64,000 nucleotides of DNA from Candidatus Stoquefichus sp. SB1. Its GTDB lineage: Bacteria > Bacillota_I > Bacilli_A > Erysipelotrichales > Coprobacillaceae. The stretch's first letter is position 1; each line of letters starts with the position of its first letter. Location of the stretch: positions 775,747-839,746 of the forward strand of contig NZ_LN852694.1 in NCBI RefSeq assembly GCF_001244545.1, read 5' to 3'. The notes under the pieces are model-generated. The model ran no database searches. It saw nothing but the letters and a program-made list of their open reading frames with translations, and was not told the DNA's origin. This document shows positions 1-64,000 of this stretch, in pieces. Made by a program: the position numbers and the translations under genes.

Positions 1-1
1 T

Positions 2-97
2 GTAAGTCTGATAGGATTGATTATCGAAAGATTATTTTATTTCTATATTTATAAAAATGACAAAGCTTTACAGGAAATTCCATATATTTCTCAATAA
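2..97 (+). CDS. C-terminal end of an unidentified protein (cut by window edge)
   Basis: An open frame enters from the left edge and ends with TAA at 95-97, directly against a rho-independent terminator. The 31 visible residues have a hydrophobic stretch (VSLIGLIIERLFYFYIY) followed by a short polar tail, which would suit the last membrane helix of an integral membrane protein. Nothing more can be said about its identity from this fragment. The frame is supported only by the terminator that follows its stop codon. Confidence 0.4.
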   Translation, partial: VSLIGLIIERLFYFYIYKNDKALQEIPYISQ

Positions 98-123
98 CCT
101 AGTCTTATAGCTAGGTTTTTTGT
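96..123 (+). terminator. Rho-independent terminator
   Basis: A seven-base-pair stem (AACCTAG / CTAGGTT) with a short loop is followed by a run of T. It overlaps the stop codon of the partial gene upstream and separates it from the molybdenum hydroxylase operon. Confidence 0.8.
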
Positions 124-152
124 TTTCTCAAGTGTTTAGGTGTTGATACAAT

Positions 153-185
153 AACATTGTAGAATAATGTTGCTTATGATATAAT
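153..185 (+). promoter_or_regulatory. Likely promoter of the Mo-hydroxylase operon with overlapping inverted repeat
   Basis: A -10 element TATAAT (180-185) lies 17 bases after a weak -35 TTGTAG (157-162). An inverted repeat AACATT (153-158) / AATGTT (166-171) covers the -35 region, the usual place for a repressor site. No regulator for it is encoded next door, so the protein that might bind is unknown. Confidence 0.5.
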
Positions 186-287
186 AATGTCGCTTTTAAG
201 CACAATGGAAATAAAAGGGAATTTGTTTTTTTATGCAAAGAAAGGATGTTTTTTCAATTGAATCATTATTGAAAAAATTTTTTATGT

Positions 288-815
288 ATGGAAATGATAA
301 GAAATATTTTGATAACTGGAAATCGTCAAGTTGGCAAATCAACATTATTAAATCACATTTTAACTGAGTGTCAAAAAGAGTATGTTGGATATCGCACCTT
401 TCCTCATATTGCTGTATCCATTGGCTATACATATGTGATGCAAGATATAACAACACAAGAAACAATGCCTATCTCTTTTTATGATGGAAAGAAAATGATT
501 GGGATTGATGATACGTTTTCTGACTTGGGTGTCAGATGTTTAAAACATGCTTTAGTGTGTTCAAGTGAGATTGTTGTTCTTGATGAATTGGGACGTTTTG
601 AACAAAACAATCAAGCCTTTATTCAAGCAGTTCATGATTTATTAGATAGTGAAAAATGGGTGTTTGCGATTATTAAAAATGAACCCATAGCTTATCTTGA
701 ACAAATCAAACAGCGAAAAGATTGCCAGTTATATGATTTAAATATTCTTTCTTTCAAAGAGGCAAAACAAATGATTATTTCAAAAATACATATGAAGGGA
801 GACTATGATGAATAA
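288..815 (+). CDS. THEP1-like P-loop nucleoside-triphosphatase
   Basis: A 175-residue P-loop NTPase resembling the THEP1/DUF265 nucleoside-triphosphatase family. Walker A is GNRQVGKST (residues 11-19) and Walker B is the hydrophobic IVVLDELGRF near residue 97. There is no signal peptide or membrane segment, so it should be cytoplasmic. An in-frame stop at 270-272 leaves ATG 288 or ATG 294 as the start; neither has a good ribosome binding site. It overlaps the next gene by 11 bases, so it is the first gene of the Mo-hydroxylase operon. Its substrate is unknown; a role in metal or cofactor handling is only suggested by context. Confidence 0.75.
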   Translation: MEMIRNILITGNRQVGKSTLLNHILTECQKEYVGYRTFPHIAVSIGYTYVMQDITTQETMPISFYDGKKMIGIDDTFSDLGVRCLKHALVCSSEIVVLDELGRFEQNNQAFIQAVHDLLDSEKWVFAIIKNEPIAYLEQIKQRKDCQLYDLNILSFKEAKQMIISKIHMKGDYDE

Positions 816-1827
816 GGGCGTATGCAAAAAAATCGTAAGTGTCATAGCGTGTTTGGCAATGGTTTTCTCTTTGTTGGGATGTACATCTCAGCAAACACCA
901 CCACAAACACAGATTGAATTAACTGATCAGGCAGGGAGAACAGTCACGCTCAAAGAGCCTGCTTGCAAGATTGTGAGTTGTTATTATATTACAACTTATG
1001 CAACTTTGGCTTTAGGAATAAGTGATCGTCTAATAGGGATTGAAAAGAAGGCCGAAACAAGACCTATTTATCAAATGGCAAATAAAAAGTTATTGGAGTT
1101 AAAACAAGTAGGAAGCTTAAAAGAGTTAAATATTGAGGCAATTGCAGAATTGAAACCTGATCTTGTTTTGATGCCAATGAAACTCAAAGATAAAGCGCAG
1201 CTATTAACCGATTTAGGAATTCAAGTCTTGGTTGTCAATCCTGAAACTCATGAACAATTGGTAGAGATGTTAACGTTAATTGGAAAAGCATGTGGAGTGG
1301 AAGATAAAGCCAAAGAATTAACAAGTTATTATCAAATGCAAATGGATAAAATGGCAAAGACATCTCATCAAGAGAAACAAAGTGTTTATATAGGAAGTAA
1401 TTCTTCTTATTTAGAAACAGCTCCACAAACAATGTATCAAAGTACATTGATTGAAACTGCTGGTGGTGAAAATGTAGCAGCAAAACTAGAGGGAAACTAT
1501 TGGACAAAAGTCTCATATGAAACATTATTAAAAATGAATCCAGATATGATCATTATTCCTTCAGGCGCAAGTTATTCAGTTGAAGATATAAGGAATGATC
1601 AACAATTAAAATCTTTAAAGGCTGTTCAACATCAAACCATTTATCAAATGCCAAAAGGAATTGAAGAATGGGATTCCCCAATTCCTTCAGGAATTCTAGG
1701 GACAATGTGGTTATATAGTTTATTGCATAATGATATTTATTCTCATGATGCATTTGTTAAAGATGTTAAAGATTTTTATAAAACATTTTATGGCTTTGAT
1801 ATTGATGAAAGTTTATTAAAGAAATAA
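805..1827 (+). CDS. ABC transporter substrate-binding lipoprotein, BtuF/FecB type
   Basis: A 340-residue extracytoplasmic binding protein. Residues 1-26 form a lipoprotein signal peptide ending in the lipobox LLGC, and the rest has the two-lobed periplasmic-binding fold of the iron-siderophore/cobalamin/molybdate (BtuF) family, including IVSCYYITTYATLALGISDRLIGIE and the usual LKPDLVLMP segment. It delivers the ligand to the permease encoded immediately downstream (stop and start codons share a base). The family carries siderophores, cobalamin, haem or, in MolABC, molybdate and tungstate. In this operon molybdate is an attractive guess, but the binding residues cannot be read from sequence alone. 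Confidence 0.85.
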   Translation: MMNKGVCKKIVSVIACLAMVFSLLGCTSQQTPPQTQIELTDQAGRTVTLKEPACKIVSCYYITTYATLALGISDRLIGIEKKAETRPIYQMANKKLLELKQVGSLKELNIEAIAELKPDLVLMPMKLKDKAQLLTDLGIQVLVVNPETHEQLVEMLTLIGKACGVEDKAKELTSYYQMQMDKMAKTSHQEKQSVYIGSNSSYLETAPQTMYQSTLIETAGGENVAAKLEGNYWTKVSYETLLKMNPDMIIIPSGASYSVEDIRNDQQLKSLKAVQHQTIYQMPKGIEEWDSPIPSGILGTMWLYSLLHNDIYSHDAFVKDVKDFYKTFYGFDIDESLLKK

Positions 1828-2819
1828 TGAAAAAAAGATCTTTATTATTTGTGATGATTGTCTTATTAGTCATTGTGTTTGGGATATCTTTAACAGTTGG
1901 CAGTTATTCTTTATCATTATCTGAAATTGGACATTTGTTATGTGGTGGCATGAGTGATGAGATGGCTCAACAGGTTTTCTTTCAGCTGCGTGTTCCTCGT
2001 GTTGTTATGGGATTATTAGCAGGAAGTGTTTTAGGAATTGCTGGGGGAGTCTATCAGTTAATTTTTAGAAATCCATTAGCATCACCGGATTTGACTGGGG
2101 TTGCATCTGGTGCAAGTTTTGGTGCTGCATTGATGATTGTCATAGGAGCAACCAGTGCTATTGAAATGATGTTTGGTGCCTTTGTGATGGGCATCGCATC
2201 TCTTCTGTTAGTCATATTTCTAGTGAAGATAACGGGTGTTCAGCGGGCAACAACTTATATTTTAGCAGGTATTGTTATCTCGGCGTTAGCAGATGCTGGG
2301 ATCATGATTTTTAAATATATGGCTGATCCAGTCAGTGAATTAGCAGCTATAGAATTTTGGACAATGGGAAGTTTAGCATCTATAACTTTTCATAAGATGC
2401 TGATTTCACTAAGCAGTGTCATCGTGCCACTGTTACTTGTTCTGTTATGTCGACGCCAAATTGTAATGTTGTCATTAGGTGATGAAAATGCTAAGTATTT
2501 AGGATTGAATGCGAGTCTTTTAAGAATGATTATCCTTATATTAACAACATGGATGGTTGCTTCAATTGTTTCTATTACAGGAGTGATTTCTTTTGTAGGA
2601 TTGATTGCACCACATATTGCATATCTCATTTTAAAAAAACGTACAGATCATTTTTTATTACTGAGTGGCTGTATAGGTGCATTGATTATTATGGTTGGAG
2701 ATATGCTCGCAAGGAGTCTTGTCACAGGGGCTGAATTGCCACTTAGTATTTTAACGATTATTTTCTCGGCACCTGTTCTCATTTTTTGGATGTGGAAACA
2801 ACGAGGTCAGATTTTATGA
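1827..2819 (+). CDS. FecCD/BtuC-family ABC transporter permease
   Basis: A 330-residue integral membrane permease of the FecCD family with about ten hydrophobic segments. Family landmarks are LRVPRVVMGLLAGSVLGIAG near residues 53-72, RNPLASPDLTGVASGASFG, and VISFVGLIAPHIA near residue 254, the coupling-helix region that contacts the ATPase. It starts on the last base of the binding-protein gene and ends inside the start codon of the ATPase gene (ATGA), so the three are translationally coupled. It forms the membrane channel of the importer; substrate specificity is open between siderophore, cobalamin and molybdate types. Confidence 0.9.
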   Translation: MKKRSLLFVMIVLLVIVFGISLTVGSYSLSLSEIGHLLCGGMSDEMAQQVFFQLRVPRVVMGLLAGSVLGIAGGVYQLIFRNPLASPDLTGVASGASFGAALMIVIGATSAIEMMFGAFVMGIASLLLVIFLVKITGVQRATTYILAGIVISALADAGIMIFKYMADPVSELAAIEFWTMGSLASITFHKMLISLSSVIVPLLLVLLCRRQIVMLSLGDENAKYLGLNASLLRMIILILTTWMVASIVSITGVISFVGLIAPHIAYLILKKRTDHFLLLSGCIGALIIMVGDMLARSLVTGAELPLSILTIIFSAPVLIFWMWKQRGQIL

Positions 2820-3589
2820 AGATATTATTAGAAGTTAAAAACTTGTCTGTTTCTTATGAACAAAAAGTTGTTGAGCAAGTCTCAATGACTTTGCATTCAC
2901 AAGAAATTGTTGGACTGATTGGACAAAATGGTTGTGGTAAATCAACCTTGCTGAAGGGAATTATTGGTGGTCCAGTTTCAACTGTCGGACAAGTCTTTGT
3001 TAGAGCACAAGATTATTTTACGATGAAAATTAAAGAACGTGCTCAATATATTGCGATGATGAGTCAAAGATATGATGTTATGGAAGGCTTAACAGTGAGT
3101 GAAATGATTGAATTAGGGGGTTATGCGACTTCTCATTTCTTTGATTATCATATGGATTATGAACGTATTTTACAAATTGCAGAAGAGTTTCAAATTGTTG
3201 ATTTATTAGAAAAAGATTATACAAAGTTAAGTGAAGGTCAAAAACAACTGGTTCAACTTGCAAGATTAACAAGACAAAATACACCTGTTCTCTTATTAGA
3301 TGAACCAGATAGTGCATTAGATTTTGAGAATCGTCATCGGATCTTCCAATTGATTCAAAAGATGATAAAAACGCAAGACAAAACAGGGCTTTTGGTTTTA
3401 CATGATCCACTTTATGCTTTTATGTATTGTGATCGGATTTTATTAATGAAAGATGGGAGAATCATTGATGAAATCATACCACAACATGAAACATGTCAAA
3501 TCATGACACAAAAGATGCAAAAACTTTATCCTCATATGATCATTCAAAAAGATCAAGAGTATCAACAATTTTATTGTTTAACAAAATAA
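2816..3589 (+). CDS. ABC transporter ATP-binding protein, FecE/BtuD type
   Basis: A 257-residue ATPase that powers the FecCD-type importer. Visible motifs are Walker A GQNGCGKST, signature LSEGQ, Walker B VLLLDEPDSALD and the switch histidine in LVLHD. The start chosen is ATG 2816, overlapping the permease stop as ATGA and preceded by GAGGT; an upstream in-frame GTG would add ten residues lying inside the permease gene. A 16-base gap leads to the xanthine permease. Confidence 0.9.
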   Translation: MKILLEVKNLSVSYEQKVVEQVSMTLHSQEIVGLIGQNGCGKSTLLKGIIGGPVSTVGQVFVRAQDYFTMKIKERAQYIAMMSQRYDVMEGLTVSEMIELGGYATSHFFDYHMDYERILQIAEEFQIVDLLEKDYTKLSEGQKQLVQLARLTRQNTPVLLLDEPDSALDFENRHRIFQLIQKMIKTQDKTGLLVLHDPLYAFMYCDRILLMKDGRIIDEIIPQHETCQIMTQKMQKLYPHMIIQKDQEYQQFYCLTK

Positions 3590-3605
3590 GAAGGGAATTA
3601 TACAT

Positions 3606-5021
3606 ATGAAAATGAATACAAATCAAAACAATTCAACGCCTTATGATTTTGAAGGAAAACTTCCTTTAAAACAGGCAATACCATTAGGTTTACAACATGT
3701 CCTTGCAATGTTTGTAGGGAATTTAACACCGATTTTAATTATTACCAGTGCTTGTGCTGCGATGAGCGATGCTGAGCAGTTTGCAGCCATTCAAGTTTCA
3801 TTATTGCAAAATGCAATGCTGATTGCTGGTGTCGTTACGCTTATTCAATTATTTGCGATTGGACCAGTAGGTGGAAAGGTTCCAATTATTATGGGAACAA
3901 GTTCTGGTTTTATTGGCGTTTTTCAAAGTGTTGCGAAAGTCATGGGTGGCGGAATTTTAGGATATGCCGCTATTATGGGAGCTTCTATTATTGGTGGTTT
4001 ATTTGAAGGTGTTCTAGGTTTCTTATTAAAACCACTTCGTCGTTTCTTTCCAGCTGTTGTGACAGGAACTGTTGTTTTATCAATCGGATTATCATTAATA
4101 AGTGTTGGTGTTGGTTCTTTTGGTGGTGGAAGTAATGCACAAGATTATGGTTCTATTGAAAATTTATGTGTTGCATTGACAGTGTTGGTGATTATTTTGG
4201 TGTTAAAACATGCAACAAAAGGGATGATGAGTTCTTCATGTATCTTAATTGGAATTATTTGTGGTTATGTCATTTGTAGTGTTATGGCTATGTTCTTATC
4301 GACTACAGGAGTCAATGGCGAAGGTGTAGAGTTTGTCAAATCATGGGTGATTAACTGGGATGCTGTAGCGAATGCAAAATGGTTTGCGATTCCTGAATTT
4401 ATGCCAGTGACACCAGTCTTTGATTTAAGAGCTATTTTACCTGTTATCATTATGTTTATTGTGACTGCAGTAGAAACAGTTGGTGATATTTCAGGTGTGA
4501 TTGAAGGTGGTATGGGTCGTGAAGCAACAGATGAGGAATTGTCAGGTGGAGTGATTTGTGATGGACTTGGCTCAAGTTTAGCTGCTGTGTTTGGTGTTTT
4601 ACCAAATACTTCATTTAGTCAAAATGTTGGTTTAGTAACTATGACAAAGATTGTCAATCGTTTTGCTTTAGCATGTGGTGCTATCTTCTTGATTTTATGT
4701 GGATTGTTCCCTAAATTAGCAGCCCTTATTTCAATTATGCCACAAAGTGTTTTAGGTGGGGCCGCTGTTATTATGTTCTCATCTATTGTGATGAGTGGGA
4801 TTCAGTTAATTACTAAAGAGCCATTAAATGCACGTCGTATGACAATTGTATCTGTGGCATTAGGATTAGGTTATGGATTAGGTGCGAATAGTGCTGTTTT
4901 AGCTGGCTTACCAGAAGCAGTTCAAATGATTTTTGGTGGTTCAGGAATTGTTCCTGCTGCTTTGGTCGCAATCATCTTAAATATTTGTTTACCAGAAGAA
5001 AAGGATGTTTCAGAAGTCTAA
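3606..5021 (+). CDS. NCS2-family xanthine/uracil permease
   Basis: A 471-residue nucleobase:cation symporter-2 protein with about 12-14 membrane helices. Family hallmarks are the N-terminal PLGLQHVLAMFVGNLTPILI, the QNAML and IMGTSSGFIG segments and the helix-8 ETVGDISG motif whose glutamate binds the purine. It closely resembles xanthine permeases (PbuX) rather than uracil permeases, which fits its place just ahead of the hydroxylase subunits. It probably supplies xanthine or another hydroxylated purine to the enzyme. A ribosome binding site AAGAAGGGAA lies ahead of ATG 3606. Confidence 0.9.
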   Translation: MKMNTNQNNSTPYDFEGKLPLKQAIPLGLQHVLAMFVGNLTPILIITSACAAMSDAEQFAAIQVSLLQNAMLIAGVVTLIQLFAIGPVGGKVPIIMGTSSGFIGVFQSVAKVMGGGILGYAAIMGASIIGGLFEGVLGFLLKPLRRFFPAVVTGTVVLSIGLSLISVGVGSFGGGSNAQDYGSIENLCVALTVLVIILVLKHATKGMMSSSCILIGIICGYVICSVMAMFLSTTGVNGEGVEFVKSWVINWDAVANAKWFAIPEFMPVTPVFDLRAILPVIIMFIVTAVETVGDISGVIEGGMGREATDEELSGGVICDGLGSSLAAVFGVLPNTSFSQNVGLVTMTKIVNRFALACGAIFLILCGLFPKLAALISIMPQSVLGGAAVIMFSSIVMSGIQLITKEPLNARRMTIVSVALGLGYGLGANSAVLAGLPEAVQMIFGGSGIVPAALVAIILNICLPEEKDVSEV

Positions 5022-5037
5022 GTGAGGAGGGGTTGTT

Positions 5038-5841
5038 TTGTTAGAAATTAAAAACTATGTGAGACCACAAAGTTTAGCAGAAGCCTATGTGTTATGTCAA
5101 AATCGCAACAATGTGATTATTGGTGGAATGCTTTGGTTAAAAATGCAAAATAGAAGTATTGATACTGCTATAGATCTTTGTGATTTAGGACTTGATTGTA
5201 TAGAAGATAAAGGTGATGAAATTCATATAGGGGCAATGGTAACATTACGTCAGTTAGAACTTCATCCTTTATTGAATCAATATACCAATAATGCAATCAA
5301 AGAAAGTGTTCGACATATTGTTGGTGTGCAATTTAGAAATTTAGCAACTGTTGGAGGAAGCTTATTTGGACGTTATGGTTTTTCAGATGTTTTGACAATG
5401 TTTATGGCACTAGATGCTTATGTTGAACTTTATCATGGAGGTATTGTTTCTATCCAGGAATTTGCGTCTATGCGACCTATCCCAGATATCTTGGTAAAAG
5501 TCATTGTTAAAAAATCACCACTACGTGTGGTTTATATGTCTCAACGTCAAACCAAAACAGATTTTCCAGTTTTAACATGCGCAATCAGTCAAATCAATTC
5601 TCGTTACACTTGTACAATTGGTGCACGCCCTTTAAAGGCGATGACATTTGAAGATGAAAATCATTTATTAGACTCCTCTTTAAGTGATGAAAGTATAAAA
5701 GCGTTTGCGAATGATATAGCTAAAAAGGTTGTATTGGGTTCAAATATTCGAGGGAGTGCTGATTATCGTCGCCGTATTGCAAAAGTCTTAATCAAACGTG
5801 CTTTTGTAGCGTTGAGAGAGGAGAATCAAAATGCTTATTAA
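5038..5841 (+). CDS. Molybdenum hydroxylase FAD-binding subunit
   Basis: A 267-residue FAD subunit of a xanthine dehydrogenase-type enzyme. The FAD-binding IIGGMLWLKM (residues 27-36) and the second flavin loop NLATVGGSLFGRYGFSDV near residue 101 are clear, followed by a CO-dehydrogenase-flavoprotein C-terminal domain. It passes electrons from the [2Fe-2S] subunit to NAD or another acceptor. The start is TTG 5038 with a very strong GAGGAGGGG upstream. It overlaps the iron-sulfur subunit by 11 bases. The separate FAD, FeS and Mo polypeptides match the E. coli XdhABC arrangement. Confidence 0.92.
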   Translation: MLEIKNYVRPQSLAEAYVLCQNRNNVIIGGMLWLKMQNRSIDTAIDLCDLGLDCIEDKGDEIHIGAMVTLRQLELHPLLNQYTNNAIKESVRHIVGVQFRNLATVGGSLFGRYGFSDVLTMFMALDAYVELYHGGIVSIQEFASMRPIPDILVKVIVKKSPLRVVYMSQRQTKTDFPVLTCAISQINSRYTCTIGARPLKAMTFEDENHLLDSSLSDESIKAFANDIAKKVVLGSNIRGSADYRRRIAKVLIKRAFVALREENQNAY

Positions 5842-6304
5842 AATGAATTTAAATGGAAAAGATATTGAAGCAATGATTGAGCCAGATATGTTATTGATTG
5901 ATTTCTTACGCTCACAAGGATGTTTGAGTGTGAAACGTGGATGTGATACGAGTAATTGTGGGCTATGTACAGTTTTAGAAGATGGCAAACCTATTTTGTC
6001 ATGTAGTGTTTTAACTGCGAGAGTCGCAGGACATGAGATTGTGACATTAGAAGGACTGCAAGAAGAAGCCAAAGGCTTAGCTGAGTTTATTGCTGACCAG
6101 GGAGCTGAACAATGTGGCTTCTGTAATCCTGGAATGATGATGAATGCTATTGCATTATTAAGAGAAAATCCTCATCCTACTGATGAAGAGATATTAAATT
6201 ATTTGGCTGGAAACTTATGTCGCTGTTCAGGATATGAAGGACAGTTGCGTGGTATGAAAGCGTATATTGCTTATTTAGAAAAACAAGGAAAGGAGACATC
6301 ATAA
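5831..6304 (+). CDS. Molybdenum hydroxylase [2Fe-2S] subunit
   Basis: A 157-residue subunit with two [2Fe-2S] clusters. The plant-ferredoxin-like cluster uses Cys38, Cys43, Cys46 and Cys58 (GCDTSNCGLC ... C), and the helical domain cluster uses Cys95, Cys98, Cys130 and Cys132 (CGFCNPGM ... CRC). All eight ligands are present, so the chain from the molybdenum site to FAD should be intact. It shares one base with the start of the large subunit gene. An alternative start at Met5 is possible, but ATG 5831 is coupled to the gene before it. Confidence 0.95.
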   Translation: MLIKMNLNGKDIEAMIEPDMLLIDFLRSQGCLSVKRGCDTSNCGLCTVLEDGKPILSCSVLTARVAGHEIVTLEGLQEEAKGLAEFIADQGAEQCGFCNPGMMMNAIALLRENPHPTDEEILNYLAGNLCRCSGYEGQLRGMKAYIAYLEKQGKETS

Positions 6305-8598
6305 TGAAGAAAACTTTCCAGCAGGTGAATAAACCTGTACGTAAAAAAGATGCAATGAATTTATTATTAGGGAAGCCTGCTTATGTTGATGATGTGACAC
6401 CCACTGATTGTTTAGTTGTGAAAGTTTTGCGTTCACCACATGCGCATGCTTTGATTGAAGATATTGATGTAGAAAATGCTAAACATGTTAATGGAATTGA
6501 GGCTATTTACACTTATCATGATGTTCCACAAAAACGTTTTACGATGGCAGGACAAACTTATCCTGAACCAAGTCCTTATGATCGTTTGATTTTAGATCAA
6601 AGGGTTCGTTTTGTAGGTGATGCGGTGGCAATTATTGCGGGGGTAAACGAAAAAGTTGTTGATCAGGCTATGAAACTGATTAAAGTCAAATACCAAGTCT
6701 TAGAAGCTGTTTTAGATATACATACTGCAAAAGATAATGAAGTTTTGGTTCATCCAGAAGAAAATTGGAAGGCATTATGTCCAGTAGGGGCTGACAATCA
6801 ACGAAACCTTTGTGCGAGTGACTGTCATACGGAAGGTGAGTTAGAAGCGGTTTTTGCATCATGTGATGAGGTCATAGAAAGAACTTATCATACACGTGCC
6901 AATCAGCAGGCAATGATGGAAACATTTAGAACGTATTGTGAAATTGATCCTTTTGGTCGTCTTCATGTGATGAGTTCTACGCAAATTGTTTTCCATGTTC
7001 GTCGTATTCTTGCTCATGCATTAGATATCCCTAAATCACAAATTCATGTAGAAAAGCCAAGAATTGGTGGTGGTTTTGGAGCAAAACAAACAGTTGTTGC
7101 AGAAGTTTATCCAGCTTTTGTGACTTGGATGACAAAGAAACCATCTAAGATGATCTATTCACGAACAGAATCACAAATAGCAGCCTCACCACGTCATGAA
7201 ATGGAAGTCACAGTTAAAATTGGTGCTATGAAAGATGGCACAATTCGCGCTATTGATGTTTATACATTATCTAATACAGGGGCTTTTGGTGAACATGGTC
7301 CAACAACGGTTGGATTATCAGGTCATAAATCAATTCCATTATATAATAATCATTTAGAAGCATTTCGTTTTGCTTACGATGTTGTTTATACAAATTGTCA
7401 AGCTGCTGGAGCTTATCGTGGTTATGGTGCGACTCAAGGAATCTTTGCAGTTGAATCAGCAGTGAATGAAATGGCTGCACGTTTAGGAATAGATGCAGTT
7501 GTGATACGTGAAAAAAATATGGTTAAAGAAGGACAGGAAATGTCTGCCTATTATCATGAAGTGACAAAAAGTTGTGCTTTAAATCGTTGTATGGATCGTG
7601 CTCAGGAATTATTTCACTGGCAGGAAAAAGCCAAGCCTAGAGTTATGGCAGATGGGAAGATTAGGAGTGCTGGCGTTGCTATGGCGATGCAAGGTTCAGG
7701 TATTTCAGGCGTAGATGTTGGTTCAGCTACGATTAAATTAAATGATGATGGTTTTTATGCTTTGACAATTGGGGCAGCCGATATGGGAACTGGTTGTGAT
7801 ACAATTCTTGCGCAAATGGCAGCAGAATGTTTAGAATGTGATGTTGATCATATTGTTGTCTTTGGGGCAGATTCTGATGCTTCACCATATGATTCAGGTT
7901 CATATGCTTCAAGTACCACTTATGTCACTGGAAAAGCTGTCGAAAAGGCGTGCCTAGAATTAAAGGGGCATTTATGTGAGATAGGGGCAGAGATATTAGA
8001 ATGTTCTCAAGATGATGTTTATTTTACTGGTCAGGCAATTCAAACATTGGATAATCAAAAATCTGTTTCTTTGACTGATATTGCAACAAAATCTATGTGT
8101 GGTAACAATATATCTACACAAGTCACAGTTTCTCATTCATCGCCTGTATCACCACCACCATTTATGGTTGGTATGGTTGAAATTGAACTTGATAAAGAAA
8201 CAGGACAGGTTGAGATTTTAGATTATGTTGCTGTGGTTGACTGTGGTACAGTTATCAATACGAATTTAGCACGTGTTCAAACTGAAGGTGGGCTTGTTCA
8301 GGGGATTGGAATGGCTCTTTATGAAAATGTTCAATATAGTGATAAGGGTGTCATTGCTGAAAATTCATTGATGCAATATAAGATTCCTAGCCGTTTAGAT
8401 ATCGGAAAACTGCGTGTTGAATTTGAAAGCAGTTATGAAGAAACGGGTCCTTTTGGTGCAAAGTCTATTGGTGAAATTGTGATTAATACACCATCACCTG
8501 CTATTGCTCATGCCATTTATAATGCAACTGGAGTTTGGCAAAGAGATCTACCAATGACAGCTGAAAAAATCTTAATGAGCTTACCAGAAGACGAATGA
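6304..8598 (+). CDS. Molybdenum hydroxylase large (molybdopterin-binding) subunit, xanthine dehydrogenase-like
   Basis: A 764-residue catalytic subunit with an N-terminal a/b hammerhead domain and the molybdopterin-binding domain. GGGFGAKQ (around 255-262) holds Gln262 where vertebrate xanthine dehydrogenase has glutamate. AYRGYG carries Arg372, the counterpart of the substrate-orienting arginine, and GAKSIGE carries Glu724, the essential base. The Gln is, from memory, also found in E. coli-type XdhA. With the xanthine permease upstream, oxidation of a purine such as xanthine or hypoxanthine is the best guess, but the family also oxidises other N-heterocycles. No selenium genes accompany it. 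Confidence 0.9.
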   Translation: MKKTFQQVNKPVRKKDAMNLLLGKPAYVDDVTPTDCLVVKVLRSPHAHALIEDIDVENAKHVNGIEAIYTYHDVPQKRFTMAGQTYPEPSPYDRLILDQRVRFVGDAVAIIAGVNEKVVDQAMKLIKVKYQVLEAVLDIHTAKDNEVLVHPEENWKALCPVGADNQRNLCASDCHTEGELEAVFASCDEVIERTYHTRANQQAMMETFRTYCEIDPFGRLHVMSSTQIVFHVRRILAHALDIPKSQIHVEKPRIGGGFGAKQTVVAEVYPAFVTWMTKKPSKMIYSRTESQIAASPRHEMEVTVKIGAMKDGTIRAIDVYTLSNTGAFGEHGPTTVGLSGHKSIPLYNNHLEAFRFAYDVVYTNCQAAGAYRGYGATQGIFAVESAVNEMAARLGIDAVVIREKNMVKEGQEMSAYYHEVTKSCALNRCMDRAQELFHWQEKAKPRVMADGKIRSAGVAMAMQGSGISGVDVGSATIKLNDDGFYALTIGAADMGTGCDTILAQMAAECLECDVDHIVVFGADSDASPYDSGSYASSTTYVTGKAVEKACLELKGHLCEIGAEILECSQDDVYFTGQAIQTLDNQKSVSLTDIATKSMCGNNISTQVTVSHSSPVSPPPFMVGMVEIELDKETGQVEILDYVAVVDCGTVINTNLARVQTEGGLVQGIGMALYENVQYSDKGVIAENSLMQYKIPSRLDIGKLRVEFESSYEETGPFGAKSIGEIVINTPSPAIAHAIYNATGVWQRDLPMTAEKILMSLPEDE

Positions 8599-9194
8599 AG
8601 ATACATATGATTTATTTAGCGGCAGGAAATAGCCGTCGCTTTGGTTCTAATAAATTGCTTTATGATTTTCATGGTATGCCATTATATCAATATGGTTTTA
8701 ATCAGTTATTGGAATTATTAAAAAAATATGATAATTATACGTTGGATGTTGTAACACAGTATGATGAAATCGTGAATGATATTCAAACATTATCATTTCC
8801 TCGCTTGTCCGTTATAAGAAGTAAAGAGAGTCAGTTAGGATTGTCTTATACAATTCATTCAGGAATAGAAAAATATAAAAATGAAGAGAATAGTTATTTT
8901 CTATTTCTAGTGGCTGATCAACCTTATATTCAATCGAAAACAATCGAATCTATGATTGATAAAGTTCTGCAGCTTCAAGCTCCTCTAGCAACTTTAAAAT
9001 ATCATCAACAATTTGCGAATCCAACAATGTTTCATAGTTGTTTTTATGATGAATTGATGATGTTAAGAGGTGATGAGGGAGGACGTAAGATAATAAAAAA
9101 ACATCAAGATATTTGTTTTGAATTTGTTGTTACAGATGCAAAGGAAATTCTTGATTATGATTGGAAAGATGATATAGATAAACAACTCTTGTAA
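8595..9194 (+). CDS. MocA-like molybdenum cofactor nucleotidyltransferase
   Basis: A 199-residue NTP-transferase of the MocA/MobA-like family. The N-terminal nucleotide-binding motif YLAAGNSRRFGSNKLL and the metal-binding ADQPYI (around residues 111-116) are clear. MocA attaches CMP to molybdopterin to make the dinucleotide cofactor used by xanthine-dehydrogenase-type enzymes, or assists insertion and sulfuration. The start overlaps the large-subunit stop as ATGA, so the protein is coupled to its client enzyme. It is the last gene of the operon and is followed by a terminator. Confidence 0.85.
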   Translation: MKIHMIYLAAGNSRRFGSNKLLYDFHGMPLYQYGFNQLLELLKKYDNYTLDVVTQYDEIVNDIQTLSFPRLSVIRSKESQLGLSYTIHSGIEKYKNEENSYFLFLVADQPYIQSKTIESMIDKVLQLQAPLATLKYHQQFANPTMFHSCFYDELMMLRGDEGGRKIIKKHQDICFEFVVTDAKEILDYDWKDDIDKQLL

Positions 9195-9208
9195 TGGGAG
9201 TTGTTTTT
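9181..9208 (+). terminator. Rho-independent terminator of the Mo-hydroxylase operon
   Basis: AACAACTC and GAGTTGTT form an eight-base-pair stem that includes the stop codon of the MocA-like gene, followed by TTTTT. Confidence 0.85.
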
Positions 9209-9429
9209 ATTTTGTTCATAATTTTTTATAAAATATATAATGATGTCTTAATTTTTTGAAGTTTATAACTTAGAGTATCACAGTTAGGAACTTGTTCTTT
9301 ATAACATCAATTCCATTTTCTTGAAAAAGCCATTGCTTGTGCATTTTAAGACATCTGTGTTTATTTCAAGCATATGAGTGGAAGACTCTTTTTAAGATAT
9401 GTTAGAATGCAATAAAGGATGTGGAAGAA

Positions 9430-11937
9430 ATGTTAATACAAAAAAGAAATGGTCTTTATCAAGACTATGATAGACATAAAATCAAAAATGCTATCTTAAA
9501 GGCATTTAAGAATTTAGATGAAACAATTGATCAATCTCATTTAGAGGATATTTTAAATGATGTTGAAAGTCAGATTCAGGAAAAAACCAGTGTTGAATAT
9601 ATTCAAGATAAAGTTGAAGAAGCTTTAATGGTTCATGGTTATTTACAGGTTGCTAAGGCTTATATTCTTTATCGACAAAGACATCATGAACATAGAGTTA
9701 TTATTGAAAATCTTGTTATGATGTTAAATGATGAAAATATCGAACCTATTTTGACAAAGATTCAACATGATTATCCGCAGGAAGAGTATTCTTTACAGTT
9801 ATTATTGGTAAAGTTAAAAACATTTTATAAAGAGGGTATGAATCAGCATGATGCTTTAAAGATGTTAATGAAAGCAAGTGTTGAATTAATCAGTAAAGAT
9901 GCCCCTGAATGGGAAAAGATATCAGCAAGATTTTTAACTTATGATATTCATCAAAGAATTGATGAAAAAATGATAATGATGGATATTCATTCTTTTTATG
10001 AGAAGTTGGTTTATTTAACAAGAGAGAATTATTATGGTGATTATATTTTAGAGCATTATTCATTTGCACAAGTTCAAGAATTAGAAGCATATATGAAAGA
10101 TGAACGTAATGAAATCTTTACATACAGTGGTTTAGAGTTAATTATGAAACGTTATTTAATTCAAGATAGAAATAGAGATATCTTAGAAAAACCTCAAGAA
10201 ATGTTTATGGGGATAGCAATGCATTTAGCAATGCAGGAAGAAGATAATGTGAAATGGGCAAAAGAGATTTATGATATTTTAAGTACATTAAAAGTGACTA
10301 TGGCAACCCCTACAATGTCTAATGCCAGAAAACCATTCCATCAAATGAGTTCATGTTTTATTGATACTGTTGACGATTCGTTAGCTGGTATTTATAAGAG
10401 CCTAGATAATTTTGCACAAGTTTCTAAACATGGTGGAGGAATGGGACTTTATTTTGGAAAGGTTCGTGCAAATGGCAGCAGTATTAGAGGATTTAAAGGG
10501 GCAGCTGGAGGTGTGATTCGTTGGTTAAGGTTAGTCAATGATACAGCAACAGCGGTTGATCAGTTAGGTGTCCGTCAAGGTGCTGCAGCTGTTTATTTAG
10601 ATGCGTGGCATAGAGATTTACCTGAATTTTTACAGATTCGTACAAATAATGGTGATGATCGTATGAAAGCACATGACATCTTTCCAGCTGTTTGTTACCC
10701 TGATTTATTTTGGAAACTGGCAAAGTGTGATTTAGATGCATCATGGTATATGATGTGTCCTCATGAAATTCATGAAATCAAAGGCTATTATCTTGAAGAC
10801 AGTTATGGTGAGGAATGGGAAAGAAAATATTATGAATGCGTAGAAGATGAACGTATTTCTAAACGTGTGATGTCTGTTAAAGATATTGTGCGATTGATTA
10901 TTAAATCTTTGGTAGAAACAGGAACACCTTTTGCATTTAATCGTGATCATGTCAATCGTATGAATCCTAATGCGCATAAAGGAATGATTTATTGTAGTAA
11001 TTTGTGTAGTGAAATTGCTCAAAATATGAGTGCTATGGAAATTTTGCCTCATGAAGAATTAAAAGTGAATGGTGAAACAATTGTTGTTGAGAAAACCAAA
11101 CCTGGAGATTTTGTTGTATGTAATTTAGCATCACTGACTTTAGGACATATTGATGTGACAAATGATGAAGAATTAAGACATATTATTCATGTTGTGATGA
11201 GAGCATTGGATAATGTTATTGATTTGAATTATTATCCTGTTCCTTATGCAAAAATCACCAATCAAAAATATCGTCCAGTAGGACTAGGGACAAGTGGATA
11301 TCACCATATGTTAGTGAAGTTAGGAATGACTTTTGAAAGTGATGAACATTTACAATTTGTTGATCAATTATATGAAAAAATCAATTATTATGCTTTAGAA
11401 GCTTCATGTGAGTTAGCAAAAGAAAAAGGAAGTTATGAATTCTTTCAAGAGAGTGATTTTGATACAGGAGCATATTTCCAAAAAAGAAACTATCAAAGTG
11501 ATGTTTGGCAATCATTACAAAAGGATATTCATGAACATGGTTTAAGAAATGGTTATTTATTAGCCATTGCTCCAACCAGTTCAACATCTATTATTGCGGG
11601 AACAACTGCTGCTGTTGATCCAATTATGAAGAAGTTTTTTATGGAAGAAAAAAAGGGAAGCATGATTACAAGAGTTGCTCCTGACTTAAATATGAAGACA
11701 TTTTGGTTATATAAGAATGCTCATCATATTGATCAAAAGTGGGTTATCAAAGCAGCAGGAATCAGACAAAGACATATTGATCAATCACAATCAGTTAATC
11801 TTTATATAACAAATGAATTTACATTTAGAAAACTTCTGGATTTGTATATTTTAGCATGGGAAAAAGGTGTCAAAACACTTTATTATGTGCGTAGTCAATC
11901 TTTAGAAGTAGAAGAATGTGAATCTTGTAGTGCTTAG
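9430..11937 (+). CDS. nrdA: Class I ribonucleotide reductase large (alpha) subunit
   Basis: An 835-residue class I ribonucleotide reductase alpha chain. An ATP-cone (residues 1-90, beginning MLIQKRNGLYQDYDRHKIKNAI) indicates allosteric activity control by ATP/dATP. The catalytic barrel shows the redox cysteine in MSSCFI, the thiyl-radical cysteine in NLCSEI, the tyrosine pair in LYYVRS near the C-terminus, and the C-terminal CESC pair that re-reduces the active site. GTG 9421 is open upstream, but ATG 9430 has better spacing from AAAGGA. No nrdI or nrdH is nearby, arguing for class Ia rather than Ib. Confidence 0.92.
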   Translation: MLIQKRNGLYQDYDRHKIKNAILKAFKNLDETIDQSHLEDILNDVESQIQEKTSVEYIQDKVEEALMVHGYLQVAKAYILYRQRHHEHRVIIENLVMMLNDENIEPILTKIQHDYPQEEYSLQLLLVKLKTFYKEGMNQHDALKMLMKASVELISKDAPEWEKISARFLTYDIHQRIDEKMIMMDIHSFYEKLVYLTRENYYGDYILEHYSFAQVQELEAYMKDERNEIFTYSGLELIMKRYLIQDRNRDILEKPQEMFMGIAMHLAMQEEDNVKWAKEIYDILSTLKVTMATPTMSNARKPFHQMSSCFIDTVDDSLAGIYKSLDNFAQVSKHGGGMGLYFGKVRANGSSIRGFKGAAGGVIRWLRLVNDTATAVDQLGVRQGAAAVYLDAWHRDLPEFLQIRTNNGDDRMKAHDIFPAVCYPDLFWKLAKCDLDASWYMMCPHEIHEIKGYYLEDSYGEEWERKYYECVEDERISKRVMSVKDIVRLIIKSLVETGTPFAFNRDHVNRMNPNAHKGMIYCSNLCSEIAQNMSAMEILPHEELKVNGETIVVEKTKPGDFVVCNLASLTLGHIDVTNDEELRHIIHVVMRALDNVIDLNYYPVPYAKITNQKYRPVGLGTSGYHHMLVKLGMTFESDEHLQFVDQLYEKINYYALEASCELAKEKGSYEFFQESDFDTGAYFQKRNYQSDVWQSLQKDIHEHGLRNGYLLAIAPTSSTSIIAGTTAAVDPIMKKFFMEEKKGSMITRVAPDLNMKTFWLYKNAHHIDQKWVIKAAGIRQRHIDQSQSVNLYITNEFTFRKLLDLYILAWEKGVKTLYYVRSQSLEVEECESCSA

Positions 11938-11948
11938 GAGGAATGAAA

Positions 11949-12989
11949 ATGGAATTAAAGCGTAAAGCATTGTTTAATGCATCTGGTGATACAGATGTGA
12001 GAAAACGTCGTATGATTAATGGAAATACAACAAATCTTAATGATTTTAATAATATGAAATACAGTTGGGTAAGTGACTGGTATCGTCAGGCAATGAATAA
12101 CTTTTGGATTCCAGAAGAAATTAATCTGACTCAGGATATTAAAGATTATCGTTTATTGAATGAATCTGAAAAAACAGCTTATGATAAGATTCTTTCTTTC
12201 CTTGTCTTTTTAGATTCACTGCAAACAGCGAATCTCCCTAATGTTGGTGAATATATTACTGCCAATGAAATTAATTTATGTTTAACGATTCAAGCCTTTC
12301 AAGAAGCTGTTCATTCACAAAGTTATAGCTATATGTTAGATTCGATTTGTTCACCAGTTCAAAGAGATGAAATCTTATATCAATGGAAATATGATGAACA
12401 TTTATTAAAAAGAAATGAATTCATTGGTGAACAATATAATGCCTTTTTAGAACATAGAGACAGTTTTCATTTTATGAAGACAATTATTGCTAATTATATA
12501 TTAGAAGGAATATACTTTTATTCAGGATTTATGTTCTTTTATAATTTAGGAAGAATGGGAAAGATGCCAGGATCTGCACAAGAAATCCGCTATATTAATA
12601 GAGATGAAAATACACATCTTTGGTTATTTAGAAATATGATTTTAGAACTTCAAAAAGAAGAACCCGATCTTTTTACACCTGATAAAATAGAAGTGTATAG
12701 AAGTATGATGAAACGTGGTGTAGAAGAAGAAATTGCCTGGGCTAAGTATGTGATTGGTGATCGTATTGAGGGATTGACAATGAACATGGTGAGTGATTAT
12801 ATTCATTATCTAGGTAATTTCCGTGCACAATCGATTCACTTTGAGCCATTGTTTGAAGGTTATATGGAAGAACCTGAATCTATGAAATGGGTAAGTATTT
12901 ACAGCAATGCGAATGATATCAAAACAGATTTCTTTGAAGCACGTTCTAGTGCATATGCAAAATCAAGTGCATTAGAAGATGATTTATAA
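11949..12989 (+). CDS. nrdB: Class I ribonucleotide reductase small (beta) subunit
   Basis: A 346-residue radical-generating subunit. Dimetal ligands are Asp89, Glu119 and His122 in the first half and the glutamate of ILEGIYF plus Glu/His of RDENTH in the second. Tyr126 sits four residues after His122, where the stable tyrosyl radical forms, so this is a tyrosyl-radical enzyme and not the Tyr-less class Ic type. The start is taken as ATG 11949, six bases after AGGAGGA; ATG 11943 would touch that site directly. It forms an operon with nrdA, 11 bases apart. Confidence 0.93.
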   Translation: MELKRKALFNASGDTDVRKRRMINGNTTNLNDFNNMKYSWVSDWYRQAMNNFWIPEEINLTQDIKDYRLLNESEKTAYDKILSFLVFLDSLQTANLPNVGEYITANEINLCLTIQAFQEAVHSQSYSYMLDSICSPVQRDEILYQWKYDEHLLKRNEFIGEQYNAFLEHRDSFHFMKTIIANYILEGIYFYSGFMFFYNLGRMGKMPGSAQEIRYINRDENTHLWLFRNMILELQKEEPDLFTPDKIEVYRSMMKRGVEEEIAWAKYVIGDRIEGLTMNMVSDYIHYLGNFRAQSIHFEPLFEGYMEEPESMKWVSIYSNANDIKTDFFEARSSAYAKSSALEDDL

Positions 12990-12997
12990 AATAAAAA

Positions 12998-13056
12998 GCA
13001 TCATAACAATTGTTATAATGCAATTGATGAAGATATATTGAAAGATATATCTTTTT
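12998..13056 (+). terminator. nrdAB terminator region with an extra palindrome
   Basis: A stem AAGATATAT (13030-13038) / ATATATCTT (13045-13053) followed by a T run is a good intrinsic terminator for nrdAB. Just upstream (12998-13021) is a near-perfect inverted repeat centred on ATAACAATTGTTAT that lacks a T run; it may extend the structure or be a separate site. Confidence 0.75.
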
Positions 13057-13068
13057 TATTGTGCTTAT

Positions 13069-15204
13069 TTATACAAATAAATAAGCAATTTGAGCAAATA
13101 AGAAACAAACAACTATACCAATGACTGTCGGAACAAGAAATGAAATGATTGACCATTTCCAACTACCAGTTTCTTTTTTGATAGTTATTAAAGTCGTTGA
13201 ACAAGGCCAGTGTATTAATGAGAATAACATCGTACTAATAGCAGTAATCCATGTCCAGCCATTTTGAACAAGCAAAGATTTCAGTTCAAAAAGATTACTC
13301 ATATCAAGAATTGTTCCTTGAGAAAGATAAGCCATAATAATGATAGGGAGTACAATTTCATTAGCTGGTAAACCTAAAATGAAAGCAATCAAAATAACCC
13401 CATCTAATCCTAATAACTTAGCAAAAGGATCTAGGAACTCCGCACAGTGATTCAGTAAGCTCATATCACCAATCATGATATTCGCCATCAGCCAGATAAT
13501 AAGACCAGCTGGAATTGCAACGACAACTGCTCTTCCTAAAACAAATAGCGTACGATCAAAGATTGATCTGACAATGATTTTCCCAATTTGAGGTTTACGA
13601 TAAGGTGGTAATTCTAAAGTGAATGAAGAAGGAATCCCTTTGAGTAATGTTTTAGAAAGATACTTTGTAACAATAAAAGTCATGACAATACCAAGCAGAA
13701 TAATTCCAGTCAAAAAGATAGCTGATAAAACAGAAGAGAAAAGTCCTGCTGAACTTACAAAAAACATAGTAATAATTGCAATTAAAGTTGGAAAACGACC
13801 ATTACATGGAACAAAGTTGTTAGTAATAATCGCAAGTAATCGTTCACGAGGTGAGTCAATAATACGACAACCTATGACACCCGCAGCATTACAGCCAAAT
13901 CCCATACACATTGTGAGAGCTTGTTTTCCACACGCATGACAGCATTTAAATGGTTTATCAAGATTATATGCAATACGTGGAAGATAACCAACATCTTCAA
14001 GAAGGGTAAAGAGTGGAAAGAAGATTGCCATTGGAGGTAACATGACAGAAACTACCCAGGCAAGTACTCTATAAATTCCAAGCACCAATACACCATGTAA
14101 CCATGCAGGTGCATGAATATACATAAAGAAATCAGTGAGTCTATCTTGGATATAAAAGAGAATATCAGATAAGAATTGAGATGGATAATTGGCACCAGTC
14201 ATGGTAATCCAGAATATAATAGCAAGTAAGGCAAGCATAATTGGATAACCTGTAAAGCGACTGGTTAGAATATGGTCGATTTTGCGATCTTTTTGATTGT
14301 AAGAGGCATCTTCATATGTGACAACATCTTGACATATATCTTCAGCGACGTGGACAAGTGATGAGACAATTTGATCTTTAATTTCTGTAGTATCAATATG
14401 ATGTTTTTGTAAGAGAAGCTGCGCTTTTTCTATTGCTAAAGCAAGATCATCTTGTTTTAAGAAGTCACTGCCTAAATGTTTATCTATTTCAATTAATAAA
14501 GAAGGGTCTTGTTCTAATAATTTTAAACTTAACCAACGACTGTTTAATTGCCCCTGTAATTTTTCTTCTAGAAGTGGTTGAATCAATGCAATAGCTTTTT
14601 CTAAAAGGTTTGGGTATGTGATAGAAATGTGTTCATGATGCTCTTTTGAATCAACAGTATCATCAAGACATTTCAAGAAACGGTCTAAAGATTTTTTCTG
14701 ACGTGCTACTGTACTTATCACAGGGACACCTAATTTTTGAGACAGCAAAGGTAAATTGATATGAATATTTTTACGAATGGCTTCATCCATTAAATTCACG
14801 CAAACAATAGTTTGGGGAGAAATTTCAATCGTCTGTAAAACAAGATTTAAATTTCTTTCTAAACATGTGGCATCACAAACAACAACCGTTAAATCTGGAT
14901 GTCCAAAACAAATGAAATTACGAGCAACTTCTTCTTCCGCAGAATGTGCCATTAAAGAATACGTGCCAGGGATATCGACCATAACATAAGCATGTTTTTC
15001 AGTTGAGCAATATCCTTGAGCATTACTAACAGTTTTTCCTGGCCAGTTACCAGTATGCTGATTCATACCTGTTAAATTATTAAAAACTGTACTTTTTCCA
15101 ACATTAGGATTTCCTGCTAAAGCAATCACTTTTGCATCAGGAGATTGTTTTATAATTTCTAATTCAACATTTTTGAGTTGATTTGATTGGATATCTTCCT
15201 TCAA
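13069..15204 (-). CDS. feoB: Ferrous iron transporter FeoB
   Basis: A 711-residue Fe(II) transporter. The cytoplasmic GTPase domain comes first, with G1 GNPNVGKST, G3 DIPGTYSL and G4 VNLMD, followed by a helical GDI-like region and a polytopic membrane domain with the Gate segments, including CHACGKQALTMCMGFGCNAAGV and LPRIAYN. No ATG exists before the GTPase domain, so the likely start is TTG 15202-15204, read with the GGAGG about ten bases upstream and lying inside the feoA coding end (41-base overlap). The overlap suggests tight coupling with feoA. Confidence 0.93.
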   Translation of the reverse strand: MKEDIQSNQLKNVELEIIKQSPDAKVIALAGNPNVGKSTVFNNLTGMNQHTGNWPGKTVSNAQGYCSTEKHAYVMVDIPGTYSLMAHSAEEEVARNFICFGHPDLTVVVCDATCLERNLNLVLQTIEISPQTIVCVNLMDEAIRKNIHINLPLLSQKLGVPVISTVARQKKSLDRFLKCLDDTVDSKEHHEHISITYPNLLEKAIALIQPLLEEKLQGQLNSRWLSLKLLEQDPSLLIEIDKHLGSDFLKQDDLALAIEKAQLLLQKHHIDTTEIKDQIVSSLVHVAEDICQDVVTYEDASYNQKDRKIDHILTSRFTGYPIMLALLAIIFWITMTGANYPSQFLSDILFYIQDRLTDFFMYIHAPAWLHGVLVLGIYRVLAWVVSVMLPPMAIFFPLFTLLEDVGYLPRIAYNLDKPFKCCHACGKQALTMCMGFGCNAAGVIGCRIIDSPRERLLAIITNNFVPCNGRFPTLIAIITMFFVSSAGLFSSVLSAIFLTGIILLGIVMTFIVTKYLSKTLLKGIPSSFTLELPPYRKPQIGKIIVRSIFDRTLFVLGRAVVVAIPAGLIIWLMANIMIGDMSLLNHCAEFLDPFAKLLGLDGVILIAFILGLPANEIVLPIIIMAYLSQGTILDMSNLFELKSLLVQNGWTWITAISTMLFSLIHWPCSTTLITIKKETGSWKWSIISFLVPTVIGIVVCFLFAQIAYLFV

Positions 15205-15442
15205 CCTTATCAGCCTCCATTATATTTTCTATAACGATATCTTGGCAATCTTCACTTCTAATCGCAATAACTGCTCCACGTATAAAGTACGCTGAGGGAT
15301 CACCTTGTGGACTACGTCCTAAACATTCAACAACAGTTCCATTAATGAGACCAATATCAAGAAGGCGACGACGCATATTGTCTGTTGCAGTTAGCGTTTT
15401 AACCTTTGCTTTTGCACCTATAGGCAAATTATTTAAATTCAT
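15164..15442 (-). CDS. feoA: Ferrous iron transport accessory protein FeoA
   Basis: A 92-residue SH3-like FeoA protein that helps FeoB import Fe(II). It has the family pattern of a short beta-barrel with MRRRLLDIGLINGTVVECLGRSPQGDPSAYFIRG, ending in a strand with AIRSEDCQDIVI. A GGAT ribosome binding site lies just ahead of ATG 15440-15442. It is divergent from the DtxR/MntR-like regulator, with a palindrome between them. Confidence 0.9.
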   Translation of the reverse strand: MNLNNLPIGAKAKVKTLTATDNMRRRLLDIGLINGTVVECLGRSPQGDPSAYFIRGAVIAIRSEDCQDIVIENIMEADKVEGRYPIKSTQKC

Positions 15443-15465
15443 AAAATCATCCTTTTTAACATATT

Positions 15466-15492
15466 TTAGGATAAGGAAACTTTTTATCCTAA
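15466..15492. promoter_or_regulatory. Candidate metalloregulator operator between feoA and the DtxR/MntR-like gene
   Basis: TTAGGATAA (15466-15474) and TTATCCTAA (15484-15492) form a perfect nine-base inverted repeat with a nine-base spacer. It lies 24 bases upstream of feoA and 58 bases upstream of the regulator. TTAGG/CCTAA half-sites are typical of DtxR-family operators, so iron- or manganese-dependent control of both directions by the adjacent regulator is plausible. Confidence 0.65.
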
Positions 15493-15549
15493 TTCAATGT
15501 ATGACTATTTCTTTCAATTGGTGATTGAAATAGAGAAAGGACTGAAAAA

Positions 15550-15999
15550 ATGAGCAAAGAACCTAGTGATTTTCATACTTTTACGGGCTATCGTATGACT
15601 TCTAGACAGGAACTCACTCCTGCAATGGAAGATTATTTAGAAATGATTTACAGACTTTATCATCAACAACAAAAAATTAGAATAGGCGATTTATCTCGTC
15701 ATTTAAACGTTCAACCTTCTTCAACTACAAAGATTGTTCAAAGACTCAAACAGTTTGGATATGTTGATTTTGAAAAATATGGGGATATTGCTTTAACTGA
15801 TAAAGGTATATTAGAAGGGGAGTATTTGTTGTATCGTCATGAAATTCTTCATCGTTTTTTATGTGTTCTTAATCATTCAGATGATGAATTGGAACAAGTT
15901 GAAAAGATAGAACATTTTATGGATAAGAAAACAATCTTAGAAATAGAAAAGCTAACTCAGTTGCTTGAAAATGATCCTCATTATCAAAATGATTTATGA
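15550..15999 (+). CDS. DtxR/MntR-family metal-dependent transcriptional regulator
   Basis: A 149-residue repressor with an N-terminal winged helix-turn-helix (residues 22-85, RIGDLSRHLNVQPSSTTKIVQRLKQFGYV) and a short dimerisation/metal domain without an SH3 domain. The metal ligands of B. subtilis MntR have counterparts: MEDYLE (Asp, Glu), the His of YRHEIL, and VEKIEH (Glu, Glu, His). The MntR-like ligand set suggests Mn or Fe sensing; the feoAB neighbours point to iron. It probably binds the palindrome at 15466-15492. Confidence 0.88.
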   Translation: MSKEPSDFHTFTGYRMTSRQELTPAMEDYLEMIYRLYHQQQKIRIGDLSRHLNVQPSSTTKIVQRLKQFGYVDFEKYGDIALTDKGILEGEYLLYRHEILHRFLCVLNHSDDELEQVEKIEHFMDKKTILEIEKLTQLLENDPHYQNDL

Positions 16000-16043
16000 T
16001 TTTAAATATCTATTTTTATGATATAAAACATATACGTACATGA

Positions 16044-16068
16044 TAAAAAAGACACCTTCCTAGGTGTC
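16044..16068 (-). terminator. Rho-independent terminator (minus strand)
   Basis: GACACCT / AGGTGTC forms a seven-base-pair stem. On the minus strand it is followed by TTTTTT, so it ends transcription of the membrane-anchored XRE gene. Confidence 0.8.
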
Positions 16069-16094
16069 CATTATATGAGAATGAAACATGAAAT

Positions 16095-16769
16095 TTATTT
16101 TACTATCTCAATTTGTTCATTCTTAGTGCCTGGATTTTTTTGAATGACTGTATAAAATAATGTTTTGTGTTCAATGATATTTTCGCCATAAGATTTACAA
16201 TAACTAAATCTAGGAACCTGATGAAATTGTGAAACTGCAATATAATCTGTAATAGTAAATAGACCAAATAGTATAATTATACATCCAATAATAGTCAAAA
16301 TACGTAATCTTCTTTTCATCAATAGATGTTGAGTTCCAAAATAAACGCTAATAACTAAAATCAATCCACCAATGATTGCATAAATACTTCCCCAGCTGCT
16401 GTCATTTGGAAATATTGCAAAAGCAGAAATCATTATAAAGATTCCAAATATTCCTAGTAGATAGGTTATAAGTCGTCGTTTCTCAATTTTTGTCTTATGG
16501 TCACTATATTCTGCTATTTTTACTGCTGTATCTCTTGTCTCTTGATTCATTTTCTCACTTTTCCTTTCACCATCAATAATTTCAGGTATGCTCACCTGAT
16601 AGAATTCAGATAGTTCAACCAACATACTGATATCTGGCATATTATTGCCTGTTTCCCATCTCGATACTGTTCTACTAGATACACTGAGTTTCTCAGCTAG
16701 AACTTCTTGGGTTAGGTTATTTTCTTTACGTAGTTTTTTCAAGAATAAACCTATTTTTTTCTGTTCCAA
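16095..16769 (-). CDS. XRE-family regulator with membrane domain
   Basis: A 224-residue protein with an N-terminal Cro/C1-type helix-turn-helix (residues 5-62, LRKENNLTQEVLAEKLSVSSRTVSRWE) and four hydrophobic segments between about residues 100 and 185. Such proteins bind DNA while anchored in the membrane and often sense envelope or peptide signals. No transporter or enzyme partner is adjacent, so the target is probably its own promoter. An inverted repeat ACGACA / TGTCGT lies about 50 bases upstream of the start. Confidence 0.8.
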   Translation of the reverse strand: MEQKKIGLFLKKLRKENNLTQEVLAEKLSVSSRTVSRWETGNNMPDISMLVELSEFYQVSIPEIIDGERKSEKMNQETRDTAVKIAEYSDHKTKIEKRRLITYLLGIFGIFIMISAFAIFPNDSSWGSIYAIIGGLILVISVYFGTQHLLMKRRLRILTIIGCIIILFGLFTITDYIAVSQFHQVPRFSYCKSYGENIIEHKTLFYTVIQKNPGTKNEQIEIVK

Positions 16770-16820
16770 GTGTTATACCTCCTTTCGTTAATATCATACA
16801 CTCTATGTATTCTCATTGAC

Positions 16821-16845
16821 ACGACACAAAGTGAGAAAATGTCGT
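16821..16845. promoter_or_regulatory. Inverted repeat upstream of the membrane XRE regulator
   Basis: ACGACA (16821-16826) and TGTCGT (16840-16845) are exact inverted copies 13 bases apart. Position and symmetry suit an autoregulatory operator. A further AGACA-N4-TGTCT inverted pair lies at about 16858-16871. Confidence 0.35.
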
Positions 16846-16973
16846 ATTTATGAATGAGACATCTTTGTCTATAAATATTTTCTTACAATCATAAGTTTAT
16901 ATTTTCCTTGTGTAAATGGATATACGACAACGCTCCATTTTGCATTATCATTATTTTTGTTTATACTTCTCAT

Positions 16974-17300
16974 TTACCAACATTTCATGTTTTTTTGAAA
17001 TTTCTCACAATAAGCTTGTTTTAACTCATCTTCAGTTATGTTATAACATAACAATATATCATTATCATACATAAGAACATCAGCCAATTCTTCAACAAGA
17101 TCTTTTCTTAATTCAATATCAGTAGAAGCATTTATATCTCCATGTTTTTTGACAATATCAATAACTTCACCTATTTCACCAATCATCCAAAGCATCTTAT
17201 TTTTTCCTGTTTCTTGATTAATGGGTTCCCATTTATCCTTATACTTATTTTGAAGATTTCTTTGCATTTCCTGCATTTGATTGATACTAAAATCTGACAT
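16974..17300 (-). CDS. MazG-like nucleotide pyrophosphohydrolase
   Basis: A 108-residue all-alpha NTP pyrophosphatase of the MazG-like group. The metal-binding helices are visible as EIGEVIDIVKKHG (ExxE) and EELADVLMYD (ExxD). Such small enzymes hydrolyse (d)NTPs to monophosphates and may clear non-canonical nucleotides. The ribosome binding site TTAAGGAGATT is strong. It is a single gene with no operon partner. Confidence 0.8.
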   Translation of the reverse strand: MSDFSINQMQEMQRNLQNKYKDKWEPINQETGKNKMLWMIGEIGEVIDIVKKHGDINASTDIELRKDLVEELADVLMYDNDILLCYNITEDELKQAYCEKFQKNMKCW

Positions 17301-17721
17301 ACTATTAATCTCCTTAAATTTTGAATTGATAAATATATTATATCATTAATGAATTTTAGAGTCATTTCTATTTTAGTCATAATACTTTAATATACTAAAA
17401 TAATTTTGGTTTCTCTTTGTAATATGATAAAATATAGACAATCATATCATAAAATTTAAAATAAGAAATGAGAATTCGTGACTATTAGGGATAGTGATTG
17501 ATCAATATTTCTATATCAAATATTGATTTATAAATAATAGGGATAGATAATGGGTATAGGAATTGAAAAAACAACTAAATATTGTATATGTTATTGCTGA
17601 AACTGAAGAAGTTCATAAAGTTTCAAAGTGATTTTTATAAAAATGTGGTTTTATAGAACATTTGAAAAATGAAATAATAAAATGGATATTGTTATAGAAA
17701 GGCTGTAAGAGGAATTGAATT
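17301..17721. other. Gene-free stretch with a decayed gene
   Basis: No intact gene is visible. The right half carries the acetyltransferase remnant described separately; the left half is AT-rich and holds the promoter region for the minus-strand MazG-like gene. Confidence 0.6.
17553..17697 (+). pseudogene. Remnant of a GNAT acetyltransferase
   Basis: One frame reads ELKKQLNIVYVIAETEEVHKVSK, then stop codons and a one-base slip, then KCGFIEHLKNEIIKWILL. The series resembles the C-terminal strand and the FY-KCGF segment of GNAT acetyltransferases. In-frame stops and the absence of the acetyl-CoA loop upstream show it is a fragment. The identification rests on a short match and is tentative. 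Confidence 0.4.
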
Positions 17722-18117
17722 ATGAAAACGAAGAAATTGATTATCAATCGTGATAGTATATGTATGGGAGATGATTGTATGTCTCATGAAAAAAGTATAA
17801 CTGTCAACCAAGATATGACAATGATAGATTTATTTGAATATATCATCGATTATGTTCCGACTATGTATAATGTGATTTGGGCAGTTCGCTCAGATAAAGG
17901 AGTATGCGGATATATCATTACTAATGATCATGGCAAAGCAAGTATTGAACTTGTGAAAGAAAACCAGTTGCTTATAGATATGGGACTGAATGAAATAATG
18001 TGTAGATATTATTATCCGGCTTCTTTTACTTGGATTGATGGAGAGACAGGTGAACGTGTTCATAAATATAGTGAAAGTCTTTCATTTTTAGAAAAAGTGA
18101 AAAAAGATAATCAATAA
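17722..18117 (+). CDS. Hypothetical cytoplasmic protein, orphan immunity-like
   Basis: A 131-residue protein with no signal or membrane segment; I do not recognise the family. It has a plausible ribosome binding site (AGAGGA). Strings such as MYNVIWAVRSDKGVCGYIITNDHGKASIELV suggest a mixed alpha/beta fold. It begins a run of three small acidic, co-oriented genes with modest spacing, an arrangement common for orphan immunity genes of contact-dependent or polymorphic toxins. That role is inferred from context only. Confidence 0.6.
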   Translation: MKTKKLIINRDSICMGDDCMSHEKSITVNQDMTMIDLFEYIIDYVPTMYNVIWAVRSDKGVCGYIITNDHGKASIELVKENQLLIDMGLNEIMCRYYYPASFTWIDGETGERVHKYSESLSFLEKVKKDNQ

Positions 18118-18174
18118 ATTGGGAAGAGAAATAAAATTTTTGAAATAAGAATGATAGGAGATTGAAAGATAGGT

Positions 18175-18456
18175 ATGGTAGAATTGATGTATAAAACTCA
18201 TAAATTAGCACAAATTCATATTTGTCATAGTGAAATGTTTGAAGTATGTGGAGACTATATAGAATATCCAATAGCAAGTGAATATAGAGATTTTTTTGAT
18301 GCTATTGTTTGTGAAGATGGATTTGATGAATCTCAATTTGATGATGATTTATTGAATGCAGAAAATTGGTTTTTGTGTGATGATGGAAAGGTTATTGGAA
18401 TTGAAATTCCTGCTCTTTATGAAGAAGATCATTCTATTTATTTTAGGTATAGATAA
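18175..18456 (+). CDS. Hypothetical acidic protein
   Basis: A 93-residue, strongly acidic protein rich in aromatic residues (DFFDAIVCEDGFDESQFDDDLL, then ENWFLCDDGKVIGIEIPALYEEDHS). There is no signal peptide or membrane helix. The composition resembles small immunity proteins, but no family is recognised. ATG 18175 follows AGGAG at a longish distance; ATG 18187 is a weaker alternative. Confidence 0.55.
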   Translation: MVELMYKTHKLAQIHICHSEMFEVCGDYIEYPIASEYRDFFDAIVCEDGFDESQFDDDLLNAENWFLCDDGKVIGIEIPALYEEDHSIYFRYR

Positions 18457-18491
18457 TAGAAATTATATGATGGTATGCAGGGAGAAAAGTT

Positions 18492-18968
18492 ATGAATGAA
18501 GATAGAAAAGAAAGATTGAAACAATTACAAGAACAACAAAAACAAAAATTATTTGAAACAAGAATAAATGATGAAAAGCAACGTATTTTAAGAGAAATAC
18601 CATGTTTTGATCAACATTATCAATTTGCTGATAAAGAAGAAATAATAAAATTAAAAACATTTTTAAAGAACTTACCTGCACTTACAAGTACGTATATAGA
18701 TTTTTCTCAACTCATTCAATATGAAGTTAAATCTTTTGATGATATAGATACTCATTTTCATGTTTGGATATGTTTTTTATGTGGTTCCTTAGAACTCTTT
18801 GAATTATATCCGTATGGAGATATTCAAAATTTTATTAATGATTTTGAAAATTGGGAATGTATATGTTCTTATTTCATTTTAGTGTTTGAAAATTTTAAAG
18901 ATTTTATATTTATTGATGATGAGAAAAAGATAATCCAATCACAAAACATTAAAATGAGAAAAATATAA
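18492..18968 (+). CDS. Hypothetical protein, possibly immunity-like
   Basis: A 158-residue protein starting with a charged helix (residues 1-36, rich in Lys, Glu and Gln) followed by an aromatic, acidic domain containing THFHVWICFLCGSLELFELYP. No catalytic motif, signal or membrane helix is apparent. GGGAG precedes ATG 18492 at good spacing. It is the third gene of the small run and ends just before the lysine-riboswitch promoter. Confidence 0.6.
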   Translation: MNEDRKERLKQLQEQQKQKLFETRINDEKQRILREIPCFDQHYQFADKEEIIKLKTFLKNLPALTSTYIDFSQLIQYEVKSFDDIDTHFHVWICFLCGSLELFELYPYGDIQNFINDFENWECICSYFILVFENFKDFIFIDDEKKIIQSQNIKMRKI

Positions 18969-18977
18969 ACATAAATG

Positions 18978-19006
18978 TTGACATCATTAGAAATTGTATG
19001 TACACT
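18978..19006 (+). promoter_or_regulatory. σA promoter of the lysine-riboswitch transcript
   Basis: A consensus -35 TTGACA (18978-18983) is separated by 17 bases from a -10 TACACT (19001-19006). It lies about 15-20 bases upstream of the riboswitch. Confidence 0.8.
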
Positions 19007-19019
19007 AAAACAAGTTGAA

Positions 19020-19185
19020 TAAATGGTAGAGGTGCAATGATCAAGAGTCCATAATCATAATGTTTGGTACAGTGATTATGAAAAGGGTGATTTGCCGAAG
19101 TGTTTTCATGACACCAATAGTGAAAATGCTGGGGGATGATAGAATATATCATCAACTGTCACAATATGTGGAGGGCTATCTCATG
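19020..19185 (+). promoter_or_regulatory. Lysine riboswitch (L-box)
   Basis: The conserved core is readable in order: AGAGGTGCA near 19028, GAAAAGGGTGATTTGCCGAAG around 19078-19098, GCTGGGGG around 19129, CTGTCAC at 19155, and GGAGGGCTATC at 19170-19180. The P1 stem is formed by GGTAG (19025-19029) and CTATC (19176-19180). A terminator follows, so lysine binding should switch transcription off. This is the class that controls lysine biosynthesis and transport. Confidence 0.93.
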
Positions 19186-19202
19186 CAAATGTATTTTATA
19201 AT

Positions 19203-19233
19203 GCTTTGATTGATTGCCAGTCAAAGCTTTTTT
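19203..19233 (+). terminator. Riboswitch-controlled terminator
   Basis: GCTTTGATTG (19203-19212) pairs with CAGTCAAAGC (19218-19227) and is followed by six T. It is the expression platform of the lysine riboswitch and sits before the start codon of the transporter gene. Confidence 0.9.
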
Positions 19234-19266
19234 CTTTTGCCGTTTATATCACAAGAAGGAGGACAT

Positions 19267-20754
19267 ATGAATTTTATTGGAACATTTTGGGCTTTGATCC
19301 CAGCGATTATCGCAATTGTGATTGCATTAAAGACAAAAGAAGTCTATATATCATTGTTTATTGGTATTTTTGTAGGTGGATTATTATTGACTGGATTTCA
19401 GCCTCTTGCAGCTATTGAAACCGTTTTTGAAACAATGATTACAAGTTTATCTGATACATGGAATATTGGAATATTGATATTTTTGGTATTCTTGGGAACA
19501 ATTGTTGCGTTAATGACAAGGGCAGGTGGCAGTCGTGCTTATGGTCAATGGGCAACACGTAGAATCAAAAGTAAAAAAGGTGCATTGCTTTCAACTTTTG
19601 GATTAGGTGTTTTGATCTTTGTTGATGATTATTTTAATTGTTTAACTGTTGGAAGCGTCATGCGAAATATATGCGATGAATTGAAAATATCACGTGCAAA
19701 ACTGGCTTATATTATTGATTCAACAGCTGCACCAATTTGTATTATTGCACCAATTTCAAGTTGGGCAGCCGCAGTGAGTGGTTATACGAGCGGTGATGGA
19801 TTTACGCTTTTTTTAGAAACAATTCCTTTTAATCTCTATGCACTTTTGACAATTGTTATGGTCTTATGTGTTATTCATTTTGATTTGAATATTGGAACTA
19901 TGAAAGAATATGAATTGTCTGCCCAAAATGGTGATGTTCATCATGGTCATGAAGAATATAAAGATGTTAATTATATTGAGACATCTGATAAGGGTAGAGT
20001 TTTAGATTTGATTTTACCTGTTCTATTCTTAATTGTAAGTTGTATTACATGTATGATTTATACAGGTGGATTCTTTGAAGGCGTTTCTTTTATTGAAGCT
20101 TTTACCAATTGCAATGCTTCTTTAGGATTGGTATTAGGCTCATTTTTGACATTGGTTTTTACCTTCTTGTTATATCTCCCACGTCATGTTCTTTCTTATA
20201 ATGAATTTGCCGAATGTTTACCAACAGGATTTAAAATGATGGTACCTGCTATGACAATCTTAGCATTGGCATGGACATTAGGTGATATTGTTTCGACTCA
20301 TTTACAGGCTGGCTTGTTTGTTTCGACAATGTTAGAACAGTATCAGATAAGTGTTGCTATTTTACCAGCATGTTTATTTGTTATTGGAGCAGGGCTAGCT
20401 TTTGCAACAGGAACATCTTGGGGAACTTTTGGGATTCTTATTCCCATTGTAACTGCTATTTTTACAGAAGGAAATCCGATGCTAGTGATTTGTATATCTT
20501 CTATTTTAGCAGGGGCTGTTTGTGGTGATCATATTTCTCCAATATCAGATACGACAATTATGGCATCAGCAGGTGCCCAATGTCATCATGTTGGTCATGT
20601 CTCTACTCAACTTCCTTATGCTATGATTGTTGGGAGTGCCTGTGTTGTTGGTTATATTGTTGCAGGCTTGACGCAAAATGTTTGGCTAACTTTTTTAAGT
20701 GGTTTGTTTTCTCTAGGAGTCATTATTCTTTTTATAAAAAAGCGTGCATCATAA
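19267..20754 (+). CDS. NhaC-family antiporter, probable lysine transporter (LysW-like)
   Basis: A 495-residue polytopic membrane protein of the Na+/H+ antiporter NhaC superfamily, with family segments such as VFLGTIVALMTRAGGSRAYG, FVDDYFNCLTVGSVM, and GTSWGTFGILIPI. It lies directly behind a lysine riboswitch, and lysine-regulated NhaC-type proteins have been proposed as lysine transporters. I therefore favour lysine uptake over sodium export. The start is ATG 19267 with AGAAGGAGGA; the longer open frame from 19210 would begin inside the terminator loop. Confidence 0.85.
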   Translation: MNFIGTFWALIPAIIAIVIALKTKEVYISLFIGIFVGGLLLTGFQPLAAIETVFETMITSLSDTWNIGILIFLVFLGTIVALMTRAGGSRAYGQWATRRIKSKKGALLSTFGLGVLIFVDDYFNCLTVGSVMRNICDELKISRAKLAYIIDSTAAPICIIAPISSWAAAVSGYTSGDGFTLFLETIPFNLYALLTIVMVLCVIHFDLNIGTMKEYELSAQNGDVHHGHEEYKDVNYIETSDKGRVLDLILPVLFLIVSCITCMIYTGGFFEGVSFIEAFTNCNASLGLVLGSFLTLVFTFLLYLPRHVLSYNEFAECLPTGFKMMVPAMTILALAWTLGDIVSTHLQAGLFVSTMLEQYQISVAILPACLFVIGAGLAFATGTSWGTFGILIPIVTAIFTEGNPMLVICISSILAGAVCGDHISPISDTTIMASAGAQCHHVGHVSTQLPYAMIVGSACVVGYIVAGLTQNVWLTFLSGLFSLGVIILFIKKRAS

Positions 20755-20757
20755 AAA

Positions 20758-20790
20758 AGACCTATGATTTTTTGTAATCATAGGTTTTAA
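20758..20790. terminator. Bidirectional terminator
   Basis: ACCTATGATT / AATCATAGGT forms a ten-base-pair stem with A-rich left and T-rich right flanks. It serves the converging transporter and exonuclease genes. Confidence 0.85.
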
Positions 20791-21350
20791 AGTTTTATGT
20801 GATTTTGAATAATTATATTTTTTAAATGTTCATACAATTCATAAGTCGCTGTACAATCTGCTAAGGATCTATGTTCATTATTTGTTAGGTTTAAAAGTTC
20901 AACCATATCAGTTAAGCGATGATGCTTGAGCTGGGGATAGACTTTTCTAGAAAACTGTAAAGTGTCCATGTATTCATTTTCAATATCCATGCCAAAGTGA
21001 TTAGCAATAAAACTTAAATCAAAGGCTGTATTATGACCAATAATAATATCATCACTTATAAAATTAATAACTTCATCCATAATGTCATATAAAGTAGGCA
21101 TACCAAAAACCATATTATTATCAATACCGGTTAATTGTGTGATAAAATGACTAATTTCTCGTTGAGGATCTAAAAGTTGTTCATATTTATCAATGACTTT
21201 TTGATTTCTAACTTTAATAATTCCTATTTCAATGATTTGATCTCTTTGCCAAGATAAACCTGTTGTTTCTAAATCTAGAACACAATAATCATCAACAATC
21301 TTTTTTACATATTTTCCTCGATTTTTAGGTCTTCTATCATTTGATTGCAT
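20787..21350 (-). CDS. DnaQ-like DEDDh 3'-5' exonuclease
   Basis: A 187-residue stand-alone exonuclease similar to the exonuclease domain of PolC and DNA polymerase III epsilon. The catalytic motifs are ExoI DLETTG, ExoII GHNTAFDLSF and ExoIII HRSLADC, so all acidic residues and the histidine are present. It probably takes part in DNA repair or proofreading. It is a single-gene unit facing the NhaC-family gene. Confidence 0.85.
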   Translation of the reverse strand: MQSNDRRPKNRGKYVKKIVDDYCVLDLETTGLSWQRDQIIEIGIIKVRNQKVIDKYEQLLDPQREISHFITQLTGIDNNMVFGMPTLYDIMDEVINFISDDIIIGHNTAFDLSFIANHFGMDIENEYMDTLQFSRKVYPQLKHHRLTDMVELLNLTNNEHRSLADCTATYELYEHLKNIIIQNHIKL

Positions 21351-21470
21351 AATATCAACTTCCTTCTTATTCTATTAAAACGAATATTGTTATGAAAATC
21401 AACTTATTTCCAATTTTTTATTAGATTTTATATGCTTTTTTGTTACAATGAAGATAAGGAGGGTTATCTT

Positions 21471-21989
21471 ATGAAAAAAATGATTTTTATAAGTCTGATA
21501 TTTTTCTTATCTTTAGGTTTAAGTGGCTGTTCTTCAGAAAACAAAGAGATTGAATATTTGAAAAAACAAAATGATGCACTGAAAACACAACTTGAAAAAA
21601 TGACTATTCAAACAGGGAAAATTGATTTAAAGATAAGTGGTCGTTTGACTTTACAACTTTATAATATTAGTAAAGATTATGAATTAGGTGATGATGATTA
21701 TAGAACGCTCACTGTTTCGTTATTCCAAAGTGCGCCTTTCTTGTTGCGGGTTCATAAAACGATTGCAAGTCAGTTAAAGGTTGATAAGATTTATACTTTT
21801 CAGTTTAAAGAAGATACTACAATATATAATATTGATTATTTTGCTTATTCATCTGGTTATATTTTTGATGACTGGTTTATCAAACAGTGTGCGGAAGATA
21901 TCGTACTTGTAGGAGAAGCTAAAGAAAGTGAGACAGGTCTTGAATCAAATAAAATGAAAATCGAAGTAGTTGATAATAAGGACAAATAG
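21471..21989 (+). CDS. Lipoprotein with coiled coil, unknown function
   Basis: A 172-residue predicted lipoprotein. The signal peptide MKKMIFISLIFFLSLGLSGC ends in a lipobox, followed by a short coiled coil (NKEIEYLKKQNDALKTQLEKM) and a beta-rich domain. No family is recognised. ATG 21471 with AAGGAGG is chosen over an upstream ATG that would add residues before the signal peptide. A terminator follows directly. Confidence 0.75.
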   Translation: MKKMIFISLIFFLSLGLSGCSSENKEIEYLKKQNDALKTQLEKMTIQTGKIDLKISGRLTLQLYNISKDYELGDDDYRTLTVSLFQSAPFLLRVHKTIASQLKVDKIYTFQFKEDTTIYNIDYFAYSSGYIFDDWFIKQCAEDIVLVGEAKESETGLESNKMKIEVVDNKDK

Positions 21990-21998
21990 TCCTTTTTT
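21978..21998 (+). terminator. Rho-independent terminator
   Basis: AAGGAC / GTCCTT with a five-base loop, then six T, overlapping the lipoprotein stop codon region. Confidence 0.85.
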
Positions 21999-22009
21999 AA
22001 TTATTGGAT

Positions 22010-22027
22010 TATACAAATATTTGTATA
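22010..22027. promoter_or_regulatory. 18-bp perfect palindrome upstream of lrgAB
   Basis: TATACAAATATTTGTATA is perfectly self-complementary without a spacer, about 100 bases ahead of lrgA. It has no following T run, so an operator for a dimeric regulator is more likely than a terminator. No lytSR pair is encoded next to it. Confidence 0.4.
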
Positions 22028-22127
22028 TGATAAAATGTAAACTATTACATAAAAGAAATGTATAAAAACATTATAGATATGTTCAGAATAATGCTATAAT
22101 ATTGAAATTGTAATGAGGGGGATTAAG

Positions 22128-22484
22128 ATGAAATATATACATCAATTTTTAATTATTATGATCATATCATTTCTTGGTGAATTGTTAAGTTTATTACCTT
22201 TACCAGTTCCAGCAAGTGTATATGGTTTACTTATTTTATTAGTCTGTTTATTTACTGGAATAATTAAGCTTAAGGATATTGAAGATGTTGCTGATTGGCT
22301 TATTTTAATTATGCCAGTTTTATTTGTTCCTTCTGCTGTCAGTTTAATGAATGTAGGCAATGAATTATTGGGGGATATTATTGTAATAGGTGTTGTTCTT
22401 ATCGTGAGTACAATTGTTGTCATGGTGACAACTGGAAAAGTTGCTCAAATGATAATTGAAAGAAAGGAGCAAAAGAATGGATAG
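22128..22484 (+). CDS. lrgA: LrgA/CidA-family holin-like protein
   Basis: A 118-residue membrane protein with four hydrophobic helices and the family segment ELLSLLPLPVPASVYGLLILL near residues 18-38. LrgA/CidA proteins are thought to act as holin- or antiholin-like regulators of murein hydrolase activity or as metabolite exporters. ATG 22128 with GAGGGG is preferred over the upstream in-frame codon. It overlaps lrgB by eight bases. Confidence 0.88.
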   Translation: MKYIHQFLIIMIISFLGELLSLLPLPVPASVYGLLILLVCLFTGIIKLKDIEDVADWLILIMPVLFVPSAVSLMNVGNELLGDIIVIGVVLIVSTIVVMVTTGKVAQMIIERKEQKNG

Positions 22485-23169
22485 GATTTTTATAGAAACA
22501 ATGTATTTTGGAATTGTTTTAAGTTTATTATCGTATTGGGTTGCTGTTCAAATTCGTAAGAAATTTCCATATCCACTTTTTAATCCTTTATTAATCAGCG
22601 CTATTATATCTATTGCAGTACTGTCTTTATTTCATATTGATTTTGATACATATAATAAAGGTGCACAAATGATTACATTTTTATTAACACCATCAACTGT
22701 CTGTTTGGCTGTTCCTTTATATAAACAGAGTCAAATCTTGATGAAACATTTAGATGCAATTTTATTGAGTTTGTTAAGTGGCTGTTTAGCTGGGATATTA
22801 AGTGTGACAATTCTGTGTCTTTTGTTAAATGCGAGTCATACATTATTATTTTCACTTTTACCAAAATCAATTACAACTGCAATTGCAATAGGAGTTTCTG
22901 AATTAATTGGTGGTAATTCTACAATCACTGTAGGAGTTGTTATTATTACAGGTATTTTTGGAGCGATGATAGCTAAAACAGTTCTTCGTATATTTCATAT
23001 TCAACATCCAGTTGCTATTGGTTTAGCATTAGGGAATAGTGCTCATGCGATTGGAACAGCGAAAGCTATTGAATTTGGTGAAATTGAAGGGGCAATGAGT
23101 AGTTTATCAATTGTTATTGCAGGTGTTTTTACAGTGATTTTAGCCCCTCTTATAGCAAGTTTGTTTTAA
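22477..23169 (+). CDS. lrgB: LrgB-family membrane protein
   Basis: A 230-residue polytopic membrane protein, partner of LrgA. Family features include PYPLFNPLLIS near residue 28, LLPKSITTAIAIGVSELIGG near residue 127 and GLALGNSAHAIGTAKA. The start is ATG 22477 with AAAGGAG, inside the end of lrgA. The pair probably controls autolysis, or export of small carboxylates such as pyruvate, as proposed for related proteins in firmicutes. Confidence 0.9.
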   Translation: MDRIFIETMYFGIVLSLLSYWVAVQIRKKFPYPLFNPLLISAIISIAVLSLFHIDFDTYNKGAQMITFLLTPSTVCLAVPLYKQSQILMKHLDAILLSLLSGCLAGILSVTILCLLLNASHTLLFSLLPKSITTAIAIGVSELIGGNSTITVGVVIITGIFGAMIAKTVLRIFHIQHPVAIGLALGNSAHAIGTAKAIEFGEIEGAMSSLSIVIAGVFTVILAPLIASLF

Positions 23170-23205
23170 ATAGCATATAATAGTGATAAAGAAAGGGTGA
23201 TGATC

Positions 23206-23838
23206 ATGGTTTTTGTTATCTACAGTGTATTTGTTATCATGTTATTGTTTTCACTCAAAAAGAAATCTTATATTGTTTTTAAAACACTGAATAGTTTGGC
23301 TTTTATTGGTGTTGCAGTTTATTGTGCAATGACGACTCAACGTGTTCATTTGTTGTTAGGAATTTTCCCAGGGTTGATGGGATGTTTGGCTGGCGATTTT
23401 ATGCTTGCGACACAATATAAAAAAAGTTTTATATATGGGTTAGTATGTTTCTTTATTGCAAATTTTTGCTATGTTATTTATTTTATGAATTTTTATCCTT
23501 TATCTATTATTGAATTTATTTTACCTGTTGTTTCTATTGTAATTGTCATTGCTTTTTCATATTTACAAAATATGAATTATGAAACTTATGAGAAAGCAAT
23601 TTTGGCTTATTCATTTATGATTACTTTAGCAATGGTAAGAAGTGTTGTTGTCTATTTCGCATTATCAACTCCTATGTTTTTACTAGCAATGATAGGATTT
23701 ATTCTTTATTTTATTTCAGATATTATATTATTGTTTGGAAAATTTTATGATTGTCGTTTTAAAGATAAGCTCACGATATTGAATTTAATAATGTATTATT
23801 ATGGGATGTTCTTTATAGCTTATAGTCTTTTATTTTAA
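23206..23838 (+). CDS. YhhN-family membrane protein (lysoplasmalogenase-like)
   Basis: A 210-residue membrane protein with about seven or eight helices, resembling the YhhN/TMEM86 family. The typical acidic positions appear in GCLAGDFML and in FISDIILL near the C-terminus. Eukaryotic TMEM86B is a lysoplasmalogenase; the bacterial role is less certain, though plasmalogens do occur in anaerobic firmicutes. GTG 23197, ATG 23200 and ATG 23206 are all in frame; 23206 best fits the GAAAGGG site. Confidence 0.75.
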   Translation: MVFVIYSVFVIMLLFSLKKKSYIVFKTLNSLAFIGVAVYCAMTTQRVHLLLGIFPGLMGCLAGDFMLATQYKKSFIYGLVCFFIANFCYVIYFMNFYPLSIIEFILPVVSIVIVIAFSYLQNMNYETYEKAILAYSFMITLAMVRSVVVYFALSTPMFLLAMIGFILYFISDIILLFGKFYDCRFKDKLTILNLIMYYYGMFFIAYSLLF

Positions 23839-24091
23839 TATTTAATTGATTTTGAACTATTTTAAATACGTTTACATACATGATAAAAAATAATATAATT
23901 ATCCTATAGATATATTATTTTTACCAGCTAAAAAATAAATATAATCTAAAAAGTATTGATTATATCAATATAATTTCCGTTTTTTATAATTGTTTACAAA
24001 TAGCAATATCACCTGGTAAAATATTGGAAAAACATTGAATCCATCAACTAAATTACAAATTCATTGTTTTGGAAATGCGCATTTTATCTAG
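23839..24091 (+). promoter_or_regulatory. Probable CRISPR leader
   Basis: About 250 AT-rich bases without a gene precede the first CRISPR repeat. Array polarity (repeat starting GTTT and ending GAAAT, degenerate repeats at the far right) places the leader here. No individual promoter is strong enough to name. A short string TGTTTTGGAAAT at 24064-24075 resembles the repeat end but is at the wrong spacing. Confidence 0.55.
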
Positions 24092-25173
24092 GTTTAATAT
24101 CAACATATAATGTTTTGAAATTAAACATTATCATAAGGATAGTCTAAAGGAACGTCGGTTTAATATCAACATATAATGTTTTGAAATGGCTTAACTAAGT
24201 TATTACTTTTTAATATCTTTTTTGTTTAATATCAACATATAATGTTTTGAAATATTTTCATAATTTTCTAAAATTGACTGATAATAAGTGTTTAATATCA
24301 ACATATAATGTTTTGAAATCTCCCCTTTTTAAAAATACTGCCATAAGTCCTACGTGTTTAATATCAACATATAATGTTTTGAAATCAATACATGTATATA
24401 AAAGTTCTAATTTATCAAGGCGTTTAATATCAACATATAATGTTTTGAAATTATGGTTCATCTTACTCTGACCTGTACCTTTAGCCGTTTAATATCAACA
24501 TATAATGTTTTGAAATTTATCAGGATCAATATACTTTAACCACTGAGCCATTTGTTTAATATCAACATATAATGTTTTGAAATCCGTATCTTCGATTTCC
24601 ATAAGTCTTGATACCCATGTTTAATATCAACATATAATGTTTTGAAATCGGTAACGAACAACCCTAATAAATCCTAAGTATCCAGTTTAATATCAACATA
24701 TAATGTTTTGAAATTGGGATCCCATCGGGAACTGTAGCATCTGTTCAAGGTTTTTAATATCAACATATAATGTTTTGAAATAAAATATGATAGAGGATCT
24801 TAAAGCAGCGTGTAATTGTTTAATATCAACATATAATGTTTTGAAATATTTTTAATGAAAATGGTATTACAAAAAATGCTGTGTTTAATATCAACATATA
24901 ATGTTTTGAAATCAACTAATTATACTAATTCTACCATCGTTTAATTTGTTTAATATCAACATATAATGTTTTGAAATTTATCAACACAGCCAATAATCAC
25001 TGGCGTATATATGGTTTAATATCAACATATAATGTTTTGAAATTTTGCCATGTACTAACAATCCACAGAAAGTAAAAGAGTTTAATAGTAATAGAGTTGT
25101 TTTGAAATTAAATTTCAATGAGTTTCATAGACTCTAGTGAAAAAGTTTAATAGTAACAGAGTTGTTTTGAGAT
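24092..25173 (+). CRISPR. CRISPR array: 15 repeats of 30 nt plus 2 variant repeats of 29 nt, 16 spacers
   Basis: Fifteen 30-nt repeats begin at 24092, 24158, 24224, 24290, 24356, 24422, 24487, 24554, 24619, 24685, 24752, 24818, 24883, 24948 and 25014. They start GTTTAATATC, end GTTTTGAAAT and contain the hairpin AACAT-ATA-ATGTT. The copy at 24752 starts with T instead of G. Two 29-nt repeats at 25080 and 25145 share both ends but have another core (AGTAAYAGAGTT). Spacers are 35-37 nt. A 30-nt repeat ending GAAAT fits type I-B or type III. No cas gene is present in the window. Confidence 0.97.
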
Positions 25174-25210
25174 TTATAATTTAAAAATACTTTTAAATCA
25201 AGAATAGAAA

Positions 25211-25238
25211 GTTAATATCAATACTTGATATTTTCAAT
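25211..25238 (+). repeat. Possible eroded CRISPR repeat
   Basis: A 28-base sequence beginning GTTAATATCAATA and ending ATTTTCAAT resembles the array repeat and lies 37 bases after the last clear repeat, exactly one spacer length. It may be a decayed leader-distal repeat. It also contains its own inverted repeat ATATCAA-TAC-TTGATAT, so chance similarity is possible. Confidence 0.4.
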
Positions 25239-25243
25239 TATGA

Positions 25244-25265
25244 TAAAAGACGGCAAGTTGCCGTC
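25244..25265 (-). terminator. Rho-independent terminator of ldh (minus strand)
   Basis: GACGGC / GCCGTC form a GC-rich stem; on the minus strand it is followed by TTTTATC. It ends transcription of the lactate dehydrogenase gene before the CRISPR array. Confidence 0.8.
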
Positions 25266-25314
25266 ATATTTATATCAGTATAGGTTGTTTGTAAAAATGT
25301 TGAAGTAAATGCTA

Positions 25315-26271
25315 TTAAAAAACCTCTAAACACTCATAAAATGATTTTAAATGCTCACAAGATTGATGAAATTCATTGAGTTCTTCATCAGTCATATCTA
25401 ATTCTACAATTTCTCTAGCACCAGTTCTATCTATAATTGTTGGAACACTGATATAAAGATCTTCATGACCATATTCACCTTGTAACAAAGTTGAAACAGG
25501 AAGAATTCTATTTTCATTATGCAAGATTGTTTTAACAATACCAACTGTACTTGAAGCTATGCCATAACATGTATTACCCTTGCGATTGAATATTTCCCAA
25601 CCAGCTTTGATAGTATCTGTCTTCATTTCATCATAAGGATTTTTTCCAATACGTGCTTCATTATCTCTAACAACACTGTAAATATCTTTACCACCAATAC
25701 GAACACTTGACCAAGGAATCATTTCACTATCTCCATGTTCACCAATCACAAGAGCATGTACACTACGAGGATCAACATTAATTTTTTGAGCAATAAAATA
25801 TTTTAAACGAGCAGTGTCTAATGTGGTTCCAGACCCAATCACTTGTCTGGCTGGTAAACCTGAAATTTTATATGCATAGTATGTCATTACATCTACAGGG
25901 TTAGAAACAATAATTAAATGTCCATCAAAACCATTTTTCATGATTTCAGTAACAATTGTTTTCATGACTTTTTTTGTTGGTTCTAGCATTTTTAAACGAT
26001 CATTTCCAGAGTTATGCACTGGAACACTTGCTGTAATAATGACAATACTTGCATCGTGACAATCATCATAAGTACCAACTTTAACTGTTGTGTTACGATT
26101 CATATATTCCATACTTTGAGATAAATCTAAAACTTCTCCAAAAACTTTATCTTGATTTAAATCAATTAAGGCGATTTCATCACAAATTCCTTGATTAATT
26201 AAGCAAAATGCTGTACTTACACCAACATTTCCAGCACCAATAATAACAACTTTATTTATTTGTATATTCAT
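25315..26271 (-). CDS. ldh: L-lactate dehydrogenase
   Basis: A 318-residue NAD-dependent L-lactate dehydrogenase that reduces pyruvate to lactate. The Rossmann motif is GAGNVG near residues 12-17. The substrate and catalytic segments are GSGTTLDTARL (substrate arginine) and GEHGDSE (catalytic histidine), and SNPVDVMTY is also conserved. The length and the GEHGDSE motif fit LDH rather than malate dehydrogenase. It is a single-gene unit with its own terminator; no obvious Rex site was seen upstream. Confidence 0.92.
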   Translation of the reverse strand: MNIQINKVVIIGAGNVGVSTAFCLINQGICDEIALIDLNQDKVFGEVLDLSQSMEYMNRNTTVKVGTYDDCHDASIVIITASVPVHNSGNDRLKMLEPTKKVMKTIVTEIMKNGFDGHLIIVSNPVDVMTYYAYKISGLPARQVIGSGTTLDTARLKYFIAQKINVDPRSVHALVIGEHGDSEMIPWSSVRIGGKDIYSVVRDNEARIGKNPYDEMKTDTIKAGWEIFNRKGNTCYGIASSTVGIVKTILHNENRILPVSTLLQGEYGHEDLYISVPTIIDRTGAREIVELDMTDEELNEFHQSCEHLKSFYECLEVF

Positions 26272-26403
26272 TTTTTCTCCTTTAATTCTCTCATTTTATT
26301 ATATTATGAACGAAGTTTTAGCTTTTATTTAAAAAAGTTAATATAAATGTCATAAATAAAGAGGATAATGTTTCTTTGTTAGAAATGGAAGGGGAAAAGG
26401 GAA

Positions 26404-26925
26404 ATGAAACGTATTCAAGTTACTCATAATATTGTTGATCAGGATATTTTAAATGAAATTAAAAAATATATGGTTGCTCCATGGCAACAGTACATGTTAA
26501 TGATAACAGGCTTCATTGCACTTGTTGTATCAATTTTTAATCTTGTTAATCAAGATTATCCAATGGGAATCATATTGGCAGCATTATGTATTGTTTGTTT
26601 TGGTGAAATCTTTTGGTTAACGAAAAAGAAATATAAAAATATTTTGGAAACAATGCAAAAAGAGACAAATAAAGATGAAAATGTCTACACGTTAGTATTT
26701 GGAAATGATGCCTTAACAATTCGTAATTGTGATATGGCAACTGATAATAAAATGCCATATGAACATATGAAAAGAATTATCGAAACAAATAATACATATA
26801 CTTTATTTGGTAAGAAAAATCAGTTTGCAGTTATTAGAAAAGATTGTTTAAAAATAAAACCAGAAGAATTTTTTGATTTTCTAAAATCTAAAGAAACAAA
26901 AATAAAAAAATGGCCTCAAATTTAA
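26404..26925 (+). CDS. YcxB-like membrane protein
   Basis: A 173-residue protein with two membrane helices (about residues 30-75) followed by a cytoplasmic domain of about 100 residues resembling the C-terminal domain of YcxB-like proteins (YTLVFGNDALTIRN, YEHMKRIIETNNTYTLFGKKNQFAVIRKD). Function in this family is unknown. ATG 26404 follows AAGGGGAAAAGGG. It is monocistronic with its own terminator. Confidence 0.7.
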   Translation: MKRIQVTHNIVDQDILNEIKKYMVAPWQQYMLMITGFIALVVSIFNLVNQDYPMGIILAALCIVCFGEIFWLTKKKYKNILETMQKETNKDENVYTLVFGNDALTIRNCDMATDNKMPYEHMKRIIETNNTYTLFGKKNQFAVIRKDCLKIKPEEFFDFLKSKETKIKKWPQI

Positions 26926-26942
26926 TGATTTGTATATGAAAA

Positions 26943-26968
26943 CAGCACTTAATTTGTGCTGCTTTTTT
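26943..26968 (+). terminator. Rho-independent terminator
   Basis: CAGCAC / GTGCTG stem followed by six T, shortly after the YcxB-like gene. Confidence 0.85.
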
Positions 26969-26991
26969 ATTTGAAATATAATAGAGAGAAA

Positions 26992-28263
26992 CTATTCTGT
27001 CATCTGATAATAAATATCTTTATTTATTGCATTATTTTGTTTTGCAACAATTGTTGTACATACTGCATCTCCAGTGATATTAACGGCTGTTCTTGTCATA
27101 TCCAAGATACGATCAATTCCCATAATGAGAGCAATTGCTTCAACTGGTAAGCCAACTGAATTAAAAACCATAGTCAAAGTAATCAAACCAACACCTGGAA
27201 CACCAGCTGTTCCTACAGAGGCTAAAGTTGCTGTTCCAATAACTGTAATATAGTCCATTGGTGTTAAAAGAATACCATAAGCTTGTGCTGCGAAAACAAC
27301 GGCAACACCTTGCATAATGGCAGTACCATCCATATTGATAGTTGCACCTAGTGGGATTGTAAAAGAAGAAACTCTTTTTGAAACGCCCATCTTTTTTGCA
27401 AGAGTGTCAATAGAAAGAGGGATAGTTGCATTAGATGTTGCTGTAGAAAAAGCAAATGCCATAACAGGAAAGAAATTTTTAATAAAGATAATTGGATTCA
27501 ATCCTGTAAATAATTTTAAAAGTCCTAAATAAACAATAAAGCATTGAACACCAAGAGCTAAGAAAACACCTATCATGTATTTAAGCATTGGAATAAATGC
27601 TTCAAAACCTATTCCTGCAAATGTTTTTCCAATCAGACAAAAAACACCAATAGGCGCAACCTTCATAACGATCATTGTCATTTCCATCATAATATCATTA
27701 AACTGACTAAAGAAATTACCCACTACCTCTACACGATCACCTAATTTTGCAATAATAATACCTAATAGTAAAGCAAAGAATATTATTTGTAACATTGTTC
27801 CACTTGCTAAACCATTAAAAATATTTGTAGGAATAATGTTTAATAATGTATCTGCAAAACTTGTGGATTCTGTAGTTGTTACATTTTGAACTGTTGTTGT
27901 GAGTGATGACATATCTAATCCCATACCAGGATTAATGAAATTGGCAATAACTAAAGCTACACTAATTGCAATAGCTGTTGTTGCAAGATAGAAAAGCAAG
28001 GTTTTGACACCAATTGTCCCTAACTTTTTTGTATCACCAATAGACATACTGCCACATACTAATGAACAAAAAACAAGAGGAACAACAAGCATTTGCATAA
28101 GTCTAATAAAACCTTGTCCAATAACATATAAAATACCATTAATCAAAATATCATCTTTAATATATCCATTTGGCACAAAGTAATTTAATAGGATACCAAA
28201 AATAGCACCAGCAATAAGACCAATAAATATTTTTGTTGTTAAACCAAGTTTACTTTTTTTCAC
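26992..28263 (-). CDS. Dicarboxylate/amino acid:cation symporter (DAACS family)
   Basis: A 423-residue secondary transporter of the GltP/GltPh/DctA family. Characteristic elements are the helical hairpin serine-rich FSTATSNATIPLS near residue 270, the helix-7 motif NMDGTA, and the C-terminal MGIDRILDMTRTAVNITGD that binds the substrate carboxylate and amino group. It should take up glutamate, aspartate, serine/threonine or C4-dicarboxylates with Na+ or H+; the exact substrate is not readable. Its start shares a base with the stop of the RmlD-like gene upstream. Confidence 0.9.
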   Translation of the reverse strand: MKKSKLGLTTKIFIGLIAGAIFGILLNYFVPNGYIKDDILINGILYVIGQGFIRLMQMLVVPLVFCSLVCGSMSIGDTKKLGTIGVKTLLFYLATTAIAISVALVIANFINPGMGLDMSSLTTTVQNVTTTESTSFADTLLNIIPTNIFNGLASGTMLQIIFFALLLGIIIAKLGDRVEVVGNFFSQFNDIMMEMTMIVMKVAPIGVFCLIGKTFAGIGFEAFIPMLKYMIGVFLALGVQCFIVYLGLLKLFTGLNPIIFIKNFFPVMAFAFSTATSNATIPLSIDTLAKKMGVSKRVSSFTIPLGATINMDGTAIMQGVAVVFAAQAYGILLTPMDYITVIGTATLASVGTAGVPGVGLITLTMVFNSVGLPVEAIALIMGIDRILDMTRTAVNITGDAVCTTIVAKQNNAINKDIYYQMTE

Positions 28264-29108
28264 TACTGACCCTCCTTTTTAAGATAATGAGAAAGGGCAT
28301 CTTGCCAAGTTATTAATTGATAATCATTTAATATGCTTAAAATTAAATGATCTAGGACTGTATATGATGGATGACGACTTGTAAAATCAGCTTGATTTGT
28401 TGTAACTGGAATAATTTGAGCATTGATTTTAAGTTGTTGAAGAATTTCTCTAGCAAATTCTTCACGGCTGCATACACCATTACAAGTCATATGATAAGTT
28501 CCATATTCATTTGTATTCATAATATAAATGATAAATTTTGCGAGTTCATCTGCACTTGTTGGTGTCCCAAATTGATCATTTGCTATTTTGAGAATGTCTT
28601 CGTTTTGAGCAGCTTGAATAATTTTGCTAACAAAATTATCACCATGACCATAAACCCAAGAACTACGAATAATAAAATGCTTTTTTGTAAATTCTTTAAC
28701 ATATCTTTCACCTGCTAGTTTTGATTTACCATAAACACTTATTGGATTAGGTTCATCAAATTCATCAAATGGTTTTTCCTTTGTTCCATTAAAAACATCA
28801 TCAGTAGAAATATGAACCAGTTTTGCAGATATCTTTCCAGCAATAATACTTAAATTTCTAGCACCAATTGCATTAACTCTAAAAGCTTCCTCTTTATTGT
28901 TTTCACATTTTTCTACATCTGTCATTCCAGCACAATTAATAATAATATCTGGTCTATTCATTTCACCAAAGCTCATTACATTTTCAATATCTGTAATGTC
29001 TAATTCATCTTTATCAGTTTCAAATATTTCATATTGTAGTGGATCTAATAATTTAGCAATTGCACTACCGATTTGACCACTATATCCATTTAACCATACT
29101 TTTAACAT
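28263..29108 (-). CDS. RmlD-like NAD(P)-dependent sugar reductase (extended SDR)
   Basis: A 281-residue protein of the dTDP-4-dehydrorhamnose reductase group. It has an N-terminal Rossmann motif GYSGQIGSAIA, the NCAGMTDVEKCE segment, the catalytic YGKSK (YxxxK) near residue 131 and RSSWVYGHGDNFV. ATG 29106-29108, with AAGGAGG, is chosen over an upstream in-frame codon. The other rhamnose genes rmlABC are absent. Its coupling to an amino acid/dicarboxylate symporter is unusual, so it may act on a different substrate. Confidence 0.82.
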   Translation of the reverse strand: MLKVWLNGYSGQIGSAIAKLLDPLQYEIFETDKDELDITDIENVMSFGEMNRPDIIINCAGMTDVEKCENNKEEAFRVNAIGARNLSIIAGKISAKLVHISTDDVFNGTKEKPFDEFDEPNPISVYGKSKLAGERYVKEFTKKHFIIRSSWVYGHGDNFVSKIIQAAQNEDILKIANDQFGTPTSADELAKFIIYIMNTNEYGTYHMTCNGVCSREEFAREILQQLKINAQIIPVTTNQADFTSRHPSYTVLDHLILSILNDYQLITWQDALSHYLKKEGQ

Positions 29109-29179
29109 AACATTTCCTCCTTTAAACACGCTTTTTTAGGATAACATAATTATTTATAAAAGACAAATAATATATGTAT

Positions 29180-29229
29180 GTGACTTATAGTCCGTTGTTC
29201 TATAGTCAACAAAGAAGTATCTTTATAAT
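29180..29229 (+). promoter_or_regulatory. C-box operator and promoter of a restriction controller gene
   Basis: A perfect GACT-TAT-AGTC palindrome (29182-29192) followed by CCG and a second half TATAGTCAAC (29201-29210) matches the two-operator C-box layout of R-M controller proteins (GACT-N3-AGTC family). A -10 TATAAT (29224-29229) follows, and the -35 region falls inside the right operator and is weak (TATAGT), as expected for an activator-dependent promoter. Transcription would start only a few bases before ATG 29241. Confidence 0.8.
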
Positions 29230-29240
29230 AGGTGATAAAA

Positions 29241-29468
29241 ATGGAAGATATAAAAATAGCTTTTGGAAAAAGAGTCAAAGAATTAAGGTTACAAAAAGGA
29301 ATAAGTCAGGAGAAACTTGCTAATATTGCTGGAGTGGATAGGACTTATATGACTCAAGTAGAAAATGGGAAAAGAAATATATCTATAGAGAATGTTAGAA
29401 AGATATGTATTGCTTTAAATGTTTCTATATCTGATTTTTTTGATGTAAATTATTTAAAGGAGAACTGA
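29241..29468 (+). CDS. Controller (C) protein of restriction-modification type, XRE family
   Basis: A 75-residue single-domain helix-turn-helix protein (FGKRVKELRLQKGISQEKLANIAGVDRTYMTQVENGKRNISIENVRKICIALNVSISDFF). Size and sequence match controller proteins of type II restriction systems (C.PvuII/C.Esp1396I-like), and a C-box lies directly upstream. ATG 29241 is preferred to the upstream GTG because the promoter leaves almost no leader. C proteins first activate and then repress their own gene and the endonuclease behind it. The next gene starts four bases later. Confidence 0.85.
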   Translation: MEDIKIAFGKRVKELRLQKGISQEKLANIAGVDRTYMTQVENGKRNISIENVRKICIALNVSISDFFDVNYLKEN

Positions 29469-29472
29469 ATGT

Positions 29473-30393
29473 ATGATATTTAATCCAAATATTGAAATAG
29501 GTAAAATTATATCTAATGATGAAATTATGAGAATTTTTAAATGTGGAAATATGGGTGGTATGAGAAGGTCTAAGGCAAATGGTGTTTTAGTATTAATTTC
29601 TGATCAAACGAAAAAGTTCTATAAAGATAATTGGAAAGATAATATTTTATATTACACAGGAATGGGGAAAAAAGGTGATCAAGTTTTAAAGGGAAATCAG
29701 AATTTGACTCTCTATGAATCAAATAAAAATGGGGTTGAAATACATTTATTTGAAGTGTTGAAAAAGAAAGAATATACTTATAGAGGTATTGCTCATTTAG
29801 CAGCAGAACCATTTATGGAGAATCAAAAAAATTTTGAAGGAGAAATGAGAAGTGTTTGGATTTTTCCTTTAGAGTTAGAAAAGAAGAGAGTATGTGTATT
29901 AAATGATAGTAAAAGAAATGAAATTAATATCGAATTAGACAATCTTTTAATTGACAAAGAGTTAAATGAAGGTTCGTTTGATATTCAACCTTTTTCTGGT
30001 TATCAAGGAACACCAAAAGCAAAAAAGGAAGCAGTAAAGCAAAATACCTATACTATCTATTATCGAGATAAAAAAGTAGCTTTAAATGCATTAGCTCATG
30101 CAGAATACAAGTGCGAAGTTGATAAAAATCATAAACTATTTATTAGAAAAAATGCAAATATTTTTTATACTGAACCACATCATTTAGTTCCAATGGAATA
30201 TTCTGATCAATTTGATGTGTCGTTGGATATTGAAGAAAATATAATATCACTATGTAGTCATTGTCATAATGAAATACATTATGGGCGAGACAGATTTAGA
30301 TTAATAAAAGATTTGTATGAAATGCGTGCAAAATTACTGAAATCAGTTGGAATTGATATTACTTTAGAAGAATTAAATCAAATGTATAAATAA
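29473..30393 (+). CDS. HNH endonuclease with N-terminal SRA-like domain, probable restriction enzyme
   Basis: A 306-residue protein. The N-terminal ~140 residues (GGMRRS, LVLISDQT, LHYTGMG-like LYYTGMGKKGDQ, YRGIAHLA) match a domain often fused to HNH nucleases and reminiscent of modification-binding SRA-like folds. The C-terminal HNH site has His236-His237, Asn256, His265 and His269, with Cys261 and Cys264 as zinc ligands. AAGGAG precedes the start. It is co-transcribed with the controller gene. No methyltransferase is adjacent, so it may cut modified DNA or be an orphan of a type II system. Confidence 0.82.
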   Translation: MIFNPNIEIGKIISNDEIMRIFKCGNMGGMRRSKANGVLVLISDQTKKFYKDNWKDNILYYTGMGKKGDQVLKGNQNLTLYESNKNGVEIHLFEVLKKKEYTYRGIAHLAAEPFMENQKNFEGEMRSVWIFPLELEKKRVCVLNDSKRNEINIELDNLLIDKELNEGSFDIQPFSGYQGTPKAKKEAVKQNTYTIYYRDKKVALNALAHAEYKCEVDKNHKLFIRKNANIFYTEPHHLVPMEYSDQFDVSLDIEENIISLCSHCHNEIHYGRDRFRLIKDLYEMRAKLLKSVGIDITLEELNQMYK

Positions 30394-30586
30394 GTGTTTA
30401 ATACATTATTTTTTATAAAAATATTGATAAAAAACATGAACTTTTAAATAACATATAAAATTGTTTGAAAAGGAGAGCTCTAGAGAATTTAAATGACTAT
30501 GAATTTAAGTTATTCTATAACATTTATATTTTCTGTTTTTATATAGAATAAATCATTATTTTGTACACCTAGGTAACTAGAAGAAT

Positions 30587-30736
30587 TTATCCACATAATT
30601 TTTTGTTAATTATTATTACATTTACTGATAAATCCAATTGTTTAATATGGGCACCTAGTTTTTCAAGGTAGTAATATACATCTTGATTATAGGTGTTTTT
30701 ATTATGAGGATAAACATAAATTTGAATACCAGATAA
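30587..30736 (-). pseudogene. Short coding relic
   Basis: Read on the minus strand, 49 codons translate to a protein-like string containing IQIYVYPHNKNTYNQDVYYY and LEKLGAHIKQLDLSVNVIII, bounded by stop codons on both sides. The pattern vaguely recalls a BRCT-type strand-helix-strand unit, but this is too short to assign. It has no start codon or ribosome binding site, so it is most likely a leftover of a lost gene. Confidence 0.3.
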
Positions 30737-31087
30737 TTACAATGATGTTACAAATAAAAATAGTTTTTTACTCTATTTACAAGACATTCTTGAGTGAAAA
30801 TAACAATGCAATTAGTACAAAATACATTGAAAAGTGTAGAAATTCAATATAATTATATTGATCAATCTGGACAGTGTTTTGATTTTTTTGTTTTATATCT
30901 TTTATTAAACATGTTTTTAAAAACTTTAACATTCATATCAACACAATCATAAACTTTAACAATTTTTAATCATCATATATCTATGTAATCTACCTATTTA
31001 TTGTGTAATCCTTCCTCTCTTATGATAATGAGATAGAAACATATTCTAATATAGAGATAAATCATTAAAATTTAATCATGTACCATA

Positions 31088-31130
31088 TTGCATTAAGCAA
31101 TTTTATATAGTATAATTTGCTTACAGAAAT
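31088..31130 (+). promoter_or_regulatory. Promoter, first copy of a duplicated promoter block
   Basis: TTGCAT (31088-31093), 17-base spacer, TATAAT (31111-31116). The 25 bases from 31106 to 31130 recur with two differences at 32181-32205 upstream of the macro-domain gene. Confidence 0.6.
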
Positions 31131-31283
31131 GAAATAGGTGTATTCTCTATAAAGAATCTCCCAAGCAATTATTAGTTTTTCTTTATATTGATACTCATAT
31201 CATTATAATTGACTTAGCAATCCCAAGAAATATTGAGAATAATAAATATAAAATAATAACGATGGCATAAAAAGGAGATAACT

Positions 31284-31927
31284 ATGGACGAAAAACTAAA
31301 ATTGTATGAAGAAAAAAATCCTAATCAACTCTCACCACAACAGTTTGACTTGATTAGAAGAGATTTGGAATCAACAAAAGCTACTAAGTCAGATGAATAT
31401 TTTGATTTTATACTTTGGTGTGAGAATATGCCTTCTCGAGGCAAGCTGGATTTCTAAACTATCTTAAGAATATATCATTTCTACAAAAGAATGATCATAT
31501 TCTGGAAGTAGGTTGTGGAACTCAGGCACGACTTTCTGCTTTGTTGAATGAAGAGGGATACAATGTCACATCTATTGATCCAAAACTCAATTTAGAAATT
31601 TGTAAATGGAAAGGCATAAAAGATGTTTTTGACTATCATACATTTGATTTGAATTCATTTGATTGTGTGATTGCACAAGAACCGTGTGATGCAACTGAAC
31701 ATATTGTAAGAGCATGCATGGAAAAGAAGATTCCATTTGTGATTGCACTATGTGCAACCCCTCATCAACATATTGATGGTTACATGGATGATGAAGCTTT
31801 TGACTGGTATACATATCTTTATCATTTAACACAAAATCAATCTAGCCTTCAGTATGTTTCTTTAAGTGAATATTCAATGAATGCAATACTTATATTAACA
31901 CGAGAAAATATAAGGTTGCTAAAATAG
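31284..31927 (+). pseudogene. Frameshifted class I SAM-dependent methyltransferase
   Basis: A gene with a good ribosome binding site (AAAGGAG) starts at ATG 31284 and reads MDEKLKLYEEKNPNQLSP on to a stop at 31455-31457 after 57 codons. The frame shifted relative to it continues the protein as FLNYLKNISFLQKNDHILEV and carries the SAM-binding motif EVGCGTQARLS, motif II SIDPKLN and motif IV FDCVIAQEP, ending at 31927. One insertion or deletion near 31430-31457 would restore about 210 residues. No NPPY/DPPY motif is seen, so it is not an obvious DNA adenine/N4-cytosine methylase. Sequencing error or real decay cannot be distinguished here. Confidence 0.75.
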
Positions 31928-31980
31928 TGTTTATGATATAGAAAAATTTTCATAACAAGTAAACTGATTATAAGTTTTCT

Positions 31981-32025
31981 AGATACAAAAAGCGGATACG
32001 ATGTTCGCTATTTTGTATCTTTTTG
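31981..32025 (+). terminator. Rho-independent terminator
   Basis: An outer stem AGATACAAAA / TTTTGTATCT enclosing an inner AGCG / CGCT pairing is followed by TTTTT. It lies about 50 bases after the methyltransferase pseudogene. Confidence 0.85.
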
Positions 32026-32162
32026 CGTTTTATATTATTTATGATGATTCTATTCTTTTTTGATTTCATAATCCGTTTTAAATTAGAATATTTAACATTA
32101 TTGAAGCATTAATGGAATATTTTTTATTTGTTTCTTAATGTTCTATTTATATCCATAATTCA

Positions 32163-32205
32163 TTGTTTTGGACATAATATTATAGTATAATTTGCTTGTA
32201 GAAAT
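32163..32205 (+). promoter_or_regulatory. Promoter, second copy of the duplicated promoter block
   Basis: TTGTTT (32163-32168), 17-base spacer, TATAAT (32186-32191), followed by the same downstream bases TTGCTT..AGAAAT as at 31106-31130. It probably drives the macro-domain gene 110 bases downstream. Confidence 0.55.
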
Positions 32206-32317
32206 AAGATGATGATAAATTAAAAAGTATGTAAAATGAAATCAAATAGAAAGTAGATATGATAATAATTAGGTGATACAGTCAAAAATATAATATTAAT
32301 GTAAAGTAGGTGATGGC

Positions 32318-32845
32318 ATGATAAATATTAAAATCATAAAAGGAGACATTACTCAAATCAGATGTGATGCTATTGTGAATGCAGCCAATAATAGTTTGTT
32401 AGGAGGTGGCGGTGTTGATGGTGCTATTCATAGAGCGGCAGGATCAGAACTTTTAAAAGAATGTCGATTGCTAGGAGGATGTGCAACTGGCGATGCAAAG
32501 ATAACCAAAGGCTATCAATTACCAGCAAAGTATATTATTCATACTGTTGGGCCGGTTTATTATGATGGACAGCATGATGAAGCAAAATTACTAAAATCTT
32601 GTTATGAGAGATGTTTAGCATTAGCTGATGAATATCAATGTCAACATATTGCTTTTCCATCTATAAGTACAGGAGCATATCGTTACCCAATATCCAAAGC
32701 AGCACAGATTGCAATTCAAACAATTCAAAATTATAAAAAACAAAATACATATATTAAATGTGTAGAAATTGTTTGTTTCGATGACTATACATATCAGGTT
32801 TATGAAGAGCTTATCAAAGGAAAAGGTGACTTAGGATGTCAGTAG
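32318..32845 (+). CDS. Macro-domain protein, ADP-ribosyl/O-acetyl-ADP-ribose hydrolase type
   Basis: A 175-residue macro domain close to the YmdB/MacroD group. The ADP-ribose pocket is visible in GDITQIRCDAIVNAANNSLLGGGGVDGAIHRAAG (Asn catalytic region and glycine loop) and in PSISTGAYRYP. It should remove ADP-ribose or hydrolyse O-acetyl-ADP-ribose. It ends ten bases inside the start of a small membrane protein gene. Such genes occur both as housekeeping repair enzymes and in toxin or defence settings; the present neighbours fit the latter loosely. Confidence 0.9.
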   Translation: MINIKIIKGDITQIRCDAIVNAANNSLLGGGGVDGAIHRAAGSELLKECRLLGGCATGDAKITKGYQLPAKYIIHTVGPVYYDGQHDEAKLLKSCYERCLALADEYQCQHIAFPSISTGAYRYPISKAAQIAIQTIQNYKKQNTYIKCVEIVCFDDYTYQVYEELIKGKGDLGCQ

Positions 32846-33165
32846 AAGTAGGCGTTGTTTATAGTATTGGTATTATGATGTTTGGTGTTGGTTTATATTA
32901 TGGTTTATCAACAAAGCCAATAACGATTTATAATCAGGGGAAACCACCACTCCCCACAGAACTCACTCATGTAAAAAAATATAATCAGGCAACTGCTAAA
33001 CTGATGTTTGTCTATGGTTGTATTTTTATACTTGAAGGTTTCTTTTTAGGATCAGAGCCAATGGCATGTATGATCATTGGTATCCTTACTATAATGCCAG
33101 GAATTGCTGTTGTGATGGCTATATATGAAGCAGTTATCATAAAAAAATATAAAATAAAAAAATAA
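32836..33165 (+). CDS. Small membrane protein (DUF3784-like), unknown function
   Basis: A 109-residue protein with three hydrophobic segments (about residues 5-24, 52-70 and 75-98) and a basic C-terminal tail. It resembles DUF3784-type small membrane proteins only in layout. The start lies inside the macro-domain gene with GTGACTTAGG upstream, so translation is probably coupled. No function can be assigned. Confidence 0.65.
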   Translation: MSVEVGVVYSIGIMMFGVGLYYGLSTKPITIYNQGKPPLPTELTHVKKYNQATAKLMFVYGCIFILEGFFLGSEPMACMIIGILTIMPGIAVVMAIYEAVIIKKYKIKK

Positions 33166-33239
33166 GGTGCATATGATTAGCATCATTAACATAGAGATGT
33201 TAAAATAAGGACGTAAAATAAATAGGAGGAATGAAAGAT

Positions 33240-33620
33240 ATGAAATTATACAAATGTATGCATTGTGGAAATGTAGTAGAAAAAGTATTAGATAAAGGAG
33301 TACCTGTTGTTTGTTGTGGTGAACCAATGGTAGAATTAGTTGCCAATACAACTGATGCAGCAACTGAAAAACATGTTCCTGTATTATCAATTGAAGGAGA
33401 TGTATTAACAGCTAAAGTTGGAGAAGTGGCTCATCCAATGACTGAGGAACACTTCATTACTGCTATCTTTGCAGTTTTAGGAAATAAAGTAATGCGAGTT
33501 GATTTAACTGCTGCTGATGAACCAGTTGCAACTTTTGCAATAGGTGGTTACAAAGGAACTATTGAAGTTTATGAATATTGTAACTTACACGGATTATGGA
33601 AAGCAGAGATTGAGGCTTAA
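33240..33620 (+). CDS. Desulfoferrodoxin, two-iron superoxide reductase
   Basis: A 126-residue superoxide reductase that converts superoxide to peroxide without making oxygen. The desulforedoxin domain binds an iron with Cys6, Cys9, Cys25 and Cys26. The active-site iron is held by His45, His65, His71, Cys114 and His117, with the catalytic Glu43-Lys44 before His45. Start ATG 33240 is nine bases after AGGAGGA; ATG 33231 touches it. It is typical of anaerobes exposed to oxygen. Confidence 0.95.
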   Translation: MKLYKCMHCGNVVEKVLDKGVPVVCCGEPMVELVANTTDAATEKHVPVLSIEGDVLTAKVGEVAHPMTEEHFITAIFAVLGNKVMRVDLTAADEPVATFAIGGYKGTIEVYEYCNLHGLWKAEIEA

Positions 33621-33631
33621 TTGATAAAAAG

Positions 33632-33653
33632 AAGGACAGATTTGTCCTTTTTT
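33632..33653 (+). terminator. Rho-independent terminator
   Basis: AAGGACA / TTGTCCTT stem followed by TTTTTT, just after the desulfoferrodoxin gene. Confidence 0.85.
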
Positions 33654-33701
33654 CATATAAAAGCAAAGAATGGTTATAATAAAAAAGAATGGAGTGAGTG
33701 A

Positions 33702-34067
33702 ATGAAAAGTTTAAAGACATTATTAACAGGTTTGTTTTTAGTTGGTTGTACAACCAATTCAGGAAGCTATGAGACAATATCGGCAAAAAAAGCTAAAGAA
33801 ATGATGGACACACAAGAAGTGACTATTTTAGATGTTAGAGAAGAAAGTGAGTATCAGCAAGGCCATATTAAAGACTCTCTTCTTATTCCTTTATCTACAA
33901 TCAAAGAAGGAAATACTCATCTTCCTAGTAAACAGCAAACAATATTAGTTTATTGTCGTAGTGGGAATAGAAGTGCAAAAGCTGCTAAAAAATTAGTGAA
34001 TTTGGGTTATGAACATATATATGATTTTGGTGGAATCCTTGATTGGCCATATGATATAGAAAAGTAA
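33702..34067 (+). CDS. Rhodanese-domain lipoprotein
   Basis: A 121-residue predicted lipoprotein. The signal peptide ends in the lipobox LVGC (Cys16), followed by one rhodanese domain with LDVREESEYQQGHI and the active-site loop YCRSGNRS whose cysteine carries the persulfide. It should act outside the cell, possibly in sulfur transfer or thiol redox. GAATGGAGTGAGTG gives a modest ribosome binding site. It sits between two superoxide reductase genes, suggesting an oxidative-stress link. Confidence 0.88.
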   Translation: MKSLKTLLTGLFLVGCTTNSGSYETISAKKAKEMMDTQEVTILDVREESEYQQGHIKDSLLIPLSTIKEGNTHLPSKQQTILVYCRSGNRSAKAAKKLVNLGYEHIYDFGGILDWPYDIEK

Positions 34068-34115
34068 TGAATAAAATCAGTACAAATCAACCATACTTAT
34101 ATGGGAGATGATAAA

Positions 34116-34475
34116 ATGCATTTTTATAAAAATGAAAAGGATAATTTCTTTGTTCAATTAGATGATGAAGCCCAAGATAGTCAAGAATTAATGCGAGTAT
34201 TAATTGAAAAACATGAGGGTGATGAAACAAAACATCAACCTATTATTACCCAAGAGGGCAAAGTGATTAAAGTGAAAATAGGGAATATTATGCACCCTAT
34301 GACAGAAGAACATCATATTTCTATGATTTTCTTAAAAACAAAACAAGGTGGTCAATATAAATTATTATCATATACAGAGACGCCTATTGTTTCCTTTGAA
34401 TTAACTGAAGATGATGAACCATTAGAAGTTTATGGTTATTGTAACTTACATGGGTTATGGAAAGAGATTATTTAG
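34116..34475 (+). CDS. One-iron superoxide reductase-like protein (neelaredoxin type)
   Basis: A 119-residue protein with the superoxide reductase domain but no desulforedoxin domain. The five active-site ligands are present as His40, His60, His66, Cys109 and His112. Lys39 is kept, but the glutamate normally before it is Thr38. It is paralogous to the desulfoferrodoxin 640 bases upstream (MHPMTEEH and YCNLHGLWK shared). ATG 34116 is used because ATG 34101 leaves no ribosome binding site, while GGGAG lies properly before 34116. Confidence 0.88.
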   Translation: MHFYKNEKDNFFVQLDDEAQDSQELMRVLIEKHEGDETKHQPIITQEGKVIKVKIGNIMHPMTEEHHISMIFLKTKQGGQYKLLSYTETPIVSFELTEDDEPLEVYGYCNLHGLWKEII

Positions 34476-34503
34476 AACATACTTTCACTTGTATGTTCTT
34501 TTT
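34474..34503 (+). terminator. Rho-independent terminator
   Basis: AGAACATAC / GTATGTTCT stem followed by TTTTT, overlapping the stop codon of the second superoxide reductase gene. Confidence 0.85.
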
Positions 34504-34538
34504 AATATGTTAAAATAGACACAGGTAGGTGAGAAAAT

Positions 34539-35057
34539 ATGGAAAAAATAACAATCAAAGATTTTGATGAAGTTTATGCATTATTTGAAAAAGCATTTCC
34601 TTTGGCTGAATTAAGACCATATGAATCTATGAAAGAATTGTTTGAAAATAACGAATTTGTCATTTATTCATATCAACGTGAGAATCAAATTGTAGGTGCA
34701 TTGATTGTTTGGGAATTAAGTGATTTTGTTTATTTAGAAAATTTTGCAGTTGATGAATCATTAAGAGGTCAAGGAATTGGAAGTTATTTCTTAGAAGAAG
34801 CTCAAAAACTTTATTCAAACAAATTAATTGTTTTAGAAGTTGAAGAGCCAATGAATTCAATTACCAAAAGACGCGTTGCTTTTTATGAAAGAAATCATTA
34901 TATATTAAATCCATATCATTTTATACAACCTGCACTAAGAGAAAATGTATCAAAAGTAGAATTAATGTTGATGAGTTATCCAACAGCGATAGATGTTTAT
35001 ACTTTTGATCAAATTAAAAAACAAATCTTTAGAGTTGTTTATCATCAAGGAATATAA
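34539..35057 (+). CDS. GNAT-family N-acetyltransferase
   Basis: A 172-residue acetyltransferase of the GNAT fold. The acetyl-CoA-binding segment [24 protein letters not shown] (RGQGIG loop near residue 77) is clear, followed by the strand-helix ending with [18 protein letters not shown]. The acceptor is unknown. It lies eight bases ahead of xpt and is probably cotranscribed with it, without an obvious functional tie. Confidence 0.85.
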
Positions 35058-35065
35058 GGAGTATT

Positions 35066-35647
35066 ATGAAAGCGTTAGAAGAAAAAATATTAAAAGAAGG
35101 AATTGTCAAGGAAGGAAATGTCTTAAAAGTTGATAATTTCTTAAATCATCAAATTGATGTTGCATTCTTAGATAAAATGGGTGCAGAGTTTAAAAGATTA
35201 TTTAGCGAAAAGAAAATTACTAAGATTTTAACAATTGAAGCGAGTGGCATAGGTGTTGCAGTCATGACATCAAAACATTTTAATGATGTTCCAGTTGTTT
35301 TTGCAAAAAAAGCCAAAACATCTAATATAGCAGATGAACTTTATCATACTCGTATAGATTCTTATACACATCAAAAGACAAATGATGTTGTTGTATCTAA
35401 ACAATATTTAAATCAAGATGATCATGTTTTAATCGTTGATGATTTTTTAGCCAATGGATGTGCCATTATTGGATTGATTGATTTAGTGCAACAAGCTGGT
35501 GCAACGGTTGAAGGAATTGGAATTGTGATTGAAAAAGGTTATCAGGAAGGTGGATCAAAGATTAGAAAACTTGGCTATCATCTTGAATCATTAGCAATTA
35601 TTGAAAGTATGAATGATCAAACTTGTGAAATCACATTTAGAAAGTAA
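35066..35647 (+). CDS. xpt: Xanthine phosphoribosyltransferase
   Basis: A 193-residue type I phosphoribosyltransferase that turns xanthine and PRPP into XMP. It has the Xpt N-terminus ([31 protein letters not shown]), the [11 protein letters not shown] loop and the PRPP motif [11 protein letters not shown] near residue 125. It complements the xanthine permease and hydroxylase far upstream, giving the cell a salvage as well as an oxidative fate for xanthine. No purine riboswitch was found ahead of its operon. Confidence 0.93.
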
Positions 35648-35658
35648 AGAGGAATAAA

Positions 35659-36075
35659 ATGTATTGTTCAAATTGTGGAAGAAAATTAAATGAGAATGAT
35701 CAGTTTTGTGGACATTGTGGAGAAAAGGTAATGCAATCTGGACAAATTTGTCCGAATTGTGGCGCTTTTGTTGAATATCCAAATCAAATATGTTCACATT
35801 GTGGTTATCAATTACCTATTAACATAAAGAAACCAATTATTCAAAAATCAAGAATGATAGCAGGAATTTTGGGGATTTTTCTAGGTGGGTTAGGAGTTCA
35901 TAATTTCTATCTTGGCTATTCTTCAAAAGGATTTATTCAGGTATGTTTATTTTTAGGTGGATTTTTAACATTTGGATTGACAAGTTTAGTTGCTTCTTTA
36001 TGGGGATTTGTAGAAGGTATTTTACTGCTCAGTGGAACAATTTATAGAGATGGGGATGATCAATTGTTGAAATAG
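35659..36075 (+). CDS. Zinc-ribbon and TM2-domain membrane protein
   Basis: A 138-residue protein with two N-terminal zinc ribbons (CSNCGRKL ... CGHCG and CPNCGAFV ... CSHCG, residues 3-52) and a C-terminal TM2 domain of two helices with the typical GIFLGGLGVHNFYLGY. The function of TM2 proteins in bacteria is unclear; the ribbons may bind nucleic acid or proteins. RBS AGAGGAA precedes ATG 35659. It follows xpt by 11 bases and ends with a terminator. Confidence 0.82.
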   Translation: MYCSNCGRKLNENDQFCGHCGEKVMQSGQICPNCGAFVEYPNQICSHCGYQLPINIKKPIIQKSRMIAGILGIFLGGLGVHNFYLGYSSKGFIQVCLFLGGFLTFGLTSLVASLWGFVEGILLLSGTIYRDGDDQLLK

Positions 36076-36093
36076 AAGTGATAACTTCTTTTT
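36074..36093 (+). terminator. Rho-independent terminator
   Basis: AGAAGT / ACTTCT stem with a GATA loop followed by TTTTT at the end of the GNAT-xpt-TM2 operon. Confidence 0.75.
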
Positions 36094-36175
36094 AATGATC
36101 TGTAAAAAATATTGATAAAATCATAAGATTATTGTATTCTTATGTATACATATATGAGTGAAAAGGGGAGAGTTT

Positions 36176-37489
36176 ATGAGTAAAGTTGTTAAATTTGGTG
36201 GTTCATCTTTAGCAGATGCCAAACAGTTTCAAAAAGTATATGATATTATTAAAGCCGATGAACAAAGACGTTTTGTGGTTCCAAGTGCACCAGGAAAACG
36301 TTTTAAAGATGATACGAAGGTGACTGATTTATTATATAAGGCATATAATGCCCAAACAACGGTAGAGTTTACAGCAACATTTGAAGAAATTAAAGAAAGA
36401 TATCAAGATATTATTGATGGATTGAAATTAGATATTTCATTAGAAGATGATTTTAAACAAATACAAAAAGATTTTGAAAATCATATTGGTGAAGATTATG
36501 CTGCAAGTCGTGGGGAATTTTTAAATGGAAAATTATTAGCCAATTATCTTGGGTTTCAATTTATTGATGCTAAAGATGTGATTTTTATCGATGAACATGG
36601 AAACTATGATATTGAAAAAACAGATCCTATTTTATCTGCCACTTTAGCAAATGTAGATAATGCTGTTATACCTGGGTTTTATGGTTCGTTAAATGATGGT
36701 TCTGGAACAATTAAGGCTTTTTCACGAGGTGGATCTGATGTAACTGGCTCAATTGTTGCTAAAAATGGTAAAGTTGATTTATATGAAAACTGGACAGATG
36801 TTTCAGGTTTCCTAATTGCTGATCCGCGTATTGTGAAAGATCCGGATGTTATTGAAACCATTACATATAAAGAATTAAGAGAGTTATCTTATATGGGAGC
36901 TTCTGTACTACATGAAAATTCTGTCTTTCCAGTACGTAGTGAAGGAATTCCGATTAATATAAAAAATACGAATCATCCTGAAGATCCAGGGACATTAATT
37001 GTTGAAAGTACTTGTCATAAGCCCGCACATGTTATTACTGGTATTGCTGGAACAAAAGGTTTTGCAACAGTTATGATTGAAAAAGATATGATGAACTCTG
37101 AAATAGGGTTTGGGCGTAAAGTACTAGAAGTTTTTGAAGAACATGATCTGTCTTTTGAACATATGCCTTCTGGTATTGATACAATGACAATTATTGTGAA
37201 TACTAATGAATTTATTGATAAAGAGCAAGATGTTTTGGCTGGAATTCATCGTGCTGTGCAACCAGACTCAATTGAACTTGAATCTGATTTAGCATTGATT
37301 GCAGTTGTTGGTCGTGGGATGAAAGCAAGTCGAGGAACAGCTGCAAGAGTCTTCAATGCACTTGCTAAAGAAAATATTAATATCAAGATGATAGACCAGG
37401 GCTCAAGTGAGTTAAATATTATCATAGGTGTAAGAAATTGTTATTTTGAACCAGCTATTAAAGCTATTTATAATGAATTTATTGATTAA
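36176..37489 (+). CDS. Aspartate kinase
   Basis: A 437-residue aspartokinase, first step of lysine, threonine, methionine and diaminopimelate synthesis. The kinase domain begins VVKFGGSSLADAKQF, with FSRGGSDVTGS further on; two ACT domains occupy about residues 290-437 (FATVMIEKDMMNSEIGFGRKVLEVF and ALIAVVGRGMKASRGTAARVF). ATG 36176 after AAGGGGAGAG is chosen over ATG 36158. No lysine riboswitch lies upstream, so feedback through the ACT domains is the likely control. Confidence 0.92.
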   Translation: MSKVVKFGGSSLADAKQFQKVYDIIKADEQRRFVVPSAPGKRFKDDTKVTDLLYKAYNAQTTVEFTATFEEIKERYQDIIDGLKLDISLEDDFKQIQKDFENHIGEDYAASRGEFLNGKLLANYLGFQFIDAKDVIFIDEHGNYDIEKTDPILSATLANVDNAVIPGFYGSLNDGSGTIKAFSRGGSDVTGSIVAKNGKVDLYENWTDVSGFLIADPRIVKDPDVIETITYKELRELSYMGASVLHENSVFPVRSEGIPINIKNTNHPEDPGTLIVESTCHKPAHVITGIAGTKGFATVMIEKDMMNSEIGFGRKVLEVFEEHDLSFEHMPSGIDTMTIIVNTNEFIDKEQDVLAGIHRAVQPDSIELESDLALIAVVGRGMKASRGTAARVFNALAKENINIKMIDQGSSELNIIIGVRNCYFEPAIKAIYNEFID

Positions 37490-37510
37490 TCACTCTTAGG
37501 GTGATTTTTC
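37488..37510 (+). terminator. Rho-independent terminator
   Basis: AATCAC / GTGATT stem followed by TTTTT, overlapping the aspartokinase stop codon. Confidence 0.75.
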
Positions 37511-37619
37511 TTTTTGGTACTATTTTTGATATGTAAGTTAAACGAAAAGAGTGTAAGTGAAGTAGAAAAACTTTCTTTTTTTACTAAAAAAGATATACTA
37601 AAGATAGGAGGTGGATATC

Positions 37620-38903
37620 ATGGGATTAGGAATTATTATCTTTGGATTTATGTGTTTACATTTTCAATTTCTTGATGTTCATGTTTATAATGTTCAAGTC
37701 TTTTCTGTAAGTATTAGTTTGATCATTCTTATACTTGGTTTTCTCTATGAATATCAAAGAAGACATCGAAAAGAATATTTCTATTTTATTGGATTGGCTT
37801 GTTTAATGGTTGGTATTTCTTTTATTCAATATACTCGTTTTGAATATTTACTTTTACAGACAATCTTATATTCCACTTTTTTAGTGTTTGTTCAAAAAGA
37901 ATTTCCTCAATATTCAAAACAAAAATCATATCATATTTGGATATTGATTTATGTGATATCTGCTATTGTCAAAACTTTGACAATTCCAGGTGGACCTACC
38001 TCTACAATTTATAATATTTATATTAATCAAATAGCATCTCTTATTGTTTGTATATGTGTTATTGTTACACTTATTCATTTATTATCAATAAAAAAATTAA
38101 TTCATGTCGAAATGCGACCACAACCAATTGCAGTTAAAAAACCATTTTATATCCATGTTTTCATTATATTAATGACGATTGCTGCAATTGTTCTTACACA
38201 ATATACAATGGTTGAACACGCTTATGACTCGGCTATTCAATATAAAATATATCAAATTTCTAATAGTCAATTAAATATCAAGTATGTTACAGACTTCTGT
38301 GTTGAATATCCTCATGGTGCCATGTCAAGTGGAGGATTTGTGACAGACATTGAATTAAAGAATGAAAATAGACCTAATGAAATTGGAATCAAATTGAATG
38401 AAGAAATAATTAGTAAAGGTTACATGGAGTATGGCAATGACGGTTCACATCAGTATTATCAGCAATATTCATCTGGTTGGGCAAATAAAGTTGAAACATC
38501 CCCAAAATGTGAAATCATTATTGATGGCATATCATATCCTGCCAATGTGAAAGAAATGCATTTAGATGAATATAGATATGCAGATAAAGATATCCGAATA
38601 AGTCATTGTCTCATTGAAAATGGAATTATATTTATGCTACCAAGAATTGAAGTCTTTCATCAAAATCTTGTTATTGACAATATTCAAATATTAGATAAAG
38701 ATGGTCATGCCCTCGTTTATAATACACAAGAATATTACAAAAGAAAGTACCGAGATGGTGTGACTTTATATCATGAAATGCCTATTCATGAAAAAACAAA
38801 AATCAGTCAAGCTCCTTACTACATTGTCATTCAATATCATGACCAAAATAACATTATTAAGAAGGAGTACCCATTAACATATTATGAAACTCATTTGCCT
38901 TGA
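37620..38903 (+). CDS. Membrane protein with large C-terminal extracytoplasmic domain, unknown function
   Basis: A 427-residue protein of unrecognised family. Six hydrophobic helices fill about residues 1-160, followed by a seventh helix near residues 178-198 and a ~225-residue polar domain that is probably exposed outside. That domain has paired cysteines and aromatic repeats. ATG 37620 has ideal spacing from AGGAGG; the GTG at 37611 overlaps that site. It overlaps a LytTR regulator gene by 20 bases, so it may be the sensor or target of that regulator. Confidence 0.7.
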   Translation: MGLGIIIFGFMCLHFQFLDVHVYNVQVFSVSISLIILILGFLYEYQRRHRKEYFYFIGLACLMVGISFIQYTRFEYLLLQTILYSTFLVFVQKEFPQYSKQKSYHIWILIYVISAIVKTLTIPGGPTSTIYNIYINQIASLIVCICVIVTLIHLLSIKKLIHVEMRPQPIAVKKPFYIHVFIILMTIAAIVLTQYTMVEHAYDSAIQYKIYQISNSQLNIKYVTDFCVEYPHGAMSSGGFVTDIELKNENRPNEIGIKLNEEIISKGYMEYGNDGSHQYYQQYSSGWANKVETSPKCEIIIDGISYPANVKEMHLDEYRYADKDIRISHCLIENGIIFMLPRIEVFHQNLVIDNIQILDKDGHALVYNTQEYYKRKYRDGVTLYHEMPIHEKTKISQAPYYIVIQYHDQNNIIKKEYPLTYYETHLP

Positions 38904-39390
38904 TCAACATCGACAGTTATTAGAAGACAAATTAAAAGATTATCAGTATTTAGATGTTATTTTGGTTGAAAAAGGAATTGATTTTCAAGGATTGGCATAT
39001 GTATTTGATTTACAACATTTACAAGAATTACAAGATTATCTTTATTCTTTAGAGATGTCCTCACAAGTTCTTTTTGGTAAGAAAAATGAACGTATTTATA
39101 AAATTGATGTTCATACAATTGTTTATATAGAAGGATTTTCAAAAGAAGCCTATATTCATACCCGAGAAGAACAATATGAAATTAAAGAAAAACTTTATGA
39201 ATTAGAAAATATTTTATCAGAATATGGTTTTGTTCGTATTAGCAAATCATTAATTATTAATTGTTATATGATTGATTCTTTAGAACCTCTTATGAATATG
39301 AAATATCGCATTTATCTAAAAAATGGAGAATATGTAGAACTCTCACGTTCATATGTTCGTTCATTTAAAAATTATTTGAAAATGAGGTGA
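38884..39390 (+). CDS. LytTR-domain DNA-binding regulator without receiver domain
   Basis: A 168-residue regulator. Residues 68-165 form a LytTR DNA-binding domain (KNERIYKIDVHTIVYIEGFS, ELENILSEYGFVRISKSLIIN, LSRSYVRSFKNYL). The first ~60 residues are a short domain lacking the phospho-acceptor signature of a CheY receiver. This matches the single LytTR regulators that work with small membrane proteins rather than kinases. Its start lies inside the preceding membrane gene, and the DUF3021-like gene follows within a few bases. Confidence 0.88.
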   Translation: MKLICLDQHRQLLEDKLKDYQYLDVILVEKGIDFQGLAYVFDLQHLQELQDYLYSLEMSSQVLFGKKNERIYKIDVHTIVYIEGFSKEAYIHTREEQYEIKEKLYELENILSEYGFVRISKSLIINCYMIDSLEPLMNMKYRIYLKNGEYVELSRSYVRSFKNYLKMR

Positions 39391-39396
39391 GTGAAG

Positions 39397-39753
39397 ATGT
39401 TAGAAAAACTAAGTATCCGTATAGTAACGACTTTCATTGTTTTATGGTATATTGTACAAATGAGTTTTGTTAAAGTTTATGTTGATTTTTATACATTTAT
39501 GATGTTGCTGTTTTATGCTATCATGCTGTCATTACTTATTGAATCATTATATAGTTTACTAAGATATAAAATTAAATACTCGCCTTATATGGTTTTCACA
39601 ATGATTTTGATATGTGCCGGAATTTATTACTGGCTTGGATGGGGAATGTATTTAGGAATGAGTGTTTATGTATCACTATCAATTGGTTTTGATTTGTATC
39701 GAGAATATAGTATGACTATGCTTTTAGAAAAAGCAATGAACAATCACAAATGA
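39397..39753 (+). CDS. DUF3021-like four-helix membrane protein, partner of LytTR regulator
   Basis: A 118-residue protein with four predicted membrane helices and short polar ends, in the position where LytTR regulators often carry a DUF3021 or similar membrane inhibitor. It would hold the regulator inactive at the membrane until a signal arrives; this is known for related LytTR regulatory systems and only inferred here. ATG 39397 follows GAGGTGAG; the GTG at 39391 is too close. Confidence 0.72.
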   Translation: MLEKLSIRIVTTFIVLWYIVQMSFVKVYVDFYTFMMLLFYAIMLSLLIESLYSLLRYKIKYSPYMVFTMILICAGIYYWLGWGMYLGMSVYVSLSIGFDLYREYSMTMLLEKAMNNHK

Positions 39754-39766
39754 AGTGATTGTTTTC
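39741..39766 (+). terminator. Rho-independent terminator
   Basis: CAATCAC / GTGATTG stem followed by TTTT, including the stop codon of the DUF3021-like gene. Confidence 0.75.
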
Positions 39767-39831
39767 ATATTCTAAAATTTATAATCTGATAATAAAAAAG
39801 ATGTTATAATGTTTTTAAGGAGGATTATTTG

Positions 39832-40800
39832 ATGAGAATATTAAATCTAGCACCTTTACAAGAAGATAATTTTAAAAAGATTGAAAGTCAATTTTTAGAT
39901 GATGAATTTATTTACAGTGATGGCCATAGTGTGACTCAGGAGATGATTGATAACTGTGATATTATTATTGGCAATACAGGAACTCAAGTGAATATAAATA
40001 GAGAAAATATTCAACTGATGATGTTGCATAGTGCAGGTAGTGATAGCTATGTCAAAGATGGAATTTTATATCCAAAAACAAGATTGACAAATGCCAGTGG
40101 AACTTATGGAAAAGCAATCGCTGAACATACGATTGGCATGATTTTAACATTGAATAAAAATATAAAAACTTATGTTCATCATATGGATCAGCACTTATGG
40201 CAGGGTGTTTCCACTGGGAAAGAACTCTATCAGAGCACTGTTGTGATTGTGGGATTAGGAGATTTAGGATATGAATTAGCAAAACGCCTGAAAGCTTTTG
40301 AATGTCATATTATTGCTGTCAAAAGAACAATATCACCGTTACCACCTTATATTGATGAAATATATACAACAAGTCATATTGATGAAGTTTTGTCACGTGC
40401 TGATTTTGTGATTTTAGCATTGCCTCAAACTAAAGAAACAATTCATATGTTTGATAAAAGAAGAATGCTGATTATGAAAAAAGATGCTATGCTTGTCAAT
40501 ATTGGTAGAGGAAGTGCTATCGTGAGTAGCGATTTAAAAGATGTTTTAAAGAGTGGACATCTTTATGGTGCAGCAATCGATGTTGTAGAAGAAGAACCGT
40601 TAACTCAAGATAATGAACTTTGGGATATTGATAATCTTTTGATAACACCTCATGCATCAGGAGGGTATGTATGGAAAAGTGCAAGAGATTATTTTACTGA
40701 ACTTGTCATTCGTAATCTTCATCATTTCAAAAATCATGAGGAATTAGAAAATGAAGTTGATTTTGTAACAGGATATCGTAAAGTGATTACGTATAAATAA
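39832..40800 (+). CDS. D-isomer-specific 2-hydroxyacid dehydrogenase family protein
   Basis: A 322-residue NAD(P)-dependent dehydrogenase. The nucleotide-binding motif is VVIVGLGDLGYELAKRL near residue 139. Catalytic-domain signatures are VNIGRGSAIV with the substrate arginine, DVVEEEPL with the acidic residue, and ITPHASG with the general-base histidine. The 2-keto or hydroxy acid it acts on is unknown. ATG 39832 after AGGAGG is preferred to TTG 39829. Confidence 0.85.
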   Translation: MRILNLAPLQEDNFKKIESQFLDDEFIYSDGHSVTQEMIDNCDIIIGNTGTQVNINRENIQLMMLHSAGSDSYVKDGILYPKTRLTNASGTYGKAIAEHTIGMILTLNKNIKTYVHHMDQHLWQGVSTGKELYQSTVVIVGLGDLGYELAKRLKAFECHIIAVKRTISPLPPYIDEIYTTSHIDEVLSRADFVILALPQTKETIHMFDKRRMLIMKKDAMLVNIGRGSAIVSSDLKDVLKSGHLYGAAIDVVEEEPLTQDNELWDIDNLLITPHASGGYVWKSARDYFTELVIRNLHHFKNHEELENEVDFVTGYRKVITYK

Positions 40801-40803
40801 GGA

Positions 40804-40836
40804 TGAAGAGGTTATCATAAAGGTAACTTCTTTTTT
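40804..40836 (+). terminator. Imperfect terminator hairpin
   Basis: GAAGAGGTTA pairs imperfectly with TAACTTC and is followed by TTTTTT, just after the dehydrogenase gene. Confidence 0.6.
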
Positions 40837-40844
40837 CATATGAT

Positions 40845-40893
40845 TTGACAAATCATAAAGAAAGAATATAATGATAGTATACCCCTTAGGGGT
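40845..40893 (+). promoter_or_regulatory. copA promoter with CsoR-type operator
   Basis: TTGACA (40845-40850), 16-base spacer, TATAAT (40867-40872). Immediately downstream is the GC-rich palindrome ACCCCTTAGGGGT (40881-40893), the form of operator bound by copper-responsive CsoR repressors. Its overlap with the start point fits repression relieved by Cu(I). The csoR gene is the last gene of the same operon. Confidence 0.85.
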
Positions 40894-40906
40894 GGGAGGT
40901 GTTATA

Positions 40907-43384
40907 ATGAAACAAAAATATGATATTATTGGTATGAGTTGTAGTGCATGTAGTGCTCATATTGATAAAGCAGTTAAACATATTGATGGCGTTGAAAGTG
41001 TCAATGTCAATCTTTTAAGCAATTCTATGGTTGTTGAATTTGATGAAAAGAAAGTTAATGATGCACTGATTATGAAAACTGTAGAAGATGCTGGTTATAA
41101 GGCTATGCTAGAAAAAACTGCAGTCCAATCAACAACTTCACAAAATGATAGTCTTGATGAAAAAAAGAAATCATTGATTTTATCATTTGTATTTCTTATC
41201 CCCTTGTTTTATATTTCAATGGGACATATGATGGGAGCACCACTTCCAGATATATTGCTTGGACATGAGAATATGATGGTTTTTGCTTTGACACAATTAT
41301 TTTTGACATTACCTATTATGTATATCAATCGTGGTTACTTCCAAAGAGGCTTTAAGTCATTATGGCACAAGAGTCCTAATATGGACACGTTAATAGCTAT
41401 GGGTTCAGCTGCAGCAGCGATTTATAGTATTTATGCAATTTTTATGATGGGATATCATTTAGGTCATGGAAATATGAGTGAGGCTCATACATATATGATG
41501 CAACTCTATTTTGAATCAGCTGGGATGATTTTAACATTAATATCATTAGGAAAATATTTAGAATCACGTTCTAAAAAGAAAACATCAGAAGCTATTGAAA
41601 AATTAATGAATTTAATGCCTTCAACTGCGACTGTTTTGGTCGATGGACAGGAAGTCGTTGTCGCTATCGAAGATGTTGATGTTGGTGATATTGTAATTGT
41701 CAAATCAGGTCAAAGTATTCCAGTTGATGGTGTCATTATCAAAGGGCAGTCTTCAATTGATGAATCAATGATTACAGGTGAAAGTTTACCTGTTGATAAA
41801 TCTGTTGATGATAAAGTAATTGGCGCAACGATGAATGTAGAAGGTTATATTCAAGTCAAAGTTACACATACAAGTGGTGATACAACGCTTTCACAAATTA
41901 TCCAGTTAGTTGAAGATGCGAGTTCATCAAAGGCACCTATTGCCAAATTAGCTGACCAAATAAGTGGAGTATTTGTGCCTATTGTTATGGTGATTTCATT
42001 ATTCACATTTATAGGGTGGATGACTCTAGGTGCTCAAACATTCCATTTTGCATTAACATGTGCAATTGCTGTATTGGTTATTTCTTGTCCTTGTGCTTTA
42101 GGGCTTGCGACACCAACGGCTATTATGGTTGGAACTGGGAAAGGCGCACAGTTAGGAATCTTAATGAAATCGGCTGAAAAATTAGAAATTCTTTCTAAAG
42201 CTGATAGTATCGTCTTGGATAAAACTGGGACAATTACAAAAGGAAAACCACAAGTTACAGATATCTATCCACAACATATCAGTGAATCAGAATTGTTAAA
42301 AATAGCAGCCGCTATTGAAAGTGCGTCGCAACATCCACTTGCAAAAGCTATTGTTGACTACACTCAACAAAAGAATTTAACATTTGAAACAGTTGAATCA
42401 TTTGAAATGATTCAAGGACAGGGATTAATTGGGAAACTTCATGGTAAAATGCTCTTGTCTGGGAATAAACGTATGATGAATGAGCATCAGATTGATTTAT
42501 CTGAAGTTTATGAAACTTCTCAATCATTAGCAAGTCTTGGAAAAACACCACTCTATTATGCATTAGATGGACAATTGATTGGGATGATTGTTGTCAGTGA
42601 TGTTTTAAAAGAAACCAGTCAGCAAGCCATTCAATCATTGAAAGATATGAATTTATCTGTCTATATGTTAACAGGTGATAATGCTTTGACAGCCAAAGCC
42701 ATAGGTGATACATTAGGAGTAGAAGTCATTGCTGAAGTTTTACCACAAGATAAAGAAAAACATATCAGAGATTTACAGGCAGAAGGACATCGCGTTATTA
42801 TGGTTGGTGATGGTATTAATGATGCACCCGCTTTGATGCGTGCAGATGTTGGAATTGCCATGACATCTGGGACTGATATTGCAATAGATTCAGCAGATCT
42901 TGTTTTGATGAAAAACGATTTGCAGGATGTTGTTAGTTCAATTGAATTGAGTCATGCAGTGATTAAAAATATTAAAGAAAATCTTTTCTGGGCATTTTTC
43001 TATAATGTGATTGGAATACCAATTGCTGCTGGATTATTTTATCCATTCAATGGCTGGTTACTTGATCCAATGTTTGGAGCAGCTGCTATGAGTTTAAGTT
43101 CAGTCTTTGTTGTCAGCAATGCCTTAAGATTAAGATTTTTTAAACCAAAACAAATAAAGAAAGAAGAGGAAAAAGTGATGATGAAAAAAATGAATATTGA
43201 AGGAATGATGTGTGCACATTGTCAGGCTCATGTTGAAAAAGCATTAAATAGTATTGAAGGTGTCAAAGCAACTGTTGATTTAAAAAACAATTGTGCAAAT
43301 ATTGAATTGGATCATGATGTAGATGAAACAGTTTTAACAAAAGCTGTTGAAGATGCAGGATATAAAGTGGTAGGATTTGAATAA
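40907..43384 (+). CDS. copA: Copper-exporting P1B-type ATPase with N- and C-terminal metal-binding domains
   Basis: An 825-residue Cu(I) ATPase. The N-terminal HMA domain has Cys12 and Cys15 (GMSCSAC). Membrane and catalytic motifs follow: CPC in [14 protein letters not shown], the SQHP histidine, [10 protein letters not shown], and the Cu(I)-type YN and MSLSS residues of the last helices. Unusually, a second complete HMA domain (GMMCAHC) is fused after the last helix, residues 758-825, and looks like the chaperone CopZ. ATG 40907 with GGGAGGTG is the start. CsoR follows directly. Confidence 0.93.
43163..43180 (+). promoter_or_regulatory. Potential internal ribosome binding site for a CopZ-like product
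   Basis: Inside copA, GAAGAGGA (43163-43170) stands seven bases before an in-frame ATG (43178), followed by two more in-frame ATG codons. Translation from here would release a 68-residue protein equal to the C-terminal HMA domain, the size of a CopZ copper chaperone. This is a sequence-based possibility, not a demonstrated start. Confidence 0.4.
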
Positions 43385-43647
43385 TGAAAGCAGATAAATC
43401 TCAAGTCACACGTTTGTTAAAAACCGCAAGAGGACAAATTGATGGCATTTTAAAAATGATTGAGGATGATCGTTATTGTGTTGATGTTTCCAATCAGATT
43501 ATGGCAACTCAGGCTATCTTAAAACGTGCCAATAAAGAAATCATTGGGGCTCATATGAAACATTGTGTTCATGATGCAATAGACTCAAATGATGCAGATA
43601 AAAAAATTGAAGAAATGATTGGTGTTATCGATCAATTAATGAAATAG
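43384..43647 (+). CDS. csoR: Copper-sensing repressor CsoR
   Basis: An 87-residue four-helix regulator of the CsoR/RcnR family. The Cu(I) ligands are Cys32, His57 and Cys61, matching Cys36/His61/Cys65 of M. tuberculosis CsoR at a constant offset of four. It begins on the last base of copA and should repress the operon through the palindrome at 40881-40893. A bidirectional terminator follows. Confidence 0.93.
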   Translation: MKADKSQVTRLLKTARGQIDGILKMIEDDRYCVDVSNQIMATQAILKRANKEIIGAHMKHCVHDAIDSNDADKKIEEMIGVIDQLMK

Positions 43648-43678
43648 AGGCTGAGCTTAATACTCAACCTCTATTTCA
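43641..43678. terminator. Bidirectional terminator
   Basis: GAAATAGAGG / CCTCTATTTC with inner TGAG / CTCA pairing forms a long stem between the convergent csoR and toxin genes, overlapping both coding ends. Confidence 0.8.
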
Positions 43679-43974
43679 TATAAATTCTCTTCTTCACGTA
43701 CCATTTTTACATAAATATCACTGCGATGTCCAATTGTGATGATTTGAATAATTTGGTGTTTATCATCTATTTCACAAATCACTCTATAATGTCCTATGCG
43801 ATATACCCAATACTTTTGAAGAGAACCAGATAAAGCTTTACCATAACTACGTGGGTTTTGACAATCTCTAAGATATCTACATATCCATTGATTAATAACT
43901 TTTTGTTGATATTTATCAATCTTTTTTAGTTCTTTTCTAGAATCTTTTGACAATTCAACTTCATATATTTTCAT
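43657..43974 (-). CDS. RelE/ParE-family toxin
   Basis: A 105-residue basic protein of the RelE/ParE superfamily (KIYEVELSKDSRKELKKIDKYQQKVINQ, then GSLQKYWVYRIGHYRVICEID). Arginines and tyrosine in the YRIGHYRVI strand are the usual catalytic or contact positions. The ATG at 43972-43974 overlaps the antitoxin stop, the standard antitoxin-first arrangement. It probably cleaves mRNA on the ribosome, or blocks gyrase if ParE-like. Confidence 0.88.
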   Translation of the reverse strand: MKIYEVELSKDSRKELKKIDKYQQKVINQWICRYLRDCQNPRSYGKALSGSLQKYWVYRIGHYRVICEIDDKHQIIQIITIGHRSDIYVKMVREEENLYEIEVEY

Positions 43975-44188
43975 CAATATCCAACTCTCTCATAACTTCT
44001 TCAAGTGAGTATGTGACAGGATCTTTTAGAAATTCAGCATAAGCACGATCAGCTTTTTTAATGAGTTCTTCATCTTCTATTGTATCCCAAATCAATTCAT
44101 GAATAAATCGTGAGACATCTTGTTTTTTTTCTTTACAGATTGCTTTTATTTTTTCTTCTTGAATACCCTCTAATGTAATTGTCAGCAT
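43961..44188 (-). CDS. Antitoxin of the RelE-type pair
   Basis: A 75-residue acidic protein with an N-terminal ribbon-helix-helix-like segment (MLTITLEGIQEEKIKAICKE) and a charged C-terminal tail that would wrap the toxin (YAEFLKDPVTYSLEEVMREL). ATG 44186-44188 follows GCGAGGTGA; the longer open frame is unlikely. It overlaps the toxin gene by 14 bases. The pair is a type II toxin-antitoxin module that would autoregulate its promoter. Confidence 0.85.
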   Translation of the reverse strand: MLTITLEGIQEEKIKAICKEKKQDVSRFIHELIWDTIEDEELIKKADRAYAEFLKDPVTYSLEEVMRELDIDENI

Positions 44189-44297
44189 TATTTTCACCTC
44201 GCAAATATCATAACACAATAAGTTGCTTTAAGCAATATATAAGTGCTTTGAATTTGCTAAGAATAAGTGTATAATAAAAAGCAATGGGGGTGTAAAA

Positions 44298-45752
44298 ATG
44301 GAAAATGGTGTATTGATGCAATATTTTGAATGGTATTTAAGTCCCAAACCACATTTATGGACTTTGTTAAAAAATGATGCTTTACATCTCAAAGAAATTG
44401 GAATAACAGCAGTTTGGATGCCTCCAGCTTTTAAAGGAATTGGTGGAGTTAATGATGTTGGTTATGGTGTTTATGATATATATGATTTAGGTGAATTTGA
44501 TCAAAAAGGAACTGTGCGTACAAAATACGGAACAAAAGATGAGTACTTAGAGGCGATTCATCATCTTCATGAATTAGGTATACAAGTTTATGGAGATATT
44601 GTTTTGAATCACAAAATGGGTGCTGATGCGACTGAAATGATAAAAGCGTATGAAGTTAGTCAAAATAATAAAAATCAAATTATCAGTGATGAAGAAACAA
44701 TAGAAGTTCCGACTGTTTTTACTTTTCCAGGACGACAGGGAATGTATAGTGATTTTACATGGAACTGGAAATGTTTTAATGGGGTTGATTATGATGTTCT
44801 ATCAAAACGACATGCTACTTTTTTATTTAAGGATAAAAAATGGGATTCACATGTTGATAATGAAAATGGAAATTTTGATTATCTGATGGGAGCTGATTTA
44901 GATTTTTCTAATTCTCATGTTGTGGCAGAATTAGAAAATTGGGCACAATGGTATTTAGAAATGACACATTTAGATGGTTTTCGCTTAGATGCTGTGAAAC
45001 ATATTGATTCTTATTTTTATAAAGATTGGATTCGAGAACTGAGAATCCATTATCAAAAGGAACTTTTTGCAGTTGGTGAATATTGGCATGGTGATGTTTC
45101 AAGATTATTGAATTATTTAAATGAGGTGGAAGGACAAATATCGCTATTTGATGTTCCATTGCATTATCATTTTTATGAAGCATCACATGGGAATGGGCAA
45201 TATGATATGTCCAAGATTTTTGAGGGAACATTAGTACAACTAGCAGGCAATAAAGCAGTGACTTTTGTGGATAATCATGATACTCAACCTTGTCAAGGAC
45301 TCCAGTCATGGGTAGCTGATTGGTTTAAACCATTAGCGTATGCACTTATTTTACTTAGAAAAGATGGTTATCCATGTCTTTTTTATGGTGATTATTATGG
45401 AATTGAATATAGTCATATTCAAGGTCAAAAAGTAATGTTAGATCGTTTATTGTTTTTAAGAAAAAATTATGCAGTTGGTCAACAGTATGACTATTTTGAT
45501 GATGCAAGTCTCATTGGTTGGACAAGGAGCGAAGAAAATCAAAATGCTTTAGCTTGTCTTATGACTGATAGCGTTGGTGGTCATAAGAGAATGTTTGTAG
45601 GAAAGCAATATCAGGGTCAAATTTTTTATGATTATCTAGAAAATTGCCAGCAAGAAATTATGATTGATGAAAATGGATATGGAGAGTTCGTTGTGAATGA
45701 TGGAAGTGTGAGTGTTTATATTTTAAAAGGATCGGCTGATGAAAAAGCGTAG
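44298..45752 (+). CDS. Cytoplasmic alpha-amylase (GH13)
   Basis: A 484-residue glycoside hydrolase family 13 enzyme close to cytoplasmic AmyA/AmyS types. The four conserved regions are present: GDIVLNHK, DGFRLDAVKHID (nucleophile Asp), AVGEYWHGD (acid Glu) and FVDNHDTQ. It has no signal peptide, so it acts on intracellular maltodextrin or glycogen. RBS GGGGGTG precedes ATG 44298. It overlaps the EamA transporter gene by 14 bases. Confidence 0.92.
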   Translation: MENGVLMQYFEWYLSPKPHLWTLLKNDALHLKEIGITAVWMPPAFKGIGGVNDVGYGVYDIYDLGEFDQKGTVRTKYGTKDEYLEAIHHLHELGIQVYGDIVLNHKMGADATEMIKAYEVSQNNKNQIISDEETIEVPTVFTFPGRQGMYSDFTWNWKCFNGVDYDVLSKRHATFLFKDKKWDSHVDNENGNFDYLMGADLDFSNSHVVAELENWAQWYLEMTHLDGFRLDAVKHIDSYFYKDWIRELRIHYQKELFAVGEYWHGDVSRLLNYLNEVEGQISLFDVPLHYHFYEASHGNGQYDMSKIFEGTLVQLAGNKAVTFVDNHDTQPCQGLQSWVADWFKPLAYALILLRKDGYPCLFYGDYYGIEYSHIQGQKVMLDRLLFLRKNYAVGQQYDYFDDASLIGWTRSEENQNALACLMTDSVGGHKRMFVGKQYQGQIFYDYLENCQQEIMIDENGYGEFVVNDGSVSVYILKGSADEKA

Positions 45753-46611
45753 TTTGTTAAGTGTTCATATTGCTGTCTTATTGTTTGGAGCATCTGGCTT
45801 ATTTGTTAAAATGATTCCGATGTCAGCCTTGTTAATGACATTAGGAAGAGCGTTATTTTCAGCATTAGCACTTTATTTATTTGTTCATTTTCGTCATTAT
45901 TCTTTACGTTTGCATCGTATACAAGATTATTTCTGGAATTTATTAGCGGGTCTGGTTTTGGCTATTCACTGGTTTTTCTTTATCATGTCCATCCAAGTTT
46001 CTACTGTTGCAATTGGAACAATCACTTTTGCTACTTATCCATTATTTGTTGTTTTTATAGAACCTTATGTGTTTAAAGAAAAATTTCAATATAAAAATTT
46101 AATGAGTGTTTTGATGATCGCTATTGGAATTGCTTTTTTAATTCCTGCTTTTCAAATGACAAATGCAATAACTTTAGGAATTATTTATGGATTAATAAGT
46201 AGTTTCCATTTTGCAATGCTTTCTATTATTAATAGACGTTTAGCATCATCTTATGATAGTGTTGTCATTACTTTATATGAACAGGCAGTTGCTGCTGGTG
46301 TGATGACAATACTTATTTCAATTATCAATCCACCTTTAGGTGAAGGAAGTTTTGGTGATTTTTTTGCTTTGGTGATTTATGGTGTGATTTTTACAGCCCT
46401 TGCGCATTCTTTGTATATTCATGGATTAAAAGATATCAAGGCACAAACAGCAAGTATCATATCTGTTTTAGAACCTGTTTATAGTATTTTTTTAGCCATT
46501 CTTTTCTTACATGAAAGATTGGCTTATCAGGAAATAATAGGAACTGTTTTTATTTTATTGGCTGTTATTGTTGGAACATTACATAATGATTCGTTGGAGG
46601 TGAAAGAGTGA
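45739..46611 (+). CDS. EamA/DMT-family transporter
   Basis: A 290-residue membrane protein with ten helices in two EamA repeats, typical of the drug/metabolite transporter superfamily (HIAVLLFGASGLFVKMIPM at the start; LEPVYSIFLAILFLHE in the second repeat). The substrate is unknown; the group exports amino acids or metabolites. Its start lies inside the amylase gene, and it ends four bases inside the MATE gene, so the three are an operon. Confidence 0.88.
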   Translation: MKKRSLLSVHIAVLLFGASGLFVKMIPMSALLMTLGRALFSALALYLFVHFRHYSLRLHRIQDYFWNLLAGLVLAIHWFFFIMSIQVSTVAIGTITFATYPLFVVFIEPYVFKEKFQYKNLMSVLMIAIGIAFLIPAFQMTNAITLGIIYGLISSFHFAMLSIINRRLASSYDSVVITLYEQAVAAGVMTILISIINPPLGEGSFGDFFALVIYGVIFTALAHSLYIHGLKDIKAQTASIISVLEPVYSIFLAILFLHERLAYQEIIGTVFILLAVIVGTLHNDSLEVKE

Positions 46612-47954
46612 AAAATCAAATGAAATCAATTTGTCATTTGGCATGGCCCGCAGTTGTACAAGAAGCACTTAATGTGGTTGTTACATATGTTGATACAGCG
46701 ATGGTTGGTGCTTTAGGAGCAAGTGCTTCTGCTGCTGTTGGTTTAACAAGTACAGTAGGGTGGTTAGTATCTAGCATTGCAGTTGCATTTGGTATTGGTG
46801 TTTTGTCAGTGTGTGCACAAGCAGATGGTGCCAATGATCATAAAAGATTAAAATTAGCTGGACAACAAGCTTTTTTTATGACACTTATTGTTGGGATTGC
46901 TCTGACAATAATATGTTTGGTTATTTCGCCATATTTACCAATCTGGTTGAATGGTGATCCTGCTATTCGTCAAAATGCTTCTGCTTATTTTATGATTATA
47001 TCTATACCACTTTTATTGAGAACATCAGTTTTGATTTTATCATCTGCTTTAAGAGGGGTAAGTGATATGAAAACACCTATGCTGATTAATCTATATATGA
47101 ACTGTATTAATATTGTTTTTAATTTTTTGTTAATTTATCCAAGCCGAGAAGTATTTGGAATTACGATTCCAGGTGCAGGATTAGGGGTTGTAGGTGCGGC
47201 AACAGCAACAGCAATTTCATTTACTGCTGGAGGCATCATGATGTTTGTACGATATTATCATAATCCTATTTTTGATTTTATACATACTGGCTTTCATTAT
47301 CATGCTGCTGTTTTCCGTGATTGTTTACGTGTTGGAATACCGGTTGTTTTAGAACGTAGCGTAATATGTTTAGGTCAAGTTGCCTTTTCATCACTCATTG
47401 CCCGATTAGGAGTTATTCAATTTGCTGCTCATACAATTGCTATTCAAGCAGAACAAGCTTTTTATATTCCAGGGTATGGTTTTCAATCAGCAGCAGCGAC
47501 AATGGTAGGTAATGCTGTTGGCGAGCAAAATGAAAAAAAAGTGAAACAAGTCACATATTTGATTTGTTTTATCACTTTTATGTTGATGTTAGTGGCAGGT
47601 ATAGTTTTATTTATTTTTGCTGAGGAATTAATGAGCTTGTTTACACCTGATAGACAAGTGGTTGCCATAGGTGCTTTGGTTTTAAGAATTGTTTCTGTTT
47701 CTGAACCTATATATGGTGTTTTGGTTATTCTTGAAGGGACGTTTAATGGGATGGGGGATACAAAAGCACCTTTTGTATACTCATTAACAACAATGTGGGG
47801 AATTCGTGTTTTAGGGACATGGATTATGATTAATATTTTCCATTTCAGTCTTGAATTTGTCTGGTTAATGATGGTCTGTGATAATATAGCCAGATGTGTG
47901 TTATTATCACAAAGATTTTTAAAAGGTAAGTGGAAATATCGTTTTCAACGTTAA
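46608..47954 (+). CDS. MATE-family multidrug efflux transporter
   Basis: A 448-residue protein with twelve helices and the MATE repeats (VTYVDTAMVGALGASASAAVGL near residue 25; IPGYGFQSAAATMVGNAVGE near residue 285). It probably exports drugs or cationic metabolites using Na+ or H+. The start is GTG 46608 with GGAGGTGAAAGA, overlapping the EamA gene. A strong terminator ends the operon. Confidence 0.9.
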   Translation: MKNQMKSICHLAWPAVVQEALNVVVTYVDTAMVGALGASASAAVGLTSTVGWLVSSIAVAFGIGVLSVCAQADGANDHKRLKLAGQQAFFMTLIVGIALTIICLVISPYLPIWLNGDPAIRQNASAYFMIISIPLLLRTSVLILSSALRGVSDMKTPMLINLYMNCINIVFNFLLIYPSREVFGITIPGAGLGVVGAATATAISFTAGGIMMFVRYYHNPIFDFIHTGFHYHAAVFRDCLRVGIPVVLERSVICLGQVAFSSLIARLGVIQFAAHTIAIQAEQAFYIPGYGFQSAAATMVGNAVGEQNEKKVKQVTYLICFITFMLMLVAGIVLFIFAEELMSLFTPDRQVVAIGALVLRIVSVSEPIYGVLVILEGTFNGMGDTKAPFVYSLTTMWGIRVLGTWIMINIFHFSLEFVWLMMVCDNIARCVLLSQRFLKGKWKYRFQR

Positions 47955-47980
47955 ATATTTATTATTTCATGCAATATAAA

Positions 47981-48002
47981 AACTCGGATTAACCGAGTTT
48001 TT
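47981..48002 (+). terminator. Rho-independent terminator
   Basis: AACTCGG / CCGAGTT stem followed by TTTT, after the MATE gene. Confidence 0.9.
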
Positions 48003-48003
48003 A

Positions 48004-48249
48004 TTATATTTGTAATGTGATATAGAGAACAGTGATACATAATGTAAGTAACATAGCTGCCTCTAATAGTGTCGAAACAATTTGTTCTTGTTTCTTAGAA
48101 ATACCACGATTTTTTGCTTCTTGAAGAAGCTGATATCCAATCATGAGTGGAATAGCATTGAAAAGGCTTAAAAGAGAACCTATGAGAGATAGGATAGCGA
48201 TTGAGAATGCTGCAATCGTAAATTCATTGAGTGGTTTATGATATTCCAT
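48004..48249 (-). CDS. Small two-helix membrane protein, unknown function
   Basis: An 81-residue protein with two hydrophobic helices (about residues 11-40 and 58-80) joined by a polar loop (EAKNRGISKKQEQIVS). AAGGTG lies ahead of ATG 48247-48249. No family is recognised. It is divergent from the YtrA-type regulator and may share its control region. Confidence 0.6.
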   Translation of the reverse strand: MEYHKPLNEFTIAAFSIAILSLIGSLLSLFNAIPLMIGYQLLQEAKNRGISKKQEQIVSTLLEAAMLLTLCITVLYITLQI

Positions 48250-48309
48250 ATGTTCACCTTCTTCACTTGTATTATAACAAAATGGATATTTCTCACTATC
48301 AAAATCATC

Positions 48310-48324
48310 TTAACATTATGTTAA
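48310..48324. promoter_or_regulatory. 15-bp palindrome in the divergent control region
   Basis: TTAACAT-T-ATGTTAA is a perfect inverted repeat between the small membrane protein gene and the GntR-type regulator. It may be an operator for the minus-strand gene; no T run follows. Confidence 0.4.
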
Positions 48325-48344
48325 GATTATATAAAGTAGCGATA

Positions 48345-48401
48345 AACAGTATAAAACAGTTGACAACAGTTATATACTGTTATATACTGTTTGTGAACAG
48401 A
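48345..48401 (+). promoter_or_regulatory. Promoter covered by a periodic array of regulator half-sites
   Basis: AACAGT occurs at 48345, 48355 and 48365 and its complement ACTGTT at 48376 and 48386, with AACAG again at 48396, all close to a 10-base period. The promoter TTGACA (48360-48365), 17-base spacer, TATACT (48383-48388) lies within this array. It is very probably the autoregulatory operator of the adjacent YtrA-type repressor. Confidence 0.8.
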
Positions 48402-48412
48402 GGAGGAGAATT

Positions 48413-48784
48413 ATGAAAATTATTATTAATAATTCATCTATGCAGCCAATATATGAACAACTTATAGAACAAATCAAAAATATGATTATCAATGGCGAAC
48501 TCAACGAAAATGATATCTTACCATCTGTTCGTTCTTTGGCAAAAGACTTAAAGATCAGTGCTCTCACTGTCAAGAAAGCGTACGATAATCTTGAAAGTGA
48601 TGGTTTTACAACAACAGTTCATGGAAAAGGAACTTATGTTAAAGGAGCTAATCAGGAACTTTTAAAAGAAGAACAAAGAAAAGAAGTCGAAACCGATTTG
48701 GAAATGGCCATCCAAAAAGGCAGAAGATGTGGCATGAATAATGATGAAATAAGGGAATTATTTGATCTGATTATGGAGGACTAA
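48413..48784 (+). CDS. GntR-family (YtrA-type) transcriptional regulator
   Basis: A 123-residue repressor with an N-terminal winged helix of the GntR type (PIYEQLIEQIKNMIINGELNENDILPSVRSLAKDLKISALTVKKAYDNLESDGF) and the short C-terminal dimerisation helix of the YtrA subgroup. It usually controls the ABC transporter genes behind it, often in response to cell-wall antibiotics. The strong AGGAGGAGA site precedes ATG 48413. The half-site array just upstream is its likely binding region. Confidence 0.9.
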   Translation: MKIIINNSSMQPIYEQLIEQIKNMIINGELNENDILPSVRSLAKDLKISALTVKKAYDNLESDGFTTTVHGKGTYVKGANQELLKEEQRKEVETDLEMAIQKGRRCGMNNDEIRELFDLIMED

Positions 48785-48787
48785 TTT

Positions 48788-49636
48788 ATGTTAAAACTTA
48801 ATGATGTGAAAAAAGAATATAATCAGTTTACACTCAACTGCTCTTTAGAAATTCAACCTGGATGTATAACTGGATTAATTGGACAAAATGGTGCTGGGAA
48901 GAGTACAACCTTTAAAGCTATTTTAGATTTGATTTCGATAGATGGTGGAAATATCGAAGTTTTGGGAAAAAATAGTCAAGAGTTAAACCAGAAAGATAAA
49001 CAACTATTAGGTGTGGTTTTATCAGATGCTGGATTTAGTGATTATTTGACAATTCAAGATGTGATTCCTGTATTGTCACATCTTTATGAAACCTTTAGTG
49101 TACATGACTTTAAAGAAAAGTGTCATTTATTTCAACTACCACTTAATAAACAGATTAAAGATTTTTCAACAGGTATGAAAGCCAAATTGAAAGTCTTAGT
49201 AGCTTTATCTCATCAGGCAAAACTATTAATTTTAGATGAACCAACAGCTGGATTAGATGTGATTGCCAGAGATGAACTTTTAGATATGTTAAGAAATTAT
49301 ATGGAACAAAATGAAGACTGTGCTATTTTAATTAGTTCACATATTTCAAGTGATTTAGAAGGATTGTGTGATGATCTTTATATGATCCATAATGGTTCAA
49401 TTATTTTACATGAAGAAACTGATGTTCTATTAGGTGAATATGCTATTTTGAAAGTTGATGAGAAACAGTATTTAGAATTAGATAAACAATATATTTTAAG
49501 ATATAAGAAAGAAAATTTTGGATATCGTTGTTTAACAAATCAAAAACAATATTATATGGATAATTATCCAACAATCGTTATTGAAAAGGGAAATATTGAT
49601 GAATTAATTATGATGATGATTAGAGGTGAAAAATAA
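48788..49636 (+). CDS. ABC transporter ATP-binding protein (YtrB-like)
   Basis: A 282-residue ATPase with Walker A GQNGAGKST, signature FSTGMKAK, Walker B LLILDEPTAGLD and a C-terminal accessory segment of about 70 residues. It follows the YtrA-type regulator by three bases and shares a base with the permease gene, forming an exporter or a lantibiotic/bacitracin-sensing module. The export substrate is unknown. Confidence 0.9.
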   Translation: MLKLNDVKKEYNQFTLNCSLEIQPGCITGLIGQNGAGKSTTFKAILDLISIDGGNIEVLGKNSQELNQKDKQLLGVVLSDAGFSDYLTIQDVIPVLSHLYETFSVHDFKEKCHLFQLPLNKQIKDFSTGMKAKLKVLVALSHQAKLLILDEPTAGLDVIARDELLDMLRNYMEQNEDCAILISSHISSDLEGLCDDLYMIHNGSIILHEETDVLLGEYAILKVDEKQYLELDKQYILRYKKENFGYRCLTNQKQYYMDNYPTIVIEKGNIDELIMMMIRGEK

Positions 49637-50292
49637 TGATAGGACTTCTTATAAAAGATATTAAATTATTAAAAAATCAAAAAACTTTCTTTATGATGTT
49701 GATTATATTTGCTTTTTTCTTCTTATTTATCAATAACAATCCTATTTTTGTTGTCAGCTATGTTACATTTATAAGCTGTCTATTTGTTGTCAGCAGTATT
49801 AGTTATGATGAATATAACAATTCCAATGCCTTTTTGTTGACTTTACCAGTAACTAGAAAGGAATATACTATTGAAAAATATGTCTTTGGATTCTTGATTG
49901 GTATCATTGCATGGATATTATCTACTATGCTTTCAACTGTTTATTCTTATATTTATATTCAAGATTTTCAATTGGTTGATTGGCTAGCAAGTTGTCTCAC
50001 AATGTTAGTTATTGCTTTGTTATTTATGTCTGTTGTTATTCCTGTTCAATTAAAGTTTGGACAAACAAAAGGGAATGTCGCAATGATTTTGAGTATGGCA
50101 TCAATTGCTGTGATTGGCTTTGTTGGATTAAAACTTGCTGAATGGATGGGAATAGATGTTTTTAAACTGATTGGTTCTTTAAGTACAATTGGTTCAGTTG
50201 GATTACTGGGAATTATTATTGTGTTTGTTATTATTTGTTTAGCTATTTCTTATAGGATAAGTTTACAAATTATGAGAAAAAAAGAATTTTAG
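49636..50292 (+). CDS. ABC-2 type transporter permease
   Basis: A 218-residue membrane protein with six helices and the ABC-2 layout, including the LPVTRKEYTIEKYVFG loop typical of this permease group. It pairs with the ATPase upstream. As in ytr-type operons, it is likely induced when the repressor is relieved. A strong terminator follows. Confidence 0.85.
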   Translation: MIGLLIKDIKLLKNQKTFFMMLIIFAFFFLFINNNPIFVVSYVTFISCLFVVSSISYDEYNNSNAFLLTLPVTRKEYTIEKYVFGFLIGIIAWILSTMLSTVYSYIYIQDFQLVDWLASCLTMLVIALLFMSVVIPVQLKFGQTKGNVAMILSMASIAVIGFVGLKLAEWMGIDVFKLIGSLSTIGSVGLLGIIIVFVIICLAISYRISLQIMRKKEF

Positions 50293-50295
50293 ATT

Positions 50296-50322
50296 GACGG
50301 TTCTTGTTGAACCGTCTTTTTT
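50296..50322 (+). terminator. Rho-independent terminator
   Basis: GACGGTTC / GAACCGTC, an eight-base-pair stem, followed by six T. Confidence 0.92.
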
Positions 50323-50532
50323 GAAAGATAGTTATATCTATTATTTTTGCTTTATAAAATAAAAAGGATATTCAAATTTATGATTGTCAATGATGATTTC
50401 AATATCTAAAGTCTTCATATAACTTAACGAAGATATAATATTGTATATAAATAGTTGAATTGAAATGTTGAAAATGATTGAAAACCATTTCCTTTCCTGT
50501 GTATAATAAAAAAGCAAAGATAAAAACACATT

Positions 50533-50623
50533 GAGAATCCGTTGGTAGTCGGATCACTGCTTGCAGTCAGTAACCTTCCTCCTTGGTCGTCCGTTCTTTG
50601 TGAAATACTAGTACAAAGGAGGG
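50533..50623 (+). promoter_or_regulatory. Structured leader of yjdF, probable yjdF-class riboswitch
   Basis: A block richer in G and C than its surroundings precedes a YjdF-family gene. Pairings include ATCCG (50537-50541) / CGGAT (50550-50554) and CTG / CAG around 50557-50566. CCTCCTT (50578-50584) is complementary to the ribosome binding site AAGGAGG (50616-50622), so the leader can hide it. yjdF genes are known to be controlled by a riboswitch that responds to azaaromatic compounds. I assign the class by gene context plus structure. Confidence 0.75.
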
Positions 50624-50629
50624 AATATT

Positions 50630-51046
50630 ATGGATAAAATATCATTGCAATTGACTGTATATTTTGAAAATCCATTTTGGATGGGAATGTTTGAGTTGGT
50701 TGATCAATCTCAACTACAGGTCAGCCGTATTATATTTGGCAAAGAACCTATGAATGAAGACATTCTTCAAGCAATCTATAATCAATTTTGTCAATTGAAA
50801 TTAAGTCCAGCTGTTGAAGTCAAAAACAAACCAAAACATATTTCTTATAAACGTTTGCAACGAGATGTTAAAAAACAACTTCAGCAACAAGGTGTAGGAA
50901 CAAAATCTCAGATTGCATTAAAAATGCAGTATGAAGTTTCTAAACAAGAACATCTTGTTGAACGAAAAAAACGTTTAGAAAAAGAAAAACAAATGAAGTT
51001 TGTTTTGAAACAACAAAAGAAAAAAGAAAAGCATAGGGGACATTAG
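50630..51046 (+). CDS. yjdF: YjdF-family protein (DUF2992)
   Basis: A 138-residue protein matching the YjdF/DUF2992 family: an N-terminal beta-rich part (LTVYFENPFWMGMFELVD, RIIFGKEPMNEDILQAIYNQF) and a highly basic C-terminal helix (residues 80-138) with PKHISYKRLQRDVKKQ. Its biochemical role is unknown; regulation by a riboswitch for azaaromatic compounds suggests handling of toxic heterocycles. A strong AAAGGAGGG site precedes ATG 50630 and can be masked by the leader. Confidence 0.9.
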   Translation: MDKISLQLTVYFENPFWMGMFELVDQSQLQVSRIIFGKEPMNEDILQAIYNQFCQLKLSPAVEVKNKPKHISYKRLQRDVKKQLQQQGVGTKSQIALKMQYEVSKQEHLVERKKRLEKEKQMKFVLKQQKKKEKHRGH

Positions 51047-51100
51047 TTCCTTATGTTTTCTTATCAATAAAATAGTGATTTATGATTCATAAAGAAATGA

Positions 51101-51162
51101 TTGAAATTAAGAATCATTATTGTATAATAGAAGTACTTTAAAGGAAGAAATGACTTCCTTTT
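51101..51162 (+). promoter_or_regulatory. Promoter and 5' leader hairpin of the ABC-F gene
   Basis: TTGAAA (51101-51106), 16-base spacer, TATAAT (51123-51128). A hairpin AAGGAAG (51141-51147) / CTTCCTT (51154-51160) followed by TTCTT lies between promoter and gene, and a second hairpin TTTTCT / AGAAAA (51158-51173) would compete with it. This could be a small attenuator, as seen ahead of several antibiotic-resistance ABC-F genes. Confidence 0.45.
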
Positions 51163-51184
51163 CTTATGAGAAAAGAGGGATTTT

Positions 51185-52738
51185 ATGAGTATACTAAATG
51201 TTGAACATGTGAGTCATGATTTTGGTGGAAGAACAATATTAGAAGATGCAAGTTTTCGTTTACTTAATGGTGAACATATTGGGCTTGTAGGGGCCAATGG
51301 AGAAGGAAAAACGACTTTTTTAAATATAATTACAGGGAAATTAACACCTGATGAAGGGAAAATTGAATGGTGTAAAAGAATTACAACAGGCTATTTAGAT
51401 CAACATACAACCTTACAGCCTGGACAAACAATCTATGAAGTCTTACAAAATGCTTTTCAACATTATTTTGATTTAGAACAAGAAATGTTGTCACTATATG
51501 AAGAGATGTCAACTGCTGATGCCAAGAAAATGACACAACTTATGGAAGATGTGGGAGAAATACAAGATATATTGGAACATGGTGGTTTTTACACAATTGA
51601 TGTTAAGATCAAAGAGATTGCTGGTGGTTTAGGATTAAATGAAATAGGACTGGATAAAAAAGTTGATGAATTATCAGGTGGTCAACGTTCTAAAGTTTTA
51701 TTAACAAAATTATTATTAGAAAATCCTATGATTCTTATTTTAGATGAACCAACCAACTATTTAGATGAACATCATATTCAATGGTTAACAAATTTCTTAA
51801 TTCAATATGAAAATGCTTTTATATTAGTCAGTCATGATACAACCTTTTTAAATCAAGTCATTAATGTCATTTATCATTTGGATAATGGAGAACTAACAAG
51901 ATACAAAGGGGATTATGATTATTATTTACAACAATCTGAATTAAAGAAAAAACAACAGGAAAATGCATATCAGAAACAACAAAAAGAAATTGCTGAATTA
52001 GAAGATTTTATTGCGAGAAATAAAGCTCGAGTTGCAACGCGTAATATGGCTCATTCAAGACAGAAGAAATTAGATAAAATGGATATTATCAACAAACCAA
52101 AAGAAAAAATCAAACCTACTTTTTCTTTCTTAGAAGCCAGAACACCAGGTAAAGTTTTATTTGAATGTCAGGATCTCGTGATTGGTTATGATTCACCTTT
52201 AACTCAACCTATGAATATCATTTTTGAGCGTTCTCAAAAAGTGGCAATTAAAGGGGTCAATGGATTAGGGAAAACGACTTTATTAAAAACGCTCATTGGA
52301 ATGCTTAAACCCTATAGTGGGACAGTTATTAAAGATCAGTTTGTAGAAATTGGCTTTTTCAAACAAGAAGAAGCAGCATTGAAAAAAACAGCTCTTGATT
52401 ATATCTGGGATGAGTTTCCTGATCGTACAAATGGTGAGATTCGTGGTATGTTAGCAAAATGTGGTTTAACAACAGATCATATTGAATCGCTGATGATGGT
52501 CTTATCAGGTGGAGAAAATGCCAAGGCAAGGCTATGTAAGATTATGAATCGTGAAGCAAATGTTTTGGTACTTGATGAGCCTACGAATCATTTAGATGTT
52601 GATGCTAAAGAATCATTACAAGACGCTTTAAAAGCATTCAAAGGGGCTGTTATTCTTGTCAGCCATGAACCGGATTTTTATCTGCCAATTGTTGATAAGG
52701 TCATTAATTTAGAAGAATGTTCAACGAAGATTATTTAA
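51185..52738 (+). CDS. ABC-F family ATPase (ribosome-associated)
   Basis: A 517-residue protein with two ABC domains and no membrane segment. The first has GANGEGKTT, LSGGQ and LILDEPTNYLD; the second has GVNGLGKTT, LSGGENAKA and LVLDEPTNHLD. They are joined by a charged linker (residues 240-310) that reaches into the ribosome E site in this family. Members act in translation or protect ribosomes from antibiotics. ATG 51185 has AGAGGGA ahead of it, and a terminator follows. Confidence 0.9.
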   Translation: MSILNVEHVSHDFGGRTILEDASFRLLNGEHIGLVGANGEGKTTFLNIITGKLTPDEGKIEWCKRITTGYLDQHTTLQPGQTIYEVLQNAFQHYFDLEQEMLSLYEEMSTADAKKMTQLMEDVGEIQDILEHGGFYTIDVKIKEIAGGLGLNEIGLDKKVDELSGGQRSKVLLTKLLLENPMILILDEPTNYLDEHHIQWLTNFLIQYENAFILVSHDTTFLNQVINVIYHLDNGELTRYKGDYDYYLQQSELKKKQQENAYQKQQKEIAELEDFIARNKARVATRNMAHSRQKKLDKMDIINKPKEKIKPTFSFLEARTPGKVLFECQDLVIGYDSPLTQPMNIIFERSQKVAIKGVNGLGKTTLLKTLIGMLKPYSGTVIKDQFVEIGFFKQEEAALKKTALDYIWDEFPDRTNGEIRGMLAKCGLTTDHIESLMMVLSGGENAKARLCKIMNREANVLVLDEPTNHLDVDAKESLQDALKAFKGAVILVSHEPDFYLPIVDKVINLEECSTKII

Positions 52739-52767
52739 AGATGATTTCTATAAATCATCTTTTTTTG
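52739..52767 (+). terminator. Rho-independent terminator
   Basis: AGATGATTT / AAATCATCT stem followed by seven T, at the end of the ABC-F gene. Confidence 0.92.
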
Positions 52768-52927
52768 TTATTTAAAATATAAACAGTCACTTAACATCGA
52801 TAAAATTTTTACATGTTTTAATGAAACAATATTTGAATTTATTCTAAAAAAACTATAAATCAAATTCTTCTACAGATTATTCTGTTAAGGAGAAAATGAG
52901 ATATAGTTTTATGATAAGTAAGGAGAG

Positions 52928-54793
52928 TTATTGGAAATTTAACAATTCTCCAGTATTGATATGTTTTCCATTATCTAAAAGATGAACGGCTTGCCCATCA
53001 GTAAAGAGAACCATAGTCATTGTTGATTTTCCTTGAGCATGTATTTTCTCTAGATCAACATAAACCAAGACATCTCCTTGCTTGACCATATCACCTTGTT
53101 TCACCATGACATCAAATCCTTCACCATTTAATGCTACAGTATCAATGCCAACATGAATAAGAACTTCACCTTTTTCATTATGAATACCAAATGCATGACC
53201 ACTAGGGAATACAGTTTCTAAATAACCTGATATGGGTGCTACAATTTTTCCATCTGTAATATCAATTGCAAAACCATCACCTAATAGTTTTTTTGCGAAA
53301 GTTTCATCAGGGACATCTTCTAAAGCGATAATCTGTCCTTGTGCAGGTGAAATGAATTTTTCATTGGAAACATTTATTTCGTTCATGTTTTCAACAATAG
53401 CTTCTTTTGGAATCCCAAATAAGTAAGTCACAATAAAGCAAAATGCAACAACAAAAATAGAAACAAAGAAATAAATAAGTAATTGGTATCCTTCATAAAT
53501 ATACATCAGATATGATGGTAAAACTGCTAAACCATATGAGTTAGATTGAATATGAAAAATAGATAAAAGGGCAGCACCTAAACCAGAAGATAAACACATA
53601 ATAATGAGTGGTTTTAAGTTATATCGTAATTGAATCCCAAATAAAACAGGTTCACTAATTCCAAATAATTGTGATAACATAGCGCCAATCGCTGTTTGTT
53701 TGACTTTTTGAATTTTAGATTTTTTGATAAATGCCAAGCATGTTCCTAAGTTTGCAAAACCATACATAGCACATAGTGTTATCAAAGCATTAAATCCAGT
53801 ATTTGCTAGTAAAGACGTTTCAATCATCACATAAGTATGATGTAATCCTGTAATAACGGTTAATGGATAAGTAAAACCGATTAAGAAGCCACCTAATCCA
53901 AATGGTAAATCGATTAATAAACGGATAATATCAACCATCTTTAATTCTATAGTATGCATTATTGGACCAACACCTAATAAAATAACAAGCATTGTGATTA
54001 ACATAACAAAGAAAGGTGTAAAGATTAAATCTAAAACATTAGGCATGTGCTGACGAAACCATTTTTCAATGTTTGCACCAATAAGTGCAGTCACAATAGC
54101 CGTTAAAACACTTCCTTGACAGCCAACAATCGGAATAAAACCAAATGCCATAATTGCATCAACACCACTATTAGGATCAGCGACAGAATAAGCGTTTGGT
54201 AAAATGGGTGAAACAAGCATTAATCCAATGACCAATCCAATGACAGGTGTTCCCCCAAACACCTTAAAGGCTGACCAAACAATAATAGCAGGTAAAAAGG
54301 CAAACGCCGTTTCCGTTAAAACAGAGACAAGTGTTGTCACATAGACTGGAATATCTGCTGCAGACATGCCAAACAAAGAGAGCACACTGTCATTAAACAA
54401 ACATCCTTTTAATCCTAAAAATAATCCGGTTGCAGCAATGACAGGGATAATTGGAACAAAGATATCAGCTAAAATACGCATGATTTTTTTCATTCCTTTT
54501 TCATTGTCTTTGACAATTTCATCTTGTTCTTTTTTAGATAAAGTCTTTAACCCCATCTTTTCAACTTCAGCATAGACTTTATTGACAATCCCAGTTCCTA
54601 AAATAATCTGATATTGACCAGAGGTAAAGAAAACACCTTTCACTTCATCAATGTTTTCCACTTGCTTATCATCGATGGCATCTCTATCTTTAACCATCAC
54701 TCTTAATCTTGTTGCACAATGTGTCACTGACAATATATTTTCTTTTCCAATGACTTCTATAATTTGTTTTGCTATTTGTGTATATTTATCCAT
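52928..54793 (-). CDS. PTS alpha-/beta-glucoside-type enzyme IIBCA (trehalose-like)
   Basis: A 621-residue sugar permease of the Glc/Bgl/Tre PTS superfamily with domain order IIB (1-90, phospho-cysteine in VTHCATRLR), IIC (about 100-460, ten helices with IIGANIEKW and FGISEPVLFGIQLR) and IIA (about 475-621, phospho-histidine in LIHVGIDTV). It imports and phosphorylates a disaccharide. The start lies one base after the glycosidase stop. Trehalose is the leading guess from the IIB sequence and the partner GH13 enzyme; sucrose-type or other alpha-glucosides remain possible. Confidence 0.88.
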   Translation of the reverse strand: MDKYTQIAKQIIEVIGKENILSVTHCATRLRVMVKDRDAIDDKQVENIDEVKGVFFTSGQYQIILGTGIVNKVYAEVEKMGLKTLSKKEQDEIVKDNEKGMKKIMRILADIFVPIIPVIAATGLFLGLKGCLFNDSVLSLFGMSAADIPVYVTTLVSVLTETAFAFLPAIIVWSAFKVFGGTPVIGLVIGLMLVSPILPNAYSVADPNSGVDAIMAFGFIPIVGCQGSVLTAIVTALIGANIEKWFRQHMPNVLDLIFTPFFVMLITMLVILLGVGPIMHTIELKMVDIIRLLIDLPFGLGGFLIGFTYPLTVITGLHHTYVMIETSLLANTGFNALITLCAMYGFANLGTCLAFIKKSKIQKVKQTAIGAMLSQLFGISEPVLFGIQLRYNLKPLIIMCLSSGLGAALLSIFHIQSNSYGLAVLPSYLMYIYEGYQLLIYFFVSIFVVAFCFIVTYLFGIPKEAIVENMNEINVSNEKFISPAQGQIIALEDVPDETFAKKLLGDGFAIDITDGKIVAPISGYLETVFPSGHAFGIHNEKGEVLIHVGIDTVALNGEGFDVMVKQGDMVKQGDVLVYVDLEKIHAQGKSTMTMVLFTDGQAVHLLDNGKHINTGELLNFQ

Positions 54794-54794
54794 T

Positions 54795-56459
54795 TTATTC
54801 TCCCCTTACTTTTAATAAAATTGCTTGAAATGGTGCCAAATGAATTTCATCATCCCATTCAATCTGATTTAAATTATTCAATATCACATCATAATTATGT
54901 TTTTTAGGTTCTTTTCGATACAGATTTGTAAAATTATAATAACAATCAATAATCTCATCATTATAGCTTCTTCGATAAGCAATAATATCTTTATTTTGTG
55001 TTTCAATCGGTTCAATTTTTCCATAAATCAAACAATCAGAATACTGACTCTTTTGACGGAGTTTAATCATTTTTTGATAAAAACAATAAACACTATCGGC
55101 ATTTTCAACTTGATTTTGAGCATTAATATCCTGATAATTATCAATCAGTTTTAACCAAGGCAAATGATCTGAAAAACCTGCATATTTTTCATGAGTCCAT
55201 GGAAAAGGGGTTCTTGCATTATCACGGCTTCTTAAGTTTACAAATTCTAAAGCTTCAGCTGCACTATAGCCTTCTTCAATCGAACGATGATATTGATCAA
55301 TGCTTGATAAATCATTAAAATCAGAAATATCAGTTCGTTTAAAATTTGTCATACCAAGTTCTTGTCCCTGATATATAAATGGTGTTCCTCTTAAAAAGAA
55401 ATACATCGCTCCTAACATTTTGACAGCATCTGAATGTCTATCATATTGCCCAAGATATTTTGTGGTTGCTCTAGGTTGATCATGATTTTCTATAAAGTTA
55501 GCAGCCCAACCACTTTTTTGAACATACATTTGACTATCTAATATACGATTTTTTAAATCTTCAATGGTCCATGGTATTCTTTTGAACCATTCGCTTCCTG
55601 AGGCAATATCTAAATCAGCATGTTTAAAATCAAAAATCATTGAAAAGAAACCATTTTCACCAATAAAATCATCAAGCTGATCATAATGCAATCCAGCTGC
55701 TTCAGCAACTGTCATACAGTCACTTTTTTGAAAAGTCTGTTCCTTTAATTCTTTTAATAAAACTTCAATTCCAGGTTGATTTCTCACTGTTTTTGTACAT
55801 TTGACAAGACCATCAACACCATCACTTTCTTGACTTTGAAAACTTAGATCTTTTTTTATAAATGTGATTGCATCAACTCTAAAACCAGCAATTCCCATTT
55901 GTGTCCATTGGTTAATCATTTGATAAAGTTCTTTTCGTAATTGTGGATTTTCCCAATTTAAATCAGGTTGTTTCTTCCCAAAGGAATGGAAATAATATTC
56001 ATCACGATTTTCAACTTTTTCCCAAACACTTCCACCAAAAACTGAACGCCAATTATTAGGAATCTCTTGTCCTGTTTTAAAGATATAATAATCATGATAT
56101 GGACTATCTGGATTTTTTAATGCTTCTTGAAACCAACGATGCTCATCACTTGTATGATTTAGTACTAAGTCTAGAATAATCTTCATATTTCTTTTTTTGC
56201 TTTCATCAATCAGTTCTTTTAAATCTTCCATAGTTCCAAACTCTTTAGCAACACTTAAATAATCACTAATGTCATATCCATTATCATCCATTGGAGATTG
56301 AAAAATTGGACATAGCCATAACATTGTCACACCTAAATTTTGTAAATAATCCAAGCGTGAAATGATTCCCTGTAAATCACCTATACCATCATGATTGCTA
56401 TCCTGAAAACTTTTGGGATAAATCTGATAAACAACTTCTTTTTGCCACCATTTTTTCAT
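54795..56459 (-). CDS. GH13 alpha-glucosidase / trehalose-6-phosphate hydrolase-like
   Basis: A 554-residue GH13 enzyme beginning MKKWWQKEVVYQIYPKSF. Conserved regions are DLVLNHTS, GFRVDAITFI (nucleophile Asp), TVAEAAG (acid Glu) and FIENHDQPR. B. subtilis TreA and oligo-1,6-glucosidases carry GEM where this protein has AEA, so the specificity may differ. It probably cleaves the phosphorylated disaccharide delivered by the PTS enzyme encoded one base downstream. Length is normal for the family. Confidence 0.88.
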   Translation of the reverse strand: MKKWWQKEVVYQIYPKSFQDSNHDGIGDLQGIISRLDYLQNLGVTMLWLCPIFQSPMDDNGYDISDYLSVAKEFGTMEDLKELIDESKKRNMKIILDLVLNHTSDEHRWFQEALKNPDSPYHDYYIFKTGQEIPNNWRSVFGGSVWEKVENRDEYYFHSFGKKQPDLNWENPQLRKELYQMINQWTQMGIAGFRVDAITFIKKDLSFQSQESDGVDGLVKCTKTVRNQPGIEVLLKELKEQTFQKSDCMTVAEAAGLHYDQLDDFIGENGFFSMIFDFKHADLDIASGSEWFKRIPWTIEDLKNRILDSQMYVQKSGWAANFIENHDQPRATTKYLGQYDRHSDAVKMLGAMYFFLRGTPFIYQGQELGMTNFKRTDISDFNDLSSIDQYHRSIEEGYSAAEALEFVNLRSRDNARTPFPWTHEKYAGFSDHLPWLKLIDNYQDINAQNQVENADSVYCFYQKMIKLRQKSQYSDCLIYGKIEPIETQNKDIIAYRRSYNDEIIDCYYNFTNLYRKEPKKHNYDVILNNLNQIEWDDEIHLAPFQAILLKVRGE

Positions 56460-56469
56460 TATATTTCAC

Positions 56470-57297
56470 CTATATAACCTTTCTTCTTTTCAGTTCTTTA
56501 TATATTCCATCATCAAAAATATCTTCACAAACTGCATCTGATACTGCTTTTAAAGATGAATGACTTTTCTTCATTGCAACTGCTAAACCTGACTCTTCAA
56601 ACATCTTAATATCATTGAGTCCATCACCAAAACAGATTGTTTCTTCTTTTGAGATTCCTAAATAATGTTGTAATTTGATAACAGCATTTCCTTTATGACA
56701 CCCTTGAGGTATGATTTCATAATAATACATATCCATATATTGATCACTTTGTGCTAATTCTAATTCATCCTTTAATAAGGATTTGACTTCCTGATAAATT
56801 TTAGGATGAGACCAAAGGCATATTTTATGAATCATTTGTTGGTCAAACAAATCAATATTATTTTCATAGATAATTTTTTCTTGAATAAATTGTTTGTTGA
56901 TATTTTGATGATTGATTTTCTTTTGATTCATAGATTCTAATATGTCTTTAGCTAATTGGTTCATATAGACTTTTTCCTGACTTTCAATTGCAAAGGCTAC
57001 GGGCTGTTCTTTTAAAAAGGAAACGACGTTCTTTGTCATATTCAAGTCAAAAGTCTGTTGAAAGAGTATGTGATCTTGATACTGGATATAATTTCCACCT
57101 CCAGCAATGTATCCATCACACTTTAAAGATAATACATCATCTTGAATCGTTCCCATACTTCTTCCTGTACATATCACAACCTGGCATTTATTTTGTTGAC
57201 ATAAATGAACAGCTTCTTTAAGTGAATCAGGAATTCCATAACTTTCATCACGAATTGTTCCATCTATATCTAATAATAGTAATTTATACAATTCCAT
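56470..57297 (-). CDS. Cof-type HAD-IIB phosphatase
   Basis: A 275-residue haloacid dehalogenase phosphatase. Motif I is LLDIDGTIRD (nucleophile Asp12 region), motif II is ICTGRS, and motif IV is CFGDGLNDIKMFEESGLAVAM, with a C2B cap between. Such enzymes dephosphorylate sugar phosphates. It is the first gene of the HAD-glycosidase-PTS operon, ten bases ahead of the glycosidase gene, and may relieve sugar-phosphate build-up. Confidence 0.9.
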   Translation of the reverse strand: MELYKLLLLDIDGTIRDESYGIPDSLKEAVHLCQQNKCQVVICTGRSMGTIQDDVLSLKCDGYIAGGGNYIQYQDHILFQQTFDLNMTKNVVSFLKEQPVAFAIESQEKVYMNQLAKDILESMNQKKINHQNINKQFIQEKIIYENNIDLFDQQMIHKICLWSHPKIYQEVKSLLKDELELAQSDQYMDMYYYEIIPQGCHKGNAVIKLQHYLGISKEETICFGDGLNDIKMFEESGLAVAMKKSHSSLKAVSDAVCEDIFDDGIYKELKRRKVI

Positions 57298-57318
57298 CTT
57301 CCTTCCTTGCTAGCAAAG

Positions 57319-57389
57319 TCATCATAACATGCACAAAAAAAGACTTCAATATATCGAAGCCTTTTAAAAATGATGTGCATATATCGCAC
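57319..57389 (-). promoter_or_regulatory. Promoter of the HAD-GH13-PTS operon with two related palindromes
   Basis: On the minus strand TTGAAG (57342-57347), 17-base spacer, TATGAT (57319-57324). Two inverted repeats share a GATATAT core: CTTCAATATATCGAAG (57342-57357), covering the -35, and GTGCATATATCGCAC (57375-57389). Their centres are about 32 bases apart, near three helical turns, which suits cooperative binding by an RpiR regulator. The first hairpin is followed by T7 on the minus strand, so it can also end transcription from the RpiR genes. Confidence 0.65.
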
Positions 57390-57414
57390 GAATTTTCAAT
57401 TTATGGGAAAATGT

Positions 57415-58161
57415 TCACATTTCATTATACATTTTATATTTAATAAATAACAATTCTATAAGAATAAAATAAGGCGTTGTAATTTCATAATTTCGATTAT
57501 GATCAATAGGCAATGATAATGACTGGATATAAAGATTTTCATCACATATTTGAGAAAGCTTATTACTGACCATCTTTGTCATAGAAACAGTATAAATTCC
57601 TTTCATTTTCATAAATATTGCTAAATCAATGACTTCTTGTGCATTGCCATGAAAAGAAATAAAGAAGATCATATCATCTGGTTGTACAAATGTTTTTAAT
57701 GACTCAATCATATCATATCCATAAATATCATATATTTGTATACCTAAAGGTAAGAATATTCTTTTCATTTCCTTTGCGGCGCGACCTTGTGTATAGCCTT
57801 CGCCAAAAACAATAATCCGGTTGACCTGAGACATTTTTTCAAACAGACTCATACAATCTTTTTGATCGATATAATCAATAACTCCTTTATAACAATTCAT
57901 CATATGTTCAACATTTTGAGAATCATTGATTGAAAGAGAGTCATTTAATCTTAGCATTGTTCTTAATTCACTATAGCCAGGCAATTTTAATTTTTGGGCA
58001 AATCGTGAAAGGGCACTTGTTGAGACATGGTATTTACAGGCAAATTCATCTATTGAAAGCTTTATACAATCATTTTTATGATTAAGTATTGATTCACAAA
58101 TATATTTTTCATTGGCACTAAGAGTTTCATAATATTGATTCATCAGTTCTTCTAATTTCAT
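57415..58161 (-). CDS. RpiR-family regulator with SIS domain
   Basis: A 248-residue regulator with an N-terminal helix-turn-helix (residues 1-75, LSIDEFACKYHVSTSALSRFAQKLKLPGYSELR) and a C-terminal SIS sugar-phosphate-binding domain (VFGEGYTQGRAAKEMKRIFL, FFISFHGNAQEVIDL). The start overlaps the stop of a second RpiR gene (four bases). It probably senses the phosphorylated product of the adjacent PTS and controls that operon. Confidence 0.88.
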   Translation of the reverse strand: MKLEELMNQYYETLSANEKYICESILNHKNDCIKLSIDEFACKYHVSTSALSRFAQKLKLPGYSELRTMLRLNDSLSINDSQNVEHMMNCYKGVIDYIDQKDCMSLFEKMSQVNRIIVFGEGYTQGRAAKEMKRIFLPLGIQIYDIYGYDMIESLKTFVQPDDMIFFISFHGNAQEVIDLAIFMKMKGIYTVSMTKMVSNKLSQICDENLYIQSLSLPIDHNRNYEITTPYFILIELLFIKYKMYNEM

Positions 58162-58907
58162 GATAGTCTCCTTTGGTACTCAATGTAATTGACAAATAAT
58201 AAATCTAATAATGCATAAAATGCCCCTACAACTTCATATGCCGCAAAATGATGTGAATTTAACTTTTGAGTTGCAACATATAAATTTTGTTCACAAAGTG
58301 TAGCAATCGTATTATTATCTAATCTTGTCATAGAGAGAGTATGAATGTAAGGATGGATATTATTAATAATGTCTATTCCTTCTGGCGTCTCACCTGAAAG
58401 TGAAATGATAATAAAGAGATCCGTTTTATTAAAGACATGTTTCAAAAATTCCACTTCTCCTGCATCAAATAAATCGATGACACATTTGTTGACTGATAAA
58501 AAAATTCTTTTCATTTCTTGAGCAATACTTTTTTGTTCATTGCCAGTTCCATATATATAAATGGTTGATGCCTGATGGATTGTTTTACAAACCGAATCAA
58601 ATGATAACTTTTGTAATTCATTAATCAGCATTTGATAATTCATACAAATATCATGAAAATCATAGTGATTATCTATCTGTTTTTTGGATTCTGTTTTTAA
58701 TAAATATTTTAAATCTGAGAAAGAACTCAAGCCAATTTTACGACATAGACGAAGGAGAGTTGCTCTAGAAATATGGCATTCTTCTGCTATTTTTTCACAT
58801 GTTAGATAAGCATATTCTTGTTGATGAATAATGATTTGTTTTGCGACAAGTTTATCATTTTCATTTAATTGAGAATAATTTTGATTGATAAGACTTTCTA
58901 ATTGCAT
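58158..58907 (-). CDS. RpiR-family regulator with SIS domain
   Basis: A 249-residue paralogue of the next gene with the same HTH plus SIS layout (LTCEKIAEECHISRATLLRLCRKIGLSSFSDLK; IYGTGNEQKSIAQEMKRIF; IISLSGETPEGIDI). Two overlapping rpiR genes in tandem are uncommon; they may form a heteromer or respond to two sugars. The start ATG has AAGGTGATAAT upstream. Confidence 0.88.
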   Translation of the reverse strand: MQLESLINQNYSQLNENDKLVAKQIIIHQQEYAYLTCEKIAEECHISRATLLRLCRKIGLSSFSDLKYLLKTESKKQIDNHYDFHDICMNYQMLINELQKLSFDSVCKTIHQASTIYIYGTGNEQKSIAQEMKRIFLSVNKCVIDLFDAGEVEFLKHVFNKTDLFIIISLSGETPEGIDIINNIHPYIHTLSMTRLDNNTIATLCEQNLYVATQKLNSHHFAAYEVVGAFYALLDLLFVNYIEYQRRLS

Positions 58908-59001
58908 ATATTATCACCTTCTTTATATTTATTTTAATCAATATCTTCTAAAAAGAAAAGAAGTATTGAAATTGATTTAATTTTTTTAAAAATAAAAGAA
59001 A

Positions 59002-59019
59002 AGACCCTGTTAACAGGGT
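59002..59019 (-). terminator. Rho-independent terminator (minus strand)
   Basis: ACCCTGTTAACAGGGT is a perfect palindrome; on the minus strand it is followed by CTTTTCTTTTA. It ends the small membrane protein gene. Confidence 0.7.
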
Positions 59020-59042
59020 ACAATTTATATCTTCCTCTTGAT

Positions 59043-59318
59043 CTAAGCTTTTTTCTTTTTCTTGATTATCATAACGACAACAACAATGATCACAAGCATT
59101 ACAGCTATACAGATACCAGTTGTTGTCCATAATTCTGGTTTAGCGAACGCTTTTGTCCACTCAGCTATTTTTCTAATCAAAATAGCAATTGCATATCCAG
59201 AAGTGGCACCACCAATAAGTCCTAAAATGACTTTAAACCATTTAGGGAAAACTTCTGTAAATAAAATTGCAGTGATTAAACAAATCAGTGCAATAAAAGC
59301 ACATATGACAAAATGCAT
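59043..59318 (-). CDS. Small three-helix membrane protein, unknown function
   Basis: A 91-residue protein with three hydrophobic segments (about residues 1-20, 23-43 and 62-84) and a C-terminal lysine cluster (KKKKKA). ATG 59316-59318 follows AAAGGAGG; the longer frame upstream lacks such a site. No family is recognised. It is a single-gene unit. Confidence 0.7.
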   Translation of the reverse strand: MHFVICAFIALICLITAILFTEVFPKWFKVILGLIGGATSGYAIAILIRKIAEWTKAFAKPELWTTTGICIAVMLVIIVVVVMIIKKKKKA

Positions 59319-59481
59319 AGAGAGACCTCCTTTATATACATCATTTAAAATAACATAATTAGTAAAATAATGCAATAAAATAATGATAGCAACTTGATAA
59401 TAATCATTTAATTTTTGTGTAAAATGTAGAATTATAGAAATGAATATGATAAACTATAAGGGCAAAGAAAAGAGGTAGGGT

Positions 59482-60741
59482 ATGAGATTTAATAAAGGTA
59501 GAAGATATACATATTATAGTTCGTATTCATCTTCACGAAGAAAGAGAATACGTTGGGATAGAATTGCGATTATTGGTGTAGTGGTCGCTTTGATTATAGG
59601 AGCGCTGGTTTGGTTTAATTTGAGTCGCTTAAAGTTATTATTTAAAGGCTATTCTTTTTCACAACAAAATGAAATTTTAGCTTTAGATGGAAAACAGATA
59701 GATGAAATTTTATCACATGACAAAATGAGCCACATTGAAGATTGGATTGCTACGAGTCAAAATGTAGAATACTATGACGAATATGAAAAATACTTTTCTA
59801 TTCATAAAGATTTAAAAGTGAAAGTTGTTGTGACAACAGTTGATGATATTTTTAATAATTATGTTCCTCAATTAACGGGATTAGGTTATACCAATGATCA
59901 AATCTGGCAACTTTTAAAAACAGCAAGTGCTAGTGATTTAAAATATTTATTAGACAAACAATATACATATAGTCAAATTCAACCATATATGCAAGTTAAA
60001 GGATATGTATTAACAGATATGGAAAAGTATATGCAGGTTTATGCTGAGAAGAAAAATTATAATTATGCTGTTTTAATTACAACATATCCATTTATTATTT
60101 CAGAGAACAAAGCAACTCAAACATATACTATTCAAAATCCAGATGATATTTTAACTTTGGTGAAAAAAGGTTTTCAGTTAGCAGATTCATATGTTCCGTC
60201 TGATCTTGTGAAGCCAAATATTCCTGTTGCACCTGACTGTGACAATTCAATGATGCGAAAAGAAGCAGCTGAAGCATTAGAAGAAATGTATAATGAGGCT
60301 AAGGGATTAGGATATAATTTAGTTATCAATAGTGCTTATCGTTCATACGCAGATCAAAAGAAAACTTATGATGATTATTTTAAAAGATATGATGAAGTGA
60401 CAGCAGCAAGTTTAGTTGCATTACCTGGAGCAAGTGAACATCAGACAGGATTAAGTGTTGATTTAACAAGTACGAGTGTCATTCAAAAAAAGGCGAAAGG
60501 TGATGTTGCTGTCTTTGGTGATAGTGAAGAAGGAAAATGGGTCGAAAAAAATGCTTATCGTTTTGGCTTTATCTTGCGTTTTCCATTAGCTCAATCAGCT
60601 ATTACAGGAATTGGTAATGAACCATGGCATTTTCGATATGTTGGAAAAGAGGCTGCCCAAAAGATTCATGACAATCATTGGTTGTTAGAAGAATATTGCT
60701 TATATGAAGGCGTTATTCCAAATATTAAAGAAAATAAATAA
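59482..60741 (+). CDS. VanY-type D-alanyl-D-alanine carboxypeptidase (M15B)
   Basis: A 419-residue membrane-anchored carboxypeptidase. A basic N-terminus and one helix (about residues 30-50) anchor it. An unassigned ~170-residue region follows, then the M15B VanY domain from about residue 250. Zinc and catalytic motifs are NSAYRSYADQ, SEHQTGLSVDLT (His and Asp ligands) and GNEPWHFRYVG (Glu and His). It trims the terminal D-Ala from peptidoglycan stem peptides. RBS AAGAGG precedes ATG 59482. Confidence 0.9.
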   Translation: MRFNKGRRYTYYSSYSSSRRKRIRWDRIAIIGVVVALIIGALVWFNLSRLKLLFKGYSFSQQNEILALDGKQIDEILSHDKMSHIEDWIATSQNVEYYDEYEKYFSIHKDLKVKVVVTTVDDIFNNYVPQLTGLGYTNDQIWQLLKTASASDLKYLLDKQYTYSQIQPYMQVKGYVLTDMEKYMQVYAEKKNYNYAVLITTYPFIISENKATQTYTIQNPDDILTLVKKGFQLADSYVPSDLVKPNIPVAPDCDNSMMRKEAAEALEEMYNEAKGLGYNLVINSAYRSYADQKKTYDDYFKRYDEVTAASLVALPGASEHQTGLSVDLTSTSVIQKKAKGDVAVFGDSEEGKWVEKNAYRFGFILRFPLAQSAITGIGNEPWHFRYVGKEAAQKIHDNHWLLEEYCLYEGVIPNIKENK

Positions 60742-60767
60742 TCTAGGGATATCCCTAGATTATTTTT
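60739..60767 (+). terminator. Rho-independent terminator
   Basis: AATCTAGGGAT / ATCCCTAGATT, an eleven-base-pair stem, followed by ATTTTT between vanY and the radical SAM gene. Confidence 0.85.
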
Positions 60768-60778
60768 AGGAGGAAAGT

Positions 60779-62401
60779 ATGAAAACACTGATTACGACTT
60801 TAAATTCAAAATTTATTCATACATCTTTATCATTACGATTATTATATGTAGCAAGCTATAAAGATTTTGATATTGATTTTAAAGAATATACTATTAAAGA
60901 TTCTTTAGAACATATTGTTTCAGATATTCTTTCTATGAATATTCAGATTTTGGCTTTTTCCTGTTATATTTGGAATATTGAATATATCCAAAAATTATGT
61001 CAAATGATAAAAAAACAAAAACCTGAAATGATTATTATTTTAGGTGGTCCAGAAGTCACTTATGAACCACAATATTTTTTAGAAACGACAGATATTGACT
61101 ATGTAATTAGTGGAGAAGGGGAAAAGGTTTTTCCAATGCTGTTAAAGGCAATTGAAAATCATGAAACAGTGGATATTCCAGGTGTGAGTTATCATCAGCA
61201 TATTTCATCAATCATTGCAACTGTTGATTTAGCATATGTGGAAAGTTTAGATTCACCCTATAATCTTCAACAAGATCAAAAGAATATGTCAAAACGTATT
61301 TTGTATTTTGAATCAAGTCGAGGATGTCCTTTTCAGTGTCAGTATTGCTTATCATCATTGGAACAGGGACTGAGATTTTTTAGTGAAGATTATTTAAAAA
61401 AGCAACTTGATATCATTTGTCATAGTGGAGCGAAAACAATTAAATTCTTAGATCGTAGTTTTAATGCAAATGCAAAACATGCAATCATGATATTAGATTA
61501 TATTTTTAAGAATCATCAGCCTGGGCAACAGTTTCAATTTGAAATTAATGCTGATGTGCTTAACCAGAATATTATTGATTTTATTAAAATGCATGCACCT
61601 GAAGGTTTACTCAGATTTGAAGTCGGCATTCAATCAACTTATGAACCAACCAATCAAGCGGTTAAACGTATTCAAAACTTTGAACGATTAAGTGAAGTGG
61701 TTCAACAGCTCATGGCAGATGGAAAATGTGATTTACACTTAGATTTAATTGCTGGACTTCCTTATGAATCTTTTGAACGTTTTGCAAAGTCGTTTGATGA
61801 TGTTTTTGCATTTCGAGCAAAAGAATTACAACTTGGTTTTTTAAAACTATTACGTGGTACATCTTTAAGAAATGATGCTTTAGAGTATGGTTATCAATAT
61901 CAAAATGAACCACCTTATGAAATGATTGAAAATCATTGGTTATCACAAACTGATGTCATGAAAATTCATATGGCTGAGGATATGCTTGAAAAATATTGGA
62001 ATAGTGGTCGATTTGTGAGAACTATGAATGCTATTATGGACCATCAATCCTCAGCATTTGATTTTTTCTATCAGTTAGCTTGTTTTTATCAACAACAGCA
62101 TTATAAAAAAATAGGCTATCAATTAGATGAATTATTTATGTATTTAGATTCTTATTTAGGTACAAAATATCATGATCTTTTAATTCAGGATTATTTATGT
62201 CAATTTAAAGTCAAACCAAAAAGATGGTATCAGCCAACCCTATCTCCTCAACAAAGAAAACTTGTTATCAGATATTTAGTTGATCAATATCATCTTTCAC
62301 AAGAAACACTCTTTAGATATGCTCTTGTTGAGAAACTTCAGCAAGGTTATCTGGTTGTGATTTATAAAGACTATCAATGTACGATGGATATTTATAAATA
62401 A
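60779..62401 (+). CDS. B12-binding-domain radical SAM protein (DUF4080)
   Basis: A 540-residue radical SAM enzyme. Residues 1-130 look like a cobalamin-binding-type Rossmann domain (IIILGGPEVTYEPQ), though the histidine motif DxHxxG is not evident. The [4Fe-4S] motif is RGCPFQCQYC near residue 181 (Cys-x3-Cys-x2-Cys), and a DUF4080 domain forms the C-terminus. Its substrate is unknown; family members modify RNA, lipids or tetrapyrroles. A strong AGGAGG precedes ATG 60779. Its last 89 bases overlap the convergent gene on the other strand. Confidence 0.88.
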   Translation: MKTLITTLNSKFIHTSLSLRLLYVASYKDFDIDFKEYTIKDSLEHIVSDILSMNIQILAFSCYIWNIEYIQKLCQMIKKQKPEMIIILGGPEVTYEPQYFLETTDIDYVISGEGEKVFPMLLKAIENHETVDIPGVSYHQHISSIIATVDLAYVESLDSPYNLQQDQKNMSKRILYFESSRGCPFQCQYCLSSLEQGLRFFSEDYLKKQLDIICHSGAKTIKFLDRSFNANAKHAIMILDYIFKNHQPGQQFQFEINADVLNQNIIDFIKMHAPEGLLRFEVGIQSTYEPTNQAVKRIQNFERLSEVVQQLMADGKCDLHLDLIAGLPYESFERFAKSFDDVFAFRAKELQLGFLKLLRGTSLRNDALEYGYQYQNEPPYEMIENHWLSQTDVMKIHMAEDMLEKYWNSGRFVRTMNAIMDHQSSAFDFFYQLACFYQQQHYKKIGYQLDELFMYLDSYLGTKYHDLLIQDYLCQFKVKPKRWYQPTLSPQQRKLVIRYLVDQYHLSQETLFRYALVEKLQQGYLVVIYKDYQCTMDIYK

Positions 62402-62879
62402 TGTAGGTCATCAGCAGACCTGCCAGAAAAGAAAAAATCATATCCTGCATGGTATCATGAACACCTGTTGTATAATGACGAGAAGCATCATAATTAAACA
62501 ATAGTAAACCAGAATATTCAAAAACTTCCCATAAAAAAGCAATGGCTGTTTCTACACAATTTAACATTACATATAAAAGTTTTGGAAGTTGAGTCAATGG
62601 TTTTAAAAGAATGTAAGCAATAATGACAAAAATACATCCTGATAGAAAATGCATGATTTTATCATAGTAGGGTAGATTATAAAAACCACAGGTTGAACCA
62701 AGAACTTGAGTCAAATAAATATATAAAATATATTCATTGCGATATAGTGTTTCTTTGATAAAATAAAGTGGAACTAAAAGGATAATGGAAACCAATAGGT
62801 TATACTGAAAATGAAACCAAAGAGTGAAAAGTAAAGTTGTTATATAGATTGTTAATAAAATTTTATATAGTTTTTTCAT
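62313..62879 (-). CDS. DUF2238-like membrane protein
   Basis: A 188-residue protein with five or six hydrophobic helices. The pattern YYDKIMHFLSGCIFVI, FLWEVFEYSG and HDTMQDMIFSFLAGLL matches DUF2238 (E. coli YjdF) inner-membrane proteins, with conserved His, Glu and Asp in membrane-facing positions. Function is unknown. ATG 62877-62879 is chosen; an upstream ATG at 62915 would add twelve residues, and neither has a clear ribosome binding site. The gene converges on the radical SAM gene with 89 bases of overlap. Confidence 0.72.
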   Translation of the reverse strand: MKKLYKILLTIYITTLLFTLWFHFQYNLLVSIILLVPLYFIKETLYRNEYILYIYLTQVLGSTCGFYNLPYYDKIMHFLSGCIFVIIAYILLKPLTQLPKLLYVMLNCVETAIAFLWEVFEYSGLLLFNYDASRHYTTGVHDTMQDMIFSFLAGLLMTYIIYKYPSYIDSLYKSQPDNLAEVSQQEHI

Positions 62880-62931
62880 ATTTATATTATAGAAAATAAT
62901 AAGATAAATATTCATAAAGGAGTTGAAAAAA

Positions 62932-63456
62932 ATGCTATCGATGGTTGAATATGTTCATCAGCGAATTTTAACTTATCCATCAAATTTGATAGGTGTTGAT
63001 TTTACGATGGGAAATGGACATGATACTGCATTTTTACAAGAACATTGTCGAGAAGTTTATGCTTTTGATATCCAACAAGTTGCCATTGACAATACAAAGA
63101 AAAGATTAAAATTTGTAAAGCCTGTTCATCTTATATGTGATGGACATGAACATATGTCTTTATATTTGTCGTCTTTTGATATTGGTATTTTTAATTTGGG
63201 ATATTTACCTTTAGGTGATCATCAAGTGACAACGTCATTAGAGACAACAATACCAGCTATTAAGGAAGCAATTGAAAAAGTTCAGTATGTTTTATTTATT
63301 GTTGTTTATCCAGGACATGATGAAGGGAAAAAAGAAAGTTTATTCATTGATGAATATGTTCAGCATTTAGATGCTCATCAGTATCATGTATCATCGTATC
63401 GCATGCTTAATAAAAATTGTGCTCCATATGTGATTGAGATTGAGAAGAAAAAATAA
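62932..63456 (+). CDS. Class I SAM methyltransferase, YtqB/MnmM-like
   Basis: A 174-residue methyltransferase of the rRNA_methylase (PF06962) family to which B. subtilis YtqB belongs. Motif I is VDFTMGNGHDTAFL, motif II is AFDIQQ, and the family-typical NLGYLPLGDH occupies the catalytic motif IV position. YtqB has been identified as MnmM, which methylates 5-aminomethyl-2-thiouridine in the tRNA wobble position, so the same role is likely. AAGGAG lies ten bases ahead of ATG 62932; the upstream TTG is less likely. Confidence 0.87.
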   Translation: MLSMVEYVHQRILTYPSNLIGVDFTMGNGHDTAFLQEHCREVYAFDIQQVAIDNTKKRLKFVKPVHLICDGHEHMSLYLSSFDIGIFNLGYLPLGDHQVTTSLETTIPAIKEAIEKVQYVLFIVVYPGHDEGKKESLFIDEYVQHLDAHQYHVSSYRMLNKNCAPYVIEIEKKK

Positions 63457-63464
63457 TTTTCATT

Positions 63465-63495
63465 TGAATAAAGAGAGCAAGGTTGTTGCAAAATA
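63465..63495 (+). promoter_or_regulatory. σG/σF-like sporulation promoter of the SASP gene
   Basis: TGAATA (63465-63470), 18-base spacer, CAAAATA (63489-63495) resembles the forespore consensus (GNATR, 17-18 bases, CATNNTA). It lies about 20 bases before the SASP start codon, as expected for a late forespore gene. Confidence 0.55.
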
Positions 63496-63515
63496 ATCTT
63501 GAAAGAGGTGAAAAT

Positions 63516-63713
63516 GTGAGTTCTCATTCAAAACGTTTGTTAGTACCTCAAGCTAAAGATGGTATTGATGAAATGAAGTATGAAATAGCTAATGGAGTCG
63601 ATCATCAGGGAAGATGTTTAGCAGATGTTGCTGGTTCTATTGGTGGCGAAATAACAAAGCAATTAGTAACATTAGGTGAAATGCAATTGAAAAATCAAAG
63701 ACCAAAAAAATAA
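63516..63713 (+). CDS. Alpha/beta-type small acid-soluble spore protein
   Basis: A 65-residue DNA-binding spore protein. Signature segments are LLVPQAKDGIDEMKYEIANG, containing the GPR protease cleavage region MKYEIA, and GSIGGEITKQLV near the C-terminus. These proteins coat spore DNA and protect it from UV and heat. Translation should start at GTG 63516 after GAAAGAGGTG; the TTG at 63483 would add residues overlapping the promoter. It shows the organism can sporulate or descends from spore formers. Confidence 0.92.
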   Translation: MSSHSKRLLVPQAKDGIDEMKYEIANGVDHQGRCLADVAGSIGGEITKQLVTLGEMQLKNQRPKK

Positions 63714-63735
63714 AACAGGGAGAATCCCTGTTTTA
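63711..63735. terminator. Bidirectional terminator
   Basis: AAAACAGGGA / TCCCTGTTTT with a GAA loop, flanked by A and T runs, between the SASP gene and the convergent gene at the right edge. Confidence 0.85.
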
Positions 63736-64000
63736 GCATAATGTATATTTAAAATCTTCTTTTTCTACAGAGTAGATTAAATCTTCAGGTGCATCTTTAC
63801 AGAAGTGGAAAAGTTGACCATCTTCAATTTTTCCATTCCAAGTTGCAACAACAATAATATCTTCACTGAGTTCTTTTAAGAAAGCAAGCAAATCAATTTG
63901 ACTGTTTTTAGCATAAAGAATTTTTTTATTATCAAGCAATAAAACTTTTTGATGATATGTTGATAGGAAATTTTTCATTTCATGCATGAGTTGTTCGCTT
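63733..64000 (-). CDS. Hypothetical protein, possibly cut at the right edge
   Basis: At least 84 residues from ATG 63985-63987 down to the stop at 63733. The frame stays open to the window edge (four more codons), so the true start may lie outside. The sequence (KVLLLDNKKILYAKNSQIDLLAFLKEL, VVATWNGKIEDG) looks like a small cytoplasmic alpha/beta protein; no family is recognised. Confidence 0.6.
   Translation of the reverse strand, partial: SEQLMHEMKNFLSTYHQKVLLLDNKKILYAKNSQIDLLAFLKELSEDIIVVATWNGKIEDGQLFHFCKDAPEDLIYSVEKEDFKYTLC

Follow-up and report, generated by a model that had tools for sequence, protein, structure and literature searches.

Results

A controller gene and a nuclease gene behind a two-site operator

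The window, a stretch of 64,000 nucleotides from Candidatus Stoquefichus sp. SB1, carries on its forward strand a gene for a controller (C) protein of 75 residues (29241..29468) and a gene for a 306-residue SRA-HNH endonuclease predicted to be modification dependent (29473..30393). The nuclease ATG lies four bases past the stop of the C gene and is preceded by the ribosome-binding site AAAGGAG (29456..29462). Both genes lie in a variable cargo segment (29110..32280), delimited by comparison with a sister species, between rfbD and a macro-domain gene.

The initial annotation took the small XRE gene at 29241 for a C protein, and our searches agree. PADLOC assigned the product to Control_protein (1.4e-24), and among solved structures C.BclI was the nearest relative (1.7e-19), with C.AhdI and C.Esp1396I also among the nearest. 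C.Esp1396I contacts the bases of its operator through R35, T36, and R46 (PMC4041747), and in an alignment all three residues are kept in the window protein, as DRTY...RN. The gene thus has the XRE/HTH homology, the contact residues, and the upstream two-site operator of its own that mark C genes; no methyltransferase of the same system is linked to it. No C protein was confirmed in viral contigs.

The operator consists of a left site, OL, GACTTATAGTC (29182..29192, forward strand) and a right site, OR, GTTCTATAGTC (29197..29207, forward strand), spaced as in the Esp1396I operator. Positions 29182-29207 read GACT-TAT-AGTC-cgtt-gttc-TAT-AGTC, exactly the C-box and second TATAGTC half-site described earlier. 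The left half of OR is degenerate, with GTTC instead of GACT, and this site occupies the position expected for a -35 element. Within the window, GACT-N3-AGTC-N11-AGTC had its only zero-mismatch match here, and a matrix built from eight genuine C-operators gave the site 39.9 bits, compared to 4.2 bits for the runner-up in the window. Applied to 1.16 Mb of other loci, the same matrix produced only two high scores (35.4 and 28.5 bits), both immediately 5′ of other C-like genes. Of 395 genomes sampled from the class, one contained the exact 26-nt pattern, where it occurred once, in the window, and a scan of viral contigs yielded one match, within an unrelated phage gene. A chance match is excluded. 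When positions 29176-29211 were compared by blastn with 7.3 Gb of plasmid sequence, pEsp1396 was the joint top match, tied with a Klebsiella plasmid (91% gapped identity over 34 nt, E 0.008; 29/34 ungapped), and operators from Shewanella, E. coli, and Photobacterium came next. We inspected the Esp1396I, Shewanella, E. coli, and Photobacterium loci, and in 4 of 4 the operator precedes a C gene with a methyltransferase gene nearby. The two-site layout that had been likened to C.PvuII and C.Esp1396I is therefore present, but its closest resemblance is specifically to Esp1396I.

A TATAAT at 29224..29229 (forward strand) is the probable -10 element of the C promoter, as judged by direct reading; a generic promoter scan of the window did not list this promoter. 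Because the element sits only 12 nt upstream of the ATG at 29241, a nearly leaderless C transcript, as previously proposed, is plausible, and an in-frame GTG at 29232 is another possible start. The right half-site at the expected -35, the TATAAT, the C ATG, and the nuclease ATG are arranged as in a C-R operon of type II.

A reader domain of predicted SRA fold joined to an HNH nuclease

Searches of sequence libraries with the nuclease returned weak matches only, to an HNH domain just under the cut-off and to the AspBHI reader domain. PADLOC matched the protein to type IV enzymes, and a sequence search of the PDB found EcoKMcrA and, barely, ScoMcrA. An AlphaFold2 model built from 34 sequences had a mean pLDDT of 77, with values of about 80-96 in the reader domain and a disordered linker around residues 140-194. 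In a Foldseek search with this model, ScoMcrA was the best match (4e-11), followed by TagI (3e-8) and complexes of the SUVH5 SRA domain with methylated DNA (1e-6). With VIA-align, the reader was closest to SUVH6 (Z 13.5, rmsd 3.1, 137 aligned), SUVH5 (Z 13.4, rmsd 2.8, 132 aligned), and ScoMcrA (Z 13.3), followed by TagI (Z 11.5) and AspBHI (Z 10.4). The N-terminus had been called modification-reader-like, with SRA, EVE, and ScoMcrA folds as candidates; in the predicted model, residues 1-135 (29473..29877) are an SRA base-flipping fold.

The base pocket of TagI is formed by Tyr55, Asp58, and Tyr67 (PMC6212794). A profile alignment placed Asp58 on D52 and Tyr67 on Y61 of the window enzyme, and Y50 was matched to Tyr55 by spacing and invariance only; together with T62, these residues form the predicted pocket. 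Across 34 relatives, Y50 is invariant, and D52 and Y61 are kept in 32 and 33, respectively. We infer that the enzyme is specific for modified cytosine (5mC or 5hmC).

The nuclease domain (residues 196-306, 30058..30390) is of a YTEPHH...CSHCHNEIHYG subtype. In VIA-align it matched EcoKMcrA (Z 10.9, rmsd 3.3, 99 aligned, with 29% identity over those 99 residues). The zinc ligands C214/D217 and C261/C264 are conserved, as are H236/H237, N256, H265, and H269, so that the motif is intact, with a CxxD variant, as in TagI, plus CxxC, HH, N, and H. The protein thus combines the N-terminal SRA fold (in the model), the Tyr/Asp/Tyr pocket, and the intact C-terminal HNH domain of TagI-like enzymes. Its reader is 43-63% identical to the readers of full-length SRA-HNH proteins, whereas the nuclease half shares only 22-30% identity with the corresponding part of those proteins and 41-52% with HNH domains carrying quite different N-termini. 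By these identities, the window enzyme is a new combination of reader and nuclease halves.

Methylases in the window, the host genome, and related loci

The nuclease had been reported to lack a methylase partner, and no window ORF of at least 100 residues contains a DNA-methylase motif; the cognate DNA methyltransferase expected near a type II enzyme was thus not found. The host genome has no C5-methyltransferase (PF00145) by a search whose controls were positive in 10 of 14 genomes. Its other DNA methyltransferases are a prophage-like PF01555 (N4/N6) enzyme, a Dam-like PF02086 enzyme encoded 92 kb away, and a type I HsdM. We collected about 75 relatives of the nuclease from viral contigs, plasmids, and 85k species. 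Far from always accompanying such loci, a methylase neighbor was almost absent from them, the exceptions including an Aerococcus Sau3AI-like locus and a Rhizobium phage. None of the approximately 75 relatives adjoins a C protein, and no further pair of C and SRA-HNH genes was found in viral contigs, plasmids, phages, 85k-species contigs, or genomes of the order and phylum. TagI has been found toxic to Dcm+ E. coli, and the organism that encodes it seems to be without C5-methyltransferases or C5 methylation (PMC6212794); by analogy, this logic of an enzyme toxic to Dcm+ cells in a host lacking C5-methyltransferase would fit the window pair too.

The chromosomal slot

The genus is represented by one further genome, that of the sister species. 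It retains rfbD, as conserved syntenic host DNA, and the macro-domain gene, with 79-85% DNA identity to the window. Between them, however, the sister species (L173, whole stretch) carries 9.7 kb of other genes. These include two C5-methylating type II systems, one comprising an MspI-like endonuclease, a C5-methyltransferase, and Vsr, the other pairing a Sau3AI-like endonuclease with a C5-methyltransferase of its own; FRG-domain proteins and AIPR-like proteins (the last identified by eye) are encoded there as well. As the cargoes of the two species differ, the site appears to be a slot for restriction genes. We would not expect the two cargoes to be compatible, since one makes 5mC and the other would cut DNA containing it; this comparison comprises two genomes.

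The window segment also holds a frame-broken ORF (31284-31927) resembling class I SAM-methyltransferases of the Pfam Methyltransf_11/23 kind. As the sole candidate for a methylase remnant of a type II system, it was rejected as being of the small-molecule type, and a six-frame reading of 30394-32317 found no DNA-methylase remnant in the rest of the segment.

Elsewhere in the window, a CRISPR-like array at 24092-24977 comprises 14 copies of the 30-nt repeat GTTTAATATCAACATATAATGTTTTGAAAT at a spacing of 65-67 nt, and no cas genes for it were recognized among the window ORFs. On the same contig, near the Dam-like gene, lies another CRISPR-like array (L158, about 9129-10719), accompanied by a Cas6-like ORF (by eye).

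Small regulators and Nudix genes at related loci

In L064 and L065, which are among the closest SRA-HNH relatives, a small XRE gene unrelated to the window C gene stands directly upstream of the nuclease gene, at a distance of 11-16 bp (L064 3979-4418; L065 4540-4981). The XRE promoter regions share two conserved palindrome-like elements, GGACC-n6-GGTCC and AAGGACT-n6-AGTCCTT; the latter is perfect in L065, and L064 departs from it at one position. On this sequence evidence, autoregulation of SRA-HNH enzymes seems to recur. As small XRE genes also stand at these other loci, the peculiarity of the window is the C-protein type of its regulator, of which it is the single instance, and not regulation itself.

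A same-strand Nudix (MutT/NudG-like) gene overlaps or adjoins the nuclease gene in 25 of 42 distinct full SRA-HNH loci (L006, L007, L025, L036, L043, L063-L065, L067, and L069-L073 among them), and at 8 of 27 loci encoding the reader alone; the window locus has no such gene. NCBIfam matched these neighbors, mostly below cut-off, to 8-oxo-dGTP and pyrimidine dNTP diphosphatases. They may clear modified dCTP from the pool and so protect the host, and MutT homologues are also known to adjoin SauUSI homologues (PMC7641849). In L078-L098 (e.g., L081 5001-5759), the same SRA reader is fused to a C-terminal domain without nuclease motifs (VGKQVKHKAFGTGKI..., UvrD-tail-like by eye), and a Nudix gene often follows.

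Discussion

That the parts are a C protein with its operator and an SRA-HNH nuclease, we regard as very likely. Taken together, the data suggest a solitary (type IV) restriction module, in which a modification-dependent enzyme that has no methylase has come under captured C-type control; we consider this combined functional reading probable. On DNA entering the cell, the SRA-HNH enzyme would flip out a modified cytosine, either 5mC or 5hmC, and then cut nearby, and its gene would be cotranscribed behind a C protein bound to the two-site operator. In established C systems, C bound at the left site activates the promoter of its own gene, whereas at higher levels it acts from the right site as a repressor, and the nuclease is delayed after entry (PMC12707154; PMC3874152). 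By analogy, C at the window locus would first activate its own promoter from OL and, at higher concentration, shut it off from OR, which overlaps the -35 element, so that the nuclease would reach a late, low, and self-limited level after entry into a new cell. Since the module has no methylase, such a delay cannot serve to let protective marks be added. It might instead allow existing 5mC to be diluted after a methylating cargo has been supplanted by this one, the switch keeping a nuclease that would be lethal to any 5mC-bearing genome off until the old marks are diluted and capping its level afterward; alternatively, the loop may merely cap the level.

The initial annotation had left open whether control was captured in this way or whether the locus survives from a broken type II system. 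Under the latter explanation, a C-R pair lost its methylase and persisted since its nuclease no longer works or does no harm. The C-R order and spacing do match those of type II systems, and BclI-like plasmids have a divergent methylase at the place taken here by rfbD, but rfbD is conserved host DNA in the sister species. The frame-broken ORF in the neighboring segment could be read as the lost partner, yet it resembles small-molecule methyltransferases and has no DNA-methylase motif. Moreover, SRA-HNH enzymes are of a kind that needs no methylase, and the catalytic and pocket residues of this one are intact. Captured control accounts for the locus much better, given the SRA fold, the absence of a host C5-methyltransferase, and the methylase-poor relatives, although the timing itself is extrapolated from known C systems; we hold a broken type II system to be very unlikely. 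Still less credible is a type II enzyme served by a cognate methylase from another part of the genome. The Dam-like PF02086 gene and the prophage-like PF01555 gene would be the candidates, but each belongs to another gene cluster, no GACT-N3-AGTC was seen beside either, relatives of the nuclease go without methylases, and SRA readers bind modified bases.

A further explanation concerns the origin of the control. The C gene could derive from a chromosomal lineage of C-like genes within the family that is free of restriction, instead of from a type II system, making the nuclease another XRE-autoregulated enzyme under homeostatic control, with no timing. In a tree, window C grouped (99/96) with C-like genes from G008, G018, and G026, all of them genomes of its bacterial family. 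These genes have C-box-like operators, two of which share GTGACTTATA(G/A)TC(C/A)GTTGTT with the window, and they lie upstream of desulfoferrodoxin genes; for about 7 kb around them there is no restriction gene. C-type regulators thus also occur outside restriction-modification in this family, and C control need not imply restriction timing. The unrelated XRE genes and conserved palindromes of L064 and L065 likewise favor simple homeostasis. However, the tree rests on few columns and has long branches, the full two-site window operator is nearer to that of Esp1396I than to those of the family genes, two of which have no right site, and C.BclI outscored the family genes in phmmer. On balance, we think this origin unlikely. 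The C-like regulators directly upstream of desulfoferrodoxin genes (L196 6881-7138, L197 6901-7179, and L198 6878-7144) may represent C-type control put to another function.

Within the captured-control reading, the slot may be occupied in turn by 5mC-producing islands and by an enzyme that destroys 5mC-bearing DNA. A newcomer replacing a 5mC-making island would enter a still-methylated genome, and the C delay, perhaps with bistability, would let the marks dilute. We offer this only as a tentative idea, with the balance of probability clearly against it. If it is true, C-protein timing would be used here to await the loss of modification, not its gain.

C proteins are usually explained by the need for the methylase to act first. 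A C-controlled enzyme without a methylase separates this rationale from the circuit and would let the activator-repressor loop alone be probed for delay, level control, or bistability. A switch known from ordinary restriction systems would serve another purpose here, without a protecting partner enzyme. Our comparisons also suggest that small autoregulators often govern modification-dependent enzymes, which are commonly regarded as unregulated, and a single chromosomal site links such enzymes to competition with systems that methylate cytosine. All the parts are of known families; their combination is new relative to the literature searched. That literature, which was incomplete, contained no paper on C control of a type IV enzyme. 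The sections available of a 2025 review tie C proteins to type II systems and one type I locus and do not describe a combination of C and SRA-HNH (PMC12707154).

Among known systems, the window enzyme resembles the type IV enzymes TagI, ScoA3IV, and TbiR51I in its N-terminal SRA and C-terminal HNH domains and its pocket Asp and Tyr; with TagI it also shares the CxxD zinc-site variant and, as in the TagI group, a host without C5-methyltransferase. Unlike these three, it stands under a C protein, its HNH domain is of a subtype otherwise paired with other N-terminal domains, and its SRA domain belongs to a KCGNMGGMRRS family of Bacillota. ScoMcrA, the best Foldseek match, likewise has an SRA fold followed by HNH, but the window enzyme is without its further N-terminal domains, including the sulfur-binding domain. 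EcoKMcrA shares the HNH domain and differs in its reader, and we know of no C protein for it. As in defense islands regulated by RptR and BrxR, the window nuclease appears to have dedicated transcriptional control, although those regulators differ from window C in protein family and operator. BrxR islands include self-modification or antitoxin parts. The same is true of RptR islands (PMC12255303). From the systems of C.Esp1396I, C.BclI, and C.PvuII, the window locus differs in having no methyltransferase gene, and it shares with them the fold family, the contact residues, a two-site operator with Esp1396I spacing, and the C-R order.
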